This document shows positions 1 through 61,208 of a stretch of DNA of 61,208 bases, piece after piece; position 1 is the first letter of the stretch, and every line of letters starts with the position of its first letter. Source of the stretch: Runella sp. (GTDB lineage: Bacteria > Bacteroidota > Bacteroidia > Cytophagales > Spirosomataceae). The stretch covers positions 1 to 61,208 of the forward strand of contig JALQYJ010000177.1 of NCBI GenBank assembly GCA_023254175.1. The letters run 5' to 3'. A program made the translations under genes and the position numbers. The notes under the pieces are model-generated. The model was not told the origin of the DNA. It did no database searches and worked only from the letters and a program-made list of their open reading frames with translations.

Positions 1-1
1 G

Positions 2-970
2 TCGGTGATGATGGGGGAAACAGCCGAAACAGGTGAGTTTTTGGTCTACGACCTCGATGTTCGCGATACCACCGAAGTATTGGTACAAGCAGTGACGGAG
101 CGTGGAAACCGCAATATCAATATTTTGTTGAATCCGTTTCAACCCGCGAAGGTGACATTGGCCAAAATTCCTTTACATTCGATTCAGTTTGACCCTAATG
201 AATTGAATGAATACCTCAAGCGGACGGAAGAGTATTTACGCATTGAGCGTCAAATTCGGGCAAGCCGAGAGCAATTGTTGAACGAAGTAGTGGTAAAAGC
301 AAAACGTCCCGACCCTATCAAGGACGATTCGCGGCGGGCTATGTACGGTGAGCCGAGCAATTCGGTAAAGTTCGACGTCATCAATACGGCGGGGGCATTA
401 TCTATTTTTGACGTCATTCAAGGGCGTGTCCCTGGCGTGCAAATTACGGGGAGTGGGATGAATCGTTCTATCCAAATCAGGGGAGCAGCCAATTTTAGCG
501 GTGTTGTTGAGCCTTTGTTTTTGTTGGACGGAATGGCCGTAAGCAAAGACGCGATTATGTCGATTCCTCCCACGGATGTAGAGGCTGTTGATATTCTTAA
601 AGGAGCCAATGCTGCTATTTATGGTAGCCAAGGCGGCGGGGGAGTAGTGGCCATCCTGACCAAGCGGGGCGGTTCTACCTACGACTGGGCCAAAGATCAA
701 GCAGAGGGCGTAATTACCCAAAAAATCTTGGGATATAGCCCTATACGGGTGTTTTATGCCCCAAAATATGACAAAGAAGCCCCCGAACACGTGCAACCCG
801 ATTTTCGTGCAACCTTGTTTTGGGAGCCTATGATTCAAACCGACAAAGAAGGGAAAGCCAAAGTTTCTTTTTTTGCTTCAGATGCTCAAACGGAGGTGAA
901 AGTTCGGCTAGAGGGGATGAATGCCACGGGGGCGTTGGGCGTTAAAGAAAGTACGTTTAAGGTTAACTAA
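2..970 (+). CDS. TonB-plug domain protein, C-terminal part (5' end outside window)
   Basis: The reading frame is open to the left edge, so the start lies upstream. The visible part holds a TonB receptor plug domain: the N-terminal signature of the plug (FDVIQGRVPGVQITG, about residues 137-151), IQIRGAANF, then LFLLDGMAV and VDILKGANAAIYGSQGGGG. No beta-barrel follows. The protein ends about 95 residues later with a segment resembling the macroglobulin-like part of alpha-2-macroglobulin-type proteins (LFWEPMIQTDKEGKAKVSFF). Such plug-only proteins with MG-like domains are common in Bacteroidota and are predicted to be outer-membrane associated; their substrate is unknown. A good terminator follows the stop codon. 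Confidence 0.75.
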   Translation, partial: SVMMGETAETGEFLVYDLDVRDTTEVLVQAVTERGNRNINILLNPFQPAKVTLAKIPLHSIQFDPNELNEYLKRTEEYLRIERQIRASREQLLNEVVVKAKRPDPIKDDSRRAMYGEPSNSVKFDVINTAGALSIFDVIQGRVPGVQITGSGMNRSIQIRGAANFSGVVEPLFLLDGMAVSKDAIMSIPPTDVEAVDILKGANAAIYGSQGGGGVVAILTKRGGSTYDWAKDQAEGVITQKILGYSPIRVFYAPKYDKEAPEHVQPDFRATLFWEPMIQTDKEGKAKVSFFASDAQTEVKVRLEGMNATGALGVKESTFKVN

Positions 971-985
971 GTAACGGATGATAGT

Positions 986-1023
986 AAAAGCCACCCCGAT
1001 ATTTTATCGCGGGTGGCTTTTTT
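986..1023 (+). terminator. Rho-independent terminator
   Basis: AAAAGCCACCC and GGGTGGCTTTTTT form a GC-rich hairpin ending in a T run, 16 bases after the stop codon of the TonB-plug gene. Confidence 0.85.
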
Positions 1024-1144
1024 AGTTGAATGATGATTCTCAAACGAAAAAGATTCTTTGACATCTATTCCGCCTTTGTAGTAGTAAATATGAGTAACTC
1101 TCTTTTTAAGAAAGTAGATGTTCCAACATGTACGTCTTATTTGT

Positions 1145-2053
1145 ATGAAGACCACCCAAATTCCACTCCTGAATCCTGCAGAATTCGATGACTATGTATT
1201 TGATACCTTAGTTTGGAAAAATACTCAACGGCCTTTTTTTAATCAGTTTCATGTTATTCGTTTAGAGGACTATAAAAAACACCTCATTATTCCCCAACCC
1301 CCCCACCGCCGTTCAGTTACCTTTTTTGTTTTTTTGACCAAAGGTATCCTCGAACGTCGAAAAGCATTAACAAAATACCAAATCAAGGCGGGTTCGTTCT
1401 TTTTCCTACCTGCTTTTCAAATTACCTCACTAGATACCTTGAGCGATGATGCCGAAGGTTTTTACTGTCATTTTAGTGCCGATATTTTTAGTAATAGTCC
1501 GTACAAAACTGAATTTTTACAACCTTTTTCGTTCTTACAACTGACAGGCTATCCGATTGTTGAGGTCGGAAATGAACAGAGTACCCCTTTTGTACAATTG
1601 TTTAATCGCTTACTACAAATCAATAAGACCCTTACCTCTGACCAATTTGGGTTGCTTGCCTCCTACTTGAACACCATTTTTTGGGAAGCCAATCAGTTTG
1701 TCAAACCCAACGAAAAACCTATTGGCAATGCCGCAGTCAGGATGACAGAACGTTTTAAAGCTGCTCTTTCTCTACACATTTACGAAAAACATACCGTCTC
1801 CGAATTTGCCGAACTGTTATCCGTTTCACCCAATCACTTACATAAATGTGTAAAAGCTGTGACAGGTAAAAGTGCCCATGATTTACTGGATGAAATGCGC
1901 GTTTTGGAAGCCAAGGTACTGCTCAAACAAAGTGGACTTTCCATTGCCGATATTGCTTTTAAAATTGGTAAGCTTGACCCCAGTGATTTTAGTCGGTTTT
2001 TCAAGGCTGAAACGGGTCAAACCCCCAAAGAATACCGACATTCTGCCTACTGA
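1145..2053 (+). CDS. AraC family transcriptional regulator
   Basis: The C-terminal hundred residues form an AraC/XylS double helix-turn-helix: VSEFAELLSVSPNHLHKCVK for the first HTH and IADIAFKIGKLDPSDFSRFF followed by GQTPKEYR for the second. The N-terminal 190 residues look like the cupin-type sensing domain of this family. I chose the ATG at 1145 (MKTTQIPLL) because the nine residues that an ATG at 1118 would add do not look like family sequence. The stop lies only 2 bases from the stop of the convergent apbE gene. Its target and ligand cannot be told from the sequence; Bacteroidota regulators of this layout often control neighbouring secreted or metabolic genes. Confidence 0.88.
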   Translation: MKTTQIPLLNPAEFDDYVFDTLVWKNTQRPFFNQFHVIRLEDYKKHLIIPQPPHRRSVTFFVFLTKGILERRKALTKYQIKAGSFFFLPAFQITSLDTLSDDAEGFYCHFSADIFSNSPYKTEFLQPFSFLQLTGYPIVEVGNEQSTPFVQLFNRLLQINKTLTSDQFGLLASYLNTIFWEANQFVKPNEKPIGNAAVRMTERFKAALSLHIYEKHTVSEFAELLSVSPNHLHKCVKAVTGKSAHDLLDEMRVLEAKVLLKQSGLSIADIAFKIGKLDPSDFSRFFKAETGQTPKEYRHSAY

Positions 2054-2055
2054 CC

Positions 2056-3054
2056 TCAATTTTTATAGTATGCTTTTTTACTAGCATTTTGTTCCAACAA
2101 CCATACTTCTGTATTCTTTAATCGCTTAGCGACCTTTCGGCCTTTTTCAATTCCTAATACACTAAAAGCGGTCGCAAGTGCATCGGCAGCAGTACCATTG
2201 GGAGCAACAACCGTTGTGCGGGTATGGGTTGTCAAGCCTACACCCGTGTATGGACTCACAATGTGCGAATACCTCACCCCTTTGTAATCAAAATGCCGAT
2301 ACGTACTTCCCGAAGTAGCGACCCCACAATTTTTCAATTTCAGTATATGCGTGGCAGTCGTATCCCCTCCGCCCGAACTTACTTCAATACTCCAACCCTC
2401 TTTCTCAGGTGGCGCATCTCCAATGGCCAAGTCTCCACCCGCGTCCAAGAAGGCACGATGAATACCAAATGATTTCAAGACGCTCAACACATCATCGGCA
2501 GCATACCCCTTTCCTATTGCTCCAAAATCAATCCGCATTTTTTTACGCTTCAAAACGACCGAACGATCCTTTTTTCGAAGTTGAACCAAACGATACCCCA
2601 CCGCATCGCGCGCCTCTTTAAGTTGAGGTTTGTCAGGGAAATAATTGCGCCTAACTGCCCTACGCCACAATTGAACAATCGGGCCGACAGTTACATCAAA
2701 AGCACCGTTCGCCTGACGACTATATTGTTGCGATTTCACCAAAATATCAAACAAAATCGGGCTTGCATAGAAACGCTGTCCCGTTCCTGCTGTTTCAGAA
2801 AGCCGATTTACTTCGCTTCCATCCAAATAATCGCTCAAAAGGGAGTTAAGGTAGTGAATACGAGCAAAAGCGCTATCAGAAGCTACTTTTGCAATAGAAT
2901 CACTTGAAGCATAAAAAACCAAATTAAACTCCGAACCCATGGCGTTTCGGGCATACGCAAATCGTCGAAGTGAAGAAGGTTGTTGACCAACCGATTTTAA
3001 CGCTGACAAACTCAAGCATACCAAAGTAAAAACGTATAAAGAAAGTCGGCTCAC
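2056..3054 (-). CDS. apbE: FAD:protein FMN transferase (ApbE family)
   Basis: ApbE attaches FMN from FAD to threonine residues of redox proteins such as Nqr/Rnf subunits and flavin-binding extracytoplasmic proteins. The 332-residue protein has the family motifs in order: MGSEFNLVFYA near residue 40, DFGAIGKGYAAD, DAGGDLAIG (nucleotide/Mg binding), and SHIVSPYTG. An N-terminal hydrophobic stretch ending near KSVGQQ is a probable signal peptide, as expected for an ApbE acting outside the cytoplasm. Length is normal for the family. No obvious flavinylation target lies next to it in this window. It is divergent from the cysE leader and convergent with the AraC gene. Confidence 0.9.
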   Translation of the reverse strand: MSRLSLYVFTLVCLSLSALKSVGQQPSSLRRFAYARNAMGSEFNLVFYASSDSIAKVASDSAFARIHYLNSLLSDYLDGSEVNRLSETAGTGQRFYASPILFDILVKSQQYSRQANGAFDVTVGPIVQLWRRAVRRNYFPDKPQLKEARDAVGYRLVQLRKKDRSVVLKRKKMRIDFGAIGKGYAADDVLSVLKSFGIHRAFLDAGGDLAIGDAPPEKEGWSIEVSSGGGDTTATHILKLKNCGVATSGSTYRHFDYKGVRYSHIVSPYTGVGLTTHTRTTVVAPNGTAADALATAFSVLGIEKGRKVAKRLKNTEVWLLEQNASKKAYYKN

Positions 3055-3147
3055 AAAGAATGAATTTATAGACAGATAGATATATTTTCAAAATAACCGC
3101 CAAAGTTGAACCTTTTTGCACGGTTTTTGGTATCACAAGTATAAAAA

Positions 3148-3177
3148 TTGTTCCAATGGAAACGATTCGTACCTTTG
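3148..3177 (+). promoter_or_regulatory. Bacteroidota-type promoter upstream of cysE
   Basis: TTG at 3148-3150, a 19-base spacer, and TACCTTTG at 3170-3177 match the Bacteroidota -33/-7 consensus (TTTG, 19-21 bases, TAnnTTTG). Transcription would begin near 3182. This start lies inside the small poly-cysteine ORF, so this promoter by itself would not allow that ORF to be translated. A weaker alternative that would is TTTTG at 3114-3118, a 21-base spacer and TATAAAAATTG from 3140. Confidence 0.6.
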
Positions 3178-3203
3178 CGTGTTGTTGCTGTTTCATTCGT
3201 TAA
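3156..3203 (+). CDS. Candidate cysteine-rich leader peptide of cysE
   Basis: The ORF reads M-E-T-I-R-T-F-A-C-C-C-C-F-I-R-stop. Four successive Cys codons (3180-3191) 108 bases before the serine acetyltransferase start are what an amino-acid attenuator of a cysteine gene would look like; poly-cysteine leader peptides are known from mycobacterial cysteine genes. The stop codon (3201-3203) is 10 bases before the antiterminator helix begins, so a ribosome at the stop would cover its first bases while one stalled at the Cys codons would not. Against it: the best promoter match would start transcription inside the ORF, and no Shine-Dalgarno site is present (normal in this phylum). Confidence 0.4.
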   Translation: METIRTFACCCCFIR

Positions 3204-3209
3204 GCGATT

Positions 3210-3281
3210 GAAAGGGAATAGTTTAGCCAAAGTGAATCAACCATAAAGCTGCCCTTTCCCACTCGGAAGGGCTTTTTTTTT
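3210..3281 (+). promoter_or_regulatory. Transcription attenuator in the cysE leader
   Basis: The terminator is GCCCTTTC (3251-3258) pairing with GGAAGGGC (3265-3272), followed by eight T, ending 18 bases before the cysE start codon. An alternative helix pairs GGG (3214-3216) with CCC (3252-3254) and AG-TTTA (3220-3225) with TAAA-CT (3244-3250, one bulged G). The two structures share bases 3252-3254 and exclude each other, so the leader has the layout of an antiterminator/terminator switch. The signal could be a leader peptide, a small molecule or a protein. Confidence 0.7.
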
Positions 3282-3298
3282 ATAACCTAGTCAATGCC

Positions 3299-4126
3299 AT
3301 GACCTCAACCCCAACTACCTTGTCAAACACTTTTTTTGAACGTCTCGCTGAACAAAACACCCATTATCAGTACCGTTTGCCCTCCCGAAACGAAGTCGGA
3401 AAGTTTGTGGAAGAAATGATGCGTTTTTTGTTTCCTATCACCCAAGATTGTTCGCGCTCAGCCACCAATCTACCAGAAGCTTACATCAAGCTTCAACAGC
3501 GTCTTTTGTGTTTGTTGGAACCTCTCAATGGCAACCTTGAAACCAACCATGAAGCCGTTACGGAGCAGTTTATGAAACAACTGCCTGCTATTTATGAAAA
3601 TTTGCTTTTGGATGCTCAAGCCATTTCAGACAACGACCCCGCTTCCATTGGTATTGAGGAGGTTATTGCCGTCTACCCAGGCTTTTATGCTATTGCAGTA
3701 TACCGTTTAGCGCACGCCATGGTCGATTTAGAAGTTCCTCTTCTTCCCCGTATGCTGACCGAATACGCCCACGGACTAACGGGTATTGATATTCACCCTA
3801 AAGCGAACATTGGGCAATCGTTTTTTATCGACCATGGTACAGGGGTAGTTATCGGCGAAACAACTGACATTGGCAATAATGTCAAAGTCTATCAAGGGGT
3901 AACACTTGGTGCTTTGAGCGTTTCTAAATCATTGGCAGAAACCAAACGCCACCCTACTATTGAGGATAATGTGGTGATTTATGCCAATGCGACCATTTTG
4001 GGAGGTAAAACGGTCATTGGAAACGACTCTATCATTGGAGGAAATGCTTGGTTAACTGCCAGTGTACCGGCATTTTCGCAAGTGTACCACCAAAGCGAAG
4101 TAAAAATACGCCAAACCGTATTTTAG
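3299..4126 (+). CDS. cysE: Serine O-acetyltransferase
   Basis: CysE makes O-acetylserine from serine and acetyl-CoA, the first step of cysteine synthesis, in the cytoplasm. The 275-residue protein has a helical N-terminal region and a C-terminal left-handed beta-helix of hexapeptide repeats from about residue 160: [39 protein letters not shown], then VTLG and [20 protein letters not shown]. The catalytic histidine motif FIDHGTG is intact. The long N-terminal region resembles the EpsC/SatA type usual in Bacteroidota. Expression is probably controlled by the attenuator directly upstream. A convergent hxlR-type gene ends 8 bases after its stop. Confidence 0.93.
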
Positions 4127-4134
4127 TCTCTAAT

Positions 4135-4446
4135 TTATAAAATCGTCTCTAACTGCCGAAATACGGCTATCAATGCTTTCCCTTTGTCAGAAAGCGTATA
4201 TTCAATATGGAGTGGTTTGAGTTGAACCACTCTTTTTTCCAAAATCCCCCGCTCTTCCATTTCCTTCAATGCTGTGGCTAACGACTGCTTGTTAGAGCCT
4301 TTGAGCTGACGAAGTAGTGTATTGAATCGCAACGGCGCTTCCAAGGCCAATCGAAATAATTGCGGCTTCCATTTGCCCGAAAGCATTTTTAACAACCCCT
4401 CTACGGGACATTCTTGCCCTTGTTCTTCTTCCATCGGTGTAGTCAT
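4135..4446 (-). CDS. HxlR family HTH transcriptional regulator
   Basis: At 103 residues this is a single winged-helix protein of the HxlR/DUF24 family. The motif CPVEGLLKMLSGKWKPQLF is near the N terminus, followed by RFNTLLRQLKGSNKQSLATA (recognition helix region) and the wing HIEYTLSDKGKAL. The conserved N-terminal cysteine (CPVE, about residue 12) is the residue that senses redox or electrophile stress in many HxlR proteins. It is transcribed away from the DsbA-like gene with a 100-base shared upstream region, the usual arrangement in which HxlR represses its divergent neighbour. The target is inferred from that arrangement. Confidence 0.9.
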   Translation of the reverse strand: MTTPMEEEQGQECPVEGLLKMLSGKWKPQLFRLALEAPLRFNTLLRQLKGSNKQSLATALKEMEERGILEKRVVQLKPLHIEYTLSDKGKALIAVFRQLETIL

Positions 4447-4546
4447 CTTTTTTTGACTAATTGACTGACGTTTTGTTTTACATCAACTTTGTCCCAAAAT
4501 TGTAAAATTAAAACCATAGCTTCTAAAAAAAGTTGATTTAACAGCT

Positions 4547-5464
4547 ATGAAAACTCAAAATCCACTCCTTTGCGACCCAAAAACTGGAATTTGTGAACTT
4601 CCTCAAACCGAGTTAACTTCCATCATCAAACATATTTCAACGGAAAAAAAGCCCGTAAAAGTGATGTATTACACCGACCCTATTTGTTCAACTTGTTGGG
4701 GAATTGAACCGCAATTACGTAAGCTTAAGTTGGAATACGGCGGAGTTCTCGACATTGAATACCGAATGGGAGGCCTATTACCTGACTGGAGCTACAACAG
4801 CGGTGGCATCAGTGAGCCTTCCGACGTGGCACCTCATTGGGACGAAGTAAGCAAGTACTACGACATGCCGATTGATGGTGATGTGTGGCTCGAGGACCCA
4901 CTCCACTCATCGTTTCCTCCCTCTATTGCGTTTAAGGCAGCCCAGCTTCAAAGTGAAACTAAGGCGCTGTCTTTTTTGAGGAGAATCCGTGAGATGGTAT
5001 TTCTCGAAAAGAAAAACATTACTCAATGGTTATATTTATCGGCGGCGGCTCAGGAAGTAAGCCTGGAATTAAATCAGTTCAAGATAGATTACGAATCTAA
5101 AGCGATTGAGTTGTTTAAAGAAGACTTACAGCTAGGCAAACAGCTCGGAGTCATGGGCTTTCCAAGTTTGTTTTTTGTAGATGCGCAGCAAAATCAACAA
5201 TTGGTGTATGGCTTTAAACCTTATGCAGAGTACGAAAAAGCCATCGCAGATGCTTTTCCTGAAGTACAAAAAAGTTCTTATAACCACTCGCCCGAATATC
5301 TTTTTGGTGTCTTCCCTACATTGACTACCAAGGAGTTTGTCGAATTAAGTGAGTTATCTCGCCCTGAAAGTGACGAAAAGCTACAAGCACTTGCTCGTCA
5401 GCAAAAAATCACTCCACTGATTTCCAAAAATGGTATTCTTTGGAAAGTCATCAACACCTACTAA
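4547..5464 (+). CDS. DsbA family thioredoxin-fold protein (SpxH/FrnE-like)
   Basis: The 305-residue protein has the thioredoxin-fold active site CSTC in YYTDPICSTCWGIEPQ (about residues 41-56), the helical insertion typical of DsbA/FrnE proteins, and the cis-proline region LGVMGFPSLFFVD near residue 205. It has no signal peptide, so it probably acts in the cytoplasm. The first fifteen residues carry two extra cysteines (LLCDPKTGICEL). The C-terminal ~80 residues resemble the adaptor tail of SpxH/YjbH proteins. Divergent to an HxlR regulator with a conserved cysteine, which suggests induction by thiol-reactive stress. Whether it is an oxidoreductase or a protease adaptor cannot be told from sequence. 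Confidence 0.8.
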   Translation: MKTQNPLLCDPKTGICELPQTELTSIIKHISTEKKPVKVMYYTDPICSTCWGIEPQLRKLKLEYGGVLDIEYRMGGLLPDWSYNSGGISEPSDVAPHWDEVSKYYDMPIDGDVWLEDPLHSSFPPSIAFKAAQLQSETKALSFLRRIREMVFLEKKNITQWLYLSAAAQEVSLELNQFKIDYESKAIELFKEDLQLGKQLGVMGFPSLFFVDAQQNQQLVYGFKPYAEYEKAIADAFPEVQKSSYNHSPEYLFGVFPTLTTKEFVELSELSRPESDEKLQALARQQKITPLISKNGILWKVINTY

Positions 5465-5500
5465 GTCCACTTATTATCCCACTATTTTCACTATTTTAGC

Positions 5501-5555
5501 TTCACGCAGAGACGCATAATAATCAATTGCTTAACGTCTCTGCGACTTTGCGTGA
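5501..5555. repeat. Dispersed inverted repeat, family 1, copy 1
   Basis: CGCAGAGACG (5505-5514) and CGTCTCTGCG (5535-5544) form a perfect 10-bp stem within TTCACGCAGAGACGC ... TTTGCGTGA. It starts 37 bases after the stop codon of the DsbA-like gene. The same core occurs at 9858 and 14332, again just after stop codons. Confidence 0.85.
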
Positions 5556-5579
5556 TTAACTTTTAAAAGAAGTTAACAA

Positions 5580-5690
5580 TTAAATCTGTACCGAATCATA
5601 CACAATGACCCACTCCCAAAGGTGCGAGTAATTTTCTATAAACTTGAGGTGAATTAGATGCTTTTGGTACACTTCTTGTTCTTCCAATGT
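5580..5690 (-). pseudogene. Possible 3' remnant of a coding gene
   Basis: One minus-strand frame reads LEEQEVYQKHLIHLKFIENY and continues to YDSVQI before a stop. Its composition looks protein-like, but there is no start codon and I recognise no family. The surrounding 5465-5982 holds no convincing intact gene. Confidence 0.2.
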
Positions 5691-5934
5691 TCGGCAAAAT
5701 TAGAGAGGATATAGTTGCTACTTTCTGTAAAAATCCATTTTAATTTGGTTAAAAAATAACGCTCTTTCATTTAATGAAACGCTACGTTTTACACAACCTA
5801 TTTAACATTTACCATTTTGAAGCAACCGGATGGGAAGTAACAACACAACCAGAACGGCTCTCACCGTTGCGTAGTCCACAAACAAATTTCTGGAATCGTC
5901 AATGGTGGCTCTTGTGCCGTGGAATACCTAGCTA

Positions 5935-5984
5935 GAGGGTAAAAACGAGAGAATTGCCTTTTAACACATTCCTATTTTACCCTC
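5935..5984. repeat. 10-bp inverted repeat
   Basis: GAGGGTAAAA (5935-5944) and TTTTACCCTC (5975-5984) are perfect inverted copies 30 bases apart in a gene-poor, apparently decaying stretch. It lacks a T run; function unknown. Confidence 0.5.
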
Positions 5985-6430
5985 AGCAGTCGCAGATTGC
6001 AACTGTGCTCATTTTTGCAGGCCATACCCTACGTTTTGCTGCGGGTTTGAATCTATGAACATCAGTAGGTAAAATGGTATCAACAGTGATACTCCATTTT
6101 TTAGCAGTATCTCCAAAAGTCAGAACCACCGAAATCAAACTAGCTACGACCGCTCCAATCGCCAATGGTAGAACGCCATTGGTCAACTGAATACTAATGA
6201 CCGCCCCCACGCGCGCCGCTTCACGGATTACCTGTACGGGGTCTCGGTAGTATTCAAAAGTCGTAATAAAAGTAAGACAATCGAAGGTGTAATCTTTGAA
6301 AGGTATAAAATGGGAGTCGGCTCATACCAAATTTCCTCGAAAAAGGTACGCTGCTTGCCCGAGCAAGAAGGGAAAAATGCCGCCCCAGCGGCTTCAATGC
6401 CAATATCTTTAGTTCCGCGCTTCACTGGCT
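5983..6430 (-). pseudogene. Decayed gene with a membrane segment, unidentified
   Basis: Two overlapping minus-strand frames carry protein-like sequence: one reads VKRGTKDIGIEAAGAAFFPS and on to TPILYLSK, the other continues with FYYDFEYYRDPVQVIREAAR followed by a hydrophobic segment (GVLPLAIGAVVASLISVVLT). The switch between frames suggests a frameshifted remnant of a membrane protein. I do not recognise the family. A purine-rich tract (about 6436-6495) lies between it and the DUF1624 gene. Confidence 0.3.
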
Positions 6431-6556
6431 ATTGCAATAAGCAGAGGGAAGAGGGAGGAGGGAATAACTAAAGGAAAAGGGAAGGAGGAAGGACATGAGT
6501 GATGGAAAAATACGTAAATTTTATCCCTGATGAACAATACATCCATTACAATCACT

Positions 6557-7705
6557 TCAAACATACCGTAACCAGATTCTTTGGGTATTTGCTTTTTTGT
6601 ATTTACCAAACCACTGACACAACGGATACAGCGCTACGACAAGGCCTATCCATACCAAATATACGCCCCAGAGTGGCAAACCATTGGCGGCTTTGGGGCG
6701 GCCAAATCCGAAACCAAATTCAAAATCTTTGACCTCAAACCCTTGTGCAAACAGAACGGCAAACAGGGTCAAATGAACCATATACCAATGCAATAAATAA
6801 TAAAACATGGGGACTTTGCCGTAGGTGGCAAAAAAATGACTGAAGGCGTTTTCTACACTTTCAAAGCAGTACAAAAGCAAAAACATTGTCCCTAACGTCA
6901 TCAAATCGTACAACAAGGAAGGTGGGTATTTGGTCACATTGATGAAAGATAGTAACGTAAATAAGCTATCTTTTTGAACCGACCAAGGCTGCGGGTCGAG
7001 TAAAATATTGGTAAAGCGAAGCACCACAAAAGCGGTTAAAGTCACTCCACCCAGCTTAAAAAAAATCAGTTTTCGTTCTTGGGCAGGTTTTTTAAAATAG
7101 CTTCCTGCGCCGTATCCCGCCAACATAATGCCCAGCCAAGGAAAGAGTGGATACCCTATAATCAGCGTTTTAGAAGCAGGCAATGGCAAGGCTGTTACCG
7201 AAAAGATAGGTGTTAAAATAGTTCGCCACGCCGAACTTTCGGGTAAGGGCAAGTGCGCAAATGCCCCGTGAAGCACCATAATAGCCACACCTACAACGCC
7301 CAAAGTTGAAGAAGATACGTGGTGCAGCAAACCCAGAATCACGAAACTAAGTCCGATAGCTGCAATGACCTGAAACAGAAATACATTGAAATGAATATCC
7401 CACCAAATACCAAAGGTAATAACGGTAAATTCAAGCACCACCAGCCACAACCCTCGTTTGATTAAAAACAGGTGATTATCCTCTTTTTGAGAAGAAAAAT
7501 AAGCCGACGTTCCTGCCAAAAACACAAATATTGGAGCACAAAAATGCGTAATCCATCGGGTCACAAAAATGGGGACAGTGGTAGTTGCTAAGTTGGTGGG
7601 GTCGAAGGTTTGAGAAGGGAAGTGAATTAAATCTCGAATATGGTCGAGGGCCATAATGACCATCACAACGCCTCTTACGGTGTCAATAGAAGAAATACGT
7701 TTCAT
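6557..7705 (-). CDS. DUF1624 (heparan-alpha-glucosaminide N-acetyltransferase-like) membrane protein
   Basis: The 382-residue protein is strongly hydrophobic, with about ten predicted membrane segments. It opens with the family signature ISSIDTVRGVVMVIMALDHI, followed by ITHFCAPIFVFLAGTSAYF. Members resemble the human lysosomal enzyme that acetylates heparan glucosamine from cytosolic acetyl-CoA; in bacteria the acceptor is generally unknown. The C terminus (GLVVALYPLCQWFGKYK) is also typical. Length is normal. It stands alone on the minus strand, with decayed DNA downstream. Confidence 0.85.
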   Translation of the reverse strand: MKRISSIDTVRGVVMVIMALDHIRDLIHFPSQTFDPTNLATTTVPIFVTRWITHFCAPIFVFLAGTSAYFSSQKEDNHLFLIKRGLWLVVLEFTVITFGIWWDIHFNVFLFQVIAAIGLSFVILGLLHHVSSSTLGVVGVAIMVLHGAFAHLPLPESSAWRTILTPIFSVTALPLPASKTLIIGYPLFPWLGIMLAGYGAGSYFKKPAQERKLIFFKLGGVTLTAFVVLRFTNILLDPQPWSVQKDSLFTLLSFINVTKYPPSLLYDLMTLGTMFLLLYCFESVENAFSHFFATYGKVPMFYYLLHWYMVHLTLFAVLFAQGFEVKDFEFGFGFGRPKAANGLPLWGVYLVWIGLVVALYPLCQWFGKYKKANTQRIWLRYV

Positions 7706-7876
7706 AAAAATACCAATTTTAGCCCATTATTTCGGGCCTCTATTAAAAAGCAGAAAACAAAACCGACAGTGAGGTGATGTATTTTCATTAATAAGAAGGT
7801 AAGTTGTTGACTTCTAAATGTACTTTTCACCAAAAGTCAATTAGTTGTTGCGTTCTATCATACCCAATAATCCTAA

Positions 7877-8770
7877 TTAACTTAGCATAAAACTCCGTTC
7901 GCTGAAAGCGGGTAAATTGGGTTTGCCTTCGTAAAAGTACCGTAGTTCGTCTTTAGAATCCATCAAACCAAGGCTATACAAAACAGGCACGAAGTGGTCG
8001 GGAGTGGGAGCCGCCAATTTACCCAGTTTATGGCTCGTTTCATACTTGATAATGTTTGAAACGTTTCGTTCACTAATCTGATTTTTTATCCATCCGTCAT
8101 ACTCTGCCTCCCAACCAAATGGCGTCATGTCGCCCGACTGCATTTTAGGGCCAAGGATTTGAAGATTATGAATCAACGAGCCACTACCGATGATTAAAAC
8201 ACCCTTTTCGCGCAATGATTTGAGCTGTTTACCCAATTCATAATGGTACTGAGGTGTTTCGTAGTAGCTAATACTCATCTGAAATACAGGAATATTGGCA
8301 TTGGGAAACAGGTGCATCAGCATAGGCCACGCACCGTGGTCGAGTCCCCAATCAGTAGTTTCGTGTACCGAAGGAATGATTTTTGTTACCTCTTTCGCAA
8401 TATCAGGTGCTCCTTTTGCATGGTACTTGGGGGTGTAATAATGTTTCGGAAAACCGTAGTAATCGTAGATTTGCTGTTGCTCGGGCGAAATATTAACAAA
8501 CGTACCCCTCGAACACCAGTGCGCCGAAACAACCAAGGCCGCTTTCACTTCGTATTTTTTCTGCAAATCAAGCCCCAACTGAAACAATGCATTCCAAAAA
8601 GGACGCTGTTCTTTCGATAAAGGGATGTCCATTGGGCTCCCGTGCGACGTAAACAACACGGGCGTTCGGGTGCTTTGCGTGGGCAAAGTATCGGTATATT
8701 GCTTAAAACTGCTCAAGGTTCCCATGGCAGAAAGTGTTAGAAGTGATTGAATAAATTCCTTGCGTTCCAT
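7877..8770 (-). CDS. Class III extradiol dioxygenase (4,5-DOPA dioxygenase / YgiD-like)
   Basis: The protein has the metal-binding pattern of the LigB/YgiD group: LFTSHGSPMDIPL, ALVVSAHWCSRGTFVN, the DHGAWPMLMHLFP segment, GVLIIGSGSLIHNL and TPDHFVPVLYSLG. These histidines bind Zn or Fe in enzymes that open catechol rings such as DOPA; the natural substrate here is unknown. I chose the start at 8770 (MERKEFIQ) over an upstream ATG at 8830 because the added residues are not family-like. The N-terminal thirty residues (MERKEFIQSLLTLSAMGTL) resemble an export or anchor sequence, which is common in Bacteroidota homologues but absent from E. coli YgiD. Confidence 0.88.
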   Translation of the reverse strand: MERKEFIQSLLTLSAMGTLSSFKQYTDTLPTQSTRTPVLFTSHGSPMDIPLSKEQRPFWNALFQLGLDLQKKYEVKAALVVSAHWCSRGTFVNISPEQQQIYDYYGFPKHYYTPKYHAKGAPDIAKEVTKIIPSVHETTDWGLDHGAWPMLMHLFPNANIPVFQMSISYYETPQYHYELGKQLKSLREKGVLIIGSGSLIHNLQILGPKMQSGDMTPFGWEAEYDGWIKNQISERNVSNIIKYETSHKLGKLAAPTPDHFVPVLYSLGLMDSKDELRYFYEGKPNLPAFSERSFMLS

Positions 8771-8847
8771 CTCAGTAAGGATTTGCTCCCCTAAAATAAC
8801 GGTAAATTCTGCAAAAAAACATGAACCCAAGGCTTCTTTCGTGGCCG

Positions 8848-8980
8848 AGGTTTCTCAAAACCTTTGCAATCGGTTATTTGGTTATTTATAACCGATTGCA
8901 AAGAGAAAAAGCCTAATAAGTAATGTTTTGGATAAACGAGATTTTGAGAAACCTGAAGCGTCGGTCATGTGTAACCGACG
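8848..8980. repeat. Nested palindromic element
   Basis: An outer 13-bp inverted repeat (AGGTTTCTCAAAA at 8848-8860, TTTTGAGAAACCT at 8942-8954) encloses a perfect 16-bp hairpin (CTTTGCAATCGGTTAT at 8862-8877, its complement at 8888-8903). A third stem (CGTCGGT at 8959-8965, ACCGACG at 8974-8980) follows. There is no coding sequence. It resembles a small non-autonomous palindromic element. Confidence 0.75.
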
Positions 8981-8988
8981 ACACTGCA

Positions 8989-9170
8989 CTACAAAGCCGT
9001 TTCTACGGCAAATGCTTCTTTCAAAAAGGCTGCTAAAGGGATTGTTTTGCGTCCCAAAATAGTTTTAAGGACTGGCCTCGAAATGGTCGCCCAACAAAGG
9101 ATTTAAGGGCGGCTCGTTAATGTCTTTTATCGCCACATCCGTATATAAAATTTTGCTACAGAAAATATAG
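8989..9170 (-). pseudogene. 3' remnant of an NmrA-like NAD(P)H-binding oxidoreductase (SDR)
   Basis: One minus frame reads KILYTDVAIKDINEPPLNPL and on through LLGDHFEASP to a stop; the adjacent frame continues LKTILGRKTIPLAAFLKEAF to its own stop at 8989-8991. Joined, this resembles the C-terminus of NmrA/SDR oxidoreductases, where GRKP...FLKE is typical. The rest of the gene and its nucleotide-binding N terminus are missing. Its divergent neighbour is a broken hxlR-type gene, and HxlR/NmrA-type oxidoreductase pairs are a common arrangement. Confidence 0.5.
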
Positions 9171-9222
9171 TGATGTAAAAAAGTATAGTACTCTTAAAAA
9201 GTATAGTAGCCTGATTGACAAT

Positions 9223-9419
9223 ATGATAGAATCATTAAAGTCTGTCGAAAATGTAAAAAATGCCCCATCTCGTACGTTTTGGCCGTGCAAGATACCCTTA
9301 ACGCCTTTCAGGGAAAGTGGAAAATGCCCATCAGTGGAACGTTATTGTTTGGCAAAAAACGATTCAAGAAAATTGAACGTGAAATTCCAACATTTAGTGG
9401 CGTCCGTAAGGCAGGATAA
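9223..9419 (+). pseudogene. Truncated, frameshifted HxlR family regulator
   Basis: From 9252 one frame reads CKKCPISYVLAVQDTLNAF then QGKWKMPISGTLLFGKKRF and KKIEREIPTFSGVRKAG, stop at 9417-9419. This is the N-terminal half of an HxlR winged helix (CP motif, GKWK, FGKKRFKKIEREIP). The start codon at 9223 is in another frame, and the recognition helix and wing after EREIP are lost. The gene is therefore broken at both ends. Confidence 0.6.
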
Positions 9420-9464
9420 ACCGCTAGGATGAATATTTTCATGCCTTATTGTAACTAATTTCTT

Positions 9465-9472
9465 TACTTTTG
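9465..9472 (+). promoter_or_regulatory. -7 promoter box of yjdM
   Basis: TACTTTTG matches the Bacteroidota -7 consensus TAnnTTTG, 28 bases before the chosen start codon. I see no good -33 element at the normal distance. Confidence 0.45.
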
Positions 9473-9499
9473 TGGCAAAATCAACTTAACGACCTTCCT

Positions 9500-9844
9500 A
9501 TGTCAGAATTCCCTCCTTGCCCCAAATGTGGCAGTGAATACGCTTATCCAAGTGATAATTTATTAGTGTGTCCCGAATGTTTTCACGAATGGAACCCCGA
9601 AGATGCGGAGGGTGAAGTGGTAGAGGGTGAACCTAAAGTACTTGATTCTAACGGGAATGTCCTTCAAAACGGTGATTCTGTGGTGGTTATCAAAGATTTG
9701 CCCGTAAAAGGTGCACCCAAGCCCATCAAGGCAGGAACGAAAGTGAAAAATATCCGCCTTACCGATGGCGACCATAATATCGACTGCAAAATCGACGGTT
9801 TTGGCTCGATGGGACTCAAATCGGAGTTTGTACGTAAAGCCTAA
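9500..9844 (+). CDS. yjdM: Zinc-ribbon protein YjdM (PhnA family)
   Basis: The 114-residue protein has an N-terminal zinc ribbon with two CxxC pairs (CPKCGSEY and VCPECFHEW, about residues 7-36) and the C-terminal PhnA domain with [19 protein letters not shown] and [20 protein letters not shown]. Length and order match YjdM/PhnA proteins. The older name PhnA is misleading, since a role in phosphonate breakdown has not been shown for this family; the true function is unknown. The start is [11 protein letters not shown] at 9500, because the ten residues encoded upstream do not belong to the family. A family 1 repeat follows the stop. Confidence 0.9.
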
Positions 9845-9857
9845 GTGTATTTTAAAC

Positions 9858-9932
9858 TTCACGCAGAGACGCTTAGAAGCAAAGTTGCTATTCATTTTTT
9901 CATCTCTTTTCGTAGCTGCGGCTCTGCGTGAA
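9858..9932. repeat. Dispersed inverted repeat, family 1, copy 2
   Basis: TTCACGCAGAGACGC (9858-9872) and GCGGCTCTGCGTGAA (9918-9932) pair at 14 of 15 positions. It starts 14 bases after the yjdM stop codon. Confidence 0.85.
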
Positions 9933-9968
9933 ACTTTGTTTTAAGTTCCTTTCTCTCGCTATAAACAC

Positions 9969-9976
9969 TAACTTTG
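9969..9976 (+). promoter_or_regulatory. -7 promoter box of the secreted hydrolase gene
   Basis: TAACTTTG fits the Bacteroidota TAnnTTTG box and lies 27 bases before the ATG at 10003. No convincing -33 element is visible. Confidence 0.45.
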
Positions 9977-10002
9977 GCTGTTTACTTAACCTTTAACCTT
10001 TC

Positions 10003-11301
10003 ATGAACCTACTACACCTTACCAAAGTCATTTATTTTGCGCTTTTGTGCGCACTTTTTTTGGGTACTCCCGCTCATGCTCAATCTTCCAGCGGCTACAT
10101 TCTCGTCGTAGAAGGCTACGATTGGGGCCCTGCGGTCAGCAAAGTGATTGTTGCACTGGATGCACCCTCAACCAATGTCGATTTTAGAGAGTTTACCGTT
10201 GCCGTGACGCGGAGTTCAGACTGCGCTACCATTCCTGATGCCCTTAAAAACGGCAATCGTACCGTGGTGTTTGCCTATGTTTCCGACGTCCAAGGCAAGC
10301 GTCTCCCCCAAGGTTCGCACGCCACGCTCGTATTAGCGGTGGCGCCCAACATGCCTCTTTCTTCGCCTTTTCAGTACTCACAGACTGGCAAATGCCGAGG
10401 CAATTCGTGGGTCAACTACCAAGTATCCGTCACTAACACCAAAACCAATCAGGTGTGGAACAAAGAAAAAGTACGCCTTCGCCCAGGCATCGACGAGTTT
10501 GACTTGACGGGAAAATATGAATACGAACCAGGTAAAACCATGTCATATGCATCTTTTACCCCCAAAAATAAGTCAACCCGAAATCCGTTGATTATTTGGT
10601 TGCATGGAGGTGGTGAGGGCGGCACCGACCCCACCATTCCGCTGATTGGTAACAAGGCTTTTAATTATGCCTCTGCTGATATTCAAAAATATTTTGGGGC
10701 GGCTTATGTGTTGGTGCCACAATGCCCTGGCGCGTGGATGCACAACAAGGAAGGCGTAATGCAGCCTGGCTCGGGCGAAGACGTATATAACGTAGGGTTG
10801 ATGGCACTTATCAAAACGTACGTGGCTCAGCACCCCGACATTGACCCCAAGCGCATTTACGTGGGTGGCTGCTCCAACGGCGGCTACATGGTACTCAAGT
10901 TGATTCTAAAAGACCCTGCCTATTTTGCGGCGGGTTACATTAGTGCCTTGGCCTACCAATCGCAGTACATTACCGACGCCCAAATCAGCAGCATAAAAAA
11001 TGTACCGATGTGGTTTATCCACTGCAAAGAAGACGCCACTACTAAACCTGATTTGACGGTAGTACCCGTGTACGAGCGTTTGAAAAAGGCAGGAGCTAAA
11101 AACGTGCATTTCAGCTACTACGATCACGTAACCGACCTTTCGGGCTTTTTTGGCGGCGATAACTATTACTACAACGGCCACTGGTCGTGGATTTACTCGC
11201 ACGTAAACCACGCCCAAATCGACTACGACGGCTCACTCGTACGCCTCAATGGACGCCCGGTCACTATCGTAGAGTGGATGGCCGCACAGCAGAAGAAGTA
11301 G
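10003..11301 (+). CDS. Secreted alpha/beta-hydrolase (prolyl oligopeptidase / PHB depolymerase-like)
   Basis: A clear signal peptide (hydrophobic core, then TPAHAQ) precedes a ~150-residue N-terminal domain without a family I recognise, and an alpha/beta-hydrolase domain from about residue 185. The catalytic pattern is visible: oxyanion-hole LIIWLHGGGEGG, nucleophile elbow GGCSNGGYM (Ser near residue 291), and the acid region MWFIHCKEDATTKP; the histidine is probably in WIYSHVNHAQ. The fold is shared by PHB depolymerases, feruloyl esterases and prolyl oligopeptidases, so the substrate (ester or peptide) cannot be fixed. It stands alone, with its own -7 box and a hairpin after the stop. Confidence 0.8.
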   Translation: MNLLHLTKVIYFALLCALFLGTPAHAQSSSGYILVVEGYDWGPAVSKVIVALDAPSTNVDFREFTVAVTRSSDCATIPDALKNGNRTVVFAYVSDVQGKRLPQGSHATLVLAVAPNMPLSSPFQYSQTGKCRGNSWVNYQVSVTNTKTNQVWNKEKVRLRPGIDEFDLTGKYEYEPGKTMSYASFTPKNKSTRNPLIIWLHGGGEGGTDPTIPLIGNKAFNYASADIQKYFGAAYVLVPQCPGAWMHNKEGVMQPGSGEDVYNVGLMALIKTYVAQHPDIDPKRIYVGGCSNGGYMVLKLILKDPAYFAAGYISALAYQSQYITDAQISSIKNVPMWFIHCKEDATTKPDLTVVPVYERLKKAGAKNVHFSYYDHVTDLSGFFGGDNYYYNGHWSWIYSHVNHAQIDYDGSLVRLNGRPVTIVEWMAAQQKK

Positions 11302-11311
11302 TGTGATTTAA

Positions 11312-11347
11312 GCCTTCTCCTTGCTCAACTAAATGCTGGGAGAAGGC
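11312..11347. terminator. Hairpin after the secreted hydrolase gene
   Basis: GCCTTCTCC (11312-11320) pairs with GGAGAAGGC (11339-11347), 10 bases after the stop. No T run follows, so it may be a weak or Rho-assisted terminator. Confidence 0.5.
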
Positions 11348-11680
11348 GTATAAAGAGCCAACATAATCCTCAATCGTGGCCGTAGAGCGTGCTTGACAGC
11401 CTTGTAAAGTTGTTGTTCGGCATTATGCTGGAACCGGCCCGTGTGATTAAAACCTTTTGCTGGAAACACGCTTGATAGTTTCTTTAGCAGTAAAGCAGGT
11501 TTACATCAGTACAAGCATACATTTTATAAGACTTGACAGCCCACTTTTTATCTAAGTTTTGCATGCAAAGAGCCACACTAATTTTACGTTTGAGAAAGAC
11601 ACAGTACAGAGTGCCATGATAAAGAATACAGTCTTGGCCTAAGACTCAAAACTGCTACGCTTTTTCTTTTTAGATAGACT
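11348..11680 (-). pseudogene. Probable remnant of a DDE transposase C-terminus
   Basis: Minus-strand frames contain YHGTLYCVFLKRKISVALC, then KKWAVKSYKMYACTD, several stops and frameshifts, and later LQGCQARSTATIEDYV. The order of these pieces resembles the C-terminal half of IS4/IS701-type transposases, where CQAR follows the catalytic glutamate region. Several stops break the frame; no terminal repeats are visible. Confidence 0.4.
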
Positions 11681-11968
11681 ACTAATTCAGAATAAAGACG
11701 GCGTAGTTTTAACCTTACAATATCTTGAATTTCAGTACTTTGAGTGTTTGAAAATCACAATTTTAACATCAGAATTAGTATAACAATCTATTGTGTAATT
11801 TATAGGTAAAACTTTCAGTGATAATGAACGAAAACGAATTGCGTGTTTACCTTATGAAAGAAGTTTGATTTACATTTTTTCTCCTTTGTTATTGCTGAAA
11901 TGGTTAAAAAATAGTTCCAGTAACCTTTTAAGTTAATTAGCCCATTTTACCAATCAACTCTAAGAAAA
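11681..11968. other. AT-rich intergenic region
   Basis: No ORF, strong hairpin or consensus promoter was found here. It is AT-rich and probably includes the promoter of the gene at 11969 and more decayed sequence. Confidence 0.4.
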
Positions 11969-12520
11969 ATGAATAGAAGAGAGGTTATTAAAAGTGTTGC
12001 TTTGATGTTTGGAGGAACGCTATCGACCCCAACCCTCATGGCTATGAATCATTGGGAGCAAGCCACAACTCCTACTACTAATGTGGCGGCGTTTGGCCTA
12101 ACGGTGACACAGCAGAAGATTGTTGCCGAAGTAGCTGAAATGATTATTCCTAAAACAAATACAGTCGGAGCGAAAGATGTGGGCGTGCCTGCCTTTATCG
12201 AAATGATGCTTAAAGATTGCTATTTGTCATCTGATCATCAGCGTTTTATGGAAGGACTTACATCGCTGGAGCAATTGAAGTTTTTGGAACTCAATGAAGC
12301 CGAACGGCGCGGCGCGATTAAAATGCTGGAGCAACAAACTAAAGAACAAATGAAAACTCCCTCGAAAACGGTTCCTTTTTGGCGATTGATGAAGGAGTTG
12401 ACGTTGTTGGGGTATTTTACCTCAGAAGCGGGTATCAAGGCTTCGTTTGAGTACATACAAATTCCTGGGAAATTGGAAAATATCAAACTAAAGCCCAACC
12501 AAAAATCCTACGCGTATTAA
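11969..12520 (+). CDS. Gluconate 2-dehydrogenase subunit 3 family protein
   Basis: The 183-residue protein starts with MNRREVIKSVALMFGG, a twin-arginine-like export sequence, followed by a helical domain with LTVTQQKIVAEVAEMIIPKT and TVGAKDVGVPAFIEMMLKDC, the hallmark of the gluconate 2-dehydrogenase gamma subunit. In known complexes this small subunit carries the flavin GMC subunit through the Tat route to the periplasm, where sugars or sugar acids are oxidised. The large GMC subunit is encoded 87 bases downstream, supporting a two-gene operon. No cytochrome c subunit is adjacent. Confidence 0.9.
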   Translation: MNRREVIKSVALMFGGTLSTPTLMAMNHWEQATTPTTNVAAFGLTVTQQKIVAEVAEMIIPKTNTVGAKDVGVPAFIEMMLKDCYLSSDHQRFMEGLTSLEQLKFLELNEAERRGAIKMLEQQTKEQMKTPSKTVPFWRLMKELTLLGYFTSEAGIKASFEYIQIPGKLENIKLKPNQKSYAY

Positions 12521-12529
12521 ATACAACTT

Positions 12530-12597
12530 TAGTGATGAGTTATAAGAGAGGAGTGATAAGACTTTCTTAAATACTCATCTCTTAAACTTATTAAATC
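12530..12597. repeat. Dispersed repeat, family 2, copy 1
   Basis: GATGAGTTATAAGAGAG ... ACTCATCTCTTAAACTT is an imperfect inverted repeat between the two dehydrogenase subunit genes. Its words (ATGAGTTAT, ACTCATCTCT) recur at 31868-31990. Confidence 0.5.
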
Positions 12598-12607
12598 ATT
12601 GAAAGTC

Positions 12608-14323
12608 ATGTACTTAAATATAAAATCAACGAAAGAAAATACCTTTGATGCCATCGTCGTCGGGTCGGGGATGACGGGCGGTTTTGCGGCGAAAGAATTG
12701 ACTGAAAAAGGCATGAAGGTGTTGATGATTGAGCGTGGAAAAGAAATTAAGCACGTTCAGGATTACGACACGGCCATGAAACAGCCGTGGGAAATTGAAC
12801 ACCGTGGCAAAACCACGCTCGTTTCGGCCGAAGAACGCTGGGCCAATAGTCGTTTTTGGGGGCTTGGCAGTGAAGAAGTGGTAAACCATTTGACCAACGA
12901 CAAAGAAAATCCGTACGTCGAAAAACGCCCTTTTGACTGGATTCGCGCGTACCATACGGGCGGAAAATCCATGCACTGGGGGCGGCAGTCGTACCGTTGG
13001 AACAAACAAGATTTTGAAGCCAATGCCAAAGAAGGCATCGGTATCGACTGGCCGATTCGGTACGAAGATTTAGAGCCTTGGTACACACACGTCGAAAAAT
13101 TTGTGGGAGTAAGTGGGCAGAAAGAGGGCTTGGACGTACTTCCCGACGGGCATTTTTTGCCACCCATGCCGCTATTTGCGCCTGAGGCGTACTTCAAAAA
13201 AGTAATGTTCGACAAGTTTAATCGCCCCGTAACAGTCGGGCGGGTGGCGAACCTTACTCAGCCACAAGCCATTCATACTGAGTTAGGTAGGGCGTCGTGT
13301 CAGTACCGCAATAAATGCGCACGTGGCTGCCCGTATGGTGGTTATTACAGTTCGCTGTCGGGGGCGATTCCCGCTGCCGTGCGTACCAAACGCCTAACAA
13401 TGTTGCACGATTCGATTGTGGCCGAAATTATCTACGACGACAAAAAAAATAAGGCCGTTGGCGTACGAGTTATCAATCAACTCACCAATGCGGTTACGGA
13501 TTATTTCTCAAAAATTATCTTCTTGAACGCGGGTTCTATCAATACCGCTGCGTTGATGCTGAACTCCAAATCGAGTCGATTCCCTAATGGTTTTGGGAAC
13601 GATAGTGACCAAGTAGGCCGTAACCTCATGGACCATCAACTCGGGGCAGGAGCCACAGCAATGATTGAGGGGTTTGAGGACGATTACGTGTATGGACAAC
13701 GTCCTAATGCACTTTATATTCCTCGTTTCCGCAACTGGGGAAACGACAAACAAACGGCGTATCTCAGGGGCTTTGGCTACCAAGGTGGAGCGAGTCGCGA
13801 AGGTTGGAATCGTGGAGTAGCTGCCGATGGTTTTGGCGGGGATTTTAAAGAAAATTTGACCAAACCTGGCGCGTGGACCATCAGTATTGGAGGATTTGGG
13901 GAAGTGTTGCCTGACCCGAATAACCGAATGTACCTTGATCCCGACAAAAAAGACAAGTGGGGAGTGCCCTTGATTGTGTTTGATGCGGCTTTCAGCGATA
14001 ATGACCGAGCAATTCGTAAAGATATTGTGGCGTCGGCGGTAGAAATGCTCGAAACTGCCGGGTTCAAAAATGTTACACCTTACGACCGCCCAACGCACCT
14101 CGGATTAGGGATTCACGACATGGGAACGGCTCGAATGGGGCGCGACCCTAAAACGTCGGTGTTGAATTCTTTCAACCAAGTACACGATAGTAAAAACGTA
14201 TTTGTAACCGATGGCGCTGCGATGGCTTCAGCATCTTGTGTCAATCCTTCTATTACGTACATGGCGCTCACGGCTAGGGCAGTAGATTACGCCGTGAAGT
14301 CATTGAAAAAGAAAGAGTTGTAA
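12608..14323 (+). CDS. GMC family oxidoreductase (gluconate/glucose dehydrogenase-type large subunit)
   Basis: An N-terminal FAD-binding motif (AIVVGSGMTGGFAAKEL, about residue 15) and the GMC C-terminal domain (GLGIHDMGTARMG, then SCVNPSITYMALTARAVDY) are present; the histidine/asparagine pair of GMC active sites falls in these segments. The cysteine-rich ASCQYRNKCARGCPYGG is typical of membrane-bound gluconate 2-dehydrogenase flavoprotein subunits. I prefer the ATG at 12608 to the one at 12599. It has no signal sequence itself, so export with the Tat-type subunit 3 is likely. The substrate could be gluconate, glucose or another sugar; the GntP permeases nearby make sugar acids plausible. 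Confidence 0.88.
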   Translation: MYLNIKSTKENTFDAIVVGSGMTGGFAAKELTEKGMKVLMIERGKEIKHVQDYDTAMKQPWEIEHRGKTTLVSAEERWANSRFWGLGSEEVVNHLTNDKENPYVEKRPFDWIRAYHTGGKSMHWGRQSYRWNKQDFEANAKEGIGIDWPIRYEDLEPWYTHVEKFVGVSGQKEGLDVLPDGHFLPPMPLFAPEAYFKKVMFDKFNRPVTVGRVANLTQPQAIHTELGRASCQYRNKCARGCPYGGYYSSLSGAIPAAVRTKRLTMLHDSIVAEIIYDDKKNKAVGVRVINQLTNAVTDYFSKIIFLNAGSINTAALMLNSKSSRFPNGFGNDSDQVGRNLMDHQLGAGATAMIEGFEDDYVYGQRPNALYIPRFRNWGNDKQTAYLRGFGYQGGASREGWNRGVAADGFGGDFKENLTKPGAWTISIGGFGEVLPDPNNRMYLDPDKKDKWGVPLIVFDAAFSDNDRAIRKDIVASAVEMLETAGFKNVTPYDRPTHLGLGIHDMGTARMGRDPKTSVLNSFNQVHDSKNVFVTDGAAMASASCVNPSITYMALTARAVDYAVKSLKKKEL

Positions 14324-15604
<1,281 letters not shown>

Positions 15605-15607
15605 CCT

Positions 15608-15655
15608 TTTTATACTTCAATAGCAATGAATATTCGTTGCTATTGAAGTATAAAA
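15608..15655. terminator. Bidirectional terminator
   Basis: A perfect 19-bp stem (TTTTATACTTCAATAGCAA with its complement ending at 15655) lies 4 bases after the esterase stop. T-rich and A-rich ends let it act on both strands; the gene on the other strand ends at 15827. Confidence 0.75.
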
Positions 15656-15826
15656 TACTTTAGTTTCATTTGAGCGAAATAAGGGTGCTCAGGATTGACA
15701 ATAAGCTCTTGACGGCTTGGGTGTATTAATACGTTCATATCTTCCGATTAATCTACTGTCAAGCCAAAATCAACGAAATAGGTGCCAAAACCCCTTTTGT
15801 TATCATCGTAGATTATTCACTACTCC

Positions 15827-17209
15827 CTACACCACTTTGCCTGGGTTCAAAATGCCTTTCGGGTCGAGAGCGTGTTTGAGGGTGCGCATCAAGGCTATTT
15901 CCTCAGGCGTGCGGCTCAGGTGCAGCCATGTTTTTTTTTCAAGCCCAATGCCGTGTTCGGCCGTAATCGACCCGCCGATTTTTTGTAGAGGTAAAAAGAC
16001 GATTTCTTCCACTTGGTGGCGAGTAGAAAGGGTATTTTCTCCACAACTTACAAACAAATGCAAGTTACCATCGCCCATGTGCCCAAAACTGTAAAAATGA
16101 ACGTAAGGCCATATGGATTTAAGGTCGTTGATGACGGTTTGGATATACAATTCCATGTCAGTGATTGGCAAACTCACATCAAACAAAAAGACGGGCTGGT
16201 GTACTTGAAAAACAAAATCTACTTTTTCGCGTATTCCCCAAAACCAATCCAGTTCTTGCTGAGATTTGGCCAGGGCGGCATCTTCAATCAGCCCTTCTTC
16301 GAGCGAGTTTTCTAGCAAAGTTTGGAAATGGATTTCGTCGATTTCTTGATTTTGACCCAACGCTTCCATCAACACATAGTAGGGATATTGTTGGGAAAGT
16401 GGCGGGGTAAACGTTGAAGGGGGGGAGGTCATAAGGCGATAATAATCTTGCCAGATGATTTCGTAAGTAGTAAGTTTACTGGCTAGTTCACGCTTGGCCG
16501 CCTGTAAAAAATCAATGGCTTTGCCAAAATTAGTAAGGCCAATAAGTGCCGTATTTTTACTCTTGGGCGCATCTTCGAGTTTTAAAATGGCTTTGGTAAT
16601 AACACCTAACGTCCCTTCGGAGCCAATAAAAAGGTGTTTGAGGTCGTAGCCTGCATTATTTTTAAGCATTTTATTCATCGATGAAACAACTGTCCCGTCG
16701 GCCAGCACCACTTCCAACCCCAGTACTAGCTGGCGCATAACGCCGTATCGGAGGGCTTGTAAGCCTCCTGCGTTGGTGGAAATATTACCCCCAATCATAC
16801 AACTTCCCTTTGCCCCCAAATCTAACGGAAACAATAAACCTGTTTCGGCAACGGCTTTTTGGACGTCTTGTAAGATAGTGCCTGCCTGTACCGTAATCGT
16901 CTTATTTTGAAGGTCAATTTGTTCAATGACGTTCATTCGTTCGAGGCTCAATGCGATATCGTCGGAAGTGGTTGTTACCCCACCCACCACGTTCGTCAAT
17001 CCTCCATGGGGCACAACTGTCTGTCCGTGCTGGTGACAAAGCCGTAAAATAGCCGCGACCTCACTGGTAGAATTTGGGAGAGCCAATGCTTTGCAGGTAA
17101 GGCTATCGGTAGACAACCAACGGCTTGCGGGGCGCTCGGCTGCTTCAATTGGGGTTAAAATGGCATCTTTTCCAACTGCTTGAAGGAGGAGGTCAACAAT
17201 AGAGGACAT
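15827..17209 (-). CDS. FAD-binding oxidoreductase (GlcD / D-lactate dehydrogenase-like)
   Basis: At 460 residues the protein matches GlcD-type flavoenzymes: an FAD-binding (PCMH) domain with TVVPHGGLTNVVGG and GSCMIGGNISTNAGG, and a C-terminal FAD-oxidase domain with GHMGDGNLHL and GGSITAEHGIGLEKK. These enzymes oxidise 2-hydroxy acids such as glycolate, D-lactate or D-2-hydroxyglutarate to keto acids. No GlcE or GlcF partner is adjacent, so a single-subunit type is likely. It is divergent from the first gntP gene with 179 bases between the start codons. Confidence 0.88.
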   Translation of the reverse strand: MSSIVDLLLQAVGKDAILTPIEAAERPASRWLSTDSLTCKALALPNSTSEVAAILRLCHQHGQTVVPHGGLTNVVGGVTTTSDDIALSLERMNVIEQIDLQNKTITVQAGTILQDVQKAVAETGLLFPLDLGAKGSCMIGGNISTNAGGLQALRYGVMRQLVLGLEVVLADGTVVSSMNKMLKNNAGYDLKHLFIGSEGTLGVITKAILKLEDAPKSKNTALIGLTNFGKAIDFLQAAKRELASKLTTYEIIWQDYYRLMTSPPSTFTPPLSQQYPYYVLMEALGQNQEIDEIHFQTLLENSLEEGLIEDAALAKSQQELDWFWGIREKVDFVFQVHQPVFLFDVSLPITDMELYIQTVINDLKSIWPYVHFYSFGHMGDGNLHLFVSCGENTLSTRHQVEEIVFLPLQKIGGSITAEHGIGLEKKTWLHLSRTPEEIALMRTLKHALDPKGILNPGKVV

Positions 17210-17281
17210 GGGGAAAGGTTAGTTTCGTAAAATTTTAAAGTAGAACCCATAAACGTTTTTACTTATTAACCGAAAAAAATG

Positions 17282-17299
17282 ACGTTGCATTGACAACGT
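17282..17299. promoter_or_regulatory. Possible operator upstream of the first gntP gene
   Basis: ACGTTG and CAACGT are a perfect 6-bp dyad around CATTGA. It is followed by ATAACGATTGCG, whose AACGATT resembles half-sites of LacI-type regulators. It lies between divergent genes; the assignment is speculative. Confidence 0.25.
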
Positions 17300-17388
17300 T
17301 CCCGATAACGATTGCGTGAAAAAACACAAATTATTCTTTGTATAATTTTATCAATATTAGTAGTGTTGTTCTCCTTAACTTAATTGAC

Positions 17389-18828
17389 ATGTTAGACCCT
17401 GTACTCATCTTGCTCGTCGGCGTAGTGATTGTCGTCGGAGGAATTATTGGTTTCAAACTACATCCATTTTTGGCACTGTTGCTGGCGGCATTGGTGGTAG
17501 CGCTGCTTACCCCTGAGGTTGCGATAGAACAATTTTACTTAGCCAAAGGCATGCCTGCTGCGGAGGCATTGAAACAAGCCCACAAAAGTGTTGGGGAGCG
17601 TATTGCAACTGAATTTGGAAATACCTGTGCCAAAATTGGGATACTGATTGCTATGGCGGCTATCATTGGCAAGTCGATGCTAGACAGTGGGGCTGCCGAA
17701 AAAATCATTCGGGCCATGCTCAAAGTGACAGGCGTCAAAAATGCGCCAATTGGTTTTGTGCTTAGCAGCTTCTTTTTGACGATACCCGTTTTTGTAGATA
17801 CGGTGATATTTTTGATGATGCCTTTGGCCAAAGCAATGGGGATGCGCTTGGGAAAAAACTACCTCTTGCTAGCGTTGTCGGTCATTGCGGGTGCTGTGAT
17901 GGCCAATTCTTTCGTGCCTCCGTCGCCTGGGCCGTTGTTTCTCATTGGGGCGTTAAATGTGTCCATTGGACTGATGATGGTTTGCGGTACTTTACTAGGG
18001 CTTTGTACCATTACCGTGGGGTACTTTATTGCGTTATATCTCAACAGAAAATACGATATTCCGCTGCGTGATGCACCCGATGCACGCTTAGAAGACATTG
18101 CGGCTATTGCCAACAAAGACGACAAAGACCTGCCTGCGTTGGGGTGGGCGCTACTCCCAGCTGTATTTCCATTGGTTACGATTTGTATTCGTTCTGCGGT
18201 GGAAGCATTTAAAATTCCGCATGAAAACCTATCGCCGTTCAATCAGATAGTGATGGATGCGTTGATGTTTTGTGGGGATAAAAACGTAGCCATTTTTATG
18301 GGGGCGTGCTTTGCGTTGTACGTATTGGCAGGGCAAAAAAAAATGACGAAAGACAAACTAACGGCTTTTACTCAAACGGCTTTGATGAGTGGTGGAGGAA
18401 TTATTTTGATTACAGCTGCGGGTGGTGCTTTTGGCGGAATGTTGCAACAAACGGGTATCAGTCAGCGCATTGCCGATATGACCAAAGACTACCAAATGGC
18501 GCTTATTCCGTTGGCATTTTTGATAACGGCGGTGGTGCGTACGGCTCAAGGCTCAGCAACGGTGGCGTTGATTACGGCCTCGGGTATTTTGGCTGGTATG
18601 GCCCAAAACGCTAACTTAGGGTTTCATCCTGTGTATTTGTGCTTGGCCATAGGCAGCGGTGCCAAATTGATTCCTTGGATGAACGACGCGGGCTTTTGGA
18701 TTATGTGTAAAACCTCCAACTTAACTGAGCAAGAAGCCCTAAAAACCATTGCTCCAATGCAAAGTTTGATGGGGTTGGCGGGGGTGATTTTGACAATGAT
18801 AGCAGCATGGTTGTGGCCGATGGTGTAG
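17389..18828 (+). CDS. GntP family gluconate:H+ symporter, paralogue 1
   Basis: A polytopic membrane protein of about 479 residues with GntP signatures: the N-terminal VGVVIVVGGIIGFKLHPFLA, FGNTCAKIGILIAMAAIIGK, SSFFLTIPVFVDTVIFLMMP, FVPPSPGPLF and the C-terminal QGSATVALITASGILAGMA. The family imports gluconate and related sugar acids with protons. The start is MLDPVLILL at 17389, which aligns with the start of the paralogue at 27867; an upstream TTG adds only unrelated residues. It probably forms an operon with garD, 46 bases downstream. In this setting galactarate or glucarate would be a fitting substrate. Confidence 0.92.
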   Translation: MLDPVLILLVGVVIVVGGIIGFKLHPFLALLLAALVVALLTPEVAIEQFYLAKGMPAAEALKQAHKSVGERIATEFGNTCAKIGILIAMAAIIGKSMLDSGAAEKIIRAMLKVTGVKNAPIGFVLSSFFLTIPVFVDTVIFLMMPLAKAMGMRLGKNYLLLALSVIAGAVMANSFVPPSPGPLFLIGALNVSIGLMMVCGTLLGLCTITVGYFIALYLNRKYDIPLRDAPDARLEDIAAIANKDDKDLPALGWALLPAVFPLVTICIRSAVEAFKIPHENLSPFNQIVMDALMFCGDKNVAIFMGACFALYVLAGQKKMTKDKLTAFTQTALMSGGGIILITAAGGAFGGMLQQTGISQRIADMTKDYQMALIPLAFLITAVVRTAQGSATVALITASGILAGMAQNANLGFHPVYLCLAIGSGAKLIPWMNDAGFWIMCKTSNLTEQEALKTIAPMQSLMGLAGVILTMIAAWLWPMV

Positions 18829-18839
18829 CAGCCCCCCAG

Positions 18840-18916
18840 CTCCCAATGGGGAATTTTAAGATAGACATCAGAAAATGAAAAACACGATTATAGATACTCA
18901 AAATCCCCCATTGGAG
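18840..18916. repeat. Inverted repeat spanning the garD start codon
   Basis: CTCCCAATGGGGAATTTT (18840-18857) and AAAATCCCCCATTGGAG (18900-18916) are near-perfect inverted copies; the garD ATG (18875) lies in the loop. The right arm is translated as part of QNPPLEG in GarD. Similar C/G-rich words occur at 25955-25980 and 54163-54260. Confidence 0.55.
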
Positions 18917-20446
18917 GGGCGGGTCATCAAAACCTCCCCAGATGACAATGTCGCCATCGTAGTAACGCCTTCGGGTTTGAAACGGGGAAGTATTGTGATG
19001 GGCACCACAGTTTTATTGGAAGATATTCCGATGGGGCATAAAGTAGCCCTCCAATCCCTTGAAACAGGCGATGAAGTACGTCGTTATGGACAAGTGATTG
19101 GCTACGCTACCCGAACCATAGAAAAAGGAAGTTGGGTAAATGAAGGAAATATAAGTTTGCCCGAACCCCCAAAACTAGAAGATATTAAATTTATAGCCTC
19201 CCCCGTGGCTCGTTCACTTTTTTTCCCTGCTGGGCTAGAGGAGGCCTCTTTTATGGGCTACCGCAATGCGGATGGAAGCGTAGGTACAAAAAATGTATTG
19301 GCCATCACGACTAGCGTGCAGTGCGTAGCAGGAATTACCAATTATATCGAAAACAAAATCCGCAAAGAATTGCTGCCTTTGTACCCCAATGTCGATGATG
19401 TGGTTGCGTTCAATCACAGTTACGGCTGCGGGATAGCAATTGATGCTCCTGGAGCTATTGTGCCAATTCGAACCATTAAAAATATTACCCAAAACCCCAA
19501 CTTTGGCGGCGAAGTGATGATTATTGGCCTTGGTTGTGAAAAACTTAGGCCAGAAAAAATAGCACCTATGTTGGGAGAAGGGGGAGCGTCCATCCTCTAC
19601 CTCCAAGACGAACGCTTTGAGGGTTTTTATGAAATGGTGGACGGGATTATGGAAATGGCAGAAACGCACCTTCAAAAACTCAACCAACGTCGACGTACTC
19701 CCTGCTCCGTTTCTGATTTGGTGGTGGGAATGCAATGCGGCGGAAGCGACGCTTTTTCGGGCTTGACGGGTAATCCTGTCTCGGGTTTTGCAGCTGATTT
19801 GATTGTGAAAGCAGGGGGAACGGTATTTTTTTCAGAGGTGACCGAAGTGCGTGATGCGATTCATTTGCTGGTACCAAGGGCTATCGATGAAACCGTTGCC
19901 CAAAAACTAAAAGACGAAATGGCTTGGTACGATAATTACCTCTACCAAGGCCAAGCCGACCGAAGTGCCAATACGACCCCAGGAAACAAAGGTGGAGGAC
20001 TAAGTAACATTGTGGAAAAAGCGCTGGGTTCAGTAGCAAAGTCGGGGACTAGCCCCATTGTGGATGTGGTTTCTCCTGGAGAAAAAGTACGTAAAAAAGG
20101 GCTGAATTTTGTGGCAACTCCAGCTTCTGATTTTGCCTGCGGTACGCTTCAATTGGCTGCTGGAATGAACATGCACGTCTTCATCACGGGGCGTGGCACC
20201 CCGTATGGCCTCAATATGGTGCCCGTGATAAAAGTGAGTTCTAACTCAAAACTCGCCAATCGTTGGCACGATTTAATTGATTTTGACGCAGGCCCCGTGG
20301 CTTTTGGTGACAAAACAATAGAAGACATGGGGTGGGAGTTGTTCCGTTTAATTTTAGAAATTGCCAGTGGTACCAAAAAAGTAGCAACGGATAAACTGCG
20401 GCTCTATAATGATTTGGTTCTCTTTAACCCTGGGCCTCTGACTTAG
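18875..20446 (+). CDS. garD: Galactarate dehydratase (UxaA/GarD family)
   Basis: GarD removes water from galactarate (mucate), giving 5-dehydro-4-deoxy-glucarate. The 523-residue protein has the N-terminal SAF-like domain ([37 protein letters not shown]) and the large catalytic part with [40 protein letters not shown] (conserved Cys near residue 184), [19 protein letters not shown] and [18 protein letters not shown]. Segments such as [13 protein letters not shown] and [14 protein letters not shown] agree closely with what I remember of E. coli GarD, more than with altronate dehydratase UxaA, and the length matches. Glucarate dehydratase and KdgD downstream support the call. The N-terminal QNPPLEG derives from a repeat. 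Confidence 0.9.
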
Positions 20447-20654
20447 TGTTGGGTTTTCTGTCTCTTGCCTTGTTTGGGTTTCCTGTTTTGGGTTTGCCTT
20501 ATATTTACTTATAATCCTCATATGGTTGCAAAACAAAATTGGCAATCAAGCTTTTATCGTTCTAAATAAAATTCAAAAAAATAAAAATATTCTTCAATTC
20601 GTGTAAGGAAGTATTCGTTCGAACTTGTCTTTAGAGAAAGTACACCATAGCACG

Positions 20655-21323
20655 ATGAAGCAGGTCAACAATAATTATATTGAAACCCAGGGTACTCCTA
20701 TTTCCACATCATTATCTTCTTCTGATGATAAAAAAGTCGTGGAGTTTGATGACGAATTGTTTATCCGAAGAACCTTTGAAACCAATGCGCGTGAAGGAAT
20801 GGCCTTGCTTTACAAACGCTATTACCAACCCCTCTGTACCCACGCGGTGAAGTACGTTGGTTCGCGAGAAACAGCCGAAGACCTTGTCTCCGAAATTTTT
20901 TTTCAGTTGTATGCCAATAAAACGTTTAGCGACATTACTTCCTCTTATCGGTTTTATCTATTTCGAGCCGTTCGCAACAAAGCGTATAATTACCTCCGTT
21001 GGGATTTGAGTCGCAAAGCAGACCTGCTAGAAGCTGCCCAAAAACCGATGCTCGATGAATATCAGCCTGACCATATCAGCCAATTTGAAGAACTGTACCA
21101 CGATGTGGAAGAAGCCGTAAATAAATTACCAATTGAGCGGCGAAAAATTTATTTGATGCGAAAATTTGAAGGGAAAAAGTACCAAGAAATTGCGGATGAG
21201 CTGAATCTTTCAGTGAAAACAGTGGACGTACAGCTTCACCGAGCCAATCAGTACATTCGTGAGTTGCTCAAGGGCAAGTGGCTTCTTTCGGAAATTTTAG
21301 TGGTGTTTGGCCTCATTGTTTAA
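20655..21323 (+). CDS. ECF RNA polymerase sigma factor (FecI-like)
   Basis: Sigma region 2 is seen in FETNAREGMALLYKRYYQPL, SRETAEDLVSEIFFQLYA and YLFRAVRNKAYNYLRWDL; region 4 in LPIERRKIYLMRKFEGKKYQ followed by EIADELNLSVKTVDVQLHRA. The start is MKQVNNNY at 20655; an upstream TTG adds ten unlikely residues. In Bacteroidota such factors are released by FecR when the adjacent SusC-type receptor binds its ligand, then transcribe the receptor operon. fecR starts 44 bases after the sigma stop and susC follows, so this signalling chain is complete here. Confidence 0.92.
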   Translation: MKQVNNNYIETQGTPISTSLSSSDDKKVVEFDDELFIRRTFETNAREGMALLYKRYYQPLCTHAVKYVGSRETAEDLVSEIFFQLYANKTFSDITSSYRFYLFRAVRNKAYNYLRWDLSRKADLLEAAQKPMLDEYQPDHISQFEELYHDVEEAVNKLPIERRKIYLMRKFEGKKYQEIADELNLSVKTVDVQLHRANQYIRELLKGKWLLSEILVVFGLIV

Positions 21324-21367
21324 CCAGCAACTTCGCGAAAGTGGAGTTCCCAATCTTTTATACATCA

Positions 21368-22369
21368 ATGAACGTGGAAATAACGAAGCAATTTATATTC
21401 AGCTATTTATCAGGAAAATCATCAGCTTTGCAGAAGCAAATGATTGACGACTGGGTAAAGAAGGAAGGCAACGAAGAGTTGTTTTACAAATGGCTGTTAG
21501 AATACGAACACCAAAATCCGCAATACCTCACTGATGTCGATGCAGGCTTGCAACGATTCAGCCAATGGGCTGATCAAGTTGACGAAATCCCTGATTCTGT
21601 GAATCTTACGGAGTATAAAGAGGTGATGACGCGACAAAGGGCTTGGAGGCGGTGGGCAGTTGCGGCTTCTGTGGTAGGCGCGTTGGCGACAGGATGGATG
21701 TACCAAGATGCGTTTTTGTTTAAAACTTACCGTACCGAATTTGGAGAAACCCAAACGATAACCCTGAGCGATGGTACACAAATAATTCTTAATGCAAATT
21801 CAGTCTTGGAAGTCCCCAGATTTGGTTTTGGAAAGAAAACACGTCAGGTACAACTAACGGGAGAGGCTAATTTTTCGGTAACACATACCATTGATAACCA
21901 ACGATTTGTGGTAAAAACTGAGAAGGGGGTGGAAGTAGTTGTTTTGGGGACAGAATTTTCGGTTTATGCCCGTCGCAAAGAAGCCAAAGTGGTGTTGAAC
22001 AAAGGTAAAGTTCAGTTGCGCTACCAAGAGGGGAAAACGCAAAAAGAGCTGATGATGAAGCCAGGTGAGTTGGTGACGTTTGACCAAAGTAACCACCTAA
22101 AAAAAGAAATTACCGAGCAACCTGAAAAATACACGGCATGGAAAGAACACCGCTTTGTATTTGACGATACAACCTTGGAAGAATTTGTCCGAATCATGGC
22201 AGATAACTACGGTTTAAAAGTAATTATCGCCGACGATTCTCTGTCTCAACGGACGCTTTTGGGATCGTTTAGGGCCAACAATGCCGATGAATTACTCGAA
22301 ATCGTTTCCGAAATATTTGACCTCCAAATCACCAAAGTGGGTGATACGGTGCTTCTTACTGATAAATAA
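21368..22369 (+). CDS. FecR family anti-sigma / sigma-regulatory protein
   Basis: The protein has a cytoplasmic N-terminal part, one membrane segment (AVAASVVGALATGWM, about residue 95-110), the periplasmic FecR domain (YRTEFGETQTITLSDGTQII, VPRFGFGKKTRQVQLTGEAN, KGVEVVVLGTEFSVYARR) and a C-terminal STN-like DUF4974 region (FVFDDTTLEEFVRIMADNYG to the end). It would hold the ECF sigma factor inactive and relay the signal from SusC. I chose the ATG at 21368; the longer ORF starting at 21278 overlaps sigF and is not family-like. It lies directly before susC. Confidence 0.92.
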   Translation: MNVEITKQFIFSYLSGKSSALQKQMIDDWVKKEGNEELFYKWLLEYEHQNPQYLTDVDAGLQRFSQWADQVDEIPDSVNLTEYKEVMTRQRAWRRWAVAASVVGALATGWMYQDAFLFKTYRTEFGETQTITLSDGTQIILNANSVLEVPRFGFGKKTRQVQLTGEANFSVTHTIDNQRFVVKTEKGVEVVVLGTEFSVYARRKEAKVVLNKGKVQLRYQEGKTQKELMMKPGELVTFDQSNHLKKEITEQPEKYTAWKEHRFVFDDTTLEEFVRIMADNYGLKVIIADDSLSQRTLLGSFRANNADELLEIVSEIFDLQITKVGDTVLLTDK

Positions 22370-22390
22370 TAGACCCAAACCTGTGTTATA

Positions 22391-25300
22391 ATGAAGAAAA
22401 ACCTACAAAAATCAAGTTGGGTAGGTAGTTTACTACTTGCCTTGTTGCTCTTTGGGCGGCCAAGTTGGTCGCAGCAGGTGTATGCCAAAGCGTATAAACT
22501 TGCGCCAAGACCCGAACAGAAAACGGCTCCTGAAACTCAAAAATTAAAAGGAGTTTTGAGTCAACTTAAAAGTCATTATCACGTTGATATTCTTTTTGAA
22601 GGCGGGCTTGTAGAGGGACTTGTTGTGTCTGCCAACCTTGTTGATTACAAAGCTTCGCTGGAGTCAAATTTAGAAAAAATCCTGAAAGTTTCGGGACTGA
22701 ATTACAAGAAGGTAAAAGAAGGGGCTTACGTGATTTTGGAAACAAAAAAAAACAAAAAAACGGCGGAAACTGACGCCCGATTTCAAGAAAACATCATTGC
22801 CCCCCAGCTCATCGAAAAACCCTTGATGGCGGAGGTTTCGGTGGTGAGAGCCGTAGAAAAAATAGAAATATTGGCCGAACTCATTAAAGGGAAAGTGTCC
22901 GACGAAAAGGGCGTAGGTTTGCCAGGAGTCAGTGTCCTAATCAAAGGAACGCAGCGTGGTACTACCACCAACGTTGATGGGGTGTATCAATTAGAAGTGC
23001 CCAACAACGCCGCAGTGCTGGTTTTTAGCTACGTCGGATACGAAAGCAGGGAAGTCATCGTGGGTACGCAAACGGCCATTAACATCTCGCTAGTACCCGA
23101 AAGTAAGTCGTTGGGTGAGGTGGTTGTGACGGCTTTGGGGATTAAAAAACAAGCTAAAAGCGTGGGCTATGCGACCGCAACGGTAGGGACAGACGAAATG
23201 ACGGTCAACCGTACTGCCAATTTTATGAATGCGTTGCAGGGTAAAATGGCGGGGGTAAATATCACATCGTTGGGGTCTGGTCCCGCTGGTACGAGTAAAA
23301 TTCGTATCCGCGGACAATCGTCGTTTGGGGGAAATAATTCGCCTTTGATTGTGGTCAATGGCGTGCCCATCGACAACACCAACAACGGCGCACGTGGTGA
23401 TGTTTCCGAGAGAGGAAGCAACCGTACCTCGGATGGCGGTGACGGCTTGAGCAGTATCAACCCCGACGATATAGAGTCGATGACGGTTTTGAAGGGTGCG
23501 GCAGCTTCGGCCTTGTACGGTTCTCGTGCCAAAGACGGCGTCATTATGATTACGACAAAAAATCGTGGTTCGGGTTCAGGCGTTTCTTTGACTTATAATT
23601 CCAATTTTACGTCTGAAACACCCTTGGATTACACCGATTACCAGTACGAATACGGTCAAGGCGAAAATGGCCTGCGCCCAACGGCAGCCTTCCCTACGTC
23701 GGGGCAGTGGAGTTTTGGAGAAAAATTTCAGCCTGGAATGACACAAATTTTATTCGACAACATCACCGTTCCGTATGAGCCAAAGCGGAATCAAATTTCA
23801 CAGTTTTACCAAAAAGGATATACTTGGACCAATACCATGACGCTATCTTCGGGAGGTGAAAATGGGGGATTTAGTCTTTCGGTATCTAACTTAGACAACC
23901 GCACTATTCTCCGAAATTCGGGCTATCATCGCCGGACGATCAACCTTGGTTTTACCCAAACGTTTGCTAAAAAATTGACGGTTTCGGGAAACGTTAATTA
24001 CTCAAACGAATACCGCAAAAATCCCCCAAATATTGCCGAACAAGATTACAGTCCTGTGATTATTTTCAACATGGCAAATTCGATGCCGCTCGATTTATTG
24101 GAAAAATATGCGGAAGATGCCAACGGAAACGAAGTGGTTTGGTCACGATTTACGAACCGTACTAACCCTTATTTTGCGCTTAAACGCTTTGATAATATTC
24201 GGAATGATCGTGTTTTTGGCAACCTAACTGCGCGTTATAATTTCACTGATTGGTTGTTTTTGCAAGGGCGGGTTGGGCAAGATTACTATTCGAGAGAGCA
24301 AGACTACAACCTGCCCACAGGAACGCAGCGACAACCCGCAGCACCCGCAGGCTTTGTGAATGGACAATTTGTACAAGATGCGCGTAGTGTACGCGAACTC
24401 AATGCTGATTTTCTGTTGGGAGCTAATCGTACGTTTGGGGTCATTGGGATGAGCGTGAACGTGGGAGGTAACCAAATGTACCGCCGAATCAGCCGCCACA
24501 ATGTGTTTGTGCAAGATTTTTATACCAGAAATCTATACACCGTTGGAAACGGTCGTTTACGTGATGCCACGTACGATTTTTCTGAGCGCCAAGTGAACTC
24601 CCTTTATGCGTCGGCTGAGGTGTCGTACAAAGATTATTTGTTTTTGAACGGAACCGTACGCAACGATTGGTTTTCAACGCTGTCGCCAGCCAACAGAAGC
24701 ATTTTGTATCCATCTATTACCGCAAGCTTTGTGTTTTCACAAGCCTTTGCGACGAAGTTACCCACTTGGATTAATTTCGGAAAAATCAGGGCTGCCTACG
24801 CCGAAGTGGGTAGTGATACCGACGTATCTCCTTATGCTAACAACCTCTTTTACAGCATCAACGCGCAGCAGTTTCCTTCTCCAACAGGAGTGGCCCAGCC
24901 TTTGGGAACAATCAGTGGTAGTACTGTACCGAATCCTAACTTACGTCCGATGCGCGTCTCGGAGAAGGAATTTGGCTTGGAGTTAAAGTTGTTTAACAAT
25001 TTCTTAGGACTCGATTTTACCTACTACGACAAACTGTCTTCTGACCAAATTTTGCGGGCGCAGACCTCCAATGCAGGTGGGTACTTAACGCAACTTATCA
25101 ATGTAGGCCAGAGCCAAAATCGAGGTGTCGAAATGTTGGTGACTCTCAACCCCGTTCGGCGTGAAGACCTCACTTGGAGCCTTATTCTGAACGCGGCGTA
25201 TAACAAAACCAAAGTGCTGGATTTGGGAAGCGGCGTAAGCGATAACATGATTACTGTCGGAACGGGTGAGTTTACGGGTGAGTTGCGCCAGGTGGTGGGA

Positions 25301-25951
25301 CAACCAATGGGGCAGTTGTTCGGATTTGGTTACCTCCGCGATGCCCAAGGCCGTCAAGTATTTGATGCGGGCAATGGCCGTCCACTTCGTACTGCTACCC
25401 AAATTCCTTTTGGAAGCGCCTTGCCACTTTGGGTGGGTGGAATCACCAATAGTTTCAATTTCAAAGGGGTAGAGCTATCGTTCTTGATTGATTTTAAATT
25501 GGGTCATAAGATGATTTCTGGTACCAACCACAACGCGTGGCGCCATGGTTTGCACAAGGCTACGTTGGTAGGTCGGGCGGAGAATTTTGTGATTGGAGAC
25601 GGCGTAAATCCGAATGGTGAGGTGAACAAAACCAAGTCGGTTGTTCAGGCTTATTACGAAACGGTACGCTCGCAAAACATCGCCGAAGAATTTGTTTATA
25701 ACGCAGGGCTTTGGCAGCTACGTCAGATTTCGTTGGGCTATGATTTGAGCAAATTATTGCCTGCCAACCGTCGATTTGTTAAAGGAATCCGCCTCAATGC
25801 CGTTGCCAACAACGTAGCGGTAATCAAAAAATGGGTACCAAACATCCACCCAGAGCAGTTTGGATTTCCGTCGGATAACCTCGTGGGTCTCGAAGCTACG
25901 GGACTACCGATTACCAGAAACATTGGCTTTAACTTAAATGTGAAGTTTTAA
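22391..25951 (+). CDS. SusC/RagA family TonB-linked outer membrane protein with STN domain
   Basis: At 1186 residues this is a full SusC: signal sequence (LLLALLLFGRPSWSQQ), STN domain (KGVLSQLKSHYHVDILFEGG, about 50-120), carboxypeptidase-like regulatory domain (GKVSDEKGVGLPGVSVLIKG, about 175-240), plug domain with the SusC signature (ALGIKKQAKSVGYATATV, VNGVPIDNTNNG, MTVLKGAAASALYGSRAKDG) and a large beta-barrel. SusC proteins take up glycans or other large nutrients with TonB energy; the STN domain makes contact with FecR, matching the upstream sigma/FecR pair. It pairs with SusD downstream. Its substrate is unknown; the locus suggests sugar-acid-containing saccharides. Confidence 0.95.
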   Translation: MKKNLQKSSWVGSLLLALLLFGRPSWSQQVYAKAYKLAPRPEQKTAPETQKLKGVLSQLKSHYHVDILFEGGLVEGLVVSANLVDYKASLESNLEKILKVSGLNYKKVKEGAYVILETKKNKKTAETDARFQENIIAPQLIEKPLMAEVSVVRAVEKIEILAELIKGKVSDEKGVGLPGVSVLIKGTQRGTTTNVDGVYQLEVPNNAAVLVFSYVGYESREVIVGTQTAINISLVPESKSLGEVVVTALGIKKQAKSVGYATATVGTDEMTVNRTANFMNALQGKMAGVNITSLGSGPAGTSKIRIRGQSSFGGNNSPLIVVNGVPIDNTNNGARGDVSERGSNRTSDGGDGLSSINPDDIESMTVLKGAAASALYGSRAKDGVIMITTKNRGSGSGVSLTYNSNFTSETPLDYTDYQYEYGQGENGLRPTAAFPTSGQWSFGEKFQPGMTQILFDNITVPYEPKRNQISQFYQKGYTWTNTMTLSSGGENGGFSLSVSNLDNRTILRNSGYHRRTINLGFTQTFAKKLTVSGNVNYSNEYRKNPPNIAEQDYSPVIIFNMANSMPLDLLEKYAEDANGNEVVWSRFTNRTNPYFALKRFDNIRNDRVFGNLTARYNFTDWLFLQGRVGQDYYSREQDYNLPTGTQRQPAAPAGFVNGQFVQDARSVRELNADFLLGANRTFGVIGMSVNVGGNQMYRRISRHNVFVQDFYTRNLYTVGNGRLRDATYDFSERQVNSLYASAEVSYKDYLFLNGTVRNDWFSTLSPANRSILYPSITASFVFSQAFATKLPTWINFGKIRAAYAEVGSDTDVSPYANNLFYSINAQQFPSPTGVAQPLGTISGSTVPNPNLRPMRVSEKEFGLELKLFNNFLGLDFTYYDKLSSDQILRAQTSNAGGYLTQLINVGQSQNRGVEMLVTLNPVRREDLTWSLILNAAYNKTKVLDLGSGVSDNMITVGTGEFTGELRQVVGQPMGQLFGFGYLRDAQGRQVFDAGNGRPLRTATQIPFGSALPLWVGGITNSFNFKGVELSFLIDFKLGHKMISGTNHNAWRHGLHKATLVGRAENFVIGDGVNPNGEVNKTKSVVQAYYETVRSQNIAEEFVYNAGLWQLRQISLGYDLSKLLPANRRFVKGIRLNAVANNVAVIKKWVPNIHPEQFGFPSDNLVGLEATGLPITRNIGFNLNVKF

Positions 25952-26019
25952 GCCCACAAACTCCCGATGGGGGCTACCAAATACAAAGTTTTCGGGGAAA
26001 TAATAAAAGGATACAAACA

Positions 26020-27570
26020 ATGAAAAATATAATCAAAAAATTGATTTTTTTGCTCCCTTTTTGGACAACAATCGTTGTTGGAGTGGGGGGACTAGTTGGC
26101 TGCGATCAAGGGTTTGATGAAATGAACGTAAACCCCATTGCCCTTACGGCTGTTGATCCTGGCTATCAACTCAATACCGCCATAGTCAACACCGCGCCTG
26201 CCTACGGAAATTTGAGTTACGAAACAACCATCGTCAAGCAGATGATTACGCCCTTTAGCGGGCAAGGGTCGGCGGCGAATTTTAACCAAGATAATCGTGG
26301 AGTAGCGTCGGGTAATTGGAATACGTATTACCAAACCAACATCAAAGAATTAACAGACGCCCTTGCTAAAACCAAAGATATTCCCGCGCGCTCGAACCTC
26401 TACAACATGATTCGAATTTGGCAGGCGTATTCGTTCATGATTTTGACCGATACCTACGGTGATATTCCTTATACCCAAGCAGGACGAAACTATTTGGAAG
26501 GCATTTCAACCCCTGTTTATGATACCCAAGAGTCGGTATATATGGCGATTTTAAGCGAATTAGACGGCGCTTCGGCGGCTTTGGATGCCTCTAAAGCTAG
26601 AGCAACTACCGATTTGTTGTACGATGGTGACGTCACCAAATGGAAGCGCTTGGGGTATTCACTTTTGTTGAGAGCGGCCATGCGTTTATCAAAAGTAAAC
26701 CCTGCAAAAGCGGCAGAATACGTTGCCAAGGCGGTGATGGGTGGGGTGATGCAATCCAACGCTGACAATGCGATAATTCGTCACAATGCGAGTTTTACCA
26801 ACCCCATTGGCTCGCAACTCAACGGAGGCCAATCGGCGTTCTTTTACCTTTCCGAAGATTTTGTGGAATATTTGAATAAAAACAATGACCCGCGTTTGGC
26901 CTCCATTGCGGTGCGCTACGTAGGTGCAACGAGCGGGGCTCAGCAGGTGGAGTCGCGAGCTAATCGTACGTCTGCGGTTCAGATTGGGGCTCCTCAAGGC
27001 TACGACAACACAACAATAAGCACCGCCGTCGCCGCTAAAAAACTAGCAAGTTTGTGGGATTATAGTCAATTGGATCGTACGCGTATGGGCGGCTTAACGG
27101 CTCCTAGCTTTTTGGTTACTTATGCTCAAACCCAATTGTTGTTGGCAGAGGCGGTATATCGGAAATGGACAACGGGCGATGCAGCTACACTGTTTGCCAA
27201 CGGGATAAAGGCCAACATGCAACAATATGCCAACTATGGAACAAGTTCGGCCATAGCCGATGCTGCGATCGATACGTATGTCAAAGCAAATCCATTGGCT
27301 GTTGGAAAAGAGTTGGAGCAAATCAATACGCAATATTGGGTGGCAACGTTCCTAAACGGCCCCGAATCGTGGGCAAACTTCCGAAGAAGCGATTACCCTG
27401 TTTTAATGCCAAATACGTATCCTGGAAAAGACCTTAAAACGGAGCCATTTATTCGCCGCTTGACTTATACCGATGCCGAGTTGAACGTCAATAAAGTAAA
27501 TGTCCAAAAGGCCATCGACCGTCAAGGCCCTAACTTACTGGATACTCGTATTTGGTGGGACAAAAAATAA
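26020..27570 (+). CDS. SusD/RagB family nutrient-binding lipoprotein
   Basis: A lipoprotein signal sequence ends in GGLVGCDQG (lipidated Cys near residue 28). The mature 490 residues have the features of the SusD-like group 2: DEMNVNPIALTAVDPGYQLN, RIWQAYSFMILTDTYGDIPY (TPR-like helix with the conserved DxYGDIPY) and the C-terminal RRLTYTDAELNVNKVNVQKA. It sits on the cell surface as the lid of the SusC transporter. The gene follows susC by 68 bases and is probably cotranscribed; a MITE-like element begins 3 bases after its stop. Confidence 0.95.
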   Translation: MKNIIKKLIFLLPFWTTIVVGVGGLVGCDQGFDEMNVNPIALTAVDPGYQLNTAIVNTAPAYGNLSYETTIVKQMITPFSGQGSAANFNQDNRGVASGNWNTYYQTNIKELTDALAKTKDIPARSNLYNMIRIWQAYSFMILTDTYGDIPYTQAGRNYLEGISTPVYDTQESVYMAILSELDGASAALDASKARATTDLLYDGDVTKWKRLGYSLLLRAAMRLSKVNPAKAAEYVAKAVMGGVMQSNADNAIIRHNASFTNPIGSQLNGGQSAFFYLSEDFVEYLNKNNDPRLASIAVRYVGATSGAQQVESRANRTSAVQIGAPQGYDNTTISTAVAAKKLASLWDYSQLDRTRMGGLTAPSFLVTYAQTQLLLAEAVYRKWTTGDAATLFANGIKANMQQYANYGTSSAIADAAIDTYVKANPLAVGKELEQINTQYWVATFLNGPESWANFRRSDYPVLMPNTYPGKDLKTEPFIRRLTYTDAELNVNKVNVQKAIDRQGPNLLDTRIWWDKK

Positions 27571-27573
27571 AAA

Positions 27574-27800
27574 GAGGCCGTCTCAAAAGTCTGAAGCACC
27601 AAATTGTCTTTATTTTTCCCTCATCCCAACCCCTCCGCTCGGGCGGCTCTGTCCTTTCTGAAGAAGGGTTTAAAAAGGCTCCCTCTACCCAAAGGCCGCG
27701 ACGACGTACCGTGAGGGGGGGTAGGGGACGGTCAGTGGCTGCCGTGAGGTTGCATGGGTACAAAAGAAAATTTGGCAATAAAGACTTTTGAGACAGTCTC
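27574..27800. mobile_element. MITE-like element with 19-bp terminal inverted repeats
   Basis: GAGGCCGTCTCAAAAGTCT (27574-27592) and AGACTTTTGAGACAGTCTC (27782-27800) are inverted copies at 17 of 19 positions, enclosing about 190 bases without a coding gene but with C/G-rich words. GTCTCAAAAGTCT is a perfect 13-bp core. Length, terminal repeats and lack of transposase fit a miniature inverted-repeat element. It separates susD from the second gntP gene and may also stop transcription. Confidence 0.6.
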
Positions 27801-27866
27801 CACTAATGATAAAAGTATAGACTTGGCAAGCCTGGAAAATTGAAAAACCTAAACCTAAAACCCTGA

Positions 27867-29297
27867 ATGTCTGATCCCTTATTTATCTTGTCGGTAGGCG
27901 TGTTGATTGTGGTGGGCGGAATCATTGGCGTCAAGCTGCATCCATTTTTGGCACTGTTGTTAGGTGCTCTTGCCGTTGCGATGTTGACACCACCTGAAGT
28001 GATTGAGCAATACGCTTTATCCAAAGGCACTGCCCCCGCTGCGGCTCTGGCCATGTCCAAAAAGAGCGTGGGTGAGCGCATTGCCACCGAATTTGGAAAC
28101 ACCTGCGCCAAAATTGGCATTCTAATAGCAATGGCCGCCGTTATTGGGAAATGTATGCTAGAAAGCGGCGCGGCCGAACGCATCATTCGGTCGATTCTTC
28201 GCCTAACGGGTATTGAAAAAGCCCCGATTGCGTTTCTACTAAGCAGTTTTTTTCTCGGAATCCCCGTTTTTTTTGATACCGTTTTGTTTTTGATGGTACC
28301 TCTTGCCAAAGCCATGACCCTCCGCATTGGTAAAAATTACCTTTTGTTGGTGTTGTGCATTATGGCGGGGGCGGCAATGGCCAACTCGCTGGTGCCCCCT
28401 GCGCCTGGCCCTTTGTTTCTGATTGGCGAAATGCACATTCCGATGGGCTTGATGATGGTGACGGGCGTGATTGTGGGGCTTTTTACCATTACTTCGGGTT
28501 ACTTTTTTGCCCTTTGGGTCAATAAAAAATGGCCAATTGAACTCCGTGACTCGTTGGATGCGAAACTGGAAGACATGAAGTCGATTGCATCTAAAGAAAC
28601 CAAACAGCTCCCTTCGTTGGGTGTTTCATTGCTGCCCGTAGCCGTTCCTTTGTTTTTTATTTGTCTTGATACCGCTTTTAGCGCCTTTTTTAAAGAAAGT
28701 AAAGTCTCTACCACCCTAGTGGCAATTGTGAAATTTTTTGGCGACAAAAACATTGCCATTCTCACAGGAGGTTTCATTGCGTTGTGGGTGTTGGCAAGCC
28801 AGAAAAAGGAGGCTAAAAAAGACGGATTAACGTCTTTTGTGCAATCGGCTTTGATGAGTGGCGGTGGCATTATTTTGATTACGGCGGCGGGTGGTGCGTT
28901 TGGGGGAATGTTGCAGCAAACGGGTATCAGTAGCCGCATTGCTGATATGACCAAAGAATACCAAATGGCGCTTATCCCAATGGCATTTTTTATTGCAGCC
29001 GTGGTGCGAACCGCCCAAGGTTCGGCTACGGTGGCGTTGATTACGGCCTCGGGTATTTTGTCAGGAATGGCCAGTAATGCAAACTTGCCGTTTCACCCTG
29101 TTTATCTAGGATTAGCGATTGGATGTGGCTCAAAATTAGTGCCTTGGATGAATGATGCTGGTTTTTGGATTATCTGTAAATTGAGTAACCTTACGGAAAA
29201 AGAGGCTCTCAAAACCATTTCACCCTTGTTGGTAGTGATGGGGCTGACGGGTTTGATTGTCATTATGATTGGAGCGGCTTTGTTTCCATTGGTATAA
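27867..29297 (+). CDS. GntP family gluconate:H+ symporter, paralogue 2
   Basis: The 476-residue membrane protein is clearly paralogous to the one at 17389, sharing VGVLIVVGGIIGVKLHPFLA, FGNTCAKIGILIAMAAVIGK, VPPAPGPLFLIGEMHI and AQGSATVALITASGILSGMA. The middle loop (DSLDAKLEDMKSIASKETKQ) differs most. It is probably an inner-membrane importer of a sugar acid, in one operon with the mannonate dehydratase-like and glucarate dehydratase genes. Two permeases of one family in one locus may indicate separate substrates, for example aldarates and hexuronates/aldonates. Confidence 0.92.
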   Translation: MSDPLFILSVGVLIVVGGIIGVKLHPFLALLLGALAVAMLTPPEVIEQYALSKGTAPAAALAMSKKSVGERIATEFGNTCAKIGILIAMAAVIGKCMLESGAAERIIRSILRLTGIEKAPIAFLLSSFFLGIPVFFDTVLFLMVPLAKAMTLRIGKNYLLLVLCIMAGAAMANSLVPPAPGPLFLIGEMHIPMGLMMVTGVIVGLFTITSGYFFALWVNKKWPIELRDSLDAKLEDMKSIASKETKQLPSLGVSLLPVAVPLFFICLDTAFSAFFKESKVSTTLVAIVKFFGDKNIAILTGGFIALWVLASQKKEAKKDGLTSFVQSALMSGGGIILITAAGGAFGGMLQQTGISSRIADMTKEYQMALIPMAFFIAAVVRTAQGSATVALITASGILSGMASNANLPFHPVYLGLAIGCGSKLVPWMNDAGFWIICKLSNLTEKEALKTISPLLVVMGLTGLIVIMIGAALFPLV

Positions 29298-29317
29298 AAA
29301 TAACCGTTTAAAATAAG

Positions 29318-30436
29318 ATGAAACGTAGTAATTTTCTCAAAGCAGTTGCCGTAGGGTCGGTAAGTGCTTCGGTGATAGGTGTCGAAAAAGCCCATGCGGC
29401 GTCGCTTGTTACGCCTCCTAAAAAAGTATTGATGAAAGCAGGCTGCCAATCAGGCGGGACGAGCGTTGAAAATCTCGAATTTAAGGCCCGTCATGGTATC
29501 TTTAATATCGACGGCGGTGCGCCAAAAGTAATTCCAGGTAAAGGCTGGGATTTGGAAGATTCGTTGGCCAAAAGAGACGCCTGTGAAAAGTACGGAATCA
29601 GTTTGGACGCGTACCACTATCCCCTAAGTTCGGCAGGAATTGACCGCGTGATTTACCCCAATATTATGTTGGGAAAAAGCCCTGAGCGCGACCGCGAGAT
29701 TGAGTATTTACAACAAATGATTCAAGTGGCGGGCAAATCGGGCATCAAAGTATTGAACTACAATACGACGATTTTGCCCGTGTTGCGGACGGGAAAATAC
29801 ACCGATCCCAAGCGTGGAAATGCCGAATACAGTGTTTGGAACTACGAAGAAGCATTGAAAAGAAATGACCCCAAAACGGTAGCAGGTGATGTATCAATCG
29901 ACCAAATTTTTGAGCGAATTACGTACTTGCTCGACCGACTGCTTCCCGTAGCCAAAGAGTACAAAGTCAAACTCGCCAATCACATCGCTGACCCGCCAGT
30001 ACCAGCGGCTTATCGTGGCGTGATGCGTTGGAACAGTCCCGATGTGTTTAAAGGGATTCAGCGTTTTGCCAAATTGTACGACAGTGAATACCACGGCTTT
30101 AACTTTTGCATTGGCTCCATTGCTGAGGGATTAAAAGATCCAAAAAACGAAATTTTTCCCATTATCAAATGGGTAGGGGAACGCAATCAGATTTTTAACG
30201 TTCACCTAAGAAACATCAAAGGAAGTTTCAATAATTTCCAAGAAGTCTATCCCGACAACGGGGACATGGATTTTGTCAAGGTCGTTAGGGTATTACGCGA
30301 CGTGGGGTATTCGGGGATGGTTATGCCTGACCACGTGCCGCACCACCATGCACCTAACAGTACTCAAGAAGCTTTTGCGTTTTGTTATGGTTATATCAAA
30401 GGTTTGTTGCAAGTAGTTGCCAGCGAAACAGCTTGA
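29318..30436 (+). CDS. Mannonate dehydratase-like TIM-barrel protein (UxuA family) with export signal
   Basis: The protein has UxuA-family features: GISLDAYHYPL, GIKVLNYNTTILPVLRTG, KLANHIADPPVPAAYRGVMR, FNFCIGSIAEGL, NVHLRNIKGSFNNFQEVYPD and VGYSGMVMPDHVPHHHA, which contribute the Mn/Fe ligands and catalytic residues. UxuA converts D-mannonate to 2-keto-3-deoxygluconate. Oddly it begins with MKRSNFLKAVAVGSVSASVI and on to KAHAAS, a Tat/Sec-like export sequence, so it may act in the periplasm; classical UxuA is cytoplasmic. The sequence is shorter (372 residues) than E. coli UxuA, and the substrate may differ. Confidence 0.82.
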   Translation: MKRSNFLKAVAVGSVSASVIGVEKAHAASLVTPPKKVLMKAGCQSGGTSVENLEFKARHGIFNIDGGAPKVIPGKGWDLEDSLAKRDACEKYGISLDAYHYPLSSAGIDRVIYPNIMLGKSPERDREIEYLQQMIQVAGKSGIKVLNYNTTILPVLRTGKYTDPKRGNAEYSVWNYEEALKRNDPKTVAGDVSIDQIFERITYLLDRLLPVAKEYKVKLANHIADPPVPAAYRGVMRWNSPDVFKGIQRFAKLYDSEYHGFNFCIGSIAEGLKDPKNEIFPIIKWVGERNQIFNVHLRNIKGSFNNFQEVYPDNGDMDFVKVVRVLRDVGYSGMVMPDHVPHHHAPNSTQEAFAFCYGYIKGLLQVVASETA

Positions 30437-30460
30437 TATCATTGTTAAAAAAAAGACCCC

Positions 30461-30528
30461 AAAGACGTAAGATTGGGCATCAAAAGCGCTTTTAAAAAGT
30501 AATTCGTTTTAATCAATCCTACGTCTTT
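30461..30528. repeat. Inverted repeat between uxuA-like gene and gudD
   Basis: AAAGACGTAAGATTG (30461-30475) and CAATCCTACGTCTTT (30514-30528) pair at 14 of 15 positions. It lies 20 bases before the gudD start codon; it could be a terminator-like or mRNA-processing hairpin. Confidence 0.6.
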
Positions 30529-30548
30529 ACCAATTTATTCAACTTTTT

Positions 30549-31862
30549 ATGTCAATCAGCCTTCCCGCCCGAGGACCTAAAATCAAAGAATTTAATATTA
30601 CTCCCATTGCAGTGGTAGACCCGCCTTTGCTCAATGCAGCGGGGCTTCACGCGCCTTATGCGTTGCGTACGGTGGTGGAACTTATCACCGACGACAACAT
30701 CGTGGGCGTAAGCGAAATTCCAGGTAATATCGATATCGATAAAGCTCTGGAACGTAGCAAACGCTTGATTATTGGTCAAGACCCATTTCAGCTCAATAAA
30801 ATGAAGGATATTCTTCTGGCGGAATTCGGAACCGAAAAACCCGCTGACCGAGGGTTTACTCCGTGGGATCAACGTACAGTTGTGCACGTGTTTAGTTCTA
30901 TTGAAGTCGCGTGTTTGGACATTATTGGAAAAATTATCAACCGTCCCGTTGTCGATTTGTTGGGCGGGCGTCGGCGCGATGCAGTGCCGTTTTCGGCTTA
31001 TTTGTTTTATAAATACGAAGGTGCAGGTGGCGAGCTTGAGTTTGGCACCGACCCCAATGCTACGGGCTGGGCGGCGGCTCGTCAGGCAAGTGCGCTCAAC
31101 CCCGAAGAGATTGTTACCCAAGCATATGCCATGTGCAAAGAGTTTGGTTTTAAGTCGATTAAGCTCAAAGGAGGCGTGTTTGAGCCGCGCCAAGAAGTGG
31201 ATGCCATTTGGGCGTTGCACAACGCTTTTGGTTCCGATGTGCCTCTGCGTTTAGACCCCAATGCCCTTTGGACGGTAGCAACTTCCATTCAATACGGGAA
31301 AGAAATGGAAGGCGTACTTGAGTATTTGGAAGACCCCTGCCGAGGCCAGCAAAACATGGCTACGGTTCGGAAAGCACTCAATACGCCGTTGGCAACTAAT
31401 ATGTGTACGACTTCGTTTGGTGATATTCCAAAAGCGATTGAGCTGGGTTCGGAAGATATTATTTTGAGCGATCATCATTTTTGGGGTGGCTTGCAAGAAT
31501 CTATGAAACTCACGAGCGTTTGCGAAACCTTCGGGCGTGATTTGTCGATGCACTCAAACTCACACTTAGGGGTTTCGTTGGCCGCGATGGTGCATTTGGG
31601 GGCTGCCATTCCAAACCTACGTTATGCCCTCGATACCCACTACCCGTGGCAGTCGGACGAAATCGTGGTGGGCGGTCGCTTGAAATTTGAAGAAGGCTCC
31701 GTTGCTGTTCCCGAAGGGCCAGGCTTGGGCGTAGAGTTGGACAAAGTGGCGTTGGCAAAATTGCACGAAAACTACGTAAAATGCGGCCTTACCAAACGCG
31801 ACGACGAAATCGAAATGCAAAAAGTAGTACCAGGCTGGAAATTTATGGCAACACGTTGGTAA
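30549..31862 (+). CDS. gudD: Glucarate dehydratase (enolase superfamily)
   Basis: GudD dehydrates D-glucarate (and L-idarate) to 5-dehydro-4-deoxy-glucarate. The 437-residue protein shows the enolase-superfamily layout: N-terminal capping domain (FNITPIAVVDPPLLNAAGLH), catalytic SIKLKGG (lysines near residues 205-207), metal ligands in LRLDPNALW and LEYLEDPC, SDHHFWGG, and the histidine of SMHSNSHLGVS (near 335). TNMCTTSFGDIPKAIE is also typical of GudD. Length agrees with E. coli GudD (446). It is followed by kdgD, which uses its product. Confidence 0.92.
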   Translation: MSISLPARGPKIKEFNITPIAVVDPPLLNAAGLHAPYALRTVVELITDDNIVGVSEIPGNIDIDKALERSKRLIIGQDPFQLNKMKDILLAEFGTEKPADRGFTPWDQRTVVHVFSSIEVACLDIIGKIINRPVVDLLGGRRRDAVPFSAYLFYKYEGAGGELEFGTDPNATGWAAARQASALNPEEIVTQAYAMCKEFGFKSIKLKGGVFEPRQEVDAIWALHNAFGSDVPLRLDPNALWTVATSIQYGKEMEGVLEYLEDPCRGQQNMATVRKALNTPLATNMCTTSFGDIPKAIELGSEDIILSDHHFWGGLQESMKLTSVCETFGRDLSMHSNSHLGVSLAAMVHLGAAIPNLRYALDTHYPWQSDEIVVGGRLKFEEGSVAVPEGPGLGVELDKVALAKLHENYVKCGLTKRDDEIEMQKVVPGWKFMATRW

Positions 31863-31867
31863 AGAGA

Positions 31868-31990
31868 GAGATGAATTGTGAGTTATAAACGATGAGTTAT
31901 GAGAGATAAGAGGTGTTTTCTATCTTTATCAACACTCAACACTCATCTCTCATAACTTACTACCCATCACTCATCTCTTATCACTCATCC
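31868..31990. repeat. Dispersed repeat, family 2, copy 2
   Basis: AGTTATGAGAGAT (31895-31907) and ATCTCTCATAACT (31945-31957) are perfect 13-bp inverted copies. Flanking ACTCATCTCT/ATGAGTTAT words repeat several times. It fills the whole gudD-kdgD gap, and copy 1 is at 12530. Confidence 0.65.
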
Positions 31991-32001
31991 ACTAAAAAAA
32001 C

Positions 32002-32907
32002 ATGGAACTTTCAAAAATAAAATCATCGCTCGAAGACGGGCTTCTTTCGTTTCCAATTACTGATTTTGACGAAAATGGAGAATTTAACGCCGAAACCTAC
32101 GCCGAACGCCTCGAATGGTTTGTGAGCCACGATGTTTCGTCGGTGTTTGTAGCGGGTGGAACGGGGGAGTTTTTCTCGCTTTCGGCGGCAGAATACGAAC
32201 AGATTGTCAACCTTTCGGCGAAGGTCGTTGCCGAGCGTGTACCCGTCATTTCAAGCGTGGGTCGAAGCATTCCCGAGGCCACTGCATTTGCTAAAATGGC
32301 CGAAAAAGCGGGTATCAATGCCTTGTTGCTTTTTCCGCCGTACCTGACCGAATGTCCACAAGACGGGGTGTTTGAGTATGCCAAGACGATTATTCAAAAT
32401 ACTATTTTGCCCGTCATTTATTACAATCGTGGCAATGGCGTTTTATCAGCGCAGTACATACAAAAACTAGCGGATACGTGCCCCAATTTTATTGGATTAA
32501 AAGACGGCACGGGCAACATGCAAGACCTGAACGACACCATCAAAACCGTCGGAAAGCGATTGTCGTACATTGGTGGAGTGCCTACGGCCGAGATAATTGC
32601 TGAAGCCTATTTGTCGATTGGGGTCAATACGTACTCGTCGGCGGCCTTCAATTTTGTGCCCGAATTGGCCAATAAATTTTACCACAGCCTCCGCGCGGGC
32701 GATACCGAGACCGTCGCTGCAATCACCAAGAGTTTTTACATTCCTTTGGTACGTTTGCGGAGCAAGAAAAACGGCTATGCCGTAAGTTTAATCAAAGCAG
32801 GGGCAAAAATAATCGGTAAAAGCGCAGGTGATGTTCGCCCGCCGTTGTCAATGCCTATCGAGACGGATTATGCTGAACTTGAAAAAATTATCAAAGCTAA
32901 TAGCTAA
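32002..32907 (+). CDS. kdgD: 5-dehydro-4-deoxyglucarate dehydratase (DHDPS/NAL family)
   Basis: KdgD removes water and CO2 from 5-dehydro-4-deoxy-glucarate to give 2,5-dioxopentanoate (2-oxoglutarate semialdehyde). The 301-residue protein is a class I aldolase-type barrel: AGGTGEFFSLSAAEYEQIV, PVISSVGRSIPEATAFA, the tyrosine in IYYNRGNGVLS (near 139) and the Schiff-base lysine in GLKDGTGNMQDL (near 168). The GTGEFFSL signature distinguishes KdgD from dihydrodipicolinate synthase. It follows gudD, and galactarate dehydratase (garD) is also in the locus, so the whole route to 2-oxoglutarate semialdehyde is encoded. Confidence 0.92.
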   Translation: MELSKIKSSLEDGLLSFPITDFDENGEFNAETYAERLEWFVSHDVSSVFVAGGTGEFFSLSAAEYEQIVNLSAKVVAERVPVISSVGRSIPEATAFAKMAEKAGINALLLFPPYLTECPQDGVFEYAKTIIQNTILPVIYYNRGNGVLSAQYIQKLADTCPNFIGLKDGTGNMQDLNDTIKTVGKRLSYIGGVPTAEIIAEAYLSIGVNTYSSAAFNFVPELANKFYHSLRAGDTETVAAITKSFYIPLVRLRSKKNGYAVSLIKAGAKIIGKSAGDVRPPLSMPIETDYAELEKIIKANS

Positions 32908-32914
32908 AAAATGG

Positions 32915-32947
32915 AAAGAGGCGGTTATCACTAACTGCCTCTTTTTT
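32915..32947 (+). terminator. Rho-independent terminator after kdgD
   Basis: AAAGAGGC-GGTT pairs with AACT-GCCTCTTT and runs into a T tract, 8 bases after the kdgD stop. It ends the sugar-acid operon. Confidence 0.85.
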
Positions 32948-33047
32948 ACTTACACTGCCTTTTTAAGGTCTATTTTTTTAAGTATAGACGTCGTTCTGAA
33001 AATTTTTCCTCTTGCTTCTTTGACGTAATAAATTGTAAATTTTTATT

Positions 33048-33232
33048 CTAATGCGTCACCTTCTTCCCTTGCAATAAACTTATGCCTTCGGGAAAGGGAT
33101 TGCCAGAGGCTCGTCGGAGGCTGACCACTTGACCTACGTGCCAAAGGGCATCGGCAATAGGGCCGTTGATGAGGCTCCAAAACGGATATTCACTGGTCGA
33201 TTTTGACAGTTGGACTTTCATTTTGAAGCCAA
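33048..33232 (-). pseudogene. C-terminal fragment of a DinB-like protein, cut by an IS
   Basis: The frame is open from the IS edge and reads LGFKMKVQLSKSTSEYPFW, then INGPIADALWHVGQVVSLRR and ASGNPFPEG to a stop at 33048. The histidine in ALWHVGQVV fits the last metal-binding histidine of the DinB/YfiT four-helix fold, and RRASGNP is typical of this subfamily. The N-terminal two thirds are absent; the sequence upstream is the IS, so the gene was probably interrupted or deleted by that insertion. Confidence 0.6.
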
Positions 33233-34089
33233 GGATGTTTAGTTGAAAATATGTCTAAAGTTAATCATGCTTGAAGCTATCAAAAGCCAGGATTTAAAGT
33301 GATTAGCTAAGACTTCAAATCTGACAAGAAGCCTTTTGTAAGTGTCGAGCCAAGCAAAAACGACCTCTATCTTAAAGCGAAAATCATAGACATAATCACT
33401 TAAATAACGGTAATCAGGGATATTTTTCTTTTTGTTACGCCTGTTTTCTTTGATGTTAGCGATGATTTTATGATTTTCAATGAATTCGATAAACGCTTTG
33501 AGGTCAAAACCTGAATCTGCATTTAAGTGAGAGCGTTTATAGTCAATGTGTTGTTTATCAAGTAAGTCAATCATTTTTTTGACATTTTCAATAATTTCAA
33601 AATTATCGTGGTGATTGCCATCTATGCAGTCCGATATGGCTAAAATGTTATAGGCATTATCGCAAATGACTAAATTATTTACCGTTTTGGCTCTTTTACG
33701 TCTTTGCCACTTAACGTTTTGCCCCCTTTTTTTGAGGGCGTGTGAGAGCCATCTAATTGTAAACATTCCAAGGCCAATTTATCTGAAATGGCTACAGTTG
33801 AGCCTTCAAATAGCTTTGTAAAGCTACCATCAGCAGACCATTTGGCGTAGTGATAGTAGATATTTTGCCAAGTAACAATCTGATTCTCAGGTCTCAATGT
33901 TCGCCAAGAACATCCTGATTTCAGAACATAGAGAATCAGGTTAAAGATGTAATGATAACTGACTTTTAACCGATTATGGCTAATTTTGTGGGTCAAATTG
34001 GGGAGTATGTAGGTTTCAAAATCTGATTCCGAAACGTAAACAGGTAATTTATTCATAATACAAAGTAACCCCATTTCAACTAAACAACC
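33233..34089 (-). mobile_element. IS5-family insertion sequence (IS427/IS1031-like), about 857 bp
   Basis: The ends are near-perfect terminal inverted repeats: GGATGTTTAGTTGAAA (33233-33248) and the complement of GGTTGTTTAGTTGAAA (34074-34089), 15 of 16 identical. The element holds one transposase in two overlapping frames. Flanking bases give at most a 2-bp target duplication (CA) if the ends are set one base further out. Confidence 0.8.
33239..34056 (-). CDS. IS5-family transposase, made by -1 ribosomal frameshift (orfA + orfB)
   Basis: orfA (34056 to 33679) starts with MNKLPVYVSESDFETYILP and carries the DUF4096 domain (YIFNLILYVLKSGCSWRTLR, QNIYYHYAKWSADGSF) and the first catalytic Asp in CLQLDGSHTPSKKGGK. 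orfB (down to 33239) supplies NNLVICDNAYNILAISD, the second Asp in NADSGFD and the Glu in KIEVVFAWLD. The frames overlap; at A7 (33727-33733 on the forward strand as T7) a slip of -1 joins SHTPSKK to RGQNVKWQRRKRAKT. Such programmed frameshifting is usual in this IS group. Both parts look intact, so the element may be active. Confidence 0.8.
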
Positions 34090-34293
34090 TCAATTTAAAC
34101 ATACTCTAAAATAATAAATGCGAGGTACAACATAGGCATACCCTTTTTTGATTATTTCGATGTAGGTAGCGTCCCATTTTTTGACTTTGGTGCCTACGTC
34201 CATGTTGGTCAAAAATTTAGATAAATCGCTGTTCATCAGGCATACTGCGCCAAGTATGAGTAGATCGTGTTTAATTTTTATCGTTTTAACCAT
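34090..34293 (-). pseudogene. Short ORF truncated at the IS border
   Basis: The ORF starts inside the end of the photolyase gene (overlap 16 bases) and reads MVKTIKIKHDLLILGAVCLM and on to KKWDATYIEIIKKGYAYVVP before its stop, which is formed at the IS edge. I do not recognise a family. It is either a truncated gene once translationally coupled to the photolyase or chance sequence. Confidence 0.3.
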
Positions 34294-35717
34294 TTGTTGC
34301 CATTAACGATAGGGCGAGGGTAATCATGGCCAAGCTGTACCCCAAAAGTTTTTTGCTCGCCGAGACTTAGGTTCCATACTTGGTGGATTTTGGCTGCGGG
34401 TACGTTGGCAAGCTGTGGTAGCCATGTCTTTACATACTCACCTTTTTCGTCGTAGCGAGTAGCTTGGGTATGGATGTTGAAATAACGGTTTTCGCGCAGG
34501 TCGTTGCCCACTCCAGCTACATAATTCCAGTTCCCCCAGTTGCTACACACATCATAATCAATGAGTTGACTTTCAAAATAAGCCGCTCCCCATGTCCAGT
34601 TAATATGTAAGTCTTTAGCTAAAAAGCTAGCCACGTTTTGGCGTCCACGGTTCGACATAAAGCCTGTCAATTGCAACTCGCGCATATTGGCATCTATAAA
34701 AGGCACGCCCGTTTTCCCGTTGAGCCATTTTTGGAAAAATTCGTGGTTATTCTCCCATTTTTGTAAAAGATTGTGCTGAATACCAGAGGATTTGAAAATA
34801 CGAGAACCAAATTTTAGGGTAATAAAACGGAAATAATCACGCCAAATTAACTCAAAAATAAGCCAATAAGTCGATTCGTTGGCACCCCGCTGGGCTTCGT
34901 AGCGTTTTACCTCTTCGTAGATGTAACGCGGCGAAACGCAACCGTAGGCCAGCCACGCCGAAAATTTGGAAGAATAGTCTTCGCCGAGTAAGCCGTTGCG
35001 GGTTTCTTTGTAGACTTTGAGGTGGTCAGTATCCCAAAAATAATTTTTTAAACGGTGCAATCCTTCCGTTTCTCCTCCGTGAAAAGGCAGGACTCCACGG
35101 GCGTCCGAAACAGGAAGATTAGAAAAAAGAATCAGTTCGTGTATTTCGGGTATTTTACCGATTTCAAGTTCTTTGGGAAGGCGTGTAGTGGTAGGCGTTG
35201 CAAGGGTTGTGCGTATTTTGGATTGTTTTTCAACGGCTTTGCGAAACTCTGTAAAAGTATCAGGTATGCGCGATCCCAAAAATGGAATGTCGCGGGGATG
35301 ATAAAGCGTAGATTGCCAAAAAACGTCAAACTCAACGTTATCCACCTTGAGTTTTTTGGAAAGTGCCGTTTCGATGTCAGCTTCTTCTTGGGCGGCTTCT
35401 TTGCTTGCGTAAATGGCATTGGCCGTATATTGGCGGGCTAATTCGCTCAAAATAATTTCAGGTTTTCCCGTACGAATGACTAAATTACCGCCTTTTTTGC
35501 GGAGGTTGTCTTGTAAATTTTGGACAGATTCGATCAGGAATTTTGCGCGAAATGTCCCCGTTTTAGGAAAACCAAGGGAATCAAGTTGCTGAAATTGGCG
35601 TGTATCAAAGACATACACAGGAATCACTTCTTCAGCGTCTTGGGTCGCTTTGAAAAACCCTTCGTTATCGTGTAAACGTAAATCGTTTCGAAACCAGTAA
35701 ATAATGCGTTTAGACAT
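34278..35717 (-). CDS. Cryptochrome DASH / DNA photolyase family protein
   Basis: This flavoprotein uses blue light to repair cyclobutane pyrimidine dimers (CRY-DASH types prefer single-stranded DNA) or to signal. The N-terminal antenna-binding domain (IIYWFRNDLRLHDNEGF, VIPVYVFDTRQFQ) is followed by the FAD-binding domain with RNGLLGEDYSSKFSAWLAYG, FELIWRDYFRF, and TGFMSNRGRQNVASFLAKDL, then CSNWGNWNYVAGVGNDLREN. The NVEFDVFWQSTLYHPRDIPF segment is typical of the DASH group. I start at MSKRIIYW (35717); 483 residues is normal. A terminal ORF or IS lies just downstream. Confidence 0.9.
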   Translation of the reverse strand: MSKRIIYWFRNDLRLHDNEGFFKATQDAEEVIPVYVFDTRQFQQLDSLGFPKTGTFRAKFLIESVQNLQDNLRKKGGNLVIRTGKPEIILSELARQYTANAIYASKEAAQEEADIETALSKKLKVDNVEFDVFWQSTLYHPRDIPFLGSRIPDTFTEFRKAVEKQSKIRTTLATPTTTRLPKELEIGKIPEIHELILFSNLPVSDARGVLPFHGGETEGLHRLKNYFWDTDHLKVYKETRNGLLGEDYSSKFSAWLAYGCVSPRYIYEEVKRYEAQRGANESTYWLIFELIWRDYFRFITLKFGSRIFKSSGIQHNLLQKWENNHEFFQKWLNGKTGVPFIDANMRELQLTGFMSNRGRQNVASFLAKDLHINWTWGAAYFESQLIDYDVCSNWGNWNYVAGVGNDLRENRYFNIHTQATRYDEKGEYVKTWLPQLANVPAAKIHQVWNLSLGEQKTFGVQLGHDYPRPIVNGNKWLKR

Positions 35718-35850
35718 AAGACAAATCAAATAATCGTTCTATTATTCAAAACTACACTTTCGGCAGTAGGTTTTGAAAAAAGACGACATTTTTTTACCGT
35801 TTAATCAAAAGTACAACTAATATTTATGTTTTTCTAAGAAAGCTTCTAAT

Positions 35851-36050
35851 TTGCCAATAACTACCCTGAGCCACTAGAAACAGACATTATTTCTTTGTTA
35901 TGGGAGCATGTGAAGGTTCATCGGCAAGAAAAAAGTAATTTATTGTGGGTAGCAAAAAGTGATTGCGACATGATTTATTTCTTGTATTTGGGTTTCGTGC
36001 GCGGTATGGCTGTGGACGATGCGTGTGCAACGACTCATTGGTTTGCGTAA
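35851..36050 (+). pseudogene. Possible coding remnant, unidentified
   Basis: A plus-strand frame without a start codon reads NNYPEPLETDIISLLWEHVK, VHRQEKSNLLWVAKSDCDMI and on to DDACATTHWFA before a stop. It looks protein-like, but I know no family. The rest of the 35718-36304 gap holds no gene I can support. Confidence 0.2.
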
Positions 36051-36304
36051 GAAGGAGCGTTCTTTAAAAATGAATACTATAGTTGACTGAGCAAATGCTC
36101 GAACTACAGGGAAGTAGTGGAATGGGTCTCTGTGAGGCTTCTTTACAAAATTTTCTTAACCAACTTATACTTTAGTACTTAGACATGGTTTTGCGCGTGC
36201 TTTGGAGCTTATTTTATACCAAAGCATGAATTAACTGAGACTTATTTGTTTATAATAGATTGATATTCAGATAATTTTGCTTTTTATCTTATTTCTAATT
36301 CTGC

Positions 36305-36532
36305 TTAGTTACTTAAGTCAAAATCAATGATAAATTCACTAAAAAACCTTTGTATCCGTCGTAGATTGCTACAAGTAACTCTATCTGTCAAGTTAACAGC
36401 ATTGATGCTGTAATTAACTGTATGAGTGCGAATAAGTGAGATTATCAGTAAATCTAAAAATGTAATCCGAGCCTTATGCCAAGGCAAAGAGGTTTGTAAT
36501 TGTAAATCAATAACTGTATTTTTATCCTCCAT
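36305..36532 (-). pseudogene. N-terminal remnant of an IS4-type transposase
   Basis: The 75-residue ORF reads MEDKNTVIDLQLQTSLPWHK, ARITFLDLLIISLIRTHTVN and LRRIQRFFSEFIIDFDL, the beginning of a family of Bacteroidota IS4-like transposases (SLPWHKARI and LRRIQRF are characteristic). It ends at a stop shortly after; the catalytic part is missing. It lies just upstream of mnmA's 3' end on the same strand. Confidence 0.55.
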
Positions 36533-36630
36533 GAGCCAATTTGATTTGTGAGTCTTGGTAAACCCATTTTACAAATCTTTTGGCTTTTTCCAAAGTTTTG
36601 ACATATACTCAGAACTATCGGTATTTTAAA

Positions 36631-37737
36631 TTAGTTTTCTTTGAAGCTTTTGCTGATCCAGCCGCCGCCTACCACGTCGTCGCCTTCGTAGAAAACAGCT
36701 GCTTGCCCTGGGGCAATGGCGCTCACAGACTCGTGGAAATGAACCTTGATGCGGTCGTCTTCAACTTGGTGAATGAGGGCAGGGGCGCCGTCGTGTTTGT
36801 ACCGAACTTTCGTAATCGTCTCGATGGGAGACTCAATGCGCGCGTATTTCTGCAGGTTCAGTTTTGAAACAAACATTCCGTTTCGCTCCAGTTCTTTATC
36901 GCGACCTAACACTACTTCGTTGGTTTCTTTACGGATTTCGGTCACAAAAACAGGATACCCCAACGCAATCCCTAAACCTTTGCGTTGTCCGATGGTATAA
37001 AAAGGATAACCCTCGTGTTTGCCAACCACGGTACCGTCTTGGAGCACGTAATTTCCGCCCGCTACTTGTCCTTCGAGTTCGGGTAAGCGGCGTTTGAGGA
37101 AACCACGGTAGTCGTTGTCGGGTACGAAGCAGATTTCGTAGCTTTCTGACTTATTAACCAAATCCATAAAACCACGTTCCTTGGCCATTTCGCGGATTTC
37201 GCTTTTGTGCAAATTCCCTAAAGGCAACTTCGTGCGCGCCAAACTCTCTTGCGATACGCCCCAAAGGACATAACTTTGGTCTTTCCAAGCATCGATGCCT
37301 TTCGACACCACAAACCGATTGTTTTCTTCGCGTAGGTTGGCGTAGTGCCCTGTCGCAATAAACTCACAGTCGAGGCGGTCGGCGCGGCGCAAAAGTGCAT
37401 CCCATTTGATGTGGGTGTTGCACAATACGCAAGGGTTGGGGGTACGTCCTTCCAAATATTCGCCCGTAAAGTGGTCGATGACATAATCGCCAAACTCATT
37501 GCGGATGTCTAATATATAATGAGGAAAGCCGAGTTCGACGGCAATCGTACGCGCGTCGTTGATGGAGTCGAGCGAGCAGCAGCCTGTTTCTTTTTTGGTA
37601 CCACCGCTGCTGGCATAGTCCCACGTTTTCATGGTCATGCCAATTACTTCGTAGCCTTGTTCGTGTAATAAGACAGAAGCGAGAGAGCTGTCAATGCCGC
37701 CACTCATGGCGACCAAAATACGTCCGTGTTTGCTCAT
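36631..37737 (-). CDS. mnmA: tRNA-specific 2-thiouridylase MnmA
   Basis: MnmA adds sulfur to U34 of tRNA-Lys, -Glu and -Gln. The 368-residue protein has the N-type ATP pyrophosphatase loop LVAMSGGIDSSLASVLL at residues 8-24, the NPCVLCN motif (Cys103 and Cys106) and the second catalytic cysteine Cys203 in SYEICFVPDNDYRGFL. The C-terminal YKHDGAPA and GQAAVFYEGDDVVGGGWI segments are typical. Length is normal. The nearest RNA gene is tRNA-Lys(UUU), a natural MnmA substrate, about 330 bases upstream on the same strand. Confidence 0.95.
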   Translation of the reverse strand: MSKHGRILVAMSGGIDSSLASVLLHEQGYEVIGMTMKTWDYASSGGTKKETGCCSLDSINDARTIAVELGFPHYILDIRNEFGDYVIDHFTGEYLEGRTPNPCVLCNTHIKWDALLRRADRLDCEFIATGHYANLREENNRFVVSKGIDAWKDQSYVLWGVSQESLARTKLPLGNLHKSEIREMAKERGFMDLVNKSESYEICFVPDNDYRGFLKRRLPELEGQVAGGNYVLQDGTVVGKHEGYPFYTIGQRKGLGIALGYPVFVTEIRKETNEVVLGRDKELERNGMFVSKLNLQKYARIESPIETITKVRYKHDGAPALIHQVEDDRIKVHFHESVSAIAPGQAAVFYEGDDVVGGGWISKSFKEN

Positions 37738-37916
37738 TTGTGTGTTCTAAACGGATTCAAAGTCCGCCGAATTAGTGATAAAGAATATTGTAGCTGCAAA
37801 AATAGCCACGAAAACCGTAACGATGTATTATATTTGGTAAAAAACAAAACGGATATGGTTGTAGCCGAATTAGCCTTCAAAATTGGGTAGTTTTCGAAAA
37901 GCGTTGATGTATAAAC

Positions 37917-37940
37917 GAAGCATTTGAATCCAAATGCTTC
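37917..37940. repeat. Perfect 10-bp hairpin
   Basis: GAAGCATTTG-aatc-CAAATGCTTC lies between mnmA and the tRNA terminator. No T run follows; function unknown. Confidence 0.6.
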
Positions 37941-38002
37941 TGATGTGATGTTGATTTTGAAGCTATAAGACGTTTACAACATTTTGCCTTGATTTGTAAA
38001 AC

Positions 38003-38038
38003 AAAAGACCGCTCATACATACGTACAAGCGGTCTTTT
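38003..38038 (-). terminator. Terminator of the tRNA-Lys gene
   Basis: AAAAGACCGCT and AGCGGTCTTTT form a perfect 11-bp stem with T-rich flanks on both strands, directly downstream of the tRNA on the minus strand. Confidence 0.85.
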
Positions 38039-38068
38039 TTGGTCTGACTTGGTTAGTCTTTTCCTTTG

Positions 38069-38141
38069 TGATCCCGCTGGGACTCGAACCCAGGACCCAT
38101 ACATTAAAAGTGTATTGCTCTACCAGCTGAGCTACGGAATC
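38069..38141 (-). tRNA. tRNA-Lys (anticodon UUU)
   Basis: The minus strand folds as a 73-nt cloverleaf: acceptor GATTCCG/CGGGATC, D-arm GCTCAGCTGGTAGAGC, anticodon stem ATACA/TGTAT with loop CTTTTAA (anticodon TTT), TpsiC arm TGGGTTCGAGTCCCA, and discriminator A. CCA is not encoded. Confidence 0.95.
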
Positions 38142-38419
38142 TTACTTTTTCTTTACTACTTTCAACTTTTTTGATTTGTTGTCTGCGTTGTTCCGAAATC
38201 GTGGTGCAAAAGTACGCGTTTCGGTAATACGATGCAAGTATTGATATGAAAATATTTTTTAAATATTTTTTAAATATCAGAAAATGAGTTAGTTAAAATT
38301 TATTTTTTTAACTTTTTTTTGCAACTCTGATTTATAGTTAGATTTTTGGTACGAAATACTTATATATTCATAGTATCAAAAAGTTAATCAATCATCACTC
38401 ATTTATTTCTACTTCCATA
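38142..38419. other. AT-rich intergenic region between tRNA-Lys and FAH gene
   Basis: Contains the divergent promoters for the tRNA and the FAH-family gene, including runs of AAATATTTTTTAAATAT near 38250-38280. No gene is visible. Confidence 0.5.
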
Positions 38420-39274
38420 ATGAAACTATTTCGTTTTGGTGCATTTGAACAAGAGCAACCAGGAGTTATTTTGTCGGATGGCCGTAAAGTCACTGTTGCT
38501 GCGTTTGGCGAAGACTTCAACGAGGCTTTTTTTGCCACAAATGGCCTTTCTCGTTTGGCCGACTGGCTCACAATTCACGCGGATGCTTGTCCAGAAGTTT
38601 CGGGAGATGTTCGTCTTGGTTCAGCCATTGCGCGCCCTTCAAAAATCGTTTGTATTGGTTTGAACTATGCCAAACACGCGGCAGAATCGGGGATGGAGGT
38701 GCCAAAAGAACCCGTCATTTTCTTTAAATCAACTTCTGCTTTGTGCGGCCCGAACGATAACGTAATTATCCCGCGTAATTCTGTTAAAACAGATTGGGAA
38801 GTAGAATTGGCCTTCGTAATTGGTAAAAAAGCCAGCTATGTCGACGAAGCCAACGCCATGGACTACGTGGCGGGTTATATTTTACACAACGATTATTCGG
38901 AGCGCGAGTTTCAGTTGGAACGTAGCGGCCAATGGGTAAAAGGAAAAAGTAACGATACCTTTGCTCCACTTGGGCCGTTTATGGCAACGAAAGATGAAAT
39001 CGCTGACCCACATAATTTACGTCTTTGGTTGAAAGTAAACGATGAAATGTTGCAAGATTCAAATACCGATGATATGGTCTTCAAAATTCCTACGTTGGTT
39101 AGTTATCTCAGTCAATTTATGACCTTGCTTCCTGGGGATGTTATATCAACAGGTACGCCGTTTGGGGTTGGATTGGGCTTTAAGCCGCCAAGATACCTCA
39201 AAGCAGGTGACGTAGTTGAATTGGGAATTGACGGTCTCGGAACGCAACGACAAGTAGCGGTTGCGTATCAATAA
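38420..39274 (+). CDS. Fumarylacetoacetate hydrolase family protein
   Basis: The 284-residue protein belongs to the FAH family: an N-terminal domain (MKLFRFGAFEQEQPGVIL) and the catalytic domain with SKIVCIGLNYAKHAAESGME, PVIFFKSTSALCGPNDNVII, the metal site WEVELAFVIGKKASYV and GYILHNDYSEREFQLERSGQ, and LLPGDVISTGTPFGVG. The glutamates and aspartate that bind Mg/Mn are in these segments. Members hydrolyse or decarboxylate acylpyruvates, ureidoglycolate, or 2-keto-3-deoxy-acid derivatives (fucose and related sugar pathways). Without pathway neighbours the substrate is uncertain. Confidence 0.9.
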   Translation: MKLFRFGAFEQEQPGVILSDGRKVTVAAFGEDFNEAFFATNGLSRLADWLTIHADACPEVSGDVRLGSAIARPSKIVCIGLNYAKHAAESGMEVPKEPVIFFKSTSALCGPNDNVIIPRNSVKTDWEVELAFVIGKKASYVDEANAMDYVAGYILHNDYSEREFQLERSGQWVKGKSNDTFAPLGPFMATKDEIADPHNLRLWLKVNDEMLQDSNTDDMVFKIPTLVSYLSQFMTLLPGDVISTGTPFGVGLGFKPPRYLKAGDVVELGIDGLGTQRQVAVAYQ

Positions 39275-39385
39275 GACGAGTAAAAAATCTCAGCATTTTA
39301 TTTTGTTATTTGTGCGGCTTGATGGTCTCCATTGAGCCGTACGTTTTTTTCACTGATTTCAACCTATCTATCCAAACTTCAGACC

Positions 39386-41551
39386 ATGTTTCGGTTTTTG
39401 TGCTTATTGCTTTGTTTTAGTTCTTTTTTTACGTTTGCTCAAAAGAAAAATGAAAAATTTCAATATCATATTTTTGAAGCCAAAGGGGCTATTAAAATTG
39501 ATGGGGTAGAAAACGATGCCGCTTGGCAACAGGCTGAGGTAGCCAAGGATTTTTACATGATTACTCCTATGGATACCAGCTTTGCCCGCAATAAAACCGA
39601 AATGCGCCTCTGCTACGACCAGCATAATTTGTACATCATTGCGGTTTGTTATAAGGCAGTAAAAGGTTCTTTTGTGGTTGAATCGCTAAAAAGAGATTTT
39701 AATTTTGGGCTCAATGACAACTTTTTTGTGGTGCTTGATACATTCGAAGACCTTACCAATGGCTATTCGTTTGGAGCAAGTGCCGCAGGGGCAATTTGGG
39801 ATGGGCAAGAGGCTGATGGAACGATGATAAACCTCAACTGGGATAATAAATGGCATTGTGTAACGCATAACTACGAAGATCGCTACGTATGGGAGGCAAC
39901 TATTCCTTTCAAAACCATTCGCTACCGCCCCGATAACCTTCGGTGGGGGCTTAACGGTAGTCGTTTGGATTTGGTGACCAACGAAAAATCGGCTTGGGCG
40001 CCTGTCCCACGTCAGTTTCAATCGGCGAACTTGGCGTATGCTGGTGTGTTAATTTGGGATAAACCTCTTCCACCTGCGGGTAAAAATATCTCTTTGATTC
40101 CCTATGCTTTAACAAGTATCTCTAAAAATCAGGTAGCAAAAACGCCCGTTGATTTTAAACCAAACATTGGGGGAGATGCTAAAATTGCCCTCAATTCTTC
40201 GCTTAACTTAGACTTAACGGTGAATCCTGACTTCTCTCAAGTAGAAGTGGATGTGCAACAAACCAACCTCGACCGTTTTGAGTTATTTTTTCCCGAACGT
40301 CGTCAGTTTTTTCTCGAAAATGCTGATTTGTTTGCCAATTTTGGTTTTTCTACGCTTCGACCTTTCTTTTCTCGTCGAATAGGTTTAGGGGTTCCGTTGC
40401 TGTTTGGAGCACGATTGAGTGGCAAATTAGATAAAAATTGGAGAATAGGTGTACTAAATACTCAGACAAAAGAAGAAGGTGCTACTCCTGCCCAAAATTT
40501 TGCGGTGGTAGCGCTGCAACGTAAGGTGTTTGCTCGCTCAAACGTGGGCTTGCTGATGGTCAATAAACAGTCACTGAACCTCGACGAAAGCGTTCATAAA
40601 GGTGCATCGGCGTTTAATAGAAACATAGGTGCTGAGTTTAACTTGGCTTCAGCCAATAATATTTGGACGGGCAAAACCACCGTTCTGAAGTCATTTAGCC
40701 CAAATGTTTCGGGGAATGATGTGGCTATTGCAAGTATTTTGAACTTCAACAAAGCTAATTTCTTTTGGCAGTGGCGTTATGAATTTGTGGGCGAAAATTA
40801 CAACGCGGAAGTAGGGTACGTCCCTAATGCTGCCCGCCGTGGGTACCAAATGGTGGCTCCTAACGTGGGGTATTTGTTTTTTGTTAATTCATCTCTTTTG
40901 ATTAGCCATGGGCCTTTGGTGCAGTCTACCTTATTTTGGAATAAATCAGGCAATCTGACGGATAATGAAACCTACATGGCGTATAACTTTAATTTTAGAA
41001 ATCGTGCCATTGGAACAGCTTGGATAGCAACAAATTACGTTCAGCTTCTTGCTCCCTTTGACCCGACCAATACTGGTCGTGAAAAACTAGCGGCTGGAAC
41101 TAAGCATTATTGGAATTCTTTTGGAACAGAGTTTACATCAAGTCCTCGAAACCGACTTACGTATTCGTTTGCTACTCGTTACGGGGGCTTCTATGCCGAT
41201 GGGACACGCCTCAATTTAAGAACCACGTTGGGCTACCGTTTTCAGCCGTACGTAGCAACCAAGTTTTCGGTAGATTATAACATCATCAAAGTGCCTTATT
41301 TGCAAAAACCAGTGGAACTGTTGCTCCTAGGGCCACGAGTGGATGTGACGTTCCGTAATAATCTTTTTTGGACAACTTTTGTGCAGTATAACAACCAAGC
41401 AAACAATGTTAACCTAAACACGCGTTTGCAATGGCGCTACCAACCGGCGTCTGACCTATTTATTGTATACACCGACAATTATTTGCCCGAAAACCTCATG
41501 GTCAAGAACCGTGCGTTGGTGCTCAAGATGACGTATTGGTGGAATATCTAG
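39386..41551 (+). CDS. DUF5916 outer-membrane protein with CBM9-like N-terminus
   Basis: A signal peptide (FRFLCLLLCFSSFFTFAQ) precedes a carbohydrate-binding family 9-like domain (IKIDGVENDAAWQQAEVAKD, YIIAVCYKAVKG) and a ~500-residue C-terminal domain with SQVEVDVQQTNLDRFELFFP, ERRQFFLENADLFANF and many aromatic beta-strand repeats, the DUF5916 family, probably a beta-barrel in the outer membrane. The biochemical role is unknown. I use the ATG at 39386 because the eighteen residues upstream spoil the signal peptide. Strand and spacing (111 bases) allow cotranscription with the FAH gene. Confidence 0.85.
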   Translation: MFRFLCLLLCFSSFFTFAQKKNEKFQYHIFEAKGAIKIDGVENDAAWQQAEVAKDFYMITPMDTSFARNKTEMRLCYDQHNLYIIAVCYKAVKGSFVVESLKRDFNFGLNDNFFVVLDTFEDLTNGYSFGASAAGAIWDGQEADGTMINLNWDNKWHCVTHNYEDRYVWEATIPFKTIRYRPDNLRWGLNGSRLDLVTNEKSAWAPVPRQFQSANLAYAGVLIWDKPLPPAGKNISLIPYALTSISKNQVAKTPVDFKPNIGGDAKIALNSSLNLDLTVNPDFSQVEVDVQQTNLDRFELFFPERRQFFLENADLFANFGFSTLRPFFSRRIGLGVPLLFGARLSGKLDKNWRIGVLNTQTKEEGATPAQNFAVVALQRKVFARSNVGLLMVNKQSLNLDESVHKGASAFNRNIGAEFNLASANNIWTGKTTVLKSFSPNVSGNDVAIASILNFNKANFFWQWRYEFVGENYNAEVGYVPNAARRGYQMVAPNVGYLFFVNSSLLISHGPLVQSTLFWNKSGNLTDNETYMAYNFNFRNRAIGTAWIATNYVQLLAPFDPTNTGREKLAAGTKHYWNSFGTEFTSSPRNRLTYSFATRYGGFYADGTRLNLRTTLGYRFQPYVATKFSVDYNIIKVPYLQKPVELLLLGPRVDVTFRNNLFWTTFVQYNNQANNVNLNTRLQWRYQPASDLFIVYTDNYLPENLMVKNRALVLKMTYWWNI

Positions 41552-41562
41552 GAAGGGATGTG

Positions 41563-41570
41563 TACTTTTG
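41563..41570 (+). promoter_or_regulatory. -7 promoter box of the HAD gene
   Basis: TACTTTTG fits the Bacteroidota TAnnTTTG box, 16 bases before the ATG at 41586. Confidence 0.5.
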
Positions 41571-41585
41571 CAAAAAAATATACAA

Positions 41586-42269
41586 ATGAGTATCAAAGTT
41601 GTTGCCTTCGACGCCGACGATACGCTCTGGGTAAATGAGTCGTTTTTTAATGAAACTGAGCGGAAACTTTGCGCTTTGTTGGAAGATTATTTGCCACACC
41701 ACACCGTTTCTCAAGAATTGTACCGAACGCAAATTCAAAACCTGCCATTGTACGGATATGGAGTTAAGAGTTTTATTTTGAGTATGATAGAAATGGCAAT
41801 GTCGGTTTCGGAAAAAACAATTAGTTTGGGTGTCATCGAGAAAATTATTGCACTTGGCAAAGAAATGCTCGAAAAACCGATTGAACTTCTTGACGATGTT
41901 GAAGACGTTTTACATTCACTTTCGGGGCGTTATCGGCTGGTGGTGGCGACCAAAGGAGACTTGTTAGACCAAGAACGAAAGCTGAAAAAATCGGGCCTGG
42001 AGCACTATTTCCACCACATTGAAATCATGAGCGAAAAGCGTGAAGCTGATTACCGTAAACTTATTAAGCACCTAGACATTGCCCCCGAAGAATTTGTCAT
42101 GATTGGCAATTCTCTCAAGTCGGATGTATTGCCCGTACTTATAATGGGAGGGCACGGATTTCACGTGCCTTTTCATACGACTTGGGCATTTGAACAAATT
42201 GAGCATACGATTGAACATCCTAATTTTAAAGAATTTACTTCATTAAAAGAGGTCTTGGCACATTTGTAA
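41586..42269 (+). CDS. HAD family hydrolase
   Basis: The 227-residue protein has the HAD motifs: VVAFDADDTLWVNE (nucleophile and acid/base Asp), YRLVVATKGDLL (motif II Thr), lysine in MSEKREADYRKL and the acidic VMIGNSLKSDVLPV (motif IV). It is a small phosphatase of the HAD-IA group with a helical cap. The substrate is unknown; similar Bacteroidota proteins are annotated only as HAD hydrolases. The start MSIKVVAFD at 41586 is preferred over 41568. It precedes a TonB receptor by 10 bases. Confidence 0.88.
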   Translation: MSIKVVAFDADDTLWVNESFFNETERKLCALLEDYLPHHTVSQELYRTQIQNLPLYGYGVKSFILSMIEMAMSVSEKTISLGVIEKIIALGKEMLEKPIELLDDVEDVLHSLSGRYRLVVATKGDLLDQERKLKKSGLEHYFHHIEIMSEKREADYRKLIKHLDIAPEEFVMIGNSLKSDVLPVLIMGGHGFHVPFHTTWAFEQIEHTIEHPNFKEFTSLKEVLAHL

Positions 42270-42279
42270 TGTAAAGTTG

Positions 42280-44613
42280 ATGATTAAAAGATACTGGTTG
42301 CTCATAAATACAGTTTTGTCATTGCTGTGTTGGTCAATGAATGGTTTGGCGCAGCGTTTCACTCAAATCATTAAAGGTCAGGTGATTGATGCAGAATCTA
42401 GGCAGCCGCTAGTTGGAGCTAGCATAGTGGTAGTATCGGTGCAGCCGTTGTTGGGGGCGCAAACGGATGCCAACGGTTTTTTTAAAATGATGGGCGTTCC
42501 TGTGGGGCGTCATACGCTTAAAATTTCTTTTTTGGGGTATGAAAATGGCCTCATCCAAGAGCTAGTTGTAGGGGCTGGGAAGGAAATTGACCTCACGATT
42601 CGACTCACTGAATCGCTTCAACAATTGGAAACGGTAACTGTTAAAGCTGCCGCCCAAAACGGTACGGCACTCAACGAAATGGCCACAGTTTCGGCTCGTT
42701 CGTTTTCGGTAGAACAAGTCAAGCGATACGCGGCAGCTATCAACGACCCTGCCCGTATGGCGCTTACGTATGCAGGTGTGGCGAATAATAATGAACAAAG
42801 TAATGCGCTCATTATCAGGGGAAACAGCCCCAAAGGTGTGTTGTGGCGAATGGAAGGTGTTGAAATTCCGAACCCAAATCACTTTGCCGAAGAGGGAGCA
42901 ACGGGAGGGGGAATTAGTGCCTTGAGTGTCAATATGTTGAGTAATTCAGATTTTTTCACAGGAGCGTTCCCTGCCGAATACGGAAATGCTACTTCGGGGG
43001 TATTTGATTTGAAACTTCGGAAAGGAAACCACGAAAAGCGCGAATATTCGGTGCAAGTTGGAGTGTTAGGTGCTGATGTTGCGGCCGAAGGCCCGTTTAA
43101 GCGTTCAGGTAAATCCTCTTATCTAATCAATTATCGCTACTCGACCCTCGAAATGATTAAGCGGGCAGGAATCGAAATCATTGGCGACGCAGCTCCCGAT
43201 TTTCAGGATGGAGCGTTTAAATTCTTCTTTCCAACGTCCCAAAATAGCACTTTATCGTTGTGGGGAATGGGAGGGTTGAGCCGACAAATTCGCCGCCGTA
43301 CGACCCAAAACGATGCGTTTCACTCCGACCGTGCGGTAGTGGGGCTGAACTATACTCATTTTTTATCAACCCAATCATATCTTGATGCTACTGTAAGTTG
43401 GTCAGCGAATCGTCAAACCTACGATGCGACCCGTTTGCAGCAAATTTATCTTAGAGAAGAAAATTTTACCAACCAAGCCTACCGCCTTTCTTTGCAGTGG
43501 AATCATAAAGTCAATGCGCGGCATTCTATTCGCATAGGTTTGATTATGAGTCATTTAAAATTTGTCTTACTCAATCAGACTATTGATGGGCCACGCCTAA
43601 GTACGACCGTTAACCAACGTGGAGAAACTGCACTTATACAGGCATATGGCCAATGGAAATTCCGTGTTTCACCCACTGTTTCGTTAACCTCTGGCATCCA
43701 TACAACTCGATTAGGAATAGCTGGTCAAGCGTCGATTGAACCACGAGGTGGTATCAGGTTGAATTTATCCTCTCGCCACGCATTAACGGGGGGTATTGGA
43801 GTCCATAGCAGAATCGAAGCGCTTTCGACTTACTTTGCCCAAGTAAAAACTATCAATGGCCGAGTAACCCAAGCCAATAAAAATTTGGATTTGATGAAAT
43901 CAACGCATTTTGTGTTGGGGTATGAATTTCGTCCGCGTGACGATTGGAGATGGCAAGTGGAAACGTATTACCAGCATCATTTTGACGTTGCTATTGGAAC
44001 TACCTACGCCAAAACCCCTTTTTTACGAACTGAATCCATGCTCAATTTAATGGATGGCTACATTACTGATTCGTTGGTAAGTACTGGGACGGGGCGAAAT
44101 TATGGAGTTGATTTTACGCTCGAAAAATTTTTGACCAAAGGCTTTTACTTTATTCTTACGTCGTCGTTGTACCAAGCTAAATACACGGCTCGCGACGGCA
44201 TTGAGCGTAACAGCCGCTTTAATGGGAATTTTGTGCAAAACATTTTGTTGGGGAAGGAGTGGAAAATGGGCAAAACGAAAACCAATACGTTGGCTGTCAA
44301 CCTCCGAAGCTTATGGGCGGGAGGCAACCGTTATGTACCGATTGATTTGGCCCAATCCCAAAAACGAAATACGGCTGTTAGGGCCTATGAACGCTCGTAC
44401 GAGGAACAGTTACCGAATTATTTTCGATTAGATACTCGTATTAGCTTTACCAAAAATCGCCAAAAAACCACCTCAACACTCTCGTTAGACGTTCAAAATG
44501 TCTTCAATCGACTCAATTTGTACCAACCTTTCTACGATACAGCCACTAAAAGCTTACAGTTTGATACCCAATTGGGCTTAGTGCCGATTCTGAATTGGCG
44601 AATTGAGTTTTAA
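42280..44613 (+). CDS. TonB-dependent receptor with carboxypeptidase-like regulatory domain
   Basis: The protein opens with a signal sequence (YWLLINTVLSLLCWSMNGLA), then the carboxypeptidase-like domain (IKGQVIDAESRQPLVGASIV, FLGYENGLIQELVVGAG), a plug domain with LIIRGNSPKGVLWRMEGVEI and FPAEYGNATSGVFDLKLRKG, and a beta-barrel ending in QLGLVPILNWRIEF, with the aromatic C terminus typical for outer-membrane barrels. It takes up an unidentified ligand through the outer membrane with TonB energy. It is not of the SusC type (777 residues, no SusD partner). It follows the HAD gene closely. Confidence 0.92.
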   Translation: MIKRYWLLINTVLSLLCWSMNGLAQRFTQIIKGQVIDAESRQPLVGASIVVVSVQPLLGAQTDANGFFKMMGVPVGRHTLKISFLGYENGLIQELVVGAGKEIDLTIRLTESLQQLETVTVKAAAQNGTALNEMATVSARSFSVEQVKRYAAAINDPARMALTYAGVANNNEQSNALIIRGNSPKGVLWRMEGVEIPNPNHFAEEGATGGGISALSVNMLSNSDFFTGAFPAEYGNATSGVFDLKLRKGNHEKREYSVQVGVLGADVAAEGPFKRSGKSSYLINYRYSTLEMIKRAGIEIIGDAAPDFQDGAFKFFFPTSQNSTLSLWGMGGLSRQIRRRTTQNDAFHSDRAVVGLNYTHFLSTQSYLDATVSWSANRQTYDATRLQQIYLREENFTNQAYRLSLQWNHKVNARHSIRIGLIMSHLKFVLLNQTIDGPRLSTTVNQRGETALIQAYGQWKFRVSPTVSLTSGIHTTRLGIAGQASIEPRGGIRLNLSSRHALTGGIGVHSRIEALSTYFAQVKTINGRVTQANKNLDLMKSTHFVLGYEFRPRDDWRWQVETYYQHHFDVAIGTTYAKTPFLRTESMLNLMDGYITDSLVSTGTGRNYGVDFTLEKFLTKGFYFILTSSLYQAKYTARDGIERNSRFNGNFVQNILLGKEWKMGKTKTNTLAVNLRSLWAGGNRYVPIDLAQSQKRNTAVRAYERSYEEQLPNYFRLDTRISFTKNRQKTTSTLSLDVQNVFNRLNLYQPFYDTATKSLQFDTQLGLVPILNWRIEF

Positions 44614-44677
44614 GTAGATGGGTGAAAATTTCAGGTTGTGCTTTAGCACTTAAAGTTTGCCAAACAGTACCTGTAAA

Positions 44678-46480
44678 TCAGGGAATTTCAATCCCAATTT
44701 GCCGCATCAATGCCGTGGCGTTAAACTCTCGGCAGACTCCTTGTTTCAACTGATAATCGAAGTGTAGTTTTCCTTCGGTGAAGGTAGAATAAAAACTGTA
44801 ATTATGCGCAAACTGGCCTTCATTGGCCATGTTGCCCAGCTCAATGTCGTGAGTCGAAATAAACCCAGACGCTTGTTGGAGATGAAGTTGACGAATCAGC
44901 GCTTCCGCTCCTTTGTGACGATCTACAGAGTTAGTTCCTTTTAAAATTTCGTCTAAAAAGTAAAAAACAGGGATAGGAGAGTTTTCCGAAAGTTTGAGCA
45001 AGTTTTGTAAACGTTTCAGTTCTGCATAAAAGGAGGAGGTGTTTTCTTCGAGCGAATCCTGCGTTCGCATACTAGTAAAGACTTGAAGAATGGCACTTGA
45101 AAACTGTTCGGCACAGACAACCGAGCCTGCCAAGGCCAAAACCGTATTGATGCCTATGGTGCGTAAAAACGTACTTTTTCCTGACATATTTGACCCTGTT
45201 ATGATGGCGGTTTGTCCCAAATTCTGTAATACAAAATCATTACAAACGCGCTTCTCAGCAGCAATGAGCGGATGGCCAACTTGCTTGGTGCTGATATAAA
45301 ACGGCTCGGTTGAAAGTTCGGCAAATAGGAAAGATGGATTAGAATAGGCAAAGCCAGCCAAGCTACTAAGGGCTTCAAACTGACCCAGTACGTGAAACCA
45401 CCGACCGAGGTCGTCGTGGTGGCGCTTTTTCCATGCTTCGAGCTGAGTCATCCATTGCAAATCCCACAAGGAAGGTAGCCCAATGGCCAGCATAAAGTAG
45501 GGGTTCAACCGAAAATTGAGGTTTTCGGTCATTTGGGCAAGTTGCTGAATACTTTTAGACGCGGGTGTCCCCGTAGTAAGCTGACTTTTGAGCTGACGTA
45601 GCTTGGCGGATTCAAACGGCTGTTTCTCAATTTTTTCAAACAAAGCCGCATAGGCTTTCAACGTTCCGACAATTTCCTCCGATTGCTCCGCATAGGCTTT
45701 GACGGAGAGCTTTAACTTACTCAAAATCAACCCATGAAAAAGCAAAATACCGACTATAATCAACCAAGGTATAAGCCCTAAGAAAGCGGCAATAATTCCT
45801 GAAGCGGTCAGCAGCGGTAGCCAACGATAATGCTTCCAACGAAGGATAGATTCATCTTCACCTGCTTTGAGCCAATGCGATAAAAATTCGGTGGGTTGGG
45901 CAATTTGTTTTTCGAGGGCGGCGGTGGCCTCAAATTTTTGCCGCCAATCGAGTAGGGGTGAAAGTTCGGCAACGGCCAATTGGCGGACTGTAATTTCGAT
46001 AGGGTCGGCTGGGGCAAGCAGCCAATGTGCTAGGGTTTTCATGCCCACTTTGGTATGTGCCCGATTGATGAGTTTAAAAAGTGAATGTTTGCCAAAAATA
46101 TCTAAATCGTAGGCATAAGGATGGTTGGGTGGAGCAAACTCTTCACCCGTTTCTTTTCTCAAAAAAGAAAGCGACAAGCGAGCTGCTTCTTCTTTATTGA
46201 TTTGAGTTAGAATACGATAGAGATTCCGAAGGCGAGAGGTTTGTTGGTGTTTGCGTAGAACAATTGCAAATAAGATTAGTCCCAAAAATCCGATGAGGAA
46301 GGCAAGAGTAAGGTCATTTTTGGAGAACCACCAAACAGCTAACGCCGAACCAATAAAAAGAGCAAGTCGGGCGGTGGAAAGCTGGTTATAACGGCGTTGG
46401 ATGACTTCGGTTTGTGTTTGAAATAAAGTTTGTTGTTGGGTATAAATTTCAGAAGGATTCACAGCTGAAGTTTTTCCCAA
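44678..46480 (-). CDS. Membrane-anchored MutS-like ATPase
   Basis: The C-terminal 200 residues are a MutS ATPase domain: Walker A TGSNMSGKSTFLRTIGIN (near 420), ERF/SSFYAELKRL segment, Walker B VFYFLDEILKGTN and GFISTHDIELGNMAN. The N-terminal half has two hydrophobic segments (about residues 37-85) and a further pair (near 225-255, GIIAAFLGLIPWLIIVGILL) and lacks the mismatch-recognition domain I. Classical MutS is soluble and longer (about 850 residues). Proteins of this layout are common in Bacteroidota and usually called 'DNA mismatch repair protein MutS', but membrane anchoring argues against ordinary mismatch repair. The start is set by the first ATG of the ORF at 46480. Confidence 0.85.
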   Translation of the reverse strand: MGKTSAVNPSEIYTQQQTLFQTQTEVIQRRYNQLSTARLALFIGSALAVWWFSKNDLTLAFLIGFLGLILFAIVLRKHQQTSRLRNLYRILTQINKEEAARLSLSFLRKETGEEFAPPNHPYAYDLDIFGKHSLFKLINRAHTKVGMKTLAHWLLAPADPIEITVRQLAVAELSPLLDWRQKFEATAALEKQIAQPTEFLSHWLKAGEDESILRWKHYRWLPLLTASGIIAAFLGLIPWLIIVGILLFHGLILSKLKLSVKAYAEQSEEIVGTLKAYAALFEKIEKQPFESAKLRQLKSQLTTGTPASKSIQQLAQMTENLNFRLNPYFMLAIGLPSLWDLQWMTQLEAWKKRHHDDLGRWFHVLGQFEALSSLAGFAYSNPSFLFAELSTEPFYISTKQVGHPLIAAEKRVCNDFVLQNLGQTAIITGSNMSGKSTFLRTIGINTVLALAGSVVCAEQFSSAILQVFTSMRTQDSLEENTSSFYAELKRLQNLLKLSENSPIPVFYFLDEILKGTNSVDRHKGAEALIRQLHLQQASGFISTHDIELGNMANEGQFAHNYSFYSTFTEGKLHFDYQLKQGVCREFNATALMRQIGIEIP

Positions 46481-46497
46481 AGGTACATATCTTTCGA

Positions 46498-46797
46498 CTA
46501 ATTGAGCGAAAACATCGGTAGTTTTACGGCTGTAGCGGTATTATTGAACATCAATTCTGAAATAGTGGGTTCCATAAAATCAATCAATGGGAATTGAGAA
46601 ATGATTTCTAGGACGTCAATTTCGGTTTTGGCTTTGATAACACACCAAAGCTTAGTACGATCAGAGGCCAACGAATAGGAAGTAATTTTTCCTGTTTCCA
46701 TCAGTTGGTTAATTTTTAACCGTTGACGGGGTATTTTTGCGATGAACTCCTCCGTCATTTCTTCAGGAAGGACGAACTCTACCATGAATTGATTCAT
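46498..46797 (-). CDS. Muconolactone delta-isomerase-like small protein
   Basis: The 99-residue protein reads MNQFMVEFVLPEEMTEEFIA, a beta-alpha-beta start of a ferredoxin-like fold, followed by NQLMETGKITSYSLASDRTK and IISQFPLIDFMEPTISELMF. The spacing resembles muconolactone isomerase/YciI-like stress proteins, but I cannot identify a catalytic residue. It is 17 bases upstream of the MutS-like gene on the same strand, so cotranscription is possible. A functional link is unknown. Confidence 0.6.
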   Translation of the reverse strand: MNQFMVEFVLPEEMTEEFIAKIPRQRLKINQLMETGKITSYSLASDRTKLWCVIKAKTEIDVLEIISQFPLIDFMEPTISELMFNNTATAVKLPMFSLN

Positions 46798-46934
46798 AAT
46801 TCTTGTATGTTAGATTGTAAACATAACAGTCAGGTTATGGAAATGGTTCGGAGGGATTGTGGATTGAGAGTTTAGAATTAATTTTGCCGACTTTAGTATT
46901 CGTCATTCAACATTCTAAAATCGTCTTTATTGTT

Positions 46935-47459
46935 ATGCCACCTCCTAAAAAAGCCAGTGAATCGCATACCATCATGACCGAAATGGTATTGCCTAACGAT
47001 ACCAATACCCTCAATAACCTAATGGGAGGGAGGCTGCTTCATTGGATGGATATTTGTGCGGCGATAGCTGCCCAAAAACACGCTCACCGTACTGTTGTGA
47101 CGGCTTCGGTCGATAATGTTTCGTTTGCGGAACCGATTAAGTTAGGAAACATTGTGACGTTCGAAGCGCAGGTTACGCGCGCTTTTACGTCGTCGATGGA
47201 AGTGCATATCAAAGTGAGCGCACAGAACATTTCGGCGGGCGAGAAAGCCGTTCATACCAATTCAGCTTTTTATACTTTTGTAGCTGTTGATCAAAGCGGT
47301 CGCCCTATCGAAGTAGCACCCGTTATTGCTGAATCAGAGGAGGAACAGGTATTTTTTCAAAGTGCATTGCGCCGCCGTCAGTTGCGATTGGTTTTGGCTG
47401 GCCGTATGAAACCTTCCGATGCTACAGAATTGAAAGCATTGTTTGGCGAAAATGCCTAA
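46935..47459 (+). CDS. Acyl-CoA thioesterase (hot-dog fold, YciA/BFIT type)
   Basis: A hot-dog domain with TEMVLPNDTNTLNNLMGGRL, LHWMDICAAIAAQKHAHRTV (Asp of the active site in WMDICAA), VDNVSFAEPIKLGNIVTFEA and VHIKVSAQNISAGEKAVHTN marks an acyl-CoA thioesterase that releases free acids from fatty acyl-CoA. I start at MPPPKKASES (46935), since the twenty-six residues encoded upstream (from an ATG at 46857) are not family-like. The C-terminal tail (residues ~130-174) is longer than in YciA. Convergent with clpS, whose stop is 21 bases away. Confidence 0.88.
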   Translation: MPPPKKASESHTIMTEMVLPNDTNTLNNLMGGRLLHWMDICAAIAAQKHAHRTVVTASVDNVSFAEPIKLGNIVTFEAQVTRAFTSSMEVHIKVSAQNISAGEKAVHTNSAFYTFVAVDQSGRPIEVAPVIAESEEEQVFFQSALRRRQLRLVLAGRMKPSDATELKALFGENA

Positions 47460-47480
47460 TGAAGTACCTAAAAGGCAGAG

Positions 47481-47777
47481 TTACGAAAGTATCTCTGCCG
47501 AGATACCACGGCGGCAAATCTCTTGACGCAATGGAACTAACTCTTCCCAGGAGCCATTCTTAACGCGGCATTTGCCTTTGTAATGAATGATGATAGTGCA
47601 CTGTTCTGCTTGTTCGGGGGTATGGTCGCAAACATCCATAAGGGTTTCAATGACCCAATCGAAGGTGTTTACATCGTCATTGAATACTACAAGACTGTAT
47701 AAGTCAGTTTCAACCACTTTTTGTTCTACTTCCTCGACAACATCGACATCGGGCATTTCAAACAGTTGCATTTGCAA
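47481..47777 (-). CDS. clpS: ATP-dependent Clp protease adaptor ClpS
   Basis: ClpS delivers N-degron substrates to ClpA(C)P. The 98-residue protein has LYSLVVFNDDVNTFDWVIET (N-end-rule binding pocket), VCDHTPEQAEQCTIIIHYKG (the histidine region that contacts ClpA) and LVPLRQEICRRGISAEIL. Length is normal. It is divergent from the symporter at 47876 with 98 bases between. Confidence 0.93.
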   Translation of the reverse strand: MQMQLFEMPDVDVVEEVEQKVVETDLYSLVVFNDDVNTFDWVIETLMDVCDHTPEQAEQCTIIIHYKGKCRVKNGSWEELVPLRQEICRRGISAEILS

Positions 47778-47875
47778 AGATTTGTATAGTTATTAAATGA
47801 ATATAACAAATTTACGAAAATTCGTATAGGTTTGCAAAAGGTATAAACACATTCTAACCTTATTTGTTCTAGCCC

Positions 47876-49360
47876 ATGAGTCCTTTTGTCGCACTCACTA
47901 TTCTTATTATTTACTTTACGGTTCTGATTGCCGTATCTATCTACACCTCCAAAGGAGCGGATACAAACACCTTTTTTACTGCTAACAAACAATCTCCCTG
48001 GTATTTGGTCGCTTTTGCCATGATTGGGACTTCACTTTCTGGGGTCACATTCATCTCTGTACCAGGAGCCGTAGGCAAAATCCAATTTTCATATTTCCAA
48101 GTGGTGTTGGGGTACATTTTGGGTTATTTATTTATTGGGAGTGTATTGATGCCCCTGTACTACCGCCTCAATCTTGTGTCTATTTATACCTACCTCGAAC
48201 AGCGCTTTGGCTTTTGGGCGTACAAAACAGGTTCGGCTTTCTTTTTACTTTCTCGTACGCTTGGTTCGGCTGTTCGTTTGTACGTTGCAGCGCAAGTGCT
48301 TCAATTGGCGATGTACAATGGCCTTGGGATTCCGTTTGAGGTGTCGGTTCTGATTACAATTGCGCTCATTTGGGTGTATACTTTCAAAGGTGGAGTAAAG
48401 ACAATTATTATCACGGATACTCTACAAACGACTTTTCTTATAACGGCCGTTGCTTTGACTATCTACTTGATATCTAACGAGTTGAATTTTTCGTTTGGTG
48501 GTATGGTTTCTGCGGTAGCCGATAGCGAATATTCCCGTATTTTTTTCTTTGACGACCCTAAAGACAATAAATATTTCTGGAAACAATTTTTATCTGGTGC
48601 ATTTATTGCTATCACTATGACGGGGATGGACCAAGATTTGATGCAGAAAAACCTGACCTGCAAAAACATAGGAGAAGCCCAGAAAAATATGTTTTGGTTT
48701 ACCATTACGCTCACGTTTGTGAACCTGATGTTTATGAGCCTAGGGGTGTTGTTGTATTTTTATGCACAAGCCAAAAACATTCCAGTGCCAGAGCGTACTG
48801 ATGAATTGTACTCAATGTTGGCGTTGAATCATTTTGGACTCAATGAAGGGACGGCGGGCGTTGTGGTTGCCATTACGTTTTTGATTGGGATTACGGCGGC
48901 AACTTATGCTAGTTCGGACTCGGCTCTTACTGCCCTCACAACGTCCTTTTGTATTGATTTTATGAATGTAGCCAACAAATCAGAGAAAGAACGCGTACGT
49001 ATCAAAAACTGGGTACATATTGGTTTTTCGTTGTTGTTTTATGTGGTCATTATCATTTTTAACCAATTGAATAGCAAAGAAGTGATTACGGCTATTTTTG
49101 ACATTGCGGGCTATACCTACGGCCCTTTATTGGGGCTTTTTGCCTTTGGGCTTTATACAAAGCGCTCCGTCAAGGATAATCTCACTCCGATAATGTGCGC
49201 TTTAGGTCCCATCATCACGTACGTACTTAATCAAAACTCTGAAGCTTGGTTTGATGGTTACAAAATTGGTTTTGAGCGCCTTATACTGAACGGAGCGATT
49301 GTATTTCTGGGTTTACTAATTATTTCTAAATCTCCTCAATTAAAATCAGTAACTGACTAG
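47876..49360 (+). CDS. Sodium:solute symporter (SSS family)
   Basis: At 494 residues with about thirteen predicted membrane segments, the protein shows SSS-family motifs: MIGTSLSGVTFISVPGAVG, LGYILGYLFIGSVLMPLYYR, LSRTLGSAVRLYVAAQVLQL, GGVKTIIITDTLQTTFLI and FLIGITAATYASSDSALTAL. These transporters use the sodium gradient to import sugars, amino acids, nucleosides or vitamins. The substrate cannot be told from the sequence, and neighbours give no help. Confidence 0.92.
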   Translation: MSPFVALTILIIYFTVLIAVSIYTSKGADTNTFFTANKQSPWYLVAFAMIGTSLSGVTFISVPGAVGKIQFSYFQVVLGYILGYLFIGSVLMPLYYRLNLVSIYTYLEQRFGFWAYKTGSAFFLLSRTLGSAVRLYVAAQVLQLAMYNGLGIPFEVSVLITIALIWVYTFKGGVKTIIITDTLQTTFLITAVALTIYLISNELNFSFGGMVSAVADSEYSRIFFFDDPKDNKYFWKQFLSGAFIAITMTGMDQDLMQKNLTCKNIGEAQKNMFWFTITLTFVNLMFMSLGVLLYFYAQAKNIPVPERTDELYSMLALNHFGLNEGTAGVVVAITFLIGITAATYASSDSALTALTTSFCIDFMNVANKSEKERVRIKNWVHIGFSLLFYVVIIIFNQLNSKEVITAIFDIAGYTYGPLLGLFAFGLYTKRSVKDNLTPIMCALGPIITYVLNQNSEAWFDGYKIGFERLILNGAIVFLGLLIISKSPQLKSVTD

Positions 49361-49881
49361 TTTTCTACGTTAAAGGCGCTACATGGTAGCTACGGGGGTT
49401 AGCTTTGTGATTTTTGGGACAGTTCATCATGCGATTACGCTCCTGATTATTACGAAGTTTTTCTGCCTAAGTAGTAAAAAGTGTAAATCTGGGTGAAGTG
49501 TGGAGACTCACCCAGACACAATGTTATAGGCTGGGATTGATGAGGTTATTGTTCATTTCCTCAATGAAAATTTTGGAAGGTTTGAATGAAGGGTAATAGT
49601 GCGCTTCTACATGCACAATGGTATTCCGTTATTTTTTTGTAAAAGCTTAGACTGATAAAGTTGACAAAATGGCTTTGGCTTAAAAAGCAAATATTGATTA
49701 GGTGACGAGTGAAATTTAATTGATTAAAAAGTATAAAAATATAAATCGTTGTCAATTGTATTGCCTTTAGGTGTTCATTTGAAGATTTCTTTTTTATGCT
49801 ATAATCAAATCGGTTGGTAGTGAGCTTTGACAATTATAAATTGTGTGAAAGATACTTTCGTAGTTAAACGGCTCTACACAC
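49361..49881. other. Intergenic region with one hairpin
   Basis: TCTGGGTGA (49488-49496) and TCACCCAGA (49508-49516) make a perfect 9-bp stem. The rest is AT-rich; a minus ORF at 49561-49833 has biased hydrophobic sequence and is not supported as a gene. The promoter of the SGNH gene (TACTTTCG near 49853, one base off consensus) lies at its right end. Confidence 0.5.
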
Positions 49882-50706
49882 ATGAAAAAATGGCTGATTG
49901 CCCCCGCATTGTTTTTTCTCTTTGTCTGCTTTTCCCCCGAAAAAATTACGTGGGTGGCGTTGGGAGATTCGATAACTTACCTCAACGAGCACCAAAATGA
50001 AACGGGTAACCGCATCACCAAAGGCTATATGACGATGGTGACGGAGAAATTGCCTCACATTCACTACATTAATCAAGGGCATAATGGCTGGACTGCCGCG
50101 CGTATTGCCGAAAAAATCGAAAGCCTTAACCTAGTTAAAGCCGACGTTTATTCCGTTTTTCTGGGTACTAACGATTGGTGGGGCGGGCGACCCGTGGGCA
50201 CAATGTCCGACTACGAAAACAACACAGGGTTTGGGACGCTCTACGGTTCGTTTCGGATTATTATCAATAAATTTCGGAGCCTTAATCCTGACGCAAAAAT
50301 CATTTTGATAACACCGCTTCAACGCGTGGATTTTGTGTATATCGCCAATTTCAAGAACAACGCTTACGGGTCGTACAAAGACAAAAAAGGGCAGTACTTG
50401 GAGCAGTTTGCGGCGGCGATTAAGGACATTGGAGAGCGGGAGAAGCTATCTGTGGTGGATTTGTACCACGAGAAAAAATTGGCACATTCTAAATTGATGA
50501 AATTCAAACGACTGAAAGACCCACAAACGGGGAAGTATAAAAACTATTCGTACCCTGATTTTGTGGATGTTCCGTTCAACCCCGAAACAGACGAGTACCC
50601 TTACCCTGTTGAATCCATCGCCATGACTTACGATGGCTTGCACCCTTCGGATGCGGGTTATGAGGTGATTACAAAGAAGTTGGTGAAGATTTTGAAGAAG
50701 TTGTAG
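49882..50706 (+). CDS. SGNH/GDSL-type hydrolase
   Basis: A signal peptide (KKWLIAPALFFLFVCFSPE) precedes the SGNH fold: block I VALGDSITYL with nucleophile Ser, block III VFLGTNDWWGG, and block V DGLHPSDAGYEV with Asp/His. SGNH hydrolases remove acyl groups from lipids or acetylated polysaccharides. The region around GNRITKGYMTMVTEKLPHIH is normal for the family; length is typical. The carbohydrate genes further right make a polysaccharide deacetylase/esterase role reasonable. Confidence 0.87.
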   Translation: MKKWLIAPALFFLFVCFSPEKITWVALGDSITYLNEHQNETGNRITKGYMTMVTEKLPHIHYINQGHNGWTAARIAEKIESLNLVKADVYSVFLGTNDWWGGRPVGTMSDYENNTGFGTLYGSFRIIINKFRSLNPDAKIILITPLQRVDFVYIANFKNNAYGSYKDKKGQYLEQFAAAIKDIGEREKLSVVDLYHEKKLAHSKLMKFKRLKDPQTGKYKNYSYPDFVDVPFNPETDEYPYPVESIAMTYDGLHPSDAGYEVITKKLVKILKKL

Positions 50707-50816
50707 GTTTTTATAAACACTAAGGTACTGAGTGTCTTAGTGGTTAAATACAAAGTGGCTTATTTCAAGGGTGTAAGGCTTGTTATGAGTACTATCATCA
50801 TACATTACTAAATTTA

Positions 50817-51719
50817 ATGACTACAATGCGAATATTATTTACGGGAGGTTCGGGAAAAGCTGGGAAACACGTCATTCCGTACTTGCTCGAACAAGGACAT
50901 AAAGTGTTGAACCTAGATTTAACCCCGTTACCTCATCCAGGGGTTGCTAACTTATCCGCTGATATTACCGATTCGGGACAAATGTTTAATGCAATGACTT
51001 CCTACACGGGGTTTGAAGAGCTGGAATCGGGTACAGGGGTACCCAAATTTGATGCAGTGGTGCATTTTGCGGCGGTGCCACGCATCCTGCTCAAGCCTGA
51101 TAATGAAACTTTTCGGGTAAATACCGTTGGGACTTATAACGTGATTGAAGCGGCCGTAAAATTAGGTATCAAGAAGATTATTATTGCGTCTTCGGAGACT
51201 ACGTATGGTATTTGTTTTTCGGATGGCCCAACCGACCCTCATTCGTTGCCATTGGAAGAAGAGTACGACGTTGACCCTATGGATAGCTACGGATTGTCGA
51301 AAGTCGTAAATGAAAAAACCGCACGAAGTTTTCAGCGTCGCTCAGGATTTGATATTTACGCTCTTCGTATCGGAAATGTGATTGAACCACACGAATACGC
51401 TGAACTATTCCCTCATTATTTCAACCATCCCGAAGTACGTCGTCGAAATGCCTTTTGTTATATAGATGCCCGCGACTTGGGGCAAATTGTAGATTTATGT
51501 TTAAAAAAAGACGGCCTTGGTTATCAGGTGTTTAATGCGGGAAATGACCATAATGGCGCGGTTATTCCGAGCAAAGAACTAGCCGAGCGATTTTTTCCAA
51601 ATGTGCCCATCACGCGCGAATTGGAGGAGCATGAAGCGCTGTTTTCTAATCGGAAAATTCGTGAGGTGTTGGGGTTCAAAGAACAACACAACTGGCGGAA
51701 ATACGTAAAATGGGACTAA
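50817..51719 (+). CDS. NAD(P)-dependent epimerase/dehydratase (extended SDR)
   Basis: The Rossmann motif FTGGSGKAGKHVIPYLLEQG at the N terminus, the Ser motif IIIASSETTYGICFSDGP and the YGLSK of the Tyr/Lys pair (near residue 161) mark an extended short-chain dehydrogenase. Related proteins are annotated as NAD-dependent epimerase/dehydratase or uronate dehydrogenase-like; a role in nucleotide-sugar or uronic acid conversion is possible. Translation may start at 50817 or at 50826 (MRILFTGGSG). Substrate unknown. Confidence 0.85.
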   Translation: MTTMRILFTGGSGKAGKHVIPYLLEQGHKVLNLDLTPLPHPGVANLSADITDSGQMFNAMTSYTGFEELESGTGVPKFDAVVHFAAVPRILLKPDNETFRVNTVGTYNVIEAAVKLGIKKIIIASSETTYGICFSDGPTDPHSLPLEEEYDVDPMDSYGLSKVVNEKTARSFQRRSGFDIYALRIGNVIEPHEYAELFPHYFNHPEVRRRNAFCYIDARDLGQIVDLCLKKDGLGYQVFNAGNDHNGAVIPSKELAERFFPNVPITRELEEHEALFSNRKIREVLGFKEQHNWRKYVKWD

Positions 51720-51782
51720 TACAAAGCAAGATAAATGTTCAGCAAAAGAACTGATTTTGTAGTTATTAACGTTAGTTCTATC

Positions 51783-52964
51783 TTAGTTTATTTTTTTGGG
51801 GTCTACCACTACGTATTTGATGGACTTATGTTTGTTGTCGGCGTGGGCAGAATAAGTGATGTGTAAAAGCCCGTCGGGAGTTTGGATGAGGCAAGGGTAC
51901 GAATAACCGCCTTTGTCGCGGAGATGGTCTTCTAGGCGGGTTTTCCATTTCCATGTTTTGCCTTCATCGTCAGAAAGGTACAGGCTGACACGGTAGCGCC
52001 CGTCCTCAATGTCGTTGCCCAAAAAAGCCAAACGCCCATCTTGCAAATTCAATAATTCGACACTCGCCGTGTTCGGAATATCACTTTTGACCGAAGCTGT
52101 CCACGATTCGCCTTGGTCGGGCGACTCGCTGATGTGAACGCGGGTAGGGGCGTCGCCACTGTCGCGGAGGTAGGCGATGAGGTTGCCGTTTTTGCGTATG
52201 GCTAATGCAGGCTGAATCGGCCCACGACCCACCAAAGGAAGGCTAGGATGCCAAGTCGCACCAAAATCGTCTGAAATGGCCATCATCGAAAAATTGTAGC
52301 CGTCGGAATAAAGGGGTAAAACAATCCGTCCGTTTTTAAATTGCAGTGGTTTGATGCGTGTCATCCACCCGATGCTTCTTTTGGTAGCATCTTTAGCAGC
52401 TTCGATGACCATATTGTCGTATTTGGGCGCATAACCTGCCCATCCTGCGGTATATTCGGGGAGTTTTTTGAATTTTTCGGCTACCTCTTTGGCAAAACGG
52501 TCGTCGGGTTTGAGCAAAATATTGTCTTGCCAATTCCAAACAGGCACGCCGTCGCCGTCATAGTCAGTGGACGTTTTAAACCGAAGAATCGACTGTTCCC
52601 ATTGATTGGCTTGTACGGCAATCCATACCAAAAACAAGGTGCCTTTTTGGTTCAAAAACAACACAGGATTACAGTCGGGGAGGTGTGGGGTATCGGCCAT
52701 TTCAAACGGCTCGCTCCATTTTGTTTGTCCTTTTTTGAGACGCGAACCCATGATTTTTACATCGTCGGCTGTACGTTCCCCGCTTCCATAAAACCATACC
52801 GAAAGAAAGTCACCATTGGGCAAAGCTACAAGGCTACTTCCGTGGACGTGTTTGTCTTGGGGTGGAAAAATCAGCGTTGATTGGACGATGGGGGGGGATT
52901 GGGCAAAGATGGTTTGAAAGAGAGAAATAAAGGCAAAGAAGACAAAATAAAAATGTATTTTCAT
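51783..52964 (-). CDS. Sialidase-like (BNR/Asp-box) secreted protein
   Basis: A signal peptide (FYFVFFAFISLFQTIFAQ) precedes a beta-propeller with three Asp boxes: SDDFGATWH, SPDQGESWT and SDDEGKTWK. The N-terminal VALPNGDFLSVWFYGSGERT and later RIVLPLYSDGYNFSMMAISD match the sialidase superfamily, with PCLIQTPDGLLHITYSAHAD near the end. Enzymes of this group remove sialic acid or related sugars from glycans. I did not identify the full Arg triad and Tyr-Glu pair, so another glycan specificity (as in the exo-sialidase-like family common in Bacteroidota) is possible. The gene lies 126 bases downstream of the ChbG-type gene on the same strand. Confidence 0.82.
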   Translation of the reverse strand: MKIHFYFVFFAFISLFQTIFAQSPPIVQSTLIFPPQDKHVHGSSLVALPNGDFLSVWFYGSGERTADDVKIMGSRLKKGQTKWSEPFEMADTPHLPDCNPVLFLNQKGTLFLVWIAVQANQWEQSILRFKTSTDYDGDGVPVWNWQDNILLKPDDRFAKEVAEKFKKLPEYTAGWAGYAPKYDNMVIEAAKDATKRSIGWMTRIKPLQFKNGRIVLPLYSDGYNFSMMAISDDFGATWHPSLPLVGRGPIQPALAIRKNGNLIAYLRDSGDAPTRVHISESPDQGESWTASVKSDIPNTASVELLNLQDGRLAFLGNDIEDGRYRVSLYLSDDEGKTWKWKTRLEDHLRDKGGYSYPCLIQTPDGLLHITYSAHADNKHKSIKYVVVDPKKIN

Positions 52965-53090
52965 TGGTGTTTTTTATTTACAAAATGTGTTTTTTGTCAT
53001 GCTGAAAGCCTCTAAAACGGCTGCTCATTCGTATGGTTTTTAAATCTATGAGGTTTCTTAACGTCGCTATTGAAACCTCATAGGTTTGGC

Positions 53091-54146
53091 TTACTTCACT
53101 TTCTTACGACGCTCCATTACTTCTCGCCAAGTGGTGAGAATGATGCCTTTGGATTGGATGTAGGCTTTTAACTCGGGACTCATCATCGACAGCATATCGG
53201 CATACCGCGACCCGCCAGAAGCACTGATGTGTTTGAAAGCGTCGGTGATGTCGCTGCTGTGGACAATAAACATCGCCAAGCCAGGCTGCATGGCATTGAG
53301 GGTTTCGATAAATTGTTGGGCTTTGTACTTGCCCCATTCTTCGGGAGATGGGTTCGGATTTGATGGTTTCCAGTCGCCGCTGATGGTGTGCAAATCGTCC
53401 AAAACAGGTAAGCCCAATTGCCAAATTTTTTGTCCCACCGCCGTCGATGATTTGGTCAATTCGGGGTCAGGAAGTTTCATTCCTTCTTGCCATTTGCCTT
53501 CGGCTTTGAGTTTTTTGACCACAGGCAAATTGAGACATTCCTTCAACAGTTTATTGTTACCCCCAGGAAACATTACAGGGATTTGGTATTCGGCTCCTAC
53601 TTTGATGTAACGTTCCAAAAAAGGTTGGTGCGCAAAAAGGGTACCCATGTGGGAGTCGAGGTGCGTGGGTTTGAGCCCCATGCGCAGTGCACGCTCCACT
53701 TGTGCGCGGATTTCTTTTTCGACGTCGTCGGCCGTGCCATTTTTCACTACTTGGGCTACTTCGTGCCACAAATTACCTTCATTGTCGACCAAGCTTGGCA
53801 CGTTCTGAAAGCCCGCCAGCGGTGTCCAGCGGTAGTCGCGCCACTCGGAGGTGAGGGTAAGGTGAACCCCTGCGTCTAAGTTGGGATTGCTTTTTTTGAT
53901 ATAATTCACAAAACTCGCCGACCACGCACACGGAAACATGATGCTGCACGAAGTAGCAACACCTTGCTCCACTGATTTGATGGTTCCTTGATTGGACGAA
54001 TACGACATGCCAGGGTCGTCAACGTGAAAAATGACTACTTTGGCGCCTTTGGGCCAGCCAAGCTTTTCGGCGTAGGTTTCTTGAGTATGCGCTCTGATAG
54101 CAAGTAGAAATGTAGCTAAAAGAAGGGTTAATTTATTGATTTTCAT
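53091..54146 (-). CDS. ChbG/HpnK-type carbohydrate deacetylase (YdjC family)
   Basis: The protein has the YdjC metal-site motifs: VVIFHVDDPGMSYSSNQG (Asp), NLDAGVHLTLTSEW (His) and PTHLDSHMGTLFAHQPF (His). The family removes acetyl groups from chitooligosaccharides or hopanoid/cellobiose acetyl sugars in the presence of a metal. An N-terminal signal peptide (LLLATFLLAIRAHTQ) places it outside the cytoplasm. It is located between the GH92 mannosidase and the sialidase-like gene, all on the minus strand, which suggests a glycan-degrading group. Confidence 0.85.
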   Translation of the reverse strand: MKINKLTLLLATFLLAIRAHTQETYAEKLGWPKGAKVVIFHVDDPGMSYSSNQGTIKSVEQGVATSCSIMFPCAWSASFVNYIKKSNPNLDAGVHLTLTSEWRDYRWTPLAGFQNVPSLVDNEGNLWHEVAQVVKNGTADDVEKEIRAQVERALRMGLKPTHLDSHMGTLFAHQPFLERYIKVGAEYQIPVMFPGGNNKLLKECLNLPVVKKLKAEGKWQEGMKLPDPELTKSSTAVGQKIWQLGLPVLDDLHTISGDWKPSNPNPSPEEWGKYKAQQFIETLNAMQPGLAMFIVHSSDITDAFKHISASGGSRYADMLSMMSPELKAYIQSKGIILTTWREVMERRKKVK

Positions 54147-54162
54147 TGTGTTGATTGTTTGG

Positions 54163-54260
54163 TTTAAATCCCCCCATCCCTTCGGGATACCCCTCCAAGG
54201 AGGGGAGTTTAGCTTTAATCCCCTGCCTGGAGGGGTGGCTTCAGCCGTGGGGTAGGTAAG
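54163..54260. repeat. GC-rich palindromic intergenic repeat
   Basis: Contains ATCCC-TTC-GGGAT and CCCCTCC-AA-GGAGGGG palindromes between ChbG-type and GH92 genes. The CCCCTCCAAGGAGGGG type word is related to the arms at 18840-18916. Confidence 0.55.
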
Positions 54261-54271
54261 TGGTAAAAAAG

Positions 54272-56647
54272 TTAAAGGCTCTGCGAGTAAGGAAGGGCAC
54301 TTTTACCCGTTGCCCACGTTTTATTAGGTTGGTCACCCATTTCAAACACCAATTCTCCACCCGCCATGATTTCGCTGTGGTCAATCCAGCTACGGTCAAA
54401 AGGTTTGCCGTTGAGGGTTGCCGATTGGATGTAGCGGTTTTTATCAGAATTGTTGTGGCTAATGATTTTGAACGTTTTTCCTTCTTTTACCCCAAAACTT
54501 ACTTCATCAAACAGCGGGCTTGCGATGACATACTGCGAACTTCCAGGCGTTACCGAATACAGCCCCATGCTGCTCATTAAATACCATGACGAAAGCGAAC
54601 CCATGTCCTCGTTTCCACACAAACCTGTTGGCCCTGTCCGGTAGAAACGCTTGAGCACTTCGCGCACCCAGTATTGGGTTTTCCAAGGCTGAGCTGCGTA
54701 ATTGTACAAATAGGCTACGTGGTGCGAAGGTTGGTTTCCGTGAACATATTGGCCAATTGTACCCACGACGCCGACGTATTTGGGCGGAGTAATAGACGCA
54801 TCCATGTTGAAAAACGTATCTAAACGGTCGACAAAAGCTTGATTTCCACCGAGTAGCTTTATCAGTCCAGCAGCATCGTGCTGCACCGACCACAAATATT
54901 GCCATGCGTTCGACTCGGTATAATGGCGGTTAGGACGACGGCCTACCAAAAGCGGGTCGAAATAGCGGTAATAATGATGCTCACCTACGGAATCGATGGC
55001 TTGTTGATTGTTTGCTAATGCTTCTAACCAAGCTCCATTGGCACGGCGAGGGCGCATAAATTGGGTGGAGGCGTCGTAGACATTGCGATAATTTTGGGCG
55101 CGACGGTAAAACAAAGCGGCATCGTCTTTTTTACCTAAGGCTTTGGCCAAACGTGCAATACACCAGTCATCGTAGGCCAATTCCATGGTATTTGGCACCG
55201 ATTCGGTCGTTCTGTCGCAAGGAGCGTAGCCAAGTTGGATATAGTCAGCCAAACCAGCTCGGCCTGCGCTGGCAGGAATATTGGCGGGCGGTGACTCCAA
55301 GGCTTTGCGTCGCATGGCGGCATACAGCGCCTCAATGTCCCAGTCACGATAACCTTTAAAATACGCGTCCACCACGACAGGAATCAGGTGGTCACCCACC
55401 ATGCTTGGGCGGTAAGTATTGCGGAAATGTTGGGCAGGAAGCCAGCCAAATTCTTCGGTTTTGGCACCAATAGATTTGACAAAATCATTGACGTGCTGAG
55501 GTGCAATAAGGGCCAATAACGGATGCTGCGAGCGATAGGTGTCCCAACAAGAAAAGGAAGTAAAAAAGTTGTAATTTTGTGCTTTATGGATTTTATGATC
55601 CATGCCCATGTATTGTCCATCGACGTCTTGCCCCGTATATTGGGATAATAAACTGCGGTAGAGGGCGGTGTAAAAGATTTCCTTTTGAGCCTCGTCATTG
55701 GTTTTGACAGCGACTCTTTTCAGCTCTTCATTCCACGATTTGCGGGCATCATTTTTTACTTTGTCAAAATCCCAGTGCGGAACTTCGGCTTGTAAATTTT
55801 TGCGAGCGCCCTCCACACTTACGTGCGAAATCGCCACTTTGACCGTCACTTGGTCGCCGCTTTTGGTAGAATAACCCACAAAATAGCCAATATTGAGCCC
55901 TTTTTCTTCGGTTTTGTAAGGCCAGTATCCTTCGGCCGATTCGGGCGTAATGTAATCGTTGTCCCATGTACCGTAGTACTCAAATGGGCGGCTAAATTTT
56001 GCCACAAAATACACCATCGTGCCGTTGGCATCTTTGTAACCTTCAAGGGTAGAATCGTTTACCATTTTTACAAACGAATCTCCACTCGTAGCATTTCCCC
56101 CGATTTCGTGGCCAATATCGATGAGAATGGTCGCTTTTCGGGCTTTGGGGAACGTATAACGATGTACTCCTACGCGGGTGGTAGCCGTAAGTTCGGCCTT
56201 TACTTTGGGGTCTTTGAGGAAAACGGAATAATAACCAGGTTTGGCTACTTCGTCTTTTTTGTCATAACGGGAGCGATAGCCCGCGTCGGGGTTTTCTTTT
56301 GTACCTGCTGACGTTTGTACTTTGTCACCTACCGTTGGCATCAACAAAATATCACCTCCTGTGGTCATGCCTACACCGCTGAAATGGGTATGGCTAAAGC
56401 CCATGATAGAGCTATCGGCATAGGTATAGCCAGATGCGTAGGTCCATCCCTTTATGTCGTGGTCAGGACTGAGTTGCACCATTCCATAGGGGAGCGTTGC
56501 CCCAGGGAAGGTATGCCCAAAGAAATCGGTTCCGTTAAACGGATCCACGTAATCGACGGGGTCTTTGGAAGAAGAACCACATCCCCAACAAAGAAAGGAA
56601 GCAGTTAAAAATAAAAAAGAGGCAAGATGCCTATAAATAGTCGTCAT
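54272..56647 (-). CDS. GH92 family alpha-mannosidase, lipoprotein
   Basis: The protein has the GH92 signature sequence: PVDYVDPFNGTDFFGHTFPG, PYGMVQLSPDHDIKGWTYA, then STLEGYKD and the C-terminal catalytic part with CGNEDMGSLSSWYLMSSMG. GH92 enzymes cleave alpha-linked mannose with calcium. With the ATG at 56647 the sequence begins with TTIYRHLASFLFLTASFLCW and GCGSSS, a lipobox with Cys near residue 25; the ATG at 56698 adds 17 residues before it. It is predicted to be an outer-membrane or periplasmic lipoprotein. Next gene downstream is the ChbG-type deacetylase, and a kinase-phosphatase fusion lies upstream. Confidence 0.93.
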   Translation of the reverse strand: MTTIYRHLASFLFLTASFLCWGCGSSSKDPVDYVDPFNGTDFFGHTFPGATLPYGMVQLSPDHDIKGWTYASGYTYADSSIMGFSHTHFSGVGMTTGGDILLMPTVGDKVQTSAGTKENPDAGYRSRYDKKDEVAKPGYYSVFLKDPKVKAELTATTRVGVHRYTFPKARKATILIDIGHEIGGNATSGDSFVKMVNDSTLEGYKDANGTMVYFVAKFSRPFEYYGTWDNDYITPESAEGYWPYKTEEKGLNIGYFVGYSTKSGDQVTVKVAISHVSVEGARKNLQAEVPHWDFDKVKNDARKSWNEELKRVAVKTNDEAQKEIFYTALYRSLLSQYTGQDVDGQYMGMDHKIHKAQNYNFFTSFSCWDTYRSQHPLLALIAPQHVNDFVKSIGAKTEEFGWLPAQHFRNTYRPSMVGDHLIPVVVDAYFKGYRDWDIEALYAAMRRKALESPPANIPASAGRAGLADYIQLGYAPCDRTTESVPNTMELAYDDWCIARLAKALGKKDDAALFYRRAQNYRNVYDASTQFMRPRRANGAWLEALANNQQAIDSVGEHHYYRYFDPLLVGRRPNRHYTESNAWQYLWSVQHDAAGLIKLLGGNQAFVDRLDTFFNMDASITPPKYVGVVGTIGQYVHGNQPSHHVAYLYNYAAQPWKTQYWVREVLKRFYRTGPTGLCGNEDMGSLSSWYLMSSMGLYSVTPGSSQYVIASPLFDEVSFGVKEGKTFKIISHNNSDKNRYIQSATLNGKPFDRSWIDHSEIMAGGELVFEMGDQPNKTWATGKSALPYSQSL

Positions 56648-56740
56648 TCGGTGGGGCCGAATGGTTGCGTGGAAGAGCTTCATCTTGAGATTTTTCAAGC
56701 CAGAGCTTATAGGTTTTTGACACCTATAAGCTTTAAAGGG

Positions 56741-58666
56741 TTACACCGTTTCAGTAATTTCTTCTTCTTTAAAAAGCAAGCTGACGAGCTTTTGGTACTG
56801 CGAAAAATCAGGAATAATGAGTTGGGCACCTGCTTTGACGAGGCGCGGACGCTTGTCGAGGTTGTAGCCAAAACGTTGCACCTCATTGCTGGCAATTCCT
56901 ACAGAAATTCCTCCCGAACGTCGTCCTTCGCGGATTTCGTCTGGACCATCGCCCAACACGACCAATTCGTTTCCGTTGAGGTTATTTTCGCGGATGATGC
57001 GCTCGATAATCATCTTTTTGGAGAACTTAGTGTACTCACGCAGTGCGCCATAAATGCCTCCATCGAACAAATCGGCATAGCCGAGAACGGTGGCTTCGTT
57101 GCGAACATCGTCTACGTCGGTACCGCTCGCGAGATACATGGTGACACCGCGAGCTTTTAGTTCTTGCAAAAACGAAACCGCGCCTTTGAGGGTGTAATCC
57201 TGCCAATCCAATTCGCCCGCTTGAAGTTTGGCAACACGTTTGTCCACCAACTCCATCAAGGCATCGTTGTAGATTTGCTTGTATTCAAACTTGTCCAAAA
57301 CCTGCTCTTCTGGTACATAGCCTGCTTCCCGAACCATGTTGACTAGTCCTTCCATTTGATAAATGGTTTGAATACCAGTGGTTTTATGAATAAACTCTTT
57401 GATCTGTTGTAGCACTTTGTTGTACGTTGCTTGGTCGACCGAATCGTAGTGATTTCCCAAAATCGCTTTCATCATCACGGGTTCCATGATTTCCTCCCAG
57501 CCGTGGCGGAGGGTACTGATAGTGCCGTCGTGGTCAAAAACGGCGTATTTGATGTGTCCAAGTCGCCCTAAAATAGACTCGTCGCAAAGCTCAATTTCGG
57601 TTTCGGGGAGAAAGACCGCTTGGCGAGGATTTTCAGCCAAGTCTACTTGGTAGGCATAGTGTGGGTCTTGGCTGATGGCCAAAATTTCTTGCGCATTGGC
57701 AGTACCTGTGGTAAATAGTTTTTGTACCGTAACCCCTGCCGCAAAATTGGCAAACTTAGCGGCTTCGGCTGGACTCACCCCTACTGAAAGGCAAAGTGTA
57801 ATGGCGCTAATAACGGTATCGCCCGCGCCTACGGTGTCGAGGCGGTTAGTGAGTTGTAGACCAGGAACTTCATTGAAACCTGTGGTGTCAAAAGACGTAA
57901 TGCCGCGTGCCCCGCAGGTGACAAAAACGGGTTTTTGCGATGAACTGTGCAGGGCTTGTCCGTATTTGAGTACGTCGGTACGGGGGAGAACCGTACGAGG
58001 CTCTACTTCTATGCCATTGAGGTGGGCGGCTTCTACGTCGTTTAGCTTTCGGTAGACGTTGGAGAAACGCTCATTGAAGTGGCGAGAATCCACCAAAACG
58101 ATTTTGTGGTTGTATTGGTCAAAAAGCGCGTTGGCTTTTTCGATGAAACTATCGTTAGTAATACTTCCGACGACTTGTTGGTTAAAAATTAGGGCATCAC
58201 AGCTTTCTAATGCAGATTGAATACTGGCCAAAATCAATTCATCGGTTTTGAGTGAACGCTGGTTGTATACCCCGAAGTCGATGCGAGGTTCTTCTACCCC
58301 TTCAACATAGCGTTTGAGATACGAATAGGTTTGGAATCCTTCGTTTTGAACAAAAAGAGAGCTGGTGTCGGCACCGAGGGCTTGGAGTTGGGTCGCCAAT
58401 TCACGCCCAAAAATATCATTTCCCACGACACCGATTACTTTGATAGAAGCGGGCTCAAGGGCTGATAGATTGGCAACCACATTGCCCGCACCACCAGGTG
58501 TATAATAGTGACGTTCAACAGCTTGTGCCTGTAGACCCGTTTCGATGGAAACCTCCGAGTTACGGGTATCCATAATCCAGTAAGAATCAAGGCAATAATC
58601 GCCATAGACAGCAACGTTGGCCGATTTTATTTTTTCAAGAATGGCATTGATGTGAGGAGTATTCAT
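56741..58666 (-). CDS. PfkB sugar kinase fused to HAD phosphatase
   Basis: Residues 1-335 form a PfkB (ribokinase) domain: VAVYGDYCLDSYWIMDTRNS, YTPGGAGNVVANLSAL, VIGVVGNDIFGRELATQLQA and the anion-hole RLDTVGAGDTVISAITLCLS near residue 277. These resemble the RfaE/HldE heptose-7-phosphate kinase. Residues about 365-625 form a HAD phosphatase: AVFDHDGTISTLRHG (nucleophile near 376), MYLASGTDVDDVR, and VVLGDGPDEIREG. No nucleotidyltransferase domain is present. One polypeptide thus holds both a kinase and a phosphatase, as if it adds one phosphate and removes another; the substrate is unknown. It is transcribed with the GH92 gene, 94 bases apart, on the minus strand. Confidence 0.88.
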   Translation of the reverse strand: MNTPHINAILEKIKSANVAVYGDYCLDSYWIMDTRNSEVSIETGLQAQAVERHYYTPGGAGNVVANLSALEPASIKVIGVVGNDIFGRELATQLQALGADTSSLFVQNEGFQTYSYLKRYVEGVEEPRIDFGVYNQRSLKTDELILASIQSALESCDALIFNQQVVGSITNDSFIEKANALFDQYNHKIVLVDSRHFNERFSNVYRKLNDVEAAHLNGIEVEPRTVLPRTDVLKYGQALHSSSQKPVFVTCGARGITSFDTTGFNEVPGLQLTNRLDTVGAGDTVISAITLCLSVGVSPAEAAKFANFAAGVTVQKLFTTGTANAQEILAISQDPHYAYQVDLAENPRQAVFLPETEIELCDESILGRLGHIKYAVFDHDGTISTLRHGWEEIMEPVMMKAILGNHYDSVDQATYNKVLQQIKEFIHKTTGIQTIYQMEGLVNMVREAGYVPEEQVLDKFEYKQIYNDALMELVDKRVAKLQAGELDWQDYTLKGAVSFLQELKARGVTMYLASGTDVDDVRNEATVLGYADLFDGGIYGALREYTKFSKKMIIERIIRENNLNGNELVVLGDGPDEIREGRRSGGISVGIASNEVQRFGYNLDKRPRLVKAGAQLIIPDFSQYQKLVSLLFKEEEITETV

Positions 58667-58828
58667 ACAACAGATGGAAATATCTACCGTTTAATTTTAT
58701 TGATAAATACTCCCATCAGAGAAATCAAGGCTATTATTTTACTGTTAAAATTCAAAGTTTATCTTTGTTTGATGCTATCTAAGGAGGTTGTGAGCAAGGG
58801 TTTGAGAACCCTTGCTATTTGTTTAAAC

Positions 58829-60355
58829 CTAAATCTCAAACTTTATCCCTTGTGCCAACGGCAGCGTAGTACCGTAATTGATGGTATTGGTTTGGCGGCG
58901 CATGTAAGCTTTCCACGCATCTGAACCAGATTCGCGGCCACCGCCTGTTTCTTTTTCACCCCCAAATGCCCCCCCAATTTCTGCGCCCGAAGTGCCGATG
59001 TTGACATTTGCAATGCCGCAGTCCGAACCTGCCTGGCTTAAAAATTGTTCTGCTTCGCGCAAATGCAAGGTGAAGATGGCCGACGAAAGTCCCTGAGGTA
59101 CAGCATTTTGTAGGGAGATTGCTTCGTCAAGCGTTTTGTATTTTATTAAATAAAGAATCGGGGCAAAGGTTTCGTGTTGGACAACGGGCCAATGGTTTTC
59201 TACTTCCGCAATGCAAGGCTTTACGTAACAACCCGACGCAAAATCGTTGCCCGATAAAACTTGAGGTTCTACGGCAAATGTCCCGCCCAAGGCACGCACT
59301 TGCGCCACGGCCAATTGGTAACTTTGCACAGCGGCTTCGTCAATCAAAGGGCCTACGTGGTTATGAGTATCCAACGGATTGCCAATGCGAAGCTGTTCGT
59401 AGGCTTTGACCAACTGATTCTTGACGTCTTCGTAGATACTTTCGTGAATAATTAGGCGGCGAGTGGTGGTGCAGCGCTGCCCTGCCGTGCCCACTGCTCC
59501 GAAAACAATGGCAGGAATGGCCAAGGGGAGGTCGGCATGTGGCGAAACAATGATAGCGTTATTTCCGCCCAATTCCAATAAACTACGCCCCAAACGGCCG
59601 CCTACCGCTTGCCCAACGGCTTTTCCCATACGCGTGCTACCTGTCGCCGATACGAGTGGAATACGTTCGTCGTGCGAGAGCCATTCGCCGACTTCGCGTC
59701 CACCTACGATAAGTCCCGAAACACCTTCGGGTACATCGTTGGCTTTCAATACATCTTGAATAATATGTTGACAAGCGATGGCTGTCAAAGGTGTTTTTTC
59801 GGAAGGTTTCCAGACGCAGACATCGCCGCAGACCCAGGCCAGCATGGTATTCCAGGACCAAACGGCTACGGGAAAATTGAAGGCTGAAATAATGCCGACA
59901 ATTCCGATGGGATGCCATTGTTCGTACATACGGTGCGAGGGGCGCTCGCTGTGCATGGTTAGGCCGTACAGTTGGCGGGAGAGTCCTACGGCAAAATCAC
60001 AGATATCGATGATTTCTTGTACTTCGCCAAGCCCTTCTTGTAGGCTTTTGCCCATTTCGTAGCTGACGAGCGTTCCTAATTCGGTTTTGTACTTTCTAAA
60101 CTGTTCGCCCATTTGTCGGACAATTTCGCCCCGTTTTGGAGCAGGGACTAGTCGCCATGTTTTAAAAGCCTCTTGGGCTTGACCTACTACAGTATTGTAG
60201 TCTTGGCGATTGGCTGATTGAACTTTCCCAATGAGTTTACTATCGACGGGTGAAAACGAAGCGATTTCTTCGCCTTGTCCCGCCCAGGTAGCGAGTCCAG
60301 TACTGATACCATGATTTGATTCCGCAATGCGGAGTTTGTTAAGAATCTCTTGCAT
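58829..60355 (-). CDS. Aldehyde dehydrogenase, ALDH7 (antiquitin) type
   Basis: The 508-residue protein is closest to ALDH7A1/AASADH-type enzymes: GIVGIISAFNFPVAVWSWNT (NAD binding), SLLELGGNNAIIV (Glu near residue 260), GTAGQRCTTTRRLIIHESI (catalytic Cys near 293), and the C-terminal IGGAFGGEKETGGGRESGSD. Such enzymes oxidise semialdehydes, notably alpha-aminoadipate semialdehyde; activity toward 2-oxoglutarate semialdehyde is possible. This would supply the missing last step of the sugar-acid route at 17-33 kb, though the two are 26 kb apart. It stands alone upstream of the kinase-phosphatase fusion. Confidence 0.9.
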   Translation of the reverse strand: MQEILNKLRIAESNHGISTGLATWAGQGEEIASFSPVDSKLIGKVQSANRQDYNTVVGQAQEAFKTWRLVPAPKRGEIVRQMGEQFRKYKTELGTLVSYEMGKSLQEGLGEVQEIIDICDFAVGLSRQLYGLTMHSERPSHRMYEQWHPIGIVGIISAFNFPVAVWSWNTMLAWVCGDVCVWKPSEKTPLTAIACQHIIQDVLKANDVPEGVSGLIVGGREVGEWLSHDERIPLVSATGSTRMGKAVGQAVGGRLGRSLLELGGNNAIIVSPHADLPLAIPAIVFGAVGTAGQRCTTTRRLIIHESIYEDVKNQLVKAYEQLRIGNPLDTHNHVGPLIDEAAVQSYQLAVAQVRALGGTFAVEPQVLSGNDFASGCYVKPCIAEVENHWPVVQHETFAPILYLIKYKTLDEAISLQNAVPQGLSSAIFTLHLREAEQFLSQAGSDCGIANVNIGTSGAEIGGAFGGEKETGGGRESGSDAWKAYMRRQTNTINYGTTLPLAQGIKFEI

Positions 60356-60437
60356 TAAAGTTGTTGACCGCTAAAGCGGCTGATTTTTGGATTGATGATG
60401 AGGTTTCGGGGCAAATGTATAATAAAAAAGGTTGTAT

Positions 60438-60582
60438 CTATGAGGGGATATACCTTGCTAAAATGCTAAAGAATAAGCGTTTTTCGATAAACTGAGGGGC
60501 TTTGGTTTTATGGGTTTTGACAACCCGATTAAAGTAACCGATGTTGCCAAAACCACATTCAAAACTGCGATGAGGTAATACC
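60438..60582 (-). pseudogene. C-terminal HTH remnant of an AraC family regulator
   Basis: The frame reads SFECGFGNIGYFNRVVKTHK then TKAPQFIEKRLFFSILARYI and a stop at 60438. GFGNIGYFNRVFK is the second HTH helix of AraC/XylS proteins. The fragment begins directly after the stop of the amylase gene, with no start codon and no first HTH, so the N-terminal 230 residues have been lost. Confidence 0.6.
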
Positions 60583-61208
60583 TTATTTCGCTTTTTTGAT
60601 TTCAAAAATCCTCACACTGTTGGGTTCCAATTCTACTGACACACCGTTTTGAGCTTCTACGGAAAGGGTTTCGGGGTGCATAAATATTTCTTTTAACGTA
60701 TATTTTCCCTTAGCCGAAAGCCCCATCGTTTCCCATGCGTGGGCAGGTACCTGAATCGTTGCTTGTGTGCCTTTTTGTAAGTCGAAATTGCAGACAATCA
60801 GGAGTTTTTGTTTATCAGTATGGCGCAGGTACGTGTACATTTTGGCGTTGTTATAACCCTCAGTTTGACCGTTGGCGTATTGCAAATCATAAAAAGCACC
60901 ATTTCGAATTGCGTCCGAAGTGTTGGTTAGTTTCAGTAAATCTTGATAAAACTTACGCAGGGTTTTTTGTTGGGGCGAAAGTTTTCCCCCGTCAAATTTC
61001 CCACCGTTGACCCATGCTTGGTATTCTGGAACACCCCAATAGTCAAACATTGTTGTGCGACCGTCTTCGCCCGAAAAACCTTCGGCGACTGTTGGGGTAA
61101 CGCCTATTTCTTGGCCAAAATAGAGCATCAATGGCCCCGTGTGGAGCGTAGCCGAAACCACCATGGCAGGAATGGCATAAAATGGATTTTTGGCAAAGTA
61201 GTTTGATG
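60583..61208 (-). CDS. Alpha-amylase family glycosyl hydrolase, C-terminal part (5' end outside window)
   Basis: The frame is open to the right edge. The visible C-terminal 208 residues read NYFAKNPFYAIPAMVV, then TGPLMLYFGQEIGVTPTVAE and GRTTMFDYWGVPEYQAWVNG, characteristic of GH13 alpha-amylases, followed by the C-terminal beta-sandwich (KMYTYLRHTDKQKLLIVCNF, PAHAWETMGLSAKGKYTLKE). The catalytic barrel residues are outside the window. A decayed AraC regulator fragment follows the stop codon immediately. Confidence 0.88.
   Translation of the reverse strand, partial: SNYFAKNPFYAIPAMVVSATLHTGPLMLYFGQEIGVTPTVAEGFSGEDGRTTMFDYWGVPEYQAWVNGGKFDGGKLSPQQKTLRKFYQDLLKLTNTSDAIRNGAFYDLQYANGQTEGYNNAKMYTYLRHTDKQKLLIVCNFDLQKGTQATIQVPAHAWETMGLSAKGKYTLKEIFMHPETLSVEAQNGVSVELEPNSVRIFEIKKAK

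Follow-up and report, generated by a model that had tools for sequence, protein, structure and literature searches.

A probable cysteine-responsive transcription attenuator before cysE in Runella, with comparable leaders before cysE elsewhere in Bacteroidota

Does a short reading frame with four successive cysteine codons, lying just ahead of the serine O-acetyltransferase gene cysE in a Runella genome, control that gene according to the supply of cysteine? The DNA analyzed here, called the window throughout, is the whole stretch of 61,208 nucleotides of contig JALQYJ010000177.1, and an earlier note on it had read the region before cysE as a classical cysteine attenuator. That reading is supported by recurrence before cysE in other lineages and by conservation within Runella, where 10 of 13 genomes share the arrangement, the response to cysteine being what we infer from the arrangement. 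The anatomy of the region, together with repeated recurrence before cysE with unrelated sequences, makes cysteine-responsive transcription attenuation the best explanation. On the strength of sequences and modelled folds, cysE is very probably controlled by a ribosome-mediated attenuator that senses cysteinyl-tRNA.

The gene and its neighbours are placed as follows.

2056-3054, minus strand: ApbE gene, a neighbour upstream of cysE on the opposite strand.
3299-4126, plus strand: cysE, serine O-acetyltransferase, the putatively regulated gene, assigned by profile matches.
4135-4446, minus strand: HxlR-like regulator gene, a neighbour downstream of cysE and convergent with it.

The cysE product scored 152 bits against the NCBIfam EpsC profile (cut-off 150) and 159.3 bits against TIGR01172, which is under the cut-off of 210.65 for that profile. 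As both neighbours lie on the other strand, cysE appears to stand alone, and the terminator at 3251-3281 does not lie behind a plus-strand gene. The region between ApbE and cysE holds these features.

3108-3133, plus strand: promoter-like element GAACCTTTTTGCACGGTTTTTGGTAT, which precedes the leader ORF and hardly varies among the 10 leader-bearing Runella loci.
3156-3203, plus strand: leader ORF of 15 codons, peptide METIRTFACCCCFIR, ATG at 3156-3158 and stop codon TAA at 3201-3203.
3180-3191, plus strand: four consecutive Cys codons TGT TGT TGC TGT, the putative control codons, from the sequence and the Runella comparison.
about 3188-3216, plus strand: predicted 1:2 hairpin, fold -10.6 kcal/mol, z -3.96 in the window.
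3210-3216, plus strand: antiterminator 5′ arm GAAAGGG, pairing with 3252-3258 over 7 bp, extended inwards.
3252-3258, plus strand: antiterminator 3′ arm CCCTTTC, common to the terminator 5′ arm, from its pairing with 3210-3216.
3251-3281, plus strand: intrinsic terminator, an 8-bp hairpin GCCCTTTCCCACTCGGAAGGGC at 3251-3272 followed by nine T at 3273-3281, from the sequence.

The 15-codon ORF with four cysteines in a row is thus borne out by the sequence, and an intrinsic terminator stands between it and cysE, where the earlier note had put one at 3251-3280. An antiterminator sharing terminator bases is present as had been claimed, and it excludes the terminator, the pairing of 3210-3216 with 3252-3258 using bases of the terminator arm 3251-3258. 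Its position had to be corrected from 3214-3254, 10 bases past the stop, to a 5′ arm that begins 6 nt past the leader stop and 18 nt past the last Cys codon.

These parts could work together in the following manner. Transcription would start upstream of 3156, judging from the conserved element at 3108-3133. When charged tRNA-Cys is low, the ribosome would stall at the Cys run 3180-3191 and leave 3210-3216 unoccupied; this free arm would pair with 3252-3258, the terminator would be blocked and cysE would be made. When cysteine is present, the ribosome would reach the stop at 3201-3203 and cover the first bases of the antiterminator 5′ arm, upon which the terminator 3251-3272 would form and transcription would stop.

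Four TGY codons in succession are by themselves common, with 43 sites in the window genome against 33 for the reversed control pattern; none of the other 42 sites has a short Cys-run ORF with a six-T run within 200 nt downstream. The main evidence against chance is conservation in relatives. A protein search of 59 relatives added 12 genomes of the same genus, which makes 13 with that of the window. The upstream regions of cysE were compared among them, as the earlier note had proposed, and Cys codons, frame, stop, antiterminator and terminator were found together in 10 genomes, the window's included (loci L006 and L009-L017), and were jointly absent from three (L007, L008 and L018). Wherever the leader is present, the start codon (ATG or GTG), Cys run and stop share one frame, the stop comes exactly three codons past the run, the antiterminator has 7-9 bp, and the terminator has a stem of 8-9 bp with a T-rich tract. 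There are four Cys codons in eight loci and five in two (L016 and L017), with one synonymous change in the run, in L011. The residues flanking the run vary freely while run, frame and stop are constant, those before it reading METIRTFA, MKTATLLV, MKSIRIAA, VNIKPAAG, VKTKRAAV, MISLYSVSAVG and MTFLYCIFAVG. The pattern which the earlier note had named as contrary, with hairpins kept and Cys codons lost, was looked for and not found in the 13 genomes. Covarying stems, which the note had also proposed to look for, did not emerge within Runella: in an alignment of eight of the ten leader loci (L016 and L017 were excluded for their different register), one of nine pairs was changed on both sides, and the score, matched by 80 of 500 shuffles, was not significant. 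Where four Runella genomes carry a second cysE copy, the upstream stretch examined contains no run of three or more Cys codons. In the three genomes that lack the leader, cysE comes directly after the promoter-like element (identical in L007 and L008, with three mismatches in L018), the gene having an ambiguous start codon in L007 and L008; these are natural leader-less strains.

The folding states were predicted for the ten leader-bearing Runella loci. For a ribosome halted at the Cys codons, the nascent RNA is predicted to fold with the antiterminator in every locus, at -9.5 to -15.8 kcal/mol, which agrees with the earlier claim that stalling frees it. For a ribosome at the stop codon, which by the same claim would cover part of the 5′ arm, the predicted fold is weaker than in the stalled state in all ten, at -0.2 to -8.0 kcal/mol in eight loci, but still reaches -10.0 in L010, and in the window this competitor, at -10.5, is close to the -11.5 kcal/mol of the terminator alone. 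A residual GGGAA/UUCCC pairing remains in the window species with the ribosome at the stop, and the predicted switch is therefore shallower than was first claimed. Against shuffled sequences the antiterminator helix gave p values of 0.002 to 0.12 per locus. The 1:2 hairpin had z values of -1.7 to -4.0 in eight of the ten loci, -0.8 in L009 and +0.2 in L011. In folds with no ribosome, taken on the sequence ending before the terminator 3′ arm, the antiterminator was whole in six loci (L009-L013 and L015), lost in three (L014, L016 and L017) and partial in the window; that it is kept in six of ten tells against the simple model, in which the 1:2 hairpin, a putative part of the switch, would exclude it.

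The upstream element at 3108-3133 is the candidate for the start of transcription, and its 17-base core occurs a single time in the window genome at up to one mismatch. For a sigma-54 reading of it the spacing is suggestive and the bases are not. A promoter-like GAACYTT..GC..TTTTTG is recognisable by eye before cysE in several Spirosomaceae genera, with a leader or without. A further promoter match lies within the leader ORF.

3148-3177, plus strand: TTG (3148-3150), N19 and TACCTTTG (3170-3177), a sigma-A-like promoter match inside the leader ORF, from the sequence.

This match corresponds to TAnnTTTG, which the relevant section of PMC9723704 gives as the Bacteroidota sigma-A -7 consensus, and it allows the alternative that survives best, namely that in the window species the RNA starts near 3183, past the ATG, and the ORF is untranslated, most transcripts then being ended constitutively at the terminator, or an RNA of about 100 nt being made. 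We consider this improbable. TAnnTTTG is found at a like place in just two of the ten leader-bearing Runella loci (L006 and L017), L017 being the only one besides the window, whereas all ten keep the Cys run in frame between its start codon and its stop, and it was because of this lack of conservation that TACCTTTG at 3170 as the promoter, with the ORF as an artefact, was demoted to a rival reading. The window's copy sits 14 nt downstream of the leader start; among 13 representative leaders from across lineages, seven carry TAnnTTTG ahead of the leader start, at a distance of 17-32 nt, as an attenuator requires, and five have none. The TACCTTTG box is possibly a secondary start in the window species.

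Attenuation by cysteinyl-tRNA can further be judged from the upstream regions of cysE outside Runella, and here the cross-lineage comparison came out in its favour, with units of Cys leader, terminator and antiterminator, in other sequences, standing before cysE in other Bacteroidota. All nine Larkinella genomes (L023 and L076-L083) have poly-Cys ORFs before cysE, which encode CCC or CCCC in eight and CCS in L081, and a terminator was found by script in eight of the nine. Among 53 further cysE loci (L173-L225, from Bacteroidota and others) a Cys-doublet ORF occurs with a terminator in six and without one in four (L182, L184, L185 and L189). The six belong to Capnocytophaga sputigena (L180), another Capnocytophaga (L194), a Bacteroidia MAG and a Crocinitomicaceae MAG that are alike (L192 and L209), and MAGs labelled Rikenella (L193) and Chloroflexi (L173, a doubtful label). 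The CCC runs before cysE of Allomuricauda (L184 and L185), for which no terminator was called, are by eye antisense to the neighbour gene and were rejected.

A survey of the class found cysE of the window's type in 59 of 296 genomes. Upstream regions were examined for 63 of the 65 listed matches, representing 57 of the 59 genomes, and a Cys-doublet leader with terminator was present in eight of these 57 (G000, G012, G706, G563, G542, G525, G731 and G682), two of which are Runella. The genus of G563 has the window-type cysE in 8 of 36 genomes; inspection by eye found a Cys-doublet leader with terminator in three of the eight (L276, L268 and L390), and no such leader was noticed in four. Another locus of this genus, L387, keeps the leader and terminator with a single Cys where its relatives have a doublet or triplet, and is perhaps a decaying or retuned attenuator.

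The formal recurrence tests were run after the pattern had been noticed. A strict caller found a terminator within 125 nt in 33 of 179 cysE upstream regions, 25 of these being mutually dissimilar; the terminators that script or eye finds in L009, L010 and all nine Larkinella loci escape it. A short Cys-Cys ORF is present in 12 of the 25 dissimilar leaders, the window's included (13 of 25 when the leaders are untrimmed), against 1.5 expected from shuffles, and the count was reached by none of 300 dinucleotide shuffles. When the doublets of all 20 amino acids were ranked by enrichment, Cys came first (z 9.1) and Met next (z 4.4, likewise 0 of 300 shuffles), the latter of which may be explained by start codons. 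Over 58 loci a Cys-doublet ORF stands before 13 of the 20 terminators found at cysE, against 1 of the 222 found elsewhere, with a Fisher p of 9e-16 that is inflated because a few loci are related. In the 13 representatives, which were selected for having a terminator, the stretch after the Cys codons pairs with the terminator 5′ arm at a combined Fisher p of 9.8e-7, against 0.90 for the 3′-arm control; taken singly, eight pairings are below 0.05 and five lie at 0.11-0.41. The distance from the last Cys doublet to the 5′ arm is 10-26 nt. The antiterminator 5′ arm begins within the leader ORF in the 12 representatives that are not Runella, and the at-stop geometry thus differs from that of the window. 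No Cys leader was found at 30 cysKM loci, only two of which have a terminator, nor at 28 cysD loci, only four of which have one (two more, of unclear offset, were dropped). We hold the chances about even that Cys-sensing attenuators, with unrelated peptides and hairpins, arose or turned over many times before cysE across Bacteroidota.

It could also be supposed that the leader works via translation or Rho, with no switch between terminator and antiterminator, as proposed for actinobacterial Cys leaders; the pertinent part of PMC1262725 describes Cys-rich leaders there that lack conserved terminators. We regard this as very unlikely here, as all ten Runella leaders are accompanied by a terminator, T-rich tract included, and by an upstream arm complementary to it, and terminator and complementary arm are found again in the 13 cross-lineage representatives, chosen though these were for their terminators.

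A conserved motif, TGTNGT..TTCCNCA-N4-GGGG-N6-WTCYAC, was observed before cysE in Spirosoma, Fibrella, Rudanella, Larkinella and relatives (L101, L069, L084, L107, L023 and others). Its looser core occurs in 37 loci, mostly without a terminator, and for 10 loci Rfam gave no hit with an E of 1 or below. In nine of ten second sites examined the motif lies 205-217 nt before a sigma-70/ECF-type gene (L247-L253, L255 and L256); in L247 the sigma gene is followed by an amine-oxidoreductase-family protein, which we take to be a carotenoid desaturase, and then by a phytoene-synthase-family protein. Recurring as it does about 208 nt before a sigma factor/carotenoid gene cluster, the motif looks like a separate regulator site, and it is likely a shared one. 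It overlaps the Larkinella Cys run, and the Larkinella loci therefore give weaker support for an attenuator. A peptide motif RSSxRG in other genera was also considered, partly by eye; single-base indels and several frames without a start codon indicate that this stretch is not coding in general. L060 was rejected as a chance match within a gene. Against Rfam, the best score of the window's leader stretch was 21.5 bits (gathering threshold 56.4), and among 12 cross-lineage loci no match at gathering score falls on the cysE leader, the only match lying outside. A match to the SAM-II riboswitch, at 58.5 bits against a gathering score of 44, was noted close to the cysE locus of G682, at L280:941-1020 on the minus strand. 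That a metabolite-binding RNA or a protein-bound element is at work and the Cys codons are incidental, as the motif before cysE in many other Spirosomaceae might suggest, is hardly credible, since no copy of this motif was found upstream of cysE in the Runella loci, no Rfam family reaches gathering score in these leaders, and in Runella it is the run, frame and stop that stay while the surrounding residues change.

If cysteine attenuators did arise or turn over repeatedly before cysE, RNA control would recur in Bacteroidota at this point of entry into cysteine synthesis, and the leaders would form a natural series for the study of leader-peptide birth and loss. A leader attenuator at cysE would provide charged tRNA-Cys as a simple sensor for the entry step in several lineages. 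Direct tests and comparisons of leader evolution could draw on the three leader-less Runella genomes and on the unrelated leaders of other lineages. No description of RNA-level cysteine sensing, of a cysteine attenuator or of cysE leader control in Bacteroidota was found in the literature searched, which lay outside supplements and most subscription papers.

The classical amino-acid attenuators are the trp, his and leu leaders of Proteobacteria. The arrangement described here is like them in having a short ORF in which codons for the end product follow one another, predicted segments for 1:2, antiterminator and terminator hairpins, and a place before a biosynthetic gene; it is unlike them in concerning cysteine, cysE and Bacteroidota, and the 12 representatives outside Runella differ from them also in starting the antiterminator 5′ arm within the leader ORF. 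A study by Canestrari (2020) reportedly concerns cysteine leader peptides of the actinobacterial kind. For Mycobacterium, Propionibacterium and Bifidobacterium the relevant part of PMC1262725 describes short ORFs that carry runs of Cys codons ahead of cysteine genes, and the Runella leader resembles these; the same part reports no conserved terminator hairpin for the Mycobacterium leaders and suggests Rho-dependent control, whereas Runella has both terminator and antiterminator. The uORFC-8-2 motif at cysS of Rhodobacterales, as its account in PMC8632094 presents it, is similar in its tandem Cys codons within a uORF, its terminator stem and the proposed stalling at low charged tRNA-Cys; it differs in standing upstream of cysS in Alphaproteobacteria, with two Cys codons within the first stem, whereas the gene here is cysE and the genus Runella. 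The closest by phylum is Flavobacterium psychrophilum, for which leader-peptide attenuation of amino-acid biosynthesis operons is reported (PMC9723704); the relevant section names pheA and hisG among structured 5′ elements and no cysteine gene. The earlier note knew of no described control of this kind in the lineage, which needs correcting as regards amino-acid operons other than those of cysteine. Leader attenuation itself is already reported in the phylum, and what would be new here is cysteine at cysE in Bacteroidota.
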